Origin: a virus
Virus record (IMG/VR): IMGVR_UViG_3300001848_000808
Span: 1-23,472 of that record
DNA: 23,472 nucleotides
Reading direction: 5' to 3' (one strand)
In this document: positions 1 through 23,472 of the stretch, in pieces
Layout: the number at the start of each line of letters is the position of its first letter
How positions within the stretch are numbered: position 1 is the first letter of the stretch
Notes under the pieces: generated by a model
What the model was told of the DNA's origin: nothing
The model's database searches: none
What the model saw: the letters and a program-made list of their open reading frames with translations, nothing else
Translations under genes and position numbers: made by a program

Positions 1-71
1 GATATGGTAGGTTAGGCACTCTATTGTCCATAATGCACAGTCGAGAAACCAGCCGCATCAAGATAGAACTT

Positions 72-87
72 AGGAGAAAGAACTTTG
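72..87 (+). promoter_or_regulatory. Ribosome binding site and TTG start of the helicase gene
   Basis: AGGAG at 72-76 lies 8 bases before the TTG at 85-87. No ATG is available until position 130, which would remove residues that look like part of the conserved N-terminal helical domain. A second TTG at 88 is equally well placed, so the start is uncertain by one codon. Bases 1-71 hold no gene I can support. Confidence 0.65.
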
Positions 88-1500
88 TTGCAAAATTACG
101 GAACTGACGTACAGAAGCTATTTCTAGAAATGATCATGGAAGACGCGCAGAGCTATGTGCGCGTCCAGAATATCTTTAATCCTGAGAATTTTGATCGCAG
201 TCTCAAAGCAGCGGCACAGTTCATACGAGAACACTGTGATAAACATCAAACCCTGCCGGATCGAACACAGATATCAGCCACTACGGGCGTAAAACTAGAA
301 CCCATACCCGATCTTAATACAGGACATTTTGATTGGTTCATGGCCGAGTTTGAAGGCTTTACTCGCAGACGCGAACTGGAACGCGCCATTCTCAAAAGCG
401 CAGATCTCTTGGAGAAGGGCGAATATGATCCTGTAGAGAAGCTGATCCGCGATGCTGTACAGATCAGCCTCACACATGACATGGGCACTGACTATTTTTC
501 TGATCCGCGTTCGCGTCTCATGGCACTCAAGAACAGCAATGGCCAGAACAGTACCGGTTGGCCGGCACTGGATCGTTTGTTGTATGGCGGATTCAATCGC
601 GGCGAACTGCAAATCTTTGCGGGTGGGTCTGGCTCAGGAAAAAGTCTGTTCATGCAGAATCTTGCGGTCAACTGGATCGAAGCCGGGCTCAGCGGAGTTT
701 ATATCACGCTGGAGTTGGGCGAAGGCTTGTGCGCCATGCGTATGGATGGCATGGTGACCAACACCGCACAGAAAGAGATCTTTAGAGATCTTGACACTGT
801 GGAAATGAAAATCAAGATGGTGGGCAAAAAAGCCGGACAGTTCCGTATCAAATACATGCCCGCACAGAGCACTGTGAACGACATACGCGCCTACCTCAAA
901 GAGCTACATGTACAGACCGGATTACAGGCTGATTTCATATGTGTAGATTATCTGGATCTCTTGATGCCTGTGAGTGCCAAGGTTTCACCTAATGATCTCT
1001 TTGTAAAAGACAAGTATGTGAGTGAGGAGTTGCGAAACTTGGCCAAGGAACTGAACATACTATTTGTCACAGCAAGTCAGTTGAATCGATCGGCTGTGGA
1101 AGAAATTGAATTTGACCACAGCCATATTTCGGGTGGTATCTCCAAGATCAATACAGCAGACAACGTGTTTGGTATCTTTACATCTAGAGCCATGCGTGAG
1201 CGCGGACGTTACCAATTGCAACTCATGAAAACTCGTAGTAGCTCGGGCGTGGGTCAAAAGGTAGAGCTAGAGTTTGATCTCAATTGTCTGCGTATCCGGG
1301 ATCTTGGTGAAGAACAATCATCTACAGCCGGGACTACTCCAGCTAGTTCAATCATGAATCGCATCAAGGCCAACGCAGCCTCTGCTGGCTCCCGTGTTGA
1401 CACTTCCACCGGTGAAATTTTAGAGGATACACCTCGAGTCTCGGCCGAGGTGCAAAGCAACAAGCTCAAGCAATTACTAGCTCAAATCAAACAGTCATGA
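85..1500 (+). CDS. 41: Replicative DNA helicase, T4 gp41 / DnaB type
   Basis: Replicative hexameric helicase that unwinds DNA 5'-3' ahead of the phage fork. The N-terminal 130 residues are helical, as in the gp41/DnaB N domain. The RecA-like core starts near residue 157 (STGWPALDRLLYGGF). Walker A is GGSGSGKS at 180-187 with K186. The segment YITLELGE (about 207-214) holds the likely catalytic glutamate, and Walker B is FICVDYLD with D288. The segment SSSGVGQKVELEFD near residue 390 fits the C-terminal DnaB core. The length of 471 residues matches gp41 (about 475). It starts at TTG behind AGGAG. Its stop overlaps by six bases the stop of the convergent minus-strand gene. In T4 the primase gene 61 follows gene 41; here a structural gene on the other strand follows, so the replication cluster is rearranged. 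Family assignment is secure; the start codon is less so. Confidence 0.95.
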   Translation: MLQNYGTDVQKLFLEMIMEDAQSYVRVQNIFNPENFDRSLKAAAQFIREHCDKHQTLPDRTQISATTGVKLEPIPDLNTGHFDWFMAEFEGFTRRRELERAILKSADLLEKGEYDPVEKLIRDAVQISLTHDMGTDYFSDPRSRLMALKNSNGQNSTGWPALDRLLYGGFNRGELQIFAGGSGSGKSLFMQNLAVNWIEAGLSGVYITLELGEGLCAMRMDGMVTNTAQKEIFRDLDTVEMKIKMVGKKAGQFRIKYMPAQSTVNDIRAYLKELHVQTGLQADFICVDYLDLLMPVSAKVSPNDLFVKDKYVSEELRNLAKELNILFVTASQLNRSAVEEIEFDHSHISGGISKINTADNVFGIFTSRAMRERGRYQLQLMKTRSSSGVGQKVELEFDLNCLRIRDLGEEQSSTAGTTPASSIMNRIKANAASAGSRVDTSTGEILEDTPRVSAEVQSNKLKQLLAQIKQS

Positions 1501-2412
1501 CGTAGTGGCTTTGACAATCGCGAAGTTAAAAACTGGTTGTTCGGTAGTGGTTCCGCCAGTGGTAGCATAGCTGATACGGAAACTACCAGTGGCCACTGAA
1601 GTAACATGTATGCGATAGAGATCAGTTCCAGATCGTTGATTAACGATTACAGTATCAGTACTGGCTACCTGATTATTGGTCACAGTAAATGATTGCCAGG
1701 AAGTACTACCAGCTGCGGAAACCAATGTGATAGAACCGCAAGCAGCATTGATGGTAACACCGGTGGTGCGATTGGTGGCTTGAGTAACAGAGGCACCAGC
1801 ACCGACACCATAGCCCACGGCAGCCTGGTTACTACCCAATAGAGGTCTATTGAGATCAAAGAGGGTGATATTGGTACCACCATTTGTGGTATAGAATTGG
1901 AACTGATAGGTTCCGGTGGCAGCAAATGTGATCACATTGCTACTCAAACCCTGCACACCTATAACACCCAGATTGACCGCTGCGGGCAACGTTACAGTAT
2001 AGGCAATATTGGTAATAACCAGTGTTAGATTTATATAACCTGCGCTACCAGCAGCAGGCCAATTGGTAAAGGCCAGACTCACGCTGCCCGTGGGGGTAAG
2101 ACTTTGGAATTGCCCTGCACTGTAGTCTATAGTAACCGATCCTGCGGTAGCTGCAATAGGTATCTGTGTCCAACTCACATCCTGCAATTTCACAGCGGAA
2201 ATCAAGTTATCGCTCATGTTATTGTTGAGCGTGGTGCCGGTTAGCGCAGATTTGAAAACACCCACGCTCTGTAGTTCGGTTATTTCGTCAGCGGCGTACT
2301 GGAAATTGGTCTTGGTGTTGGTAAAATTGTCACGCATGCCCTGTGTATTGTTGGGCACTCCGGCTACGGGGTAATTACCGTCGATATTGTTGGGGTTTAT
2401 CTGGCTAGTCAT
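1495..2412 (-). CDS. Tail-fibre-like virion structural protein
   Basis: This 305-residue protein begins with a segment (INPNNIDGNYPVAGVPNNTQ, then a stretch ending in NFQYAADEITELQ) that I recognise from the N-termini of tail-fibre or other structural proteins in marine T4-like phages. The remainder is rich in Thr, Ser, Gly, Asn and Val with alternating hydrophobics, typical of beta-structured fibre or receptor-binding proteins. No enzyme motif is visible. It is the only minus-strand gene in the window. It has a GAGGA ribosome site just before its ATG and a perfect T4 late promoter TATAAATA at 2434-2441, so late expression is likely. It overlaps the helicase stop by six bases. The structural role is inferred from the N-terminal family resemblance and the late promoter; position in the virion is unknown. 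Confidence 0.7.
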   Translation of the reverse strand: MTSQINPNNIDGNYPVAGVPNNTQGMRDNFTNTKTNFQYAADEITELQSVGVFKSALTGTTLNNNMSDNLISAVKLQDVSWTQIPIAATAGSVTIDYSAGQFQSLTPTGSVSLAFTNWPAAGSAGYINLTLVITNIAYTVTLPAAVNLGVIGVQGLSSNVITFAATGTYQFQFYTTNGGTNITLFDLNRPLLGSNQAAVGYGVGAGASVTQATNRTTGVTINAACGSITLVSAAGSTSWQSFTVTNNQVASTDTVIVNQRSGTDLYRIHVTSVATGSFRISYATTGGTTTEQPVFNFAIVKATTS

Positions 2413-2433
2413 AATGGTCCTCAGGCTATTTGA

Positions 2434-2441
2434 TATTTATA
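2434..2441 (-). promoter_or_regulatory. T4-type late promoter (TATAAATA) for the minus-strand fibre gene
   Basis: Read on the minus strand, the octamer is TATAAATA, identical to the T4 late consensus recognised by the gp55/gp33/gp45-modified host polymerase. It lies 22 bases upstream of the ATG at 2412, leaving room for a start near 2424-2428 and a GAGGA ribosome site. A plus-strand relative (GGTAAATA) sits beside it, making a divergent pair. Confidence 0.7.
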
Positions 2442-2455
2442 TTAAGGTGAATACT

Positions 2456-2463
2456 GGTAAATA
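2456..2463 (+). promoter_or_regulatory. Late-promoter-like octamer GGTAAATA
   Basis: GGTAAATA matches six of eight bases of the T4 late motif TATAAATA and ends 16 bases before the ATG at 2480. It is divergent from the perfect late promoter at 2434-2441. Near-identical octamers precede other structural-looking genes in the window, which is the main reason to list it. Confidence 0.4.
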
Positions 2464-2479
2464 ATCCAAAGGCCCTAAA

Positions 2480-2728
2480 ATGCAAAAACAAACACGCAGT
2501 ATTCTAGAAGAACTGGACGGTTTTTACATCGAGCGAGATCGACGTTTGGTTATTGAAAGTAGAGCCAATCATCTCATAACCAGCGCCATACGCCTAATAG
2601 AAATGATCGAGTCTGAATATTCTGCAGAACAAGCGGAAAATCTCACTCGAAAACTGCTCAATGCTATACGTAACAAGGACATAGGAAAATTCGCTCGATC
2701 AGTACGGAGAACCCATGAAGATACATGA
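2480..2728 (+). CDS. Small helical phage protein, function unknown
   Basis: An 82-residue, highly charged and almost certainly all-helical protein. It has no cysteines, no membrane segment and no motif I can assign. The central part (RRLVIESRANHLITSAIRLIEMIES) followed by SAEQAENLTRKLLNAIRNKD looks like two amphipathic helices, and small proteins of this style occur in other marine T4-like phages. AAAGG at 2468-2472 is a modest ribosome site. Its last 14 bases overlap the next gene in another frame, so the two are probably co-translated. Being first in the 2480-5386 unit, it may act with the putative capsid-packaged protein behind it; that is inference. Confidence 0.75.
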   Translation: MQKQTRSILEELDGFYIERDRRLVIESRANHLITSAIRLIEMIESEYSAEQAENLTRKLLNAIRNKDIGKFARSVRRTHEDT

Positions 2729-3443
2729 AATAACGCTGACCGAAGCTGCACCCGGTAGTTTCACGGCACAACTTGGTGTTTTGGGTCGTAATCTTGGCCA
2801 ACAGATAACCAAAAGTGTATTGGGATTTGACCCAGCCTCGGTCAGTAAAAACCAACAATCGGGGGACATGTCGACAGCATTAAAAGCCACCAGTGATAAA
2901 TTAGCTCAAACTGTTTCTAACACCTGGCCATCTGTAGTATCGCAAGTCATGGCCAATTCAATGGATCCCATATCTAGATCTCGGGGAGTAACGGATTTTG
3001 CAAAGATTGATAAAGCATTATTGGAGCAAGAATTGGCCAAGCAAGTCAATCGCTTGATATCCAGCCTCAGTCGTAATAGATATACCACCATAGAACAGTT
3101 GAATGATTTCCCCACTGCTTCAACAAATGTTGACAAGCAGAGAGCAATTGACGATGCCAAAAGAAAAATACAATTGGGCATGGGTTATATAAAAAGAACA
3201 GCACCTAGTCGTGCTACAACACCAACTTTGTTACAATCATGGAAGGCCATTATTAATGCTGTTCTTACCATGGTTCAAGCACCCACCGAAACTGATCCCG
3301 AAGAAGCAAAATTACGCAGAGCTGTGATAGCCAAAGATGCTAGCGGTAGAATCACAGTTGACGGGCGAGTACTAGATCCTAGACAAACAGGTGATGCTCG
3401 AACATTGTCCAGTATACAAAATTTAGGACTCATGCCACCATGA
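2715..3443 (+). CDS. Putative internal capsid protein with capsid-targeting N-terminus
   Basis: 242 residues, soluble and mostly helical, without a known catalytic motif. The N-terminus MKIHEITLTEA lines up without gaps with the capsid-targeting sequence of T4 internal proteins as I remember it for IPIII (MKTYQEFIAEA): Met-Lys at 1-2, Leu/Ile at 8, Glu at 10 and Ala at 11. T4 prohead protease gp21 cuts after Glu in L/I-x-E sites, so LTE at residues 8-10 would be a cleavage site. This suggests the protein is packaged in the prohead and processed, and possibly injected with the DNA. The rest is not recognised. It overlaps its upstream neighbour by 14 bases and shares an ATGA with the gene behind it. 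The targeting call rests on a short motif and is a hypothesis; the gene itself is secure. Confidence 0.7.
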   Translation: MKIHEITLTEAAPGSFTAQLGVLGRNLGQQITKSVLGFDPASVSKNQQSGDMSTALKATSDKLAQTVSNTWPSVVSQVMANSMDPISRSRGVTDFAKIDKALLEQELAKQVNRLISSLSRNRYTTIEQLNDFPTASTNVDKQRAIDDAKRKIQLGMGYIKRTAPSRATTPTLLQSWKAIINAVLTMVQAPTETDPEEAKLRRAVIAKDASGRITVDGRVLDPRQTGDARTLSSIQNLGLMPP

Positions 3444-5386
3444 TATTAAGCGAAGGCGGAAACATATTTAAAACAGCCGAGGGAGACGCACTCACTCAGC
3501 GTATTGCTCGAGCTGATATACCTAAAACCGTGGCCTGGCTAGAAAAAGTCACAGGTCTAGATTTCACTCAGGACAAAGGATCTGATGGTGTACCGGCCCG
3601 TTGGTTGGGCAGCACTGGACGAAAAGACTCTAGCGGTGATTTGGATCTGCAGGTTGATGCCAACCAAGTGACCAAGCCACAACTGATATCAGCTCTAGAA
3701 GTCTGGTGCAAAAAGTCCGGTATACCCAACGCTGATATCATGAATCAGGGCCGGAAGAAGAATGATGGTTGGATCAAAGATGCCGGGGTACAAGTGCATT
3801 TTCGTACACCCATAAGTGGTGATCCGCGTCGCGGATTTGTACAAACCGATTTTATGTTTGCCCATAAACCACAATGGCATCAGTTTATTCTGAGCGGTAA
3901 TACTCTGCGCAACATCTTGATCAATAGCATGGCCAAGAGTCTAGGTTGGAAGCTGAATCAGCATGATGGTATCTACACCCGTGAGGACAACAAGTTTGTG
4001 ACCGATGATCCAGACCGCATGGCCAAACTGCTGCTCAATCCCAATGCCAGCCGGCAGGATCTTGCATCGGTGGAAACCATTCTACGAGCTCTCAAAATGG
4101 ATCCACGACGCGAGGAAAAGATCGCAGACTTCCGCGCACACATGCAGCGTGAGGGCTTGCCTTTTGATGAAACACTGGAAGAAACTGATGTAAACTTCTT
4201 GGCTCGCCTGCGAGATCGTATCGTGAATCAGGGCATGCAATCCCTGGTGGAAACCATTGAGGTGGCTGAAGCAGCGCCTGGCACTCAACCCGTGGGTGGA
4301 CGAGCCAAGGGTATTGAACACCTTGAAGATTTGATTTTTCGCCAGGGTACCCGGGGTGCAAAAACGGCTCTGGAGATTGTGGACCATGTGAGTCGAGACA
4401 GTCGCATGGCCACAGTGAAATGGGATGGTAAACCCGCTGTAATTTTTGGTCGTAAACCCGATACCGGTGAGTTTGTACTCACCGATGGTTCGGGATTTGA
4501 AGCCCGAACCTATGATGGCCTGTTTACCAGCATCGGTAGCGTCGAGCAAGATCTAGCACGACGTGATGCCAACGCAAAAGAGCGAGGGAATCTTGCCAAT
4601 CGAATCCAGACTCTTCTACCTGTGTATGAAAAATTATGGCCCATGTTGGAACAGTCTTTGCCCACTAATTTCCGTGGATATGTCAAGGGTGATTTGCTGT
4701 ACATAAACACCCCGCCATTGCAGGCCGGCAATTATGTGTTTCAACCCAATACAGTGGAATATCGTATTCCTGCCAAGTCATCCCTGGGACAACGTATCGG
4801 CGAGAGCACTGTGGGCATCGCCATGCACAGCATGTATGCCGATCAAGGTGAGCCTAGCCAACCACTACGCCGTGTAAAATTCAATGCCGTGCCTGGTCTG
4901 TTGTTGATGGAACCTATTTCGGCCAAGCCCATTACGCTCAATCAAGACCTGATCAAAGAGATACGTGGTATAGTCAAGACCAAGGGTCGTGACATAGATA
5001 CCCTATTCAACCCGCAAGAATTACGTGCTCAGCAGATCACAGATCTTGCCAAATTGTGTATAGATTTTATCAACTATAAAATTGGATCGGGAAATTTTGA
5101 TAACCTATTACCAGAATTTGGACAATGGTTACAAACACGAGTAACTCCTCGTAAATTTGACAACATCATTGAATATCTGCGTAGCCCTGCCAGCAACACA
5201 CAGGGCATGGCCGCGGCGTTTACGCTATTCTTGCTATTGCATGACCTAAAAATGGATCTACAGCGCCAACTGGATCTGCAAGTGCCTGGTAATGAGGGTT
5301 GGGTATTTGCTACTCCTGTGGGGTATGCCAAGGCTGTAAATCGATTCGATTTTACACCAAAGAATCGGGCCCGTAATAACCCATAA
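3440..5386 (+). CDS. Two-domain nucleotidyltransferase: Pol-beta-type plus ligase-type (DUF6267-like)
   Basis: 648 residues. The first half carries a polymerase-beta-type nucleotidyltransferase signature: LGSTGRKDSSGDLDLQVD at 56-73 gives the Gly-Ser helix and the Asp-x-Asp pair D67/D69, and the third carboxylate is probably D137 in FVQTDFMF. The second half has VKWDGKPAVIFGR at 326-338, which resembles motif I (KxDG, K327) of ATP-dependent ligases and capping enzymes. GYVKGDLLY (413-421) could be a motif III equivalent. I recall KWDG-containing proteins annotated DUF6267 in marine T4-like phages. Between the domains, about 266-282, is a linker with LVE and VAEAAPGT, the latter like the prohead-protease-type site of the upstream neighbour. 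Substrate is unknown; an RNA ligase, an adenylyltransferase or a tRNA-modifying enzyme are all possible. The start is fixed by ATGA coupling with the upstream gene. Confidence 0.75.
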   Translation: MILSEGGNIFKTAEGDALTQRIARADIPKTVAWLEKVTGLDFTQDKGSDGVPARWLGSTGRKDSSGDLDLQVDANQVTKPQLISALEVWCKKSGIPNADIMNQGRKKNDGWIKDAGVQVHFRTPISGDPRRGFVQTDFMFAHKPQWHQFILSGNTLRNILINSMAKSLGWKLNQHDGIYTREDNKFVTDDPDRMAKLLLNPNASRQDLASVETILRALKMDPRREEKIADFRAHMQREGLPFDETLEETDVNFLARLRDRIVNQGMQSLVETIEVAEAAPGTQPVGGRAKGIEHLEDLIFRQGTRGAKTALEIVDHVSRDSRMATVKWDGKPAVIFGRKPDTGEFVLTDGSGFEARTYDGLFTSIGSVEQDLARRDANAKERGNLANRIQTLLPVYEKLWPMLEQSLPTNFRGYVKGDLLYINTPPLQAGNYVFQPNTVEYRIPAKSSLGQRIGESTVGIAMHSMYADQGEPSQPLRRVKFNAVPGLLLMEPISAKPITLNQDLIKEIRGIVKTKGRDIDTLFNPQELRAQQITDLAKLCIDFINYKIGSGNFDNLLPEFGQWLQTRVTPRKFDNIIEYLRSPASNTQGMAAAFTLFLLLHDLKMDLQRQLDLQVPGNEGWVFATPVGYAKAVNRFDFTPKNRARNNP

Positions 5387-5400
5387 TGGGCTGATTTTTT
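5369..5400 (+). terminator. Weak possible terminator after the nucleotidyltransferase gene
   Basis: GCCC at 5369-5372 can pair with GGGC at 5388-5391, with an alternative nested CCCA/TGGG pairing, followed by six T at 5395-5400. The stem is only four pairs with a long loop, so termination would be inefficient at best. The T run and the position right at the stop codon are the reasons to list it. Confidence 0.3.
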
Positions 5401-5408
5401 GTCGGTTT

Positions 5409-5416
5409 GGTAAATA
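5409..5416 (+). promoter_or_regulatory. Late-promoter-like octamer GGTAAATA
   Basis: Identical to the octamer at 2456-2463 and six of eight to T4 TATAAATA. It lies 40 bases upstream of the ATG at 5457, leaving a leader of roughly 30 bases that contains a strong AGGAG site. Together with the terminator at 5857-5888 it would make the gene a single-gene transcription unit. Confidence 0.5.
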
Positions 5417-5456
5417 AAAGTAGGGTCTAAAACCCATACACATTAGGAGATTTACC

Positions 5457-5840
5457 ATGGCATATTTCAATCCTGTTAATGGCGATAGCCAACCAGTATT
5501 TGCGTTAGACGTTCGCAATGGTGCTGTAGCGCCTTCGACTTCACTGGCTGGTCAGCCAGTTCAACCCCAAGGTCCCAAGCTGGATTTTTTCCGCGCAGTG
5601 GCCAACAACAGCATCAACACACAGGGCACCGTGCGTGGTTATGTGGCCAACGTTATCCAGGCCATCCAGCAGACCGCTACTGTGGCCATGTACCAAGTGG
5701 ATGGTACCGCTCTGTCGGTAGCAGTTTACCCCACGGGTGCATTTGCTGATGCCAGTGCATTCTTGGCAGCAGCCAATATCACCTACACAGGCTATCAACT
5801 CAACAGTGCAACCGCAAACGGTTTCAAACTGAGCGCCTAA
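5457..5840 (+). CDS. Small abundant virion protein candidate
   Basis: 127 residues, rich in Ala, Gln, Val, Thr and Asn, with no Cys, no charged clusters and no signal or membrane segment. The alternation of short hydrophobic stretches suggests beta structure. It resembles small structural proteins of marine T4-like phages, but I cannot name the family. Expression signals are unusually complete: a late-type octamer at 5409-5416, TTAGGAG closely spaced before the ATG, and a perfect 12-bp hairpin plus T-run right after the stop. That arrangement is typical for proteins needed in many copies, such as a capsid decoration protein, a tail tube protein or a fibre subunit; which of these is not decidable here. 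Confidence 0.75.
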   Translation: MAYFNPVNGDSQPVFALDVRNGAVAPSTSLAGQPVQPQGPKLDFFRAVANNSINTQGTVRGYVANVIQAIQQTATVAMYQVDGTALSVAVYPTGAFADASAFLAAANITYTGYQLNSATANGFKLSA

Positions 5841-5856
5841 TCTAGGTAAAGTGTTT

Positions 5857-5888
5857 GAAAAACCCCGGAATAAAACCCGGGGTTTTTC
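5857..5888 (+). terminator. Strong Rho-independent terminator
   Basis: A perfect 12-bp inverted repeat: GAAAAACCCCGG at 5857-5868 pairs with CCGGGGTTTTTC at 5877-5888 around an 8-base loop, with the T run forming the end of the right arm. It starts 17 bases after the stop codon of the 5457-5840 gene. The AAAAA/TTTTT arms make it potentially active in both directions. Confidence 0.92.
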
Positions 5889-5893
5889 TTTGG

Positions 5894-5901
5894 CGTAAAT
5901 A
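5894..5901 (+). promoter_or_regulatory. Late-promoter-like octamer CGTAAATA
   Basis: CGTAAATA lies just after the terminator and 7 bases before the ATG at 5909. If used as a late promoter it would restart transcription after the terminator, but the transcript would begin essentially at the start codon. I rate it lower than the other octamers for that reason. Confidence 0.25.
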
Positions 5902-5908
5902 TCGCAAG

Positions 5909-6319
5909 ATGAAGATACTTGTACGTACATTATTTGATTGCAGCGCCACAGGGATCACTGGAAATTTCCGACTAGCGCAATTGCCATTTCGGGACAAAAC
6001 CAACAATGTCATAACTGATATAGCCAGTTGGTCCCGCAGCCGCAATCAACAACGCAACTGGGAAACTCTAATGCAGGTCTTGGGTCTACGTTGCCAACTC
6101 AACAATGTTGAAGACAGTCAGTATCGCAATAATGCTTGGGAATTCACATTTGAAGTGGAAAATCCCGATATTTTTGGTATCAATCAATCATTGCAGTTGT
6201 TGAGAGATGATTGTGATGGTGTTCCTATGTTGATTATACAGGATTCCAATAGTCAACCTTCGATACTGCACACTCATGGCAGTGATCAAAATATTTGGTT
6301 TGAAACCATAAATAACTGA
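5909..6319 (+). CDS. Conserved T4-like phage protein, function unknown
   Basis: 136 residues. I chose the ATG at 5909 because the longer reading frame from TTG at 5855 would begin inside the terminator hairpin and encode its stem. The protein begins MKILVRTLFDCSATGITGNF and contains a distinctive WSRSRNQQRNWETLMQVLGL block, followed by a segment with paired aromatic and acidic residues (NNAWEFTFEVENPDIFG). This style matches a conserved hypothetical protein of marine T4-like phages that I cannot name. No membrane segment or catalytic motif is visible. The ribosome site is weak. It leads the coupled run 5909-8261, which includes likely virion proteins, so a structural or assembly role is plausible but unproven. 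Confidence 0.75.
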   Translation: MKILVRTLFDCSATGITGNFRLAQLPFRDKTNNVITDIASWSRSRNQQRNWETLMQVLGLRCQLNNVEDSQYRNNAWEFTFEVENPDIFGINQSLQLLRDDCDGVPMLIIQDSNSQPSILHTHGSDQNIWFETINN

Positions 6320-6321
6320 CT

Positions 6322-6585
6322 ATGAGCGATCCCACCGAAATTGAAAAAAAGAGTCTCGAAGCTCACGTTGAACTCTGTGCTCAACGTTACAAGTTTCTAG
6401 AAGATCAGTTGGTCACCGTGGAAGAGCAACTGAGCAAAAATAGCACCATGATCGGTGATCTGCATGAGTTGGTGCAGAAGATCGTGAACAAACGTAATGA
6501 TCAGATCATTGCCTGGGGACTAGGGATCATTGGGGTAATGATGGCTATCATAGGTTGGTTGATAAGCCGACTTCTGGGAATATGA
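6322..6585 (+). CDS. Coiled-coil protein with C-terminal membrane anchor (XhlA/holin-associated-like)
   Basis: 87 residues. Residues 5-58 are a charged heptad-like helix and 62-80 form one hydrophobic transmembrane segment (IIAWGLGIIGVMMAIIGWL), ending SRLLGI. This architecture and length match the haemolysin XhlA type of phage lysis accessory protein, which sits in the inner membrane with its coiled coil in the cytoplasm. The match is on architecture, not on a diagnostic residue, so a membrane-bound assembly factor is an alternative. No lysozyme or holin gene is seen next to it. It starts two bases after the previous stop and shares an ATGA overlap with the following gene. Confidence 0.75.
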   Translation: MSDPTEIEKKSLEAHVELCAQRYKFLEDQLVTVEEQLSKNSTMIGDLHELVQKIVNKRNDQIIAWGLGIIGVMMAIIGWLISRLLGI

Positions 6586-7058
6586 ACGTTGAACTTAAAT
6601 TAAAACGTTGGGCTGAACGAGAATTACAGCGCAATCTTGATCATCTTATTTTGGAAGATGATGATGGTGGGTTATTGGCGTTTGGTAGCTATGATATTCA
6701 GCGTCGTGACTCTGTGATTACAGTGTGCCAGAATTCAGAATTGTTAGGTGAGTTTGGTTCCCGGCGCGTGGCCTTGAGCTGGTGCGTGGCTCATCACAGA
6801 AACCTTTATGATTTTACACAGCAGATTCAAGTACTGGATCGGCAGCAGAGACGATTACATCAAGATCTAGAAAATGAAAATCGGCGTTGCAACCGAGCCA
6901 AGAACAATTGGTTGCATGAACTTATCACATACAAAATGCAAAACAAACAACAGTATCTCAAAAACATTGAAAATGAGTTGGAAAAATGTGTTAGGAGAGC
7001 TAAATATCTACAACTTCGAGGATCATACAATGAAACTGCAAGAACTCGCATCCCCTAA
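6582..7058 (+). CDS. Charged coiled-coil phage protein, function unknown
   Basis: 158 residues from the ATG at 6582, chosen because it makes an ATGA overlap with the preceding stop; a start at 6555 would lie inside the upstream membrane segment. The first half is mixed alpha/beta (LDHLILEDDDGGLLAFGSYDIQ). The second half, from about residue 75, is a long Gln/Arg/Asn-rich helix suited to coiled coil (QQIQVLDRQQRRLHQDLENE and on). No catalytic motif and no membrane segment is visible. It follows the membrane-anchored coiled-coil protein and is followed, with a 29-base overlap, by a likely virion protein. A scaffold or assembly partner is a reasonable guess and no more than that. Confidence 0.75.
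   Translation: MNVELKLKRWAERELQRNLDHLILEDDDGGLLAFGSYDIQRRDSVITVCQNSELLGEFGSRRVALSWCVAHHRNLYDFTQQIQVLDRQQRRLHQDLENENRRCNRAKNNWLHELITYKMQNKQQYLKNIENELEKCVRRAKYLQLRGSYNETARTRIP
6999..7006 (+). promoter_or_regulatory. Late-promoter-like octamer GCTAAATA
   Basis: GCTAAATA is six of eight to T4 TATAAATA and ends 23 bases before the ATG at 7030. The identical octamer occurs at 9454-9461, 24 bases before the tail-spike start. It lies inside the upstream coding region, as T4 late promoters often do. Confidence 0.4.
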
Positions 7059-7932
7059 GGCTCAAAACGTAGCCAAGGTATTTGAAAGCTATTTTCAGAC
7101 TCAACTGGAAGTTGGTCGTTTGGACTCGCGCCAAACTCGACAAATGCTTGGCCGAGTACGTGGTCTTATACAAGAACATCGTAATACCACAGCCCGGCAC
7201 CAGAGCGAGCGCAATCCTGCTTATATTAAACTGGTGATGATGGAACAAGCTCTGGTGGCACGTCTAGAAGAAATGCAACCACCAGTTAGTACAGCACAAC
7301 CTGCTACCGGTCAAAAGCCAGCACAACCCAATACAGCACAACCTGCTACCGGTCAAAAGCCAGCACAACCACCGGTCAATCCTCAAGATCCCAAGGTCAA
7401 GGCTGCACTGACCAAGAGTCAAGGTGGACAAACTCTGACTCCCGATGAACAAAAGCTATTGGCCGCGGTGGCTCAGACCACACAAGAAGCTCGTCTACGT
7501 CGTGCATTCAATATGCTCAAGGAAAGCGAAGTTCAACAGGCCCAAGTGGTCTTGGCAGCGCAAGATCTTGTTGACAGTCTGCAGGGTATGATTGAAGATG
7601 CCACTGAGATGCAATACAAAGAATTGCCAGCATTGGTGGGCAGCATTCGTGATCAAGTGGGAGTTGACCAATCCAATCAATTCAACACAGATGCCACTGC
7701 TGCCTTAAGTGGTTTGGTGCAATCATTGCAAACAGCCAAACAACAAATGGATGCAGCCCTTGGCGTAGTTACTGGTCAAGCACCAGCCGCTCCGGCTGTG
7801 CCCGGTATGCCTGGCGCTGAAGCAGTGCCCGGTGCCGAAGCAATGCCCCCGGTTGAGGAACCGCCCATGGAGTTGCCGCCCGAAGAACCAGCAGCAGCAT
7901 CGGCTGGAACACTGGGTCGTGAGCGTCGCTAA
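7030..7932 (+). CDS. Probable virion or prohead-core protein with Pro/Ala-rich linkers
   Basis: 300 residues from the ATG at 7030. An earlier in-frame ATG at 6874 would overlap the previous gene by 185 bases and encode an unlikely sequence, so I reject it. The N-terminal 85 residues are helical and basic. They are followed by a Pro/Gln/Ala linker containing two copies of a 14-residue repeat (TAQPATGQKPAQP core). Then comes a long helical domain (about 155-255) with LRRAFNMLKESEVQQAQVVL, and a Pro/Glu/Ala-rich tail after residue 257 with two short PGxEA-type repeats. I associate similar helical domains with virion-associated proteins of marine T4-like phages. A late-type octamer precedes it, and the next gene is coupled by TAATG. 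Function is inferred, not shown. Confidence 0.7.
   Translation: MKLQELASPKAQNVAKVFESYFQTQLEVGRLDSRQTRQMLGRVRGLIQEHRNTTARHQSERNPAYIKLVMMEQALVARLEEMQPPVSTAQPATGQKPAQPNTAQPATGQKPAQPPVNPQDPKVKAALTKSQGGQTLTPDEQKLLAAVAQTTQEARLRRAFNMLKESEVQQAQVVLAAQDLVDSLQGMIEDATEMQYKELPALVGSIRDQVGVDQSNQFNTDATAALSGLVQSLQTAKQQMDAALGVVTGQAPAAPAVPGMPGAEAVPGAEAMPPVEEPPMELPPEEPAAASAGTLGRERR
7291..7370 (+). repeat. In-frame 42-bp tandem repeat (two copies)
   Basis: Bases 7291-7328 and 7333-7370 are identical over 38 bases with a period of 42 bases (14 codons), encoding two TAQPATGQKPAQP units in the linker of the 7030-7932 protein. The near-perfect DNA identity points to a recent duplication or to copy-number change by slippage; a length change would keep the frame. 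Confidence 0.9.
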
Positions 7933-8261
7933 TGAAGGTATTTGAATTCACCACCCCCGACGATCCCAAGGCATCAAGATTGGTGGGGTTGGTGGATTTT
8001 CTCAAGGCGCTGAATCATAGCAAGCCTATCAGTAAAGAAACATTCATGCGTTTAGCTGGACAACTGGGTATAGTGGTCACCAAAGACAATATTCAGGACC
8101 TCATGCAGCAGGAACCCTTGTCCAACCTTTTTGAACCCTTGGATCCGCAAAGCAACATGTTGGTGTTCAAGGGCGAGGATCAGGCCACAGCAGGCATGCC
8201 GGTAGATCAAGCGCAGAACATAGTGGCCAAAATGGCCAAACGAGCCAACCCTCTTGGCTAA
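7932..8261 (+). CDS. Small conserved phage protein, function unknown
   Basis: 109 residues, starting at the TAATG overlap with the preceding gene. The N-terminus MKVFEFTTPDDPKASRLVGL leads into helical segments: VDFLKALNHSKPISKETFMR, then a region resembling a small helical domain (LAGQLGIVVTKDNIQDLMQQ), and a Gly/Met-rich C-terminal part. No catalytic motif or membrane segment is visible. Coupling to the probable virion protein upstream suggests joint production, perhaps as a chaperone or minor structural partner. Its short length and the T4-like context agree with a conserved hypothetical of marine myoviruses. Confidence 0.7.
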   Translation: MKVFEFTTPDDPKASRLVGLVDFLKALNHSKPISKETFMRLAGQLGIVVTKDNIQDLMQQEPLSNLFEPLDPQSNMLVFKGEDQATAGMPVDQAQNIVAKMAKRANPLG

Positions 8262-8278
8262 CTAGTATACCATAACCA

Positions 8279-8307
8279 TTGTATTACCATTGAAACATTG
8301 CTATACT
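8279..8307 (+). promoter_or_regulatory. Sigma70-like promoter for the dCMP deaminase gene
   Basis: TTGTAT at 8279-8284 and TATACT at 8302-8307 are separated by 17 bases. The -10 box matches five of six; the -35 matches three. It lies in a 52-base gap, the only non-coding space in this part. The expected start of transcription, about 7 bases past the -10 box, falls at or next to the ATG at 8314, which predicts a leaderless message. Confidence 0.55.
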
Positions 8308-8313
8308 GATTGA

Positions 8314-8760
8314 ATGGACTCAATCAATTGGCATCAAAGATTTTTAGATTTGGCCGAGCATATATCCAGCTGGAGCAAAGATCCCAGTACACAAGTGGGA
8401 GCCGTGATCGTGGATGATCAACGACGTATTGTCAGTACCGGATACAACGGATTCCCACGTGGTGTAGAGGATCTAGACAGTCGTTTACAAGATCGCACGA
8501 TCAAGTATGAAATGATCGTGCATGGTGAAATCAATGCGATCCTGTTTGCCAATCAAAGCATATACGGTTGCACACTATACACGTGGCCTTTTATGCCCTG
8601 CAGTCGTTGTGCTGCGATCGTGATACAAAGCGGTATCCGAACAGTAGTAGCCCCTTACAATGACAATCCACGTTGGCAAACCAGTTTTCAATTAACTGAG
8701 CAAATGTTTCGCGAAGCTGGTGTAAGATTACATGTGATAGGAACACCAGATGTACGTTGA
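8314..8760 (+). CDS. cd: dCMP deaminase
   Basis: Converts dCMP to dUMP, supplying the precursor for dTTP during phage replication. The 148 residues show the zinc-dependent cytidine/deoxycytidylate deaminase pattern: DPSTQVGAVIVD at 23-34, GYNGFPRG at 43-50, the HxE motif as HGE with H70 and catalytic E72, and PCSRC at 95-99 with zinc ligands C96 and C99. The middle residue of HxE is Gly where Ala is more usual, which should be tolerated. I see no ribosome binding site before the ATG; a promoter sits immediately upstream and implies a leaderless transcript. It overlaps the exonuclease gene by 11 bases. The ribonucleotide reductase genes lie 3 kb downstream, so nucleotide metabolism is split over two units. 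Confidence 0.93.
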   Translation: MDSINWHQRFLDLAEHISSWSKDPSTQVGAVIVDDQRRIVSTGYNGFPRGVEDLDSRLQDRTIKYEMIVHGEINAILFANQSIYGCTLYTWPFMPCSRCAAIVIQSGIRTVVAPYNDNPRWQTSFQLTEQMFREAGVRLHVIGTPDVR

Positions 8761-9466
8761 ACGCTTCCAATATCAACCCATACCTCGAGTCAATGCAGGC
8801 GGCCAGAGATACTATGCTACGCCCGATGGTAAACGCCTACCCAGTGTAACCACAATCCTAGATCGTACCAAGACCGAGGAATCCAAACAAGCCCTGGCTC
8901 AGTGGCGAACCAGGGTAGGTGCACAGCGAGCCCAGCAGATCACCACAGAAGCTGCCAACCGTGGTACTCGCATGCACACCTATCTGGAACGCTATATCCG
9001 CAATGGCGTCCTAGAGACCCGACCCTCCAACCCCTTTGCATGGCCCAGCCATGCCATGGCCCAGGTTGTAATCGAACAGGGCCTGAAAAATGTGTCCGAA
9101 ATCTGGGGGGTAGAAATCCCGCTGTATTTCCCTGACATCTATGCAGGCACCACAGATGGCGTGGGTGTACACCTGGCCAGCGAGACCATACTGGACTATA
9201 AGCAGACCAACCGGCCCAAAAAACGCGAGTGGATTGACGACTATTTTATGCAGCTCACGGCCTATGCTGAGGCGCATAACCAGGTGTATGGTACTCAGAT
9301 ACGCAAGGGTGTGGTCTTGATGTGCGTGAAGCCCGAACTAGATGCGCAAAATAACATTATTTCCCAGCCGCAATATCAAGAATTCTGCCTAGAGGGCAAC
9401 GAGTTTGAGCGTTATCGCCAGGCCTGGTGGAGTCGCGTGGAGCAGTATTATCGGCTAAATATGTGA
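8750..9466 (+). CDS. PD-(D/E)XK exonuclease (MGME1/RecB-like)
   Basis: 238 residues of the PD-(D/E)XK nuclease superfamily, in the group containing mitochondrial MGME1 and exonucleases of marine T4-like phages. Visible motifs are SVTTIL near 32, RGTRMHTYLERYI at 71-83 (the G..H...E helix of RecB-type nucleases), E122 (VEIPLYF), D136 in AGTTDGVG, the core ILDYKQT with D149 and K151, and QLTAYA at 168-173 with Q168. All expected catalytic positions are present. Likely roles are degradation of single-stranded or broken DNA during recombination and replication, or host DNA salvage feeding the nucleotide pool together with the overlapping dCMP deaminase. The substrate is inferred from the family. 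Confidence 0.88.
   Translation: MYVERFQYQPIPRVNAGGQRYYATPDGKRLPSVTTILDRTKTEESKQALAQWRTRVGAQRAQQITTEAANRGTRMHTYLERYIRNGVLETRPSNPFAWPSHAMAQVVIEQGLKNVSEIWGVEIPLYFPDIYAGTTDGVGVHLASETILDYKQTNRPKKREWIDDYFMQLTAYAEAHNQVYGTQIRKGVVLMCVKPELDAQNNIISQPQYQEFCLEGNEFERYRQAWWSRVEQYYRLNM
9454..9461 (+). promoter_or_regulatory. Late-promoter-like octamer GCTAAATA
   Basis: The same octamer as at 6999-7006, at almost the same distance (24 bases) from the downstream start codon, here the GTG of the tail-spike gene. It overlaps the last codons of the exonuclease gene and separates an early-type gene pair from a structural gene. Confidence 0.45.
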
Positions 9467-9485
9467 TACCCGAAAGGATATCACA

Positions 9486-11303
9486 GTGGCAATACTACAG
9501 GTTTCTCGCATCACGCAGCGCAAAGGGCTGCAAGAAGATCTTCCACAACCCCTGGCCAGCGCCGAACTGGGTTGGTCCCTGGATCAACGTCGTCTATTCA
9601 TAGGTAATGGTACCATCGCCGAAGGTGCACCGGTTGTGGGCAATACCGAAATACTCACTGAATTTTCTGACATCCTAGCAGTTAGCAGCGCCTATACCTA
9701 TCAAGGACAAGCAGGGGGTTATACTGTTCAAACTGGCTCTACTCCGGGCACACCGGTATCACAGAGTTTACAAAGTCGATTAGATAGTTTTGCTGTGGTT
9801 ACAGATTTTGGTGCCACAGGCGATGGTGTAACCGACGATACCGCGGCCATCAATCGAGCCCTATATCAACTGTACTGTGTACAGGTTAACCCACAGATAC
9901 GTAGAGGCTTGTTCTTCCCTGCAGGTGTCTATAGAATCACAGATACCATACTGATCCCTCCCTATGCAAGACTATACGGTGATGGCAGTGATGCCAGTAT
10001 TATATTGTTTGAAACTTCGGAATGGGTTTCGGGCACTGCCTATGTCAACAATACTCTAGTAAAAAATTATGACGCAGGTGGTGTTGATTACTATCGATCC
10101 CTCACCGATGTTCCGGCCTTGATTGATGGATTACCGGTACCACTCAGCGATGCTACCTATTGGGAATTCACCAATCTGCCACCTTATGCATTCAACACTT
10201 CGGATAGCCTACAACAGACCGGTAGCAATATTGGTCTTAACGGAGCCTCTCCACCTCAATACATCGAACTAGAGGGCATGTCCTTGGCCACTGCAGAATA
10301 TCTAGATGACAGTAGTCTGGGACATAATGTGTTACTATTGGATCGAGTCAACAATAGCGAATTCAATCAATGTAGTTTTTATGGTCCCTTGACCAAGACT
10401 GATCTTGATACCTCAGTTCACAATCTCCGATTGGTTGATGTAGAATCCACACTCAGCTATCCGGTCAAGGGTATCACGTTTGATCAGTGCAGTTTTCATA
10501 ATGCTACCTATGCATTCAATACCGATCAAGCCACCCAGGGTGTCACGATCAGCAATAGTGTATTAGACACATTGTATCAAGGAGTGGTATTGGGTTCTGC
10601 AACTGTGGTCAATGGTGGACCCACCGGTGTACGTATCATGCACAATACATTTGACAACATTTTTGAACAGGGTGTGGTCATCGACACCTGTAGCCTCAAC
10701 GCTACCGGATACAATGCTTTTTATGATGTAGGAAATCATTTCTTGGGTATAACCAATCCCCAGGCACCTTGCATATTGATCAATGCTAACAACAATATCA
10801 GCGTGGGCGATGTTTTTGCTCGAACAGATCTCTATGCAGCCAGTGTGGTTCGTATCCAACTTTACAATGTATTGACTGGTACTGTGCCGGCATCAATCAC
10901 TACCACCAATGGTCGCACTTTGCAAATGGGTACATACCAACGTCAGACTGGTAGTCAACAGCTATTGGCTGACAGTGTGCCCAACCAAGTGGTGGTACAG
11001 GTCAACAGTGATCAACCCATAGGACAGGGTGGATATACCAGTTTCCGCATGGATTACACTATCTATCGTACCACAGCAGCCACACACGGTGTAAGAACTG
11101 GATGTCTTGTGGTCTGCGCTTCGCCTGGTACCGACAGTGCGGGTGAAAAGGTGGTCTATACCGACGATTATCAAGAAAATGAAAATTGTGATGTCACGCT
11201 TACTGTAAGCGAGGACAGCAGTGACATTATCACAGTGTATGCCAGCGCAGCAGCCACCGGCTATGACGGGGTCATCTACTACAGCTTATCGTCGGTTGGT
11301 TAA
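9486..11303 (+). CDS. Tail spike / fibre protein with pectate-lyase beta-helix
   Basis: 605 residues starting at GTG behind AAAGGA. Residues 1-50 (RKGLQEDLPQPLASAELGWS, then RRLFIGNG) resemble the Mtd-type N-terminal module used by phage receptor-binding proteins to attach to the tail. From about residue 104, FAVVTDFGATGDGVTDDTAA is the start of a pectate-lyase-3 type right-handed beta-helix, followed by RGLFFPAGVYRITDTILIPP and many short Asn/Ile/Val repeats (for example ITFDQCSFHNATYAFNTDQA). The last 150 residues change to a beta-sandwich-like tail. Such spikes bind or cut surface polysaccharide. Catalytic residues cannot be assigned by eye, so enzyme activity is unproven. A TAATG couples it to the next gene, perhaps a partner or chaperone. 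Confidence 0.88.
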   Translation: MAILQVSRITQRKGLQEDLPQPLASAELGWSLDQRRLFIGNGTIAEGAPVVGNTEILTEFSDILAVSSAYTYQGQAGGYTVQTGSTPGTPVSQSLQSRLDSFAVVTDFGATGDGVTDDTAAINRALYQLYCVQVNPQIRRGLFFPAGVYRITDTILIPPYARLYGDGSDASIILFETSEWVSGTAYVNNTLVKNYDAGGVDYYRSLTDVPALIDGLPVPLSDATYWEFTNLPPYAFNTSDSLQQTGSNIGLNGASPPQYIELEGMSLATAEYLDDSSLGHNVLLLDRVNNSEFNQCSFYGPLTKTDLDTSVHNLRLVDVESTLSYPVKGITFDQCSFHNATYAFNTDQATQGVTISNSVLDTLYQGVVLGSATVVNGGPTGVRIMHNTFDNIFEQGVVIDTCSLNATGYNAFYDVGNHFLGITNPQAPCILINANNNISVGDVFARTDLYAASVVRIQLYNVLTGTVPASITTTNGRTLQMGTYQRQTGSQQLLADSVPNQVVVQVNSDQPIGQGGYTSFRMDYTIYRTTAATHGVRTGCLVVCASPGTDSAGEKVVYTDDYQENENCDVTLTVSEDSSDIITVYASAAATGYDGVIYYSLSSVG

Positions 11304-11731
11304 TGTGGCATTCGAAATTCCAGGATAGGTTAAATTCCTGGATTCAATTACGAGAAAAATGCAATGTGTCGTCATTGCCGCTCTGCCTTGATCTGGTGAA
11401 TCAATGGTGGTTTCATGCTCCATGGACTGCCTATACTTTACATTGGGATGACAAAGCTAATTGGCCAAGCCCCTGGCAACTATTGGAAGAATCGCGGTTT
11501 TGTAGTCTTGCACGTGGCCTGGGAATCATCTATACTATAGCGATGTTGGATCGACAGGATATTGTAGATGCTGGTTTCTTTGAGACGGATCAAGATAATT
11601 TAGTCCAGGTCAACAACAAAAAATACATACTGAATTGGGATCCTGAAACGATAGTAAATATCAGCCCGGGCACCACAAAAAACACCCAGCACCAGCTAAC
11701 ACTGGTTGAAATCCAACAGTTAATCGGTTAG
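11303..11731 (+). CDS. Trp-rich conserved phage protein, function unknown
   Basis: 142 residues with many tryptophans. The central block (WWFHAPWTAYTLHWDDKANW, then PSPWQLLEESRFCSLARGLG) is distinctive and I recall similar proteins in marine T4-like phages. The stretch around C67 (FCSLARGLGIIYTI) has some likeness to the cysteine helix of transglutaminase or papain-like folds, but I cannot identify matching His and Asp, so this is only a thought. TAATG coupling to the tail spike suggests a role in fibre folding or attachment, whereas the following gene is nrdA. There is no signal peptide or membrane segment. Confidence 0.75.
   Translation: MWHSKFQDRLNSWIQLREKCNVSSLPLCLDLVNQWWFHAPWTAYTLHWDDKANWPSPWQLLEESRFCSLARGLGIIYTIAMLDRQDIVDAGFFETDQDNLVQVNNKKYILNWDPETIVNISPGTTKNTQHQLTLVEIQQLIG
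11508..11536 (+). promoter_or_regulatory. Possible sigma70-like promoter upstream of nrdA
   Basis: TTGCAC at 11508-11513 and TATACT at 11531-11536 with 17-base spacing, inside the preceding gene and about 200 bases before nrdA. The -10 hexamer is the same TATACT as before the dCMP deaminase. The -35 is weak, so this is tentative, but nrdA otherwise has no visible promoter. Confidence 0.3.
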
Positions 11732-11736
11732 GAAAA

Positions 11737-14052
11737 ATGAAAAGTATTTCGGTAATCAAACGCGATGGCAAGCGCGAGCCATTGTCTTTAGAAAAATGGC
11801 AATCTCAAATTGCCAAAGTGTGTCAGGGTATTGCTGATGTAAGTCAGAGCATGATTGAAATCAAGGCTCAGCTGCATTTTTATGATGGCATTACTACCCA
11901 AGAAATTGACGGTATCACGCTGAGAGCCACAGTGGATCTTATTGATGTAGAAACCAACCCCGATGTGGGTCATATCAACTATCAATACGTGGCTGGCAAA
12001 CAAAGACTCAGCATGCTGCGCAAGGATGTGTATGGTCAATATGATCCGCCCGCATTGTTAGAAATCGTCAAACGCAATGTTGAAGTGGGACTGTATACCC
12101 CAGATCTCTTGACCTGGTACACAGCCGAAGAATGGGCTCGCATGGATGACATCATAGATCATGAAAAGGACGAGGCCTACAGTTATGCCGCTGTGGAGCA
12201 GCTGATTGAGAAGTATCTAGTACGTAATCGCGCTACCAAGCAGATCTACGAAACTCCCCAGGTTCGCTACATGGTAGCTGCGGCCACTGTGATGCATGCC
12301 GAACCGCCAGCTGCGCGTATGAAATTCGTCAAAGAGTATTATAATGCTGCCAGTGATGGACTTTTTACCTTGGCTACTCCTGTACTGGCTGGCCTTGGAA
12401 CCCCCACGAAGCAATTTTCCAGTTGTGTACTCATTCGCAGTGATGACGATCTTGACAGTATCTTTGCCAGCGGTGAGATGATGGCCAAGTATGCCAGCAA
12501 ACGCGCTGGTATTGGTCTTGAAGTGGGACGACTGCGTCCCTTGGGATCACCCATACGTGGTGGCGAGATCATGCACACCGGCATGGTCCCCTTTCTCAAA
12601 AAATGGTTTGGAGATCTGCGTTCTTGCAGTCAAGGAGGTATACGCAATGCGTCGGCTACTGTGTTCTACCCTATCTGGCATCATCAGTTTGACGATCTCA
12701 TCGTGCTCAAGAACAATCAGGGAACCGATGAAACCCGAGTGCGTCATATGGATTATGGCGTCGTGCTCAATGCTTTCTTTTGGCGCAGATTCCGCAACCG
12801 AGAAAACATAACCTTCTTTGACCCCAACGAAGTACCGGATCTGTATGAAGCCTTTTATCGAGATACACAGCGGTTTGAAGAATTGTACGTGAAGTATGAA
12901 AAGAAACGAGATCTGCGCAAAAAAGTCATGAGCGCAGAAGAAGTGTTCAAGGGCGGTATCCTCAAGGAACGCACCGACACTGGCAGGATCTATCTGGTAT
13001 TCATTGATAACGTCATGAACCAGGGTCCATTTGATCCTGAATATCACACCATTTATCAGAGTAACCTTTGCTGTGAAATCCTCTTACCTACACGACCGTT
13101 CAAAAGACTGGATGATCCGGAAGGCCGAATCGCTCTTTGCACCCTGGGGTCAATTAACTGGGGTGCCTTCCGCAATCCTGAGGACATGCGCCGCGCTTGT
13201 CGTGTGCTGCATCGTAGCCTATGCAATATTCTGGATTATCAGGATTTCTTGAGTATTCAGAGTCGCACCAGCAATGAAGAAATTTCGCCCCTGGGTATAG
13301 GTATTACTAATCTGGCATATTGGCATGCCAAACGCAATCTTGAATATGGTGATGAGGACGCCTTGGCCGAAGTCAAGACCTGGATGGAACATCAGGCCTA
13401 CTATCTCACCGAAGCCACTGTGGAATTGGCCCAGGAACGTGGCCCTTGCCGAGATTGGCAGCATACTCGTTATGGTCAAGGTGAATTTCCTTGGGAACGT
13501 CGTGCAGCGGGTGCAAACGAACTTACAGATTTTACCCCCGAGCTGGATTGGGAACCCTTGCGTGATCGCATGCGCGAGCATGGTGTGCGTAATGCTACCT
13601 TGATGGCCATTGCTCCGGTGGAGTCAAGCTCGGTAGTGATCAATAGCACCAATGGTATTGAAATGCCCATGAATCTCATCAGCACCAAGGAAAGCAAGGC
13701 TGGCAGTCTGGTTCAGGTAGTACCCGAATATCAAAGGCTGAAAAATCGCTATCAGTTGATGTGGAATCAAACCGACTGTGTGGGTTATCTCCGCACCGCA
13801 GCGGTCTTGGCCGCTTATGTGGATCAAAGTATCAGCACCAACACTTTCTACAACCCTGCACATTTCGCGGATCGCAAGGTGCCTACTACCCTAATAGCAC
13901 GGAATCTCATGTTGGCACATCACTGGGGTATCAAGACCTTCTATTACAGTCTCATTAACAAACAAGGTGTCAAGGCCGAGTTTGAAGAACCCGTGAGTGC
14001 TATAGATGATGTGGTAGAGGGTGAAGACGACTGCGAAGCCTGTAAACTTTAA
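11737..14052 (+). CDS. nrdA: Ribonucleoside-diphosphate reductase alpha subunit, class Ia
   Basis: Large catalytic subunit that reduces ribonucleotides to deoxyribonucleotides. Residues 1 to about 90 form an ATP-cone allosteric domain (SVIKRDGKREPLSLEKWQSQ). The active-site set is complete: C230 in KQFSSCVLI, N443, C445 and E447 in SNLCCEILLPT, and C468 in IALCTLGSIN. The tyrosine pair for radical transfer is in FYYSLI near the C-terminus, and the C-terminal redox shuttle is C766 and C769 in CEACKL. The length of 771 residues is normal for class Ia. AGGAAA precedes the ATG. nrdB follows after 8 bases, then a glutaredoxin, so reductase and electron donor form one unit. No intron, intein or homing-endonuclease insertion is present, unlike many phage nrd genes. 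Confidence 0.97.
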   Translation: MKSISVIKRDGKREPLSLEKWQSQIAKVCQGIADVSQSMIEIKAQLHFYDGITTQEIDGITLRATVDLIDVETNPDVGHINYQYVAGKQRLSMLRKDVYGQYDPPALLEIVKRNVEVGLYTPDLLTWYTAEEWARMDDIIDHEKDEAYSYAAVEQLIEKYLVRNRATKQIYETPQVRYMVAAATVMHAEPPAARMKFVKEYYNAASDGLFTLATPVLAGLGTPTKQFSSCVLIRSDDDLDSIFASGEMMAKYASKRAGIGLEVGRLRPLGSPIRGGEIMHTGMVPFLKKWFGDLRSCSQGGIRNASATVFYPIWHHQFDDLIVLKNNQGTDETRVRHMDYGVVLNAFFWRRFRNRENITFFDPNEVPDLYEAFYRDTQRFEELYVKYEKKRDLRKKVMSAEEVFKGGILKERTDTGRIYLVFIDNVMNQGPFDPEYHTIYQSNLCCEILLPTRPFKRLDDPEGRIALCTLGSINWGAFRNPEDMRRACRVLHRSLCNILDYQDFLSIQSRTSNEEISPLGIGITNLAYWHAKRNLEYGDEDALAEVKTWMEHQAYYLTEATVELAQERGPCRDWQHTRYGQGEFPWERRAAGANELTDFTPELDWEPLRDRMREHGVRNATLMAIAPVESSSVVINSTNGIEMPMNLISTKESKAGSLVQVVPEYQRLKNRYQLMWNQTDCVGYLRTAAVLAAYVDQSISTNTFYNPAHFADRKVPTTLIARNLMLAHHWGIKTFYYSLINKQGVKAEFEEPVSAIDDVVEGEDDCEACKL

Positions 14053-14060
14053 GGAACATC

Positions 14061-15161
14061 ATGAGCAAAGCACAATACAATCTCAGAACCGACACCAATT
14101 ATCTCAAGCGCCAGATGTTCCTGGATCCTCAGGGTCCTGTGACCATACAGCGATTTGAAGAATTCCGCTATCCCAAGATTGCCAAGTTTGAAGAAATGGC
14201 TCGGGGATTCTTTTGGATACCAGAAGAGATCAGTCTCACCAAGGATGCCAATGACTTTAAAGAATCTAGCGAAACTGTACGGCACATCTTTACCAGCAAT
14301 CTTCTGCGCCAGACTGCACTAGACAGTATTCAGGGACGATGCCCCACACAGATATTCCTACCTGTGGTCAGTGTTCCCGAGCTAGAAGCCCTGTGTCTGT
14401 TATGGGGGTTTTTTGAAACCAATCTACATAGCAAGAGCTACAGCCATATTATACGCAACATCTACAATGTGCCCAAGGACGAATTCAACAAGATACATCA
14501 GACGCAGCCCATCGTAGACATGGCCGCGCAAATAGGCCGATACTATGACGATCTCTACGTGATTAATTGCCGTCGAGAAATGGGACATAAAATTGATGAG
14601 CAGGATCATGTGCGAGCCATATGGTTGGCTCTGCATGCCAGCTATGCCCTAGAAGCCCTGCGATTCATGGTATCATTTGCTACTAGCTTGGCCATGGTAG
14701 AAAACCGTATCTTTATTGGCAATGGCAATATCATTAGCCTGATCCTACAGGACGAAATCCTGCATCGCGACTGGACTGCCTATATCATCAATCAAGTGGT
14801 GCGGGATGATGCTCGATTTGCGCAAGCTCAAAAGGATTGTGCAAACGAAGTATATCAGATCTACCAGGACGTGATACGTGAAGAAAAAGAGTGGGCCGAT
14901 TATCTATTCATGAAAGGGCCTGTGATTGGTCTCAATGCTGCTATACTCAAAGACTTTATGGACTATACCGCTAGCCTGGCCCTGCGCGAGATTGGTATAC
15001 GCTATACCGAACCTGCACCGCGTAGTACTCCCATACCCTGGTTCAGCAAACATACCAGTACCGACAAAAAGCAAACTGCCCTGCAAGAGAGCGAAAGCAC
15101 CTCATATGTTATCGGGGTGATGTCGGACGCCATAAATTATGATGAACTACCCCAAATTTAA
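14061..15161 (+). CDS. nrdB: Ribonucleoside-diphosphate reductase beta subunit, class Ia
   Basis: Small subunit holding the di-iron centre and tyrosyl radical. Ligand candidates are D88 (LLRQTALDSIQG), E119 and H123 (FFETNLHSKSY), E198 (SYALEALRF), E232 and H235 (LQDEILHRDW); the radical tyrosine would be Y127. The E119-H123 spacing is ExxxH, one residue longer than the ExxH I know from E. coli NrdB, while H to Tyr spacing is normal. The C-terminus (SSYVIGVMSDAINYDELPQI) is the acidic/aromatic tail that docks on NrdA. Length of 366 residues is normal. AAGGA precedes the ATG, 8 bases after nrdA ends. Assignment is secure; the metal-site spacing deserves an alignment. Confidence 0.96.
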   Translation: MSKAQYNLRTDTNYLKRQMFLDPQGPVTIQRFEEFRYPKIAKFEEMARGFFWIPEEISLTKDANDFKESSETVRHIFTSNLLRQTALDSIQGRCPTQIFLPVVSVPELEALCLLWGFFETNLHSKSYSHIIRNIYNVPKDEFNKIHQTQPIVDMAAQIGRYYDDLYVINCRREMGHKIDEQDHVRAIWLALHASYALEALRFMVSFATSLAMVENRIFIGNGNIISLILQDEILHRDWTAYIINQVVRDDARFAQAQKDCANEVYQIYQDVIREEKEWADYLFMKGPVIGLNAAILKDFMDYTASLALREIGIRYTEPAPRSTPIPWFSKHTSTDKKQTALQESESTSYVIGVMSDAINYDELPQI

Positions 15162-15170
15162 AGGAGATGT

Positions 15171-15410
15171 ATGAAAGCCATAGTGTGGAGTCGAGATCAA
15201 TGTGCCTATTGCGAGCAGGCCAAGAATCTTTTGAAAAGTCAAAATATCCAGTACGAAGAACGCAACATCAGTCATGGATATACTCGCGAGCAGTTGTTGG
15301 AAGCAGTGCCCGGGGCTCGTACTGTGCCTCAGATTTTTATTGATGATCGCCATATAGGTGGATTCACTGAGCTGCGTGATTATCTTCAAGGAGCTCGTGA
15401 TGCAATTTGA
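15171..15410 (+). CDS. Glutaredoxin
   Basis: 79 residues with a complete glutaredoxin fold: active-site CAYC at 11-14, TVPQIFIDDRHIGGF containing the cis-proline, and the GG-F-TEL glutathione-binding end. It would re-reduce the phage ribonucleotide reductase, the role of T4 NrdC. A very strong AAAGGAG lies just before its ATG, 9 bases after nrdB. Its last 11 bases overlap the following Sm-like gene. The length is typical of phage glutaredoxins. Confidence 0.93.
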   Translation: MKAIVWSRDQCAYCEQAKNLLKSQNIQYEERNISHGYTREQLLEAVPGARTVPQIFIDDRHIGGFTELRDYLQGARDAI

Positions 15411-15699
15411 CATCAATAGTGTTTATACCCTCAAGCTCATGTCGGGGGAAGAGCTAGTGGTCAAGGTCACTGAAAACAGTGCCGACACCATCACAGTGAG
15501 CGAGCCCGTGAGCGTGGCGCCGGGACCACAGGGCATGAATCTCATACCCAGCCTGTTCACCGCAGATCATGACAATCCCATTACCATAAATAAATCAAGC
15601 ATAGTGATGCAGGCTCTAACCGATGAACCGGTCCGGGTCAAATACATCGAGGCCACTACCGGTATACGTGTGCCCGAAAAGAAAATATTGATGAGTTAG
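15400..15699 (+). CDS. Sm-like (LSm-fold) phage protein
   Basis: 99 residues from the ATG at 15400. The alternative in-frame start at 15358 lies deep in the glutaredoxin gene, while CAAGGAG precedes 15400. The sequence (INSVYTLKLMSGEELVVKVT, then TITVSEPVSVAPG) has the five-stranded small-barrel pattern of Sm/LSm-like proteins, with a Gly-Glu-Glu turn and a later strand (VRVKYIEATTG). Sm-like proteins of this kind are conserved in marine T4-like phages, in my memory without known function. An RNA-binding role like Hfq is possible but the signature is weak. It carries an internal CATAAATA octamer and is followed two bases later by the PAAR gene. Confidence 0.72.
   Translation: MQFDINSVYTLKLMSGEELVVKVTENSADTITVSEPVSVAPGPQGMNLIPSLFTADHDNPITINKSSIVMQALTDEPVRVKYIEATTGIRVPEKKILMS
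15585..15592 (+). promoter_or_regulatory. Late-promoter-like octamer CATAAATA upstream of the PAAR module
   Basis: CATAAATA matches seven of eight bases of the T4 late motif and lies within the Sm-like gene, 108 bases before the PAAR start. It could drive the tail-tip genes 15701-17933 late, separating them from the nucleotide-metabolism genes upstream. Confidence 0.4.
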
Positions 15700-15700
15700 C

Positions 15701-15988
15701 ATGCCCAATTGTCAGCGCCTAGGTGATCCCAACACAGCCGGGGGTATAGTTACCTCGGGCGTGCCTACTGTTAGGGTCAACAATCGCTTGATCGTGATTC
15801 CTGGTATGCCTGTGACTCCACATCCCTGTTGCGGTCAGCCCGGTTGCGGTATACATTGTTCGGCTGTGACCAGCATGGGTAGCCCTAACGTACGAGCAGC
15901 CAACAGCCCAGTTATACGTACCGGTGTGGATCTAGACACCTGTGGACATCCGCGGGCAGGTGGTAGTCCCAACGTGAGAGTGAACTAA
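15701..15988 (+). CDS. PAAR-domain spike-tip protein
   Basis: 95 residues that fit the PAAR fold: an almost complete chain of short Gly/Pro/Val strands (RLGDPNTAGGIVTSGVPTVR, then VIPGMPVTPHPCC, later SMGSPNVRAANSPVIRTGVD). PAAR proteins form the sharp metal-bound tip of contractile tails; in T4 this is gp5.4, on the gp5 spike. It is rich in Cys (4, 43, 44, 49, 53, 81) and His (41, 52, 83), more than needed for the usual single metal, though which bind zinc or iron is unknown. It starts two bases after the Sm-like stop and is coupled by TAATG to the next gene, pointing to a tail-tip operon. Confidence 0.88.
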   Translation: MPNCQRLGDPNTAGGIVTSGVPTVRVNNRLIVIPGMPVTPHPCCGQPGCGIHCSAVTSMGSPNVRAANSPVIRTGVDLDTCGHPRAGGSPNVRVN

Positions 15989-17121
15989 TGGCCAGTACAA
16001 GCACTTATTCGCCCCTGGCCTTGACCGCAGGGGTGGGAATTTATAATAATACCGCATTTCAGGTCAATGCTGCATTTACTACCAATCGCGCAGCCTATGA
16101 ATCTAGTCAGCCGATTGCCAATCTCATTTTTGTTATCAATGAGTGTGCCAATAATGGTAATCTCGGCATATCGGCTAATACCCTGGCCAATGTCAAGAGC
16201 ATAGGTGCCAACGTGAGTGGCAATTACCTACCCTGTCTGGGAGATAGCCTGCCTAGTAATCTCGTGGCCACGGTGGGCAACGTGGGCTTGATAGGTAATA
16301 TATCTAACACTGCCAACGGTACCATGGGCAATGCCGCGGTGTTTTGTCAGGCATTTAGCGCCGCGCTGGGCTATATTGGTATCACCAACGGTATCATTAA
16401 CAGCGCCACCAATAGCAACCAGTACCTTGGTCCCACGTTCACCAATCAGAACAATCTCATTACCGGCGATCTCATGCGTGTGAATCCGGCGTTGCCTGCT
16501 TTCGGTGAAGATTTACGTAATCTGGGTAACTTATTTGACTTTGGCGATTTCGGGACGCCCTCGGCACTGCTATCCAAACTGAGCAAGCAGGGCAACATGA
16601 TCAATGGTACCTTGCCTGCTGTGCAGGCTGCGCTCCTGGCCCATGGCTTGACCAATCAAAACATACAAGATCTCGTGAATCAAAATCGCGAGAGCCTGTT
16701 CAACCCAGATGGATTGACACAGCCCGAGTTTGATCGCTTGCAGAAACAGGCTTATCCAGCACTGTGTGACGTGACCGGAGCCGACTTACAGGAGGTCTTG
16801 GCCATCCTGGAAGTGACCACTGCAAATTTAACCGCCATGTGTGATCTATTGGATCCCATCAAGATATTCCCCAACAGCTATGCCAGCCTCACTCTGCCCA
16901 CACCCTCGGGTGACATACTAATTTTCAATACCGACGGGTCGGTCAACAGTGCGGTCACGCCCATACTCAACAGTGGTACTCTGGTACCAGTGGGTTGTGA
17001 TCAGCTGGCCAAGATACTGCCGCCAGCATCGGCCGCAGCCAACCGAGCCATACAGGTAGCGTTCGGGCAGGTAAAAAATCTTTCGTCGGTGCCCTTGCCA
17101 AGAGTGGCGGCTATATTATGA
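15988..17121 (+). CDS. Probable tail-associated protein downstream of PAAR
   Basis: 377 residues rich in Asn, Ala, Leu and Gly, low in charge, with no recognised domain. Early parts (VGIYNNTAFQVNAAFTTNRA) and repeated NxGxIG-type stretches (NVGLIGNISNTANGTMGNAA) look like extended virion protein. The segment LTNQNIQDLVNQNRESLFNP to AYPALCDVTGADLQEVLAIL is helical. It is not a fibre of known type. Position directly behind the PAAR tip (TAATG) and before a second similar protein (ATGA) suggests a baseplate or spike component, or an effector attached to the tip. The gene is certain; the function is not. Confidence 0.7.
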   Translation: MASTSTYSPLALTAGVGIYNNTAFQVNAAFTTNRAAYESSQPIANLIFVINECANNGNLGISANTLANVKSIGANVSGNYLPCLGDSLPSNLVATVGNVGLIGNISNTANGTMGNAAVFCQAFSAALGYIGITNGIINSATNSNQYLGPTFTNQNNLITGDLMRVNPALPAFGEDLRNLGNLFDFGDFGTPSALLSKLSKQGNMINGTLPAVQAALLAHGLTNQNIQDLVNQNRESLFNPDGLTQPEFDRLQKQAYPALCDVTGADLQEVLAILEVTTANLTAMCDLLDPIKIFPNSYASLTLPTPSGDILIFNTDGSVNSAVTPILNSGTLVPVGCDQLAKILPPASAAANRAIQVAFGQVKNLSSVPLPRVAAIL

Positions 17122-17933
17122 CCACGCGACTAGAGACTCTTGTTGGACTGGATCTGGTGGCCAATGTGGCCACCCCGGTACCTGCTGCTACCCAAGCCTT
17201 CTATGCAGGTTTGGCACAAGGCACTGGTCCCAATGGAACCTTTGTAGTCACTGATGTACTGCCGGGAGCGTCGGGCATAAGAGAAAATCCTGCCTTGACT
17301 TCGGCCTTGACCCTGATCAACAGCGGAGCAGCGGCTGGCCTGACCACGCTGTATCAGCAGATGCGATCAGTAGTGACTGATGGATATGGCACGCCGCCCA
17401 CTATCGTGATACCCACGGGGCCAGCAGCCAACACCTACGCCAGTTATGATGATGCCATCCAGGCTCTAGTAGTGGCCTCCAATAACGAAATTGGTAATAT
17501 CCGGGCCAACAGTATAGCTGCCTCATCGGTGGCTCAGGCCAACCAAGACTGGACCCTGATGTCGCATGGGTGGAGTCAGTCTGGAACCACGCAGAGTCTG
17601 GCCAGTATTAACTTATCCACGTTGCCCGCGGGTGCTCAAGTGCCGGTCACGGCATTTATTGGTCTCTTGGACAGTCTGGGCGTTGACACCCAAGAAGGCA
17701 TGCAGGCCCAATATCTCGAGAGCGTGGCCAATACTGGCAATCAATATGGACAAGCTGTGGTGGCCTGTTTGAGGCAGGGACGTAACAATGCAGCCATGAA
17801 CACAGCGGGTATAGGCCATGACAATGCAGTACCGGATCAACCCACCAGTGAGCCACCGCAGGCCAATCTGGGCAACGCTAACTATACCGTGAGTGAAGCC
17901 CGAGCCTACGTGAACAGCAATTTGACTAGCTAA
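17118..17933 (+). CDS. Second probable tail-associated protein of the PAAR module
   Basis: 271 residues, Ala/Thr/Asn-rich and neutral, with the same composition style as the upstream protein but no obvious sequence repeat of it. Helical segments such as YASYDDAIQALVVASNNEIG and TQEGMQAQYLESVANTGNQY alternate with Gly/Pro loops. The C-terminus (GNANYTVSEARAYVNSNLTS) is short and ordered-looking. No catalytic motif is seen. It overlaps the previous stop as ATGA and ends the module, followed by a promoter gap. Virion location is inferred from context only. Confidence 0.7.
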   Translation: MTTRLETLVGLDLVANVATPVPAATQAFYAGLAQGTGPNGTFVVTDVLPGASGIRENPALTSALTLINSGAAAGLTTLYQQMRSVVTDGYGTPPTIVIPTGPAANTYASYDDAIQALVVASNNEIGNIRANSIAASSVAQANQDWTLMSHGWSQSGTTQSLASINLSTLPAGAQVPVTAFIGLLDSLGVDTQEGMQAQYLESVANTGNQYGQAVVACLRQGRNNAAMNTAGIGHDNAVPDQPTSEPPQANLGNANYTVSEARAYVNSNLTS

Positions 17934-17949
17934 CTTGAGCACTTGGTGG

Positions 17950-17978
17950 TTGTGATCCAATTGGGATACATTTATAAT
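17950..17978 (+). promoter_or_regulatory. Sigma70 promoter upstream of the ligase region
   Basis: TTGTGA at 17950-17955 and a perfect TATAAT at 17973-17978, 17 bases apart, within the 74-base gap before the 18008 gene. The spacer holds the 8-base palindrome CCAATTGG (17957-17964), a possible operator half-seen. GGGAGA at 17998-18003 is the ribosome site for the first gene. Confidence 0.7.
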
Positions 17979-18007
17979 AGCAATCTATCACACCACCGGG
18001 AGAACTC

Positions 18008-18238
18008 ATGTCACGTATTAGCGTTTACAAAACCATTGAAGCCGAAGTCGATGTTGAAGTTGAGATAGATGATTTTGATACCGAAGATCTCGTGGCCGAA
18101 CTGGAGCGACGAGATTATCTCCCCAAGTCGGATCATTTGTTCCAGATAAACAAAATCTATGAAAAGCGTAGAATGGGTGTTGATTATCAACAAGAGCTGG
18201 ATGAATTGATTTGGCAAACACTGGGGAGGATCAGCTGA
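18008..18238 (+). CDS. Small acidic phage protein, function unknown
   Basis: 76 residues, strongly acidic in the first half (VDVEVEIDDFDTEDLVAELE), with a helical second half (EKRRMGVDYQQELDELIWQT). The alternating acidic/hydrophobic strand followed by a helix is seen in small proteins that mimic DNA or bind another protein, but no family is recognised. It is first behind a good sigma70 promoter, so probably early, and lies 31 bases before the ligase-like gene. A role with that protein is only contextual inference. Confidence 0.72.
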   Translation: MSRISVYKTIEAEVDVEVEIDDFDTEDLVAELERRDYLPKSDHLFQINKIYEKRRMGVDYQQELDELIWQTLGRIS

Positions 18239-18269
18239 TTCGGCTGACCCAGTAGTTGGAGGAGTCAAG

Positions 18270-19253
18270 GTGGCTGCTGCCTGGATCCTGGAGTTGGAAA
18301 GTTCAGACAGTCACCAGCACAAGGAACGGGTGATTGAAAAAGCCCTCATGGCTGCTCAATTGGGCAGTAGTGATGCTCAAGTGTTCCTATACAATTGCTA
18401 TGCAGCCTACAATCCCTACTGGACCTTTAACATACAACAGGTACCCGAGACTGAAGGCATTACGGGTCAAAGCAATCTCTGGGTTTCATTCTGGAGCCTC
18501 TTGGAGGCCTTGCGTACTCGCAGCGTGACTGGCGGCAATGCCCGGGCTGCTGTAGCGGAAATCAGCCAACGGTTTGACAGCGAAGAATGGAACGGGCTGG
18601 CACGTCGGGTGCTGCTCAAGGATTTGGCTTGTGGTATAAATGAAAAAATCATCAATCAAGTAGTGGGCAAGAGTCAGTGGCGCATCCCGATATTTGCCTG
18701 TCAGCTACCCGGATCTCACAACAATCACTCAAATAAACTACATGGTCAAAAACGCCTGGAGATCCAGTTGGATGGTATACGGGTGTTAGCAGTAGTGACT
18801 GAGTCATGTACTACGCTCTATAACCGAGATGGGCAGGTACTTGAAAACTTCCCCCACGTGCAAGATACAATTGAAGCCAATCGTGTGGCGCTCCGCCTGA
18901 TATATCCCCATGTACTGGATGGAGAAATTGTGGGAAATGATATGCACCCGGTATACCATATATTTGATGCTTTGCCCCTGGCAGAATTTGAGGCCGGTCA
19001 ATATCGTGTGCCCTTGCGTGATCGACTGGCTTGGTTGGATCGGCTACGCCGGGTGTTTTGGGATACCGATTGTTTGCGCATCATGAACGGTATTGAAGTT
19101 GATTTGGATACCGCAGCCGGACATGACCAACTGCGTCGTTATAGACTGGATGCAGCGCACGATGGATTCGGGGGTATCATGGTCAAAGATATGGCTGCGC
19201 CCTATGTATGCAAACGATCCAACGGCTGGATACAGCTTGAATCTGCTGTATAA
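18270..19253 (+). CDS. DNA ligase-like protein without catalytic lysines (pseudo-ligase)
   Basis: 327 residues starting at GTG behind GGAGGAG. The N-terminal half is helical like the ATP-dependent ligase N domain (LLKDLACGINEKIINQVVGK at 115-134). The adenylation domain follows: motif I reads LEIQLDGIR, with Gln166 where the adenylated lysine of KxDG should be; motif III is LDGEIVG (E219). Motif IV is FGGIMVKD with Gly301 replacing the usual Glu. Motif V is GWIQLESAV, where Gln322 and Glu324 replace both lysines. The protein ends there, so the OB-fold domain is absent. It should be unable to form the lysine-AMP intermediate, yet the frame is intact and codon use matches its neighbours, arguing that it is maintained. 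It may bind nicks or regulate the intact ligase next door. Could also be a decaying gp30. Confidence 0.8.
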   Translation: MAAAWILELESSDSHQHKERVIEKALMAAQLGSSDAQVFLYNCYAAYNPYWTFNIQQVPETEGITGQSNLWVSFWSLLEALRTRSVTGGNARAAVAEISQRFDSEEWNGLARRVLLKDLACGINEKIINQVVGKSQWRIPIFACQLPGSHNNHSNKLHGQKRLEIQLDGIRVLAVVTESCTTLYNRDGQVLENFPHVQDTIEANRVALRLIYPHVLDGEIVGNDMHPVYHIFDALPLAEFEAGQYRVPLRDRLAWLDRLRRVFWDTDCLRIMNGIEVDLDTAAGHDQLRRYRLDAAHDGFGGIMVKDMAAPYVCKRSNGWIQLESAV

Positions 19254-19273
19254 TCAAGCACTTAGCACAGCCA

Positions 19274-19302
19274 TTGACATCAAATACCAATTCAGCTATT
19301 AT
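19274..19302 (+). promoter_or_regulatory. Strong sigma70 promoter for the intact DNA ligase
   Basis: A perfect -35 TTGACA at 19274-19279, 17-base spacing and TATTAT at 19297-19302 (an overlapping TATACT at 19300-19305 is an alternative with 20-base spacing). It sits in the 77-base gap between the two ligase genes, close before the ATG at 19331. It is the best host-type promoter in the window and gives the ligase independent, probably early, expression. A GGGGCGAG stretch before the ATG is a modest ribosome site. Confidence 0.75.
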
Positions 19303-19330
19303 ACTGTTTTAGTCAACGATTGGGGCGAGT

Positions 19331-20668
19331 ATGAAATCAACTCTCGGCATTATTACCGAAATCGCAGCAACCGCCAGCACCAAAGCCAAAGAAGCAATTA
19401 TCCGGCGAGAAGAAAAGAATCCTGCGCTGCGAGCCACATTCGCTGCCGCATATGATCCCACCGTTTCCTACTATGTCAAGAAAATCCCCGCATACCTGAC
19501 TAAGGGTTCGGGCGAACTGTTGGAAGCGATCAAGAGCCTGGACCAGTTGGCAAAACGTCAGCTGACTGGGCAAGCGGGCATTGACCATCTGCAAAGCGTC
19601 CTGGAATCAGTCAGCGCAGATGATGCAAAAGTTATCGAGCGTATTATTGATCGCGACTTGAAGTGCGGTGCAAGCGATACGCTGGCTTCACGTGTTTGGA
19701 AAAAGCTGGTTCCGGAATTCCCCTACATGCGTTGTTCGCTGCTCAAGGCAGTCAAAGTTGAAAAATGGAATTGGCAGCAGGGTGTTATTAGCCAGCTCAA
19801 GGGTGATGGCAGTTTTGCCAACAGCGATATCGTTGATGGCGAAGCTGTGGTTTCCAGCCGCGCTGGCAAACAATATCCCGCCGGCGCACTGAAAAACATC
19901 ACTGACGAACTGGTTGCTGTATTTCCCGATGATGTGCGTGTTATTGGCGAACTGCTGGTTGAACGTGATGGCAAAGTTCTGCCGCGTGAAATTGGCAATG
20001 GAATCCTGAACTCGGTTGCCAAGGGTGGCGAGTTTGATGCAGGTGATCGTCCTGTTTACATGGTGTGGGACATTATCCCGCTGGAGTTGGCTGTGGCCGA
20101 TGGTCGCTGCAAAACGCCCTATACCGAACGCTTGGCCTCCCTTACTGCAATCCTCAATAAAGCCAAAACTAAGTCTGTTTCGCTTATTGAAACGCGCATC
20201 GTGCATAGCATGAAGGAAGCCTATGCTCACTATTTTGAACTGGTGAAAAAAGGGTTTGAAGGCACGATCATCAAAGAACCCCAGGGTGTGTGGGCCGATG
20301 GCACTAGCAAAGAACAAGTCAAACTCAAAGTTGAGTTTGAAGTAGATCTGGAGATCACTGGGTTCAATGCTGGCAACGGCAAAAATGCTGCTACCTTTGG
20401 TTCGATCGAATGCAAAACATCCGACAAGAAATTGGCTGTAAATGTGTCCGGCTTTACTGACAGTGAGCGTCTGCGCATTCACAAGATCCGCAAACAATTG
20501 CTTGGTACGATTATGACAGTCAAAGCCAATAGCATTATGCCCCCGGCGGGTAGTGGTGTGTATAGCCTGTTCCTCCCGCGCTTTGCGGAGTTCAGGGACG
20601 ACAAACGTGTTGCTGACAGCCTGGCTCGTGTGCAAGAACAATTTGATGCAGTGATCAAAGTAAAGTAA
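19331..20668 (+). CDS. 30: ATP-dependent DNA ligase, T4 gp30 type
   Basis: Seals nicks in replicating and repaired phage DNA. The N-terminal part (EIAATASTKAKEAIIRREEK, then VSYYVKKIP) lines up with T4 gp30. Motif I is QLKGDGSF with K157. Motif III is IGELLV (E207), then YMVWDIIP. Motif IV is FEGTIIKEP (E310, K315), motif V is VKLKVEFEVDLEI (K331, K333), and the OB domain fills 340-445. All catalytic residues are present; 445 residues is slightly shorter than T4 (487). The residue two after KxDG is Phe where many ligases have Arg. Codon use differs from the neighbours: I find no ATA for Ile, and an open antisense frame exactly in register shows no TTA, CTA or TCA over codons 120-437. This suggests transfer. 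It has its own promoter and a TAATG link to the next gene. Confidence 0.95.
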   Translation: MKSTLGIITEIAATASTKAKEAIIRREEKNPALRATFAAAYDPTVSYYVKKIPAYLTKGSGELLEAIKSLDQLAKRQLTGQAGIDHLQSVLESVSADDAKVIERIIDRDLKCGASDTLASRVWKKLVPEFPYMRCSLLKAVKVEKWNWQQGVISQLKGDGSFANSDIVDGEAVVSSRAGKQYPAGALKNITDELVAVFPDDVRVIGELLVERDGKVLPREIGNGILNSVAKGGEFDAGDRPVYMVWDIIPLELAVADGRCKTPYTERLASLTAILNKAKTKSVSLIETRIVHSMKEAYAHYFELVKKGFEGTIIKEPQGVWADGTSKEQVKLKVEFEVDLEITGFNAGNGKNAATFGSIECKTSDKKLAVNVSGFTDSERLRIHKIRKQLLGTIMTVKANSIMPPAGSGVYSLFLPRFAEFRDDKRVADSLARVQEQFDAVIKVK

Positions 20669-20973
20669 TGGTAGCGACGGTATTGCTACTGGTTCTCATG
20701 AGCCGCCGAGGTCATCTTGGTGATAGTGAAGAAGTAGACAAAGAAGATCCAGTGCAACGTGGAAACATGATTCTGCTGGTGTCACTGTGTTGGATGGGAC
20801 TTTGGCCCCTGTTTGTGCTAATTGGACTGGGCAGTTTGATAGAACATTACGAACTTCACGAGCGTCTTGGTATCCGCAAGCTGGGAATAGTGCCCAAATG
20901 GTTAGGCAACTTTAGTAAACCCTATACGCCCCAATCAACACTGCGCAAATTACAAAAGGATTATAGCCAATGA
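20668..20973 (+). CDS. Small membrane protein, function unknown
   Basis: 101 residues beginning at the TAATG shared with the ligase stop. A short hydrophobic N-terminus (VATVLLLVLM) is followed by an acidic loop and a long hydrophobic segment at about 34-59 (ILLVSLCWMGLWPLFVLIGL), then a basic C-terminal region (LGIRKLGIVPKWLGNFSKPY). One firm and one possible transmembrane helix are predicted by eye. Coupling to the ligase may be accidental. The small size and membrane location fit an auxiliary early protein that alters the host envelope; no family is recognised. Confidence 0.72.
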   Translation: MVATVLLLVLMSRRGHLGDSEEVDKEDPVQRGNMILLVSLCWMGLWPLFVLIGLGSLIEHYELHERLGIRKLGIVPKWLGNFSKPYTPQSTLRKLQKDYSQ

Positions 20974-21251
20974 TTAACATTAACTTGATTATTCGTAATG
21001 TACGCAGCAATCTTTATCGTTCGCTGTATTATTACGGTAATAAAACGTTCTGGCAGCACAAATATTGGGAAGTGCAGGCCATGCTGACGGATAATTTAGT
21101 CTGCGCACAATTCAACTGGACAGCACGATGCGATCACGCCGGTGTTGAATTGGAGTTGGGACTATTGCACTTCAATGTAGTATTTAGGTTTTACGACAAT
21201 AGGCACTGGGATTATATATCAGAATCCTACAATATGTATCAGGACGAATAA
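20970..21251 (+). CDS. Small aromatic-rich phage protein, function unknown
   Basis: 93 residues, starting in an ATGA overlap with the previous gene. It is rich in Tyr, Trp, Asn and Arg (LYRSLYYYGNKTFWQHKYWE; NVVFRFYDNRHWDY). The pattern suggests a compact alpha/beta or beta domain without a membrane segment or recognisable active site. It belongs to the string of small accessory genes behind the ligase. Nothing in the sequence tells its role. Confidence 0.72.
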   Translation: MININLIIRNVRSNLYRSLYYYGNKTFWQHKYWEVQAMLTDNLVCAQFNWTARCDHAGVELELGLLHFNVVFRFYDNRHWDYISESYNMYQDE

Positions 21252-21253
21252 CA

Positions 21254-22576
21254 ATGTCAACTAAAATTTTCGATCAGCTTTATGTAACAATTCAATATCG
21301 CAAAGATGCAAACAACGAATCCGGCTTGTTGGGCTTTGCTTCGCCCTATACCAAGGATGCTGCATTTCGTAAACGTAAATCCACACAGGACAATTGGGCC
21401 TATGGTCATGGTGTGGAAGTAGCCATCGCTGATGATGACAGTGTTACGGTCACTGGACAGGGCGGGTATCATGGAAATGTATGGGATGCCGCCATGCTAT
21501 TTGTGGCTAACTGTTATCCGCGCATTGTCAAAAACGAACCCACCGAGGGGTTCCAACTGGCCAAGAGTGTGCGGCGTTATGGTTGGAGCGGCAGCGGTAA
21601 TGTGGTTTGGCGCATCAGCGATCCGCGTGGTTTTGATCTTGAAATCAGTTCAGAAAACTTTGCCAGTATCATCAATTGCTGCGATTTGGAAAAGGGCACG
21701 ATCAAAGGCCGCTGTGTATGGGGTCGTGCGGGCGCCAACAATGTGCTACTGCCCGAAGCCAGTGAGCCCTATCAACAGGCCAGCACACTGACCAAAAAAT
21801 CCCAAGTCAAAATCAGCACTCGAGATTTGCAACCTGGTGACATGGTGGAAATCTTGTCCCCAAACACCGCCGAAGGTGTTGAGAAATGTCAATACTTGGG
21901 CAAGTATTGGTTCATCACGTTCGAAAACGACCACAATGATCGTTCACATTACACCACACGATTTAACCACAAACAAGTTGAACGTTTCCTGTTCAAGAAT
22001 CTCAAGGGTGATCATTACAATGCCATAGCTACGCCAAGGATTTCTGCCGTTGTGGAACGGGCAGATACACCCATAAGCAAATTGGACGTAGCCAACCAGA
22101 TCAATCAGCAGTTGGCGGCTGGTGAGTATGTGGTCTACAACATGTATTCTGCCATGTTGGTATCTCCGGTCAAGGTCAATCTTGATGATGTTAAAACACG
22201 ATTGGAACCTGTGAACTTTAGCTATCAGGAAGGTCAAGCGTGGCCTACACTGGGCAAGGATCGATATCATTCCCGAACTTTTGTGGTTCGCTATCAGGAT
22301 CAGCTGTATATCACGAAAAAAGATTTGCATGGTGCTTGTTATAATAAACAAGATCCCACAGCTGATCATCTCAAACTGGTTCCCATCAAGTATACCGAGG
22401 GTGAAGCACACCTGCAGACTCAATGGGAAACGTATAGCCCACGGGGCATGTGGGGTTTTACCACCCATCAAAGAACCAAAGTGGTTGACAAGTTTGATTA
22501 TGATGCGCTACAATACTTTGATCTTAAAATCCGCGTGGGCGATGTCGAACGCGCTGTTGGTTACATTCAGGCTTGA
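21254..22576 (+). CDS. Large uncharacterised accessory protein
   Basis: 440 residues, soluble, mixed beta/alpha with many aromatic and charged residues and no known motif. At least three parts can be told apart: an N-terminal region to about 170 with AYGHGVEVAIADDDSVTVTG and VRRYGWSGSGNVVWRISDPR; a middle region with LQPGDMVEILSPNTAEGVEK and QYLGKYWFITFENDHND, which looks like a small SH3-type barrel; and a C-terminal region with RYHSRTFVVRYQDQLYITKK. It starts two bases after the preceding stop. It is by far the largest gene of this accessory run. Possible roles such as host takeover or defence evasion are pure inference from location. Confidence 0.75.
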   Translation: MSTKIFDQLYVTIQYRKDANNESGLLGFASPYTKDAAFRKRKSTQDNWAYGHGVEVAIADDDSVTVTGQGGYHGNVWDAAMLFVANCYPRIVKNEPTEGFQLAKSVRRYGWSGSGNVVWRISDPRGFDLEISSENFASIINCCDLEKGTIKGRCVWGRAGANNVLLPEASEPYQQASTLTKKSQVKISTRDLQPGDMVEILSPNTAEGVEKCQYLGKYWFITFENDHNDRSHYTTRFNHKQVERFLFKNLKGDHYNAIATPRISAVVERADTPISKLDVANQINQQLAAGEYVVYNMYSAMLVSPVKVNLDDVKTRLEPVNFSYQEGQAWPTLGKDRYHSRTFVVRYQDQLYITKKDLHGACYNKQDPTADHLKLVPIKYTEGEAHLQTQWETYSPRGMWGFTTHQRTKVVDKFDYDALQYFDLKIRVGDVERAVGYIQA

Positions 22577-22582
22577 TCGTAT

Positions 22583-22885
22583 ATGGCCAAGATTCGTCGA
22601 GACAGTCATTCACTTTATGTGCGAACCAATGGGTCGGTATTTAGACCCTGGGAAACGCCATACAGTTATGAAACTTCACAAGGTGCGACGCATGGAGTTA
22701 CACAATTCGCAGAGGGTGAAGAAGTCAAACTTAGACCTGTGAATCAAACACCTTTTGCTCGTTTGCGTGGTGATGATACACGTGACTGGTCCAATCGCGT
22801 AGAGTTATGGCACAGTCATGGTGACTATTACGATTATGAAAACAATAGAATTATTCCTTCAGACCAAGTATGGGATCCAAAATGA
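22583..22885 (+). CDS. Small phage protein, function unknown
   Basis: 100 residues, beginning MAKIRRDSHSLYVRTNGSVF and ending with a Trp/Asp/Tyr-rich stretch (NRVELWHSHGDYYDYENN). It is hydrophilic, with no membrane segment or cysteine. The likely beta-rich composition with an exposed acidic C-terminus gives no family. It follows the 440-residue gene after 6 bases and overlaps the next gene as ATGA. Confidence 0.7.
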   Translation: MAKIRRDSHSLYVRTNGSVFRPWETPYSYETSQGATHGVTQFAEGEEVKLRPVNQTPFARLRGDDTRDWSNRVELWHSHGDYYDYENNRIIPSDQVWDPK

Positions 22886-23163
22886 TGAAGAAGCTGGGTG
22901 AAACTCAACGTTTTTTGTTCAAGGAAGTCACCCGACCCAAACAAAATGCAGGCGGTATGAAACGATGCTACGAAATCTCGGCCAGTACTTGGTGGCAGCC
23001 GGTCACGATACCAAAACTCACCGACGAGGATTGGGATTGGATTCGCGACATGTGTGACCCCATGCGCAACAAAAGTGGCCGCCGTGGTCGACGCTGGCGC
23101 TTTCGCAGTCGCACCGAAGCCGAAAGCTGCTGGACCATGATCCTACTGAAATTTGGGACCTAA
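22882..23163 (+). CDS. Small basic phage protein, function unknown
   Basis: 93 residues if translation begins at the ATG at 22882, which forms an ATGA overlap with the preceding stop; the ATG at 22885 is the alternative and 22870 lies inside the previous gene. It is basic, with an Arg-rich patch (KSGRRGRRWRFRSRTEAESC) and Trp residues (STWWQPVTIP; DEDWDWIRDM), suggesting nucleic-acid or protein binding. The final part (RTEAESCWTMILLKFG) looks like a helix. No family is recognised. One intergenic base separates it from the next start. Confidence 0.7.
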   Translation: MMKKLGETQRFLFKEVTRPKQNAGGMKRCYEISASTWWQPVTIPKLTDEDWDWIRDMCDPMRNKSGRRGRRWRFRSRTEAESCWTMILLKFGT

Positions 23164-23164
23164 C

Positions 23165-23472
23165 ATGCGTGATGTCCGATACCAATATTTCAAAAGGCAA
23201 TGCGAGCAAAAACATCTCAGAATCTGGACTCATATCACTATGGATTGCCAAGAAGCTATCTTTGGTTATCTTGTGTATGGGTGGGAACCGGGTGGTTTCT
23301 TGACTGCGGTCATGGCCAATGATTTATATCGAGCCGCCACTGTGGCCGATATTGCCAATGTGGACCATTTGGCCTATGTGGCCAAATTCGTCGTGTATGC
23401 ATTGCCACAGGCCAGCTATGGCAACTATTATCAAGTCAAGACTTGGCTCCGGCTCACTGATCAAGCGCGTGA
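23165..23472 (+). CDS. Uncharacterised phage protein, cut by the window edge
   Basis: An open frame starting at the ATG at 23165 runs 102 codons without a stop to the end of the window, so the C-terminus is missing. It begins MRDVRYQYFKRQCEQKHLRI and contains a hydrophobic, Ala/Tyr-rich middle (GGFLTAVMANDLYRAATVAD; AYVAKFVVYALPQASYGNYY). It continues the tightly packed run of small accessory genes with the same spacing and codon style as its neighbours, which is the main reason to accept it. No motif is recognised. Confidence 0.7.
   Translation, partial: MRDVRYQYFKRQCEQKHLRIWTHITMDCQEAIFGYLVYGWEPGGFLTAVMANDLYRAATVADIANVDHLAYVAKFVVYALPQASYGNYYQVKTWLRLTDQAR

What the first reader, a model, noticed from the sequence alone, without database searches (positions are those of the whole stretch)
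3440..5386. One protein with two different nucleotidyltransferase signatures
Residues 56-73 and D137 fit the Pol-beta-type NTase pattern (Gly-Ser, D67, D69, third Asp), and residues 326-338 hold a KWDG motif like the adenylated lysine site of ligases and capping enzymes. Two independent nucleotidyl-transfer chemistries in one chain could make an end-processing machine, for example a nucleotide-adding domain followed by a sealing domain acting on RNA or DNA ends damaged by host defence. The function of the DUF6267-like family is to my knowledge open.
Basis: partly seen in the sequence, partly recalled or inferred. Interest (0 to 1): 0.7.

Follow-up and report, generated by a model that had tools for sequence, protein, structure and literature searches.

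The report
Phage protein joining polymerase-like and ligase-like domains
A large family of phage proteins carries two different nucleotide-transferring enzyme domains in one chain, one built like a small DNA-repair polymerase and one like an RNA ligase, so a single protein could fill in and then seal broken nucleic acid ends; this has not been tested at the bench.

Summary
ORF 3440-5386 (+) encodes 648 aa. Residues 1-240 carry a Pol-beta-type site (G57-S58, D67, D69, D137); residues 291-648 (Pfam DUF6267) carry K327-W-D-G. The three Asp and K327 are invariant in all 137-139 distinct fused relatives that cover them. The predicted N-domain matches family X DNA polymerases (VIA Z 9.6). The DUF6267 domain, predicted alone (pLDDT 93, pTM 0.88), matches covalent RNA/DNA ligases: all 50 VIA rows shown, Naegleria RNA ligase best at Z 8.8. 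Ligase motifs III, IV and V are present and invariant; no OB domain follows. I read DUF6267 as a ligase family and the protein as a fill-and-seal enzyme, more likely on RNA than DNA. In phages Atu_ph07 and Phosso an N-domain relative is a separate gene overlapping an RNA-ligase-like gene. Marine phages instead pair DUF6267 with a cytidylyltransferase-like enzyme (61 of 80 loci). Known parallels: PgVPolX (PolX-ligase fusion of a giant virus) and RlaP with RNA ligases; tested features say it is neither. Activity and substrate are inferred. No cellular relatives found.

The parts
3440..5386 (+). Fused gene, 648 aa: PolX-like nucleotidyltransferase domain + DUF6267 ligase-like domain
3440..4159 (+). 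N-terminal PolX-like domain (residues 1-240)
   Evidence: Foldseek E 4.5e-4, VIA Z 9.6, rmsd 3.9, 167 aligned to DNA polymerase beta; thumb model PF14791 E 0.11 at residues 152-187, below cut-off
3608..3646 (+). G57-S58 ... S65-G66-D67-L-D69 (GS motif and first two metal-binding Asp)
   Evidence: 137 of 137 covering rows for G57, S65, G66, D67, D69
3848..3850 (+). D137, third carboxylate
   Evidence: 138 of 138 covering rows
4175..4309 (+). Low-confidence linker (residues 246-290) between the domains
   Evidence: pLDDT under 50
4310..5383 (+). DUF6267 ligase-like domain (residues 291-648)
   Evidence: PF19782 E 6e-27; model pLDDT 93; 50 of 50 VIA rows shown are covalent ligases
4418..4429 (+). 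Motif I K327-W-D-G, proposed adenylated lysine
   Evidence: K327, D329, G330 in 63 of 63 diverse DUF6267 rows
4676..4699 (+). Motif III-like strand G413-Y-V-K-G-D418-L-L
   Evidence: D418 in 63 of 63; strand 128-136 of the domain model
4943..5281 (+). Helical insert (residues 502-614) between motifs IIIa and IV
   Evidence: secondary structure of the models; the stretch between the motifs varies from 38 to 197 residues in A5
5294..5305 (+). Motif IV E619-G-W-V
   Evidence: E, G and V in 62 of 62 rows covering them
5330..5344 (+). Motif V K631-A-V-N-R (KLVDR in most relatives)
   Evidence: K and R in 62 of 62 rows covering them; 12 residues after E619 in 115 of 128 fused proteins
2480..2728 (+). 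82-aa conserved neighbour (phrog_11854)
   Evidence: found upstream of the fused gene in 125 of 126 loci with over 2.5 kb upstream; also in Atu_ph07 and Phosso
2715..3443 (+). 242-aa gene of unknown function; its start overlaps the 82-aa gene, its stop overlaps the start of the fused gene
   Evidence: relative upstream in 55 of 126 loci
85..1500 (+). DnaB/gp41-type replicative helicase upstream
   Evidence: phrog_19 E 1.9e-67; within 3.5 kb upstream in 61 of 126 loci

Best explanation
A two-site fill-and-seal enzyme. The N-terminal PolX-like domain uses two metal ions held by D67, D69 and D137 to add one or a few nucleotides to a 3'-OH. The DUF6267 domain is an ATP-dependent polynucleotide ligase core: K327 is adenylated, AMP passes to a 5'-phosphate, and the ends are joined with help of D418, E619 and K631. 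A flexible linker lets both work on one substrate. The substrate is more likely RNA (such as tRNA cut during infection) than DNA. Shown here: both folds at model level, motifs, invariance, gene context. Inferred: catalysis, cofactor, order of steps, substrate.
For: Fold matches of each half. Catalytic positions invariant where covered in 139 distinct fused proteins and in 63 diverse DUF6267 domains. Best ligase match is an RNA ligase: Naegleria entries Z 8.3-8.8, against 7.2 or less for T4 Rnl1, T4 Rnl2 and DNA ligase I. Only 18-26 residues remain from the motif V lysine to the end, so there is no OB domain as in DNA ligases and capping enzymes. The phage has its own T4-type DNA ligase at 19331-20668. 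Independent pairing: in Atu_ph07 and Phosso an N-domain relative overlaps a gene with KLDGS and EGVV motifs (PF09414 RNA_ligase E 0.002 for the Atu_ph07 one, below cut-off), with the same 82-aa gene and a helicase upstream.
Against: No activity data. Foldseek alone gives the DUF6267 model E 0.010 at best with TM-scores near 0.2, and Z 8.8 is only a little above the level the tool calls common. Sequence profiles found neither PolX nor a ligase in the PDB. Marine relatives pair DUF6267 with a cytidylyltransferase-like enzyme, not a polymerase (61 of 80 loci), which a pure fill-and-seal reading does not explain. The neighbours are replication genes, which fits DNA as well as RNA. No tRNA gene lies in the window.
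Confidence: 0.55

Rival explanations
1. DNA gap-fill-and-seal enzyme: a phage counterpart of PgVPolX, filling short gaps in phage DNA with dNTPs and sealing the nick, as in base excision repair or end joining.
For: N-domain fold is that of PolX DNA polymerases; DNA ligase I and T4 DNA ligase are among the matches of the ligase half and an archaeal DNA ligase heads the Foldseek list; the gene lies by the replicative helicase; PgVPolX shows that such fusions can work (PMC5537341, abstract and one results section read).
Against: No OB domain after motif V; no N-terminal 8-kDa lyase domain fits before the palm; Naegleria RNA ligase scores more than 1 Z above the best DNA ligase; the phage already has a DNA ligase.
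Confidence: 0.25
2. The two domains do not act on the same nucleic acid ends: DUF6267 transfers AMP to a protein or small molecule, or is tied to NAD/NMN chemistry, and its nucleotidyltransferase partner supplies or modifies that molecule.
For: In 61 of 80 DUF6267-only loci a cytidylyltransferase-like gene (PF01467) is nearby, and PHROG family 455 matches both; such phage enzymes are discussed as NMNAT homologues (PMC10665884, passages).
Against: The fused lineage has no such gene nearby (0 of 199 loci, many with short flanks) and carries a polymerase-like partner; the best structural matches are polynucleotide ligases.
Confidence: 0.15
3. Motif coincidence: one or both domains are not nucleotidyltransferases, or are inactive.
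For: KxDG alone is frequent in shuffles (1,474 of 20,000); profile searches of solved structures gave no support.
Against: Invariance of the catalytic positions, matching folds in both halves, further ligase motifs in the right order.
Confidence: 0.03

Closest known systems
PgVPolX of Phaeocystis globosa virus (PMC5537341; abstract and one results section read)
   Same: Pol-beta-type core fused N-terminally to a ligase in one viral protein; shown by its authors to polymerise, to act as a lyase and to ligate.
   Different: 1,093 aa against 648; its ligase is an NAD+-dependent DNA ligase, here an RNA-ligase-like DUF6267 core without OB domain; here there is no room for an 8-kDa domain; the host is a bacterium.
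RlaP with phage RNA ligases (PMC7824862, section on RNA repair read)
   Same: A Pol-beta-superfamily enzyme predicted to restore lost nucleotides before an RNA ligase seals; same logic.
   Different: Not the same family by PF10127; described there as cooperating proteins, here one chain; Atu_ph07 has a separate RlaP match elsewhere in its genome.
T4 RNA ligases Rnl1 and Rnl2, Naegleria RNA ligase
   Same: Lysyl-AMP ligase fold, motifs I, III, IV, V; no OB domain after motif V here either; motif IV to V spacing of 12 is near the 13 counted by eye in an Rnl1 relative.
   Different: Below the curated cut-offs of the RNA ligase families; helical insert between IIIa and IV; fused to a polymerase-like domain.
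Cyanophage DUF6267 proteins (for example P-TIM40 gene 182)
   Same: Same Pfam family (E 6e-130), same invariant motif residues.
   Different: Stand-alone or joined to a cytidylyltransferase-like domain, no PolX-like domain.

Membership tests
Covalent nucleotidyltransferase (lysyl-AMP ligase) superfamily | Motif I KxDG with invariant lysine | tested here: met
   63 of 63 DUF6267 rows, 139 of 139 fused rows for K327
Covalent nucleotidyltransferase (lysyl-AMP ligase) superfamily | Acidic motif III, motif IV EGxV, motif V lysine, in order | tested here: met
   D418 63 of 63; E619, G620, V622, K631 62 of 62 covering rows
Covalent nucleotidyltransferase (lysyl-AMP ligase) superfamily | Ligase-type adenylation fold | tested here: met
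   50 of 50 VIA rows shown are ligases, best Z 8.8, rmsd 3.9, 183 aligned; Foldseek weak, E 0.010
T4 Rnl1 family (PF09511) | Match over the curated cut-off | tested here: not met
   1 of 63 members matches, at E 0.017; no match for the window protein
RNA_ligase family (PF09414) | Match over the curated cut-off | tested here: not met
   window protein has no such match at E up to 1; not among the 25 of 41 families listed for the 63 members
DNA ligase or mRNA capping enzyme | C-terminal OB domain with motif VI | tested here: not met
   18-26 residues from the motif V lysine to the end
Pol-beta nucleotidyltransferase superfamily | GS motif, DxD and third Asp on a palm fold | tested here: met
Family X DNA polymerase (Pfam palm PF14792, thumb PF14791) | Match over the curated cut-off | tested here: not met
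   PF14792: 0 of 8 fused-phage records at E up to 10; PF14791 E 0.11, 12.8 of 25 bits
Family X DNA polymerase | Palm plus thumb fold | tested here: met
   VIA Z 9.6, rmsd 3.9, 167 aligned; all 50 rows shown are Pol beta or Pol lambda
RlaP (PF10127) | Match over the curated cut-off | tested here: not met
   no match in the window nor in 8 of 8 fused-phage records
PgVPolX-type fusion | NAD+-dependent DNA ligase domain | tested here: not met
   the only Pfam match is DUF6267
Any polynucleotide ligase | Enzyme-adenylate formation and end joining | not testable with these tools
   needs purified protein

The most novel reading that the evidence does not exclude
DUF6267 ligases are the hub of a phage end-processing system with interchangeable nucleotidyltransferase partners: a PolX-like one (fused here) or a cytidylyltransferase-like one (marine phages), the two partner types being also neighbours in Flavobacterium phage immuto. 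Since the PolX-like protein of phage PA5oct is annotated as found by mass spectrometry among structural proteins, the enzyme may be packaged, injected and act in the first minutes of infection, and the swap of partners may mean an end chemistry not yet described.
Probability: 0.13. Interest if true: 0.82.

Novelty: new variant of a known kind. Interest (0 to 1): 0.63.

Why it matters
It proposes a function for DUF6267, a name that no paper of the library searched holds. It adds a bacteriophage polymerase-ligase fusion with a different ligase type to the giant-virus one. It is directly testable with one expressed protein and two point mutants, and single-chain fill-and-seal enzymes are useful tools in themselves.

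Tried and rejected
Sequence-profile searches of solved structures with the DUF6267 alignment and two N-domain alignments gave no ligase or polymerase; the single-sequence search gave nothing useful. Profile-profile comparison with small home-made profiles of Rnl1, Rnl2-like, DNA ligase, the Atu_ph07/Phosso ligases and six decoys separated nothing, and its positive control (Rnl1 against Rnl2-like) failed too, so it counts neither way. A sequence-based link between the Atu_ph07/Phosso ligases and DUF6267 was not found; a likeness around motif V (FKVVDKDHF against LKLVDRLEF) is by eye only. RlaP and DNA ligase membership were considered and dropped (see membership test). A search of GTDB genomes with the fused alignment and with the N-domain alignment found no relative, nor did plasmids with the N-domain. 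Of the 80 DUF6267-only loci, 19 gave no cytidylyltransferase hit; their flanks are often short. The 126 loci of the synteny count are not de-duplicated by contig; 1 had none of the three neighbours tested. DUF6267 of S-CREM2 (58890-59777) is not in that phage's virion proteome table, which speaks against packaging of that half.

Full report
The protein. ORF 3440-5386 (+) encodes 648 aa. Its start overlaps the stop of a 242-aa gene, which overlaps an 82-aa gene. Pfam sees only DUF6267, residues 292-642. The window is a virus contig with a gp41/DnaB-type helicase, ribonucleotide reductase genes and a T4-type DNA ligase.

Is the motif pair real? Among 304 loci, 194 ORFs hold both domains, 139 of them distinct; 9 hold the N-domain only and 94 DUF6267 only. 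The 9 N-domain-only ORFs are Atu_ph07 (one gene seen in three loci), Phosso (two genes), Lak-B5, immuto, 30-3 and one cut by a contig end. The catalytic positions are invariant wherever a row covers them, except S58 (6 Thr) and V622 (1 Met).

The N-domain. The whole-protein model (pLDDT 78, N-domain about 90, linker 246-290 disordered) matches Pol lambda, Pol beta and Thermus PolX in Foldseek (8 matches at E up to 0.001) and Pol beta and lambda in VIA (Z 9.6, rmsd 3.9, 167 aligned). D67/D69 and D137 lie on predicted strands 67-73 and 133-141. The Pol beta thumb model touches residues 152-187 at E 0.11, below cut-off. I call the domain PolX-like, not PolX.

The DUF6267 domain. With 63 diverse sequences the domain folds at pLDDT 93, pTM 0.88. 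All 50 VIA rows shown are covalent ligases: Naegleria RNA ligase Z 8.3-8.8, T4 Rnl1 7.2, T4 Rnl2 7.1, human DNA ligase I 7.1, trypanosome editing ligase and fungal tRNA ligase 7.0. The first 29 Foldseek rows are covalent nucleotidyltransferases as well, but weak: E 0.010 or worse, TM about 0.2. In the domain model K327 ends strand 39-42, D418 lies in strand 128-136, H463 in 171-181, E619 just before 335-340, K631 in 343-347. Titles of the Naegleria entries name mutants of K170, D172, E227, E312 and K326, in the same order of residue types apart from Asp for Glu in motif III (their roles are recalled). Motif IV to V spacing is 12 in 115 of 128 fused proteins and 8 in 13. Nothing long enough for an OB domain follows.

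Context. The 82-aa gene lies upstream in 125 of 126 loci that have over 2.5 kb upstream, the helicase in 61, the 242-aa family in 55. In Atu_ph07 and Phosso a helicase, the 82-aa gene and a gene of about 240 aa precede an RNA-ligase-like gene whose end overlaps a PolX-like gene. The two activities are thus neighbours where they are not fused. In marine phages DUF6267 stands alone or is joined to a cytidylyltransferase-like enzyme: 61 of 80 loci have one nearby, against 0 of 199 loci on the fused side. PHROG 455 matches both, and a 591-aa S-PM2 protein named cytidyltransferase-like matches the model.

RNA or DNA? For RNA: best structural match, no OB domain, a separate DNA ligase in the window, the RNA-ligase-like partner in Atu_ph07, and the RlaP precedent (PMC7824862, section read). 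For DNA: PolX fold, replication neighbours, and PgVPolX (PMC5537341). I lean to RNA, about two to one; this is judgement, not a computed figure.

Novelty. A search for the DUF name gave no paper; searches for phage PolX-ligase or RNA ligase-nucleotidyltransferase fusions gave the works named here and unrelated ones, seen in listings only. The library lacks most subscription journals, and the paper that introduced RlaP is not held, so this is not proof of absence.

Noticed in passing
window 3440-5386, residues 152-157: The window protein has 6 residues (SGNTLR) where 137 of 139 rows have 12-14; it lacks the S-x-Y/F-K/R-G stretch found in 128 of 139 rows. In Pol beta this region contacts the template (recalled). 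Two other contigs carry the identical protein, so an assembly slip is unlikely.
   Followed up: partly
L128:4911-7634: Flavobacterium phage immuto gene 182 (907 aa) begins with a second Pol-beta-like region (PF18765 E 0.022, below cut-off), followed by a cytidylyltransferase-like stretch (E 0.032) and an HExxH-type stretch, next to the PolX-like gene 181.
   Followed up: partly
L319:2893-3606: The PolX-like relative of Pseudomonas phage PA5oct and several neighbours are annotated as structural proteins found by ESI-MS/MS, hinting at packaging in the virion.
   Followed up: partly
L305 (Prevotella phage Lak-B5): The RlaP open frame seems interrupted by an intein-like insert (by eye).
   Followed up: no
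window 1495-2412 (-): A gene on the opposite strand (phrog_18251, unknown function) sits between the helicase and the 82-aa gene, against the direction of its neighbours.
   Followed up: no
L126:4154-4933: P-TIM40 gene 181, beside DUF6267, has an ExK-type stretch that looks nuclease-like by eye; only phrog_26930 of unknown function matches.
   Followed up: no

Follow-up and report, generated by a model that had tools for sequence, protein, structure and literature searches.

A degenerate resident DNA ligase next to a T4-type ligase in a phage genome: a possible non-catalytic accessory protein

The ligase locus

The window, i.e. the whole stretch of viral DNA analysed here (23,472 nucleotides, IMG/VR record IMGVR_UViG_3300001848_000808), carries two neighbouring genes of the DNA ligase type. 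The first encodes a ligase relative without catalytic residues, here called the pseudo-ligase, and the second an ATP-dependent ligase of the T4 type. All features of the locus lie on the plus strand:

18258..18264, +, ribosome-binding sequence GGAGGAG of the pseudo-ligase gene (sequence)
18270..19253, +, pseudo-ligase, 327 aa, GTG start at 18270, stop at 19251-19253 (ORF and alignment)
aa 1-147 of 18270..19253, +, N-terminal DNA-binding domain of the pseudo-ligase
aa 148-322 of 18270..19253, +, nucleotidyltransferase domain of the pseudo-ligase
19274..19302, +, sigma70-like promoter match TTGACA-17-TATTAT, 11/12 (consensus match only)
19331..20668, +, T4/RaK2/DLP6-type ATP-dependent DNA ligase, 445 aa, with OB domain (profile and alignment)

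Loss of catalytic residues in the pseudo-ligase

Homology of the pseudo-ligase to ligase adenylation domains is indicated by the Pfam profile DNA_ligase_A_M (PF01068; 27.3 bits with a cut-off of 26.2), by PHROG 114 (E 8e-36) and by the Prochlorococcus marinus ligase Pmar-Lig (PDB 6ras, E 2e-48). By these profile matches, the protein is a relative of the Prochlorococcus/SPO1-type ATP ligases. It shares fold and domain order with Pmar-Lig (PDB 6RAR, 6RAS) and the SPO1-type ligases over aa 9-323 at about 30% identity; in contrast to the pseudo-ligase, these are complete enzymes with the lysines of motifs I and V and the OB domain. No relatives were found in 84,980 genomes of bacterial and archaeal species.

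The earlier note had claimed the loss of four catalytic residues and a stop ahead of the OB domain, and both are borne out by the alignment and the end of the ORF. The motif I lysine nucleophile is replaced by Gln166, the motif IV glutamate by Gly301 and the motif V lysines by Gln322 and Glu324 (K166Q, E301G, K322Q, K324E), at positions where all relatives carry K, E, K, and K. The lysines of motifs I and V have been described as essential (PMC6698739). The OB domain with motif VI is missing, and the loop FQxLMxQAxRK after motif III is deleted as well. Thirteen more invariant sites are altered, including R15H, R120A, and K130Q, of which R120A is the same change as in an engineered Pmar-Lig mutant with unchanged activity (PMC6698739). 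Glu219 of motif III, Phe232 of motif IIIa, Lys306, Arg171, and Arg186 are retained.

An AlphaFold2 model, a check proposed in the earlier note, predicts an intact ligase fold with both domains folded (pLDDT 91) and Pmar-Lig as best PDB match. The input alignment consists mostly of intact ligases, and the model therefore indicates compatibility with the fold rather than proving stability.

The pseudo-ligase gene is identical at the nucleotide level in a second, independently assembled contig (L001), which rules out an artefact of sequencing, assembly, or frameshift. A putative remnant of the OB domain past the stop codon was only a weak tblastn extension, and the significant matches to the OB region of the resident-type ligase in the window either lay on the T4-type ligase or began at the end of the pseudo-ligase itself.

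The active T4-type ligase

The downstream ligase matches PHROG 114 over its whole length (E 1e-123) and keeps K157, E310, K331, and K333 in the alignment; its match to the OB profile PF14743 is weak and under the cut-off of this profile. The description of this enzyme as intact therefore stands for these four residues, with the qualification that the motif I arginine (KxDGxR) is absent, the sequence being KGDGSF. This arginine is likewise absent in the ligases of DLP6, hairong, RaK2, Nican01, and V45v66, and its absence is therefore a trait of the subfamily. The enzyme belongs to the same family as T4 gp30 and the other T4-type phage ligases (RaK2, DLP6, hairong). These are normally encoded by a single gene, whereas the T4-type ligase of the window adjoins the pseudo-ligase. 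With a promoter match of its own, the active ligase is not obligatorily coupled to the pseudo-ligase.

Origin of the pair

Relatives of the pseudo-ligase were found at about 100 IMG/VR loci, many of which carry nrdB of the same phage group a few kb upstream. At this locus, downstream of nrdB, the orthologues are single intact ligases. All complete orthologues (83/83) have the motif I lysine, the motif IV glutamate, both motif V lysines, and the OB domain. No second ligase was found at any of 98 orthologous loci, 72 of which include at least 1.5 kb of downstream sequence, and seven records of 220-347 kb encode exactly one ligase each. In the tree, the pseudo-ligase of the window nests inside the clade of these resident ligases.

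Since the orthologues are intact and without a second ligase, the pseudo-ligase is, on the evidence of alignment and phylogeny, the ligase originally resident in this phage group, which was displaced and has degenerated in the window lineage only. The active enzyme is, by the same sequence comparisons, a foreign T4-type ligase of a different subfamily that was placed directly behind the resident one. An ancient pair of paralogues is ruled out by the orthologous loci with one intact ligase and no second. Accordingly, the pseudoenzyme beside an active ligase proposed in the earlier note is supported by the residues lost in one protein and kept in the other, but its history is one of displacement and not of duplication. 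The note had also suggested examining homologues for conservation of the motif I glutamine and the early stop, and all 83 instead keep the lysine and the OB domain.

The isolate with the closest NrdA is Xanthomonas phage X1. It encodes a single T4-type ligase downstream of nrdA-nrdB-glutaredoxin (L312:8785-10074), and the type of ligase at this locus has therefore probably changed more than once.

Selection on the pseudo-ligase

The window lineage consists of two near-identical sequences, the window and L001, with zero differences in the pseudo-ligase; hence, no dN/dS can be obtained within the lineage. Of 86 positions that are invariant in 76 distinct orthologues, 17 are changed in the pseudo-ligase and five more are lost, whereas any intact orthologue breaks at most 5. 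The four catalytic positions all fall within these 17 (p 0.001), and some conserved hydrophobic sites are also altered.

A two-ratio branch test (w_fg 0.137 vs 0.097) was uninformative on the saturated branch, and a two-phase codon model with site classes, written for this analysis, was therefore used with a topology from FastTree. It describes an initial period under the constraint normal for a ligase and then a neutral phase (t2) amounting to 0.24 substitutions per codon (CI 0.12-0.33), and it is clearly preferred to a model with unchanged constraint (2dlnL about 27). For seven intact control ligases, the neutral phase was 0 or nearly 0. These results show that the ligase constraint on the pseudo-ligase has been lost; a different constraint may have taken its place.

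The same results make a recent relic a serious rival explanation, which is possible but clearly short of an even chance. In this scenario, the arrival of the T4-type enzyme made the resident ligase redundant; having lost its 3' end, it is now drifting, and the short time elapsed is the sole reason for its open frame. Besides the neutral phase and the number of broken invariant sites, the restriction of a dead ligase of the window type to one lineage is in favour of this explanation. It is at odds with the complete absence of stops and frameshifts from the frame. With about 78 neutral substitutions at t2 0.24, the probability of encountering no stop is about 0.03-0.04; it is 0.19 at t2 0.12 and 0.01 at t2 0.33. 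Furthermore, the relaxed component is uneven: the neutral phase is 0.33 for the nucleotidyltransferase domain and, for the DNA-binding domain, 0.12 (CI 0-0.24). It is 0.50 (CI 0.16-0.8) for K/R columns and 0 for Gly/Pro columns. The intervals overlap. A simple relic would also leave unexplained that similar dead ligases are fused or conserved in other phages (see below).

The suggestion of the earlier note that the protein was repurposed rather than decaying is thus upheld in part: it agrees with the frame free of stops and frameshifts, with the weak relaxation of the DNA-binding domain, and with the retention of dead ligase parts in independent cases. On the other hand, a relaxed phase was detected in spite of the open frame, and close homologues carry the lysine and the OB domain, which the note itself had named as evidence against repurposing when combined with random decay and frameshifts.

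Dead ligases in other giant phages

On a 543-kb phage contig, one gene (L208:2966-5419) encodes a protein of 817 aa that joins a degenerate SPO1/Pmar-type ligase (aa 1-335) in frame to a complete T4-type ligase behind it. The motifs of the dead half read VLDGG (motif III), GGVLIK (motif IV), and WIDFD (motif V), and the DG of motif I is lost. As in the window, the motif IV glutamate is changed to glycine, both motif V lysines are lost, the same loop is deleted, and the OB domain is missing. In the trees, the dead half stands beside L265 (support 0.94), apart from the pseudo-ligase of the window, and the T4-type half falls into a different subclade from the T4-type ligase of the window. Both halves thus belong to separate clades, so that the two pairs look independent, and a common origin as sisters is unsupported. 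Among about 80 T4-type ligase loci, no pseudo-ligases were found 5' of the ligase besides those of the window lineage and L208.

A RyR-domain gene lies upstream of the fusion gene, and a further kind of ligase remnant occupies the corresponding RyR-flanked position in other phages. In Sinorhizobium phage Phosso and Agrobacterium phage Atu_ph07, both isolates, and in eleven uncultivated sequences, the gene of an NAD+ ligase is directly preceded by one for a small protein (about 130-140 aa) that comprises the ligase DNA-binding domain and nothing else. The exception in flanking is L284, for which no RyR match was found. Examples are:

L277:4001-4402, L285:3947-4363, L286:5001-5408, ligase DNA-binding-domain remnants of 133-138 aa between the RyR-domain gene and the gene for the NAD+-dependent ligase

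In Phosso/Atu_ph07-like giant phages these proteins are annotated as DNA ligase or hypothetical protein, and no other ligases were found in six records of the group that were searched. The model of the remnant (pLDDT 93.5) resembles the DNA-binding domain of Pmar-Lig (TM 0.85). For eleven sequences, omega was 0.108 and differed from 1 with 2dlnL 430 (pairwise values 0.05-0.18). A catalysis-free piece of a ligase is therefore under purifying selection next to a replacement ligase.

Stand-alone DNA-binding domains of ATP ligases have been reported in a survey of jumbo phages for phages without a known ligase, e.g. AAX44695.1, and recruitment of the host ligase has been proposed as their role; ATP- and NAD+-dependent ligases occurred in mutually exclusive subsets of phages (PMC7824862). 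AAX44695.1 is found in P-SSM2, and its domain was not detectable or alignable with the profiles used here. The domains of these subgroup 2.1 phages resemble the pseudo-ligase in that a part of a ligase is kept without catalysis. In contrast to them, the window protein retains a nucleotidyltransferase domain and has a phage ligase next door, and it is therefore not a stand-alone domain in this sense. The Phosso-type remnant likewise consists of the DNA-binding domain only but adjoins an NAD+ ligase. What is new here is a dead ligase with a nucleotidyltransferase domain, its position beside a replacement ligase encoded by the phage, the fused form, and the combination of a DNA-binding-domain remnant with an NAD+ ligase seen in Phosso and Atu_ph07. 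Catalytically dead DNA ligases have hardly been described, and no paper on DNA-ligase pseudoenzymes of phages was found in a literature search limited to open-access texts.

A possible accessory role

The best explanation, with a probability of roughly 0.5, is that the dead ligase has been retained to assist the replacement ligase by binding DNA. The lineage would first have used a Prochlorococcus/SPO1-type ATP ligase at the window locus, before a T4-type ligase was acquired immediately downstream and took over catalysis. The old protein has lost its ATP and metal chemistry, visible at K166, E301, K322, and K324, together with the OB clamp, and has kept an open frame, a ribosome-binding sequence, a DNA-binding domain, and a nucleotidyltransferase domain that is predicted to be folded. 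It probably persists as an accessory without catalysis, which would bind DNA or partners in the replisome and help to place or stimulate the neighbouring ligase.

This interpretation draws on the recurrence of such leftovers in unrelated giant phages, once as a fusion, which suggests that the non-catalytic part still does a job. The L208 fusion and the Phosso/Atu_ph07-type remnants favour retention. Several points speak against an accessory role: the surface expected to contact DNA is weakened by R15H, R120A, and K130Q, the codon model prefers a recent neutral phase to unchanged constraint, the active ligase has its own promoter match, and the pairing is rare, with two lineages in about 80 T4-type ligase loci.

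A generalization is put forward tentatively, at slightly under even odds: large phages that swap their ligase may repeatedly keep the dead one, either whole except for its OB domain or reduced to the DNA-binding domain, because selection maintains it as an accessory subunit of the replacement, a T4-type ATP ligase or an NAD+ ligase. In one giant phage, the two are joined in one polypeptide. If the remnant is a partner, phage ligases would be two-part machines in which docking to DNA or the replisome and catalysis evolve separately, and replacement of an enzyme need not erase the old one.

Less convincing than the relic, and unlikely, is a role as decoy or regulator, in which the dead ligase is no helper but sits on nicks or ends, or draws away a host factor acting on the phage ligase. 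Such a role would be compatible with the modelled ligase-like DNA-binding fold without catalysis and with the retained Glu219 and its companions listed above, but it leaves unexplained why a dead ligase is fused to a ligase in L208 and why the genes of such remnants recurrently lie immediately 5' of a ligase gene. A trans-acting catalytic half or an alternative nucleotidyltransferase working without the motif I lysine is highly improbable, since the residues of the nucleoside pocket are kept but the motif I lysine, the motif IV glutamate, both motif V lysines, and the OB domain are all missing.

Variation in related ligase genes

The window and L001 are nearly identical across 13270-19449. Within the T4-type ligase gene (19450-20659) they differ at 40 sites, which are grouped in patches, and right after this gene they diverge, a pattern suggestive of recombination around the acquired ligase. 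Among the resident-type ligases, one gene has an intein-like insert that splits motif I (KLDG^C; L010:5001-7727), and another has an in-frame deletion of motif III and the following loop, its other motifs being intact (L180:5890-7098).
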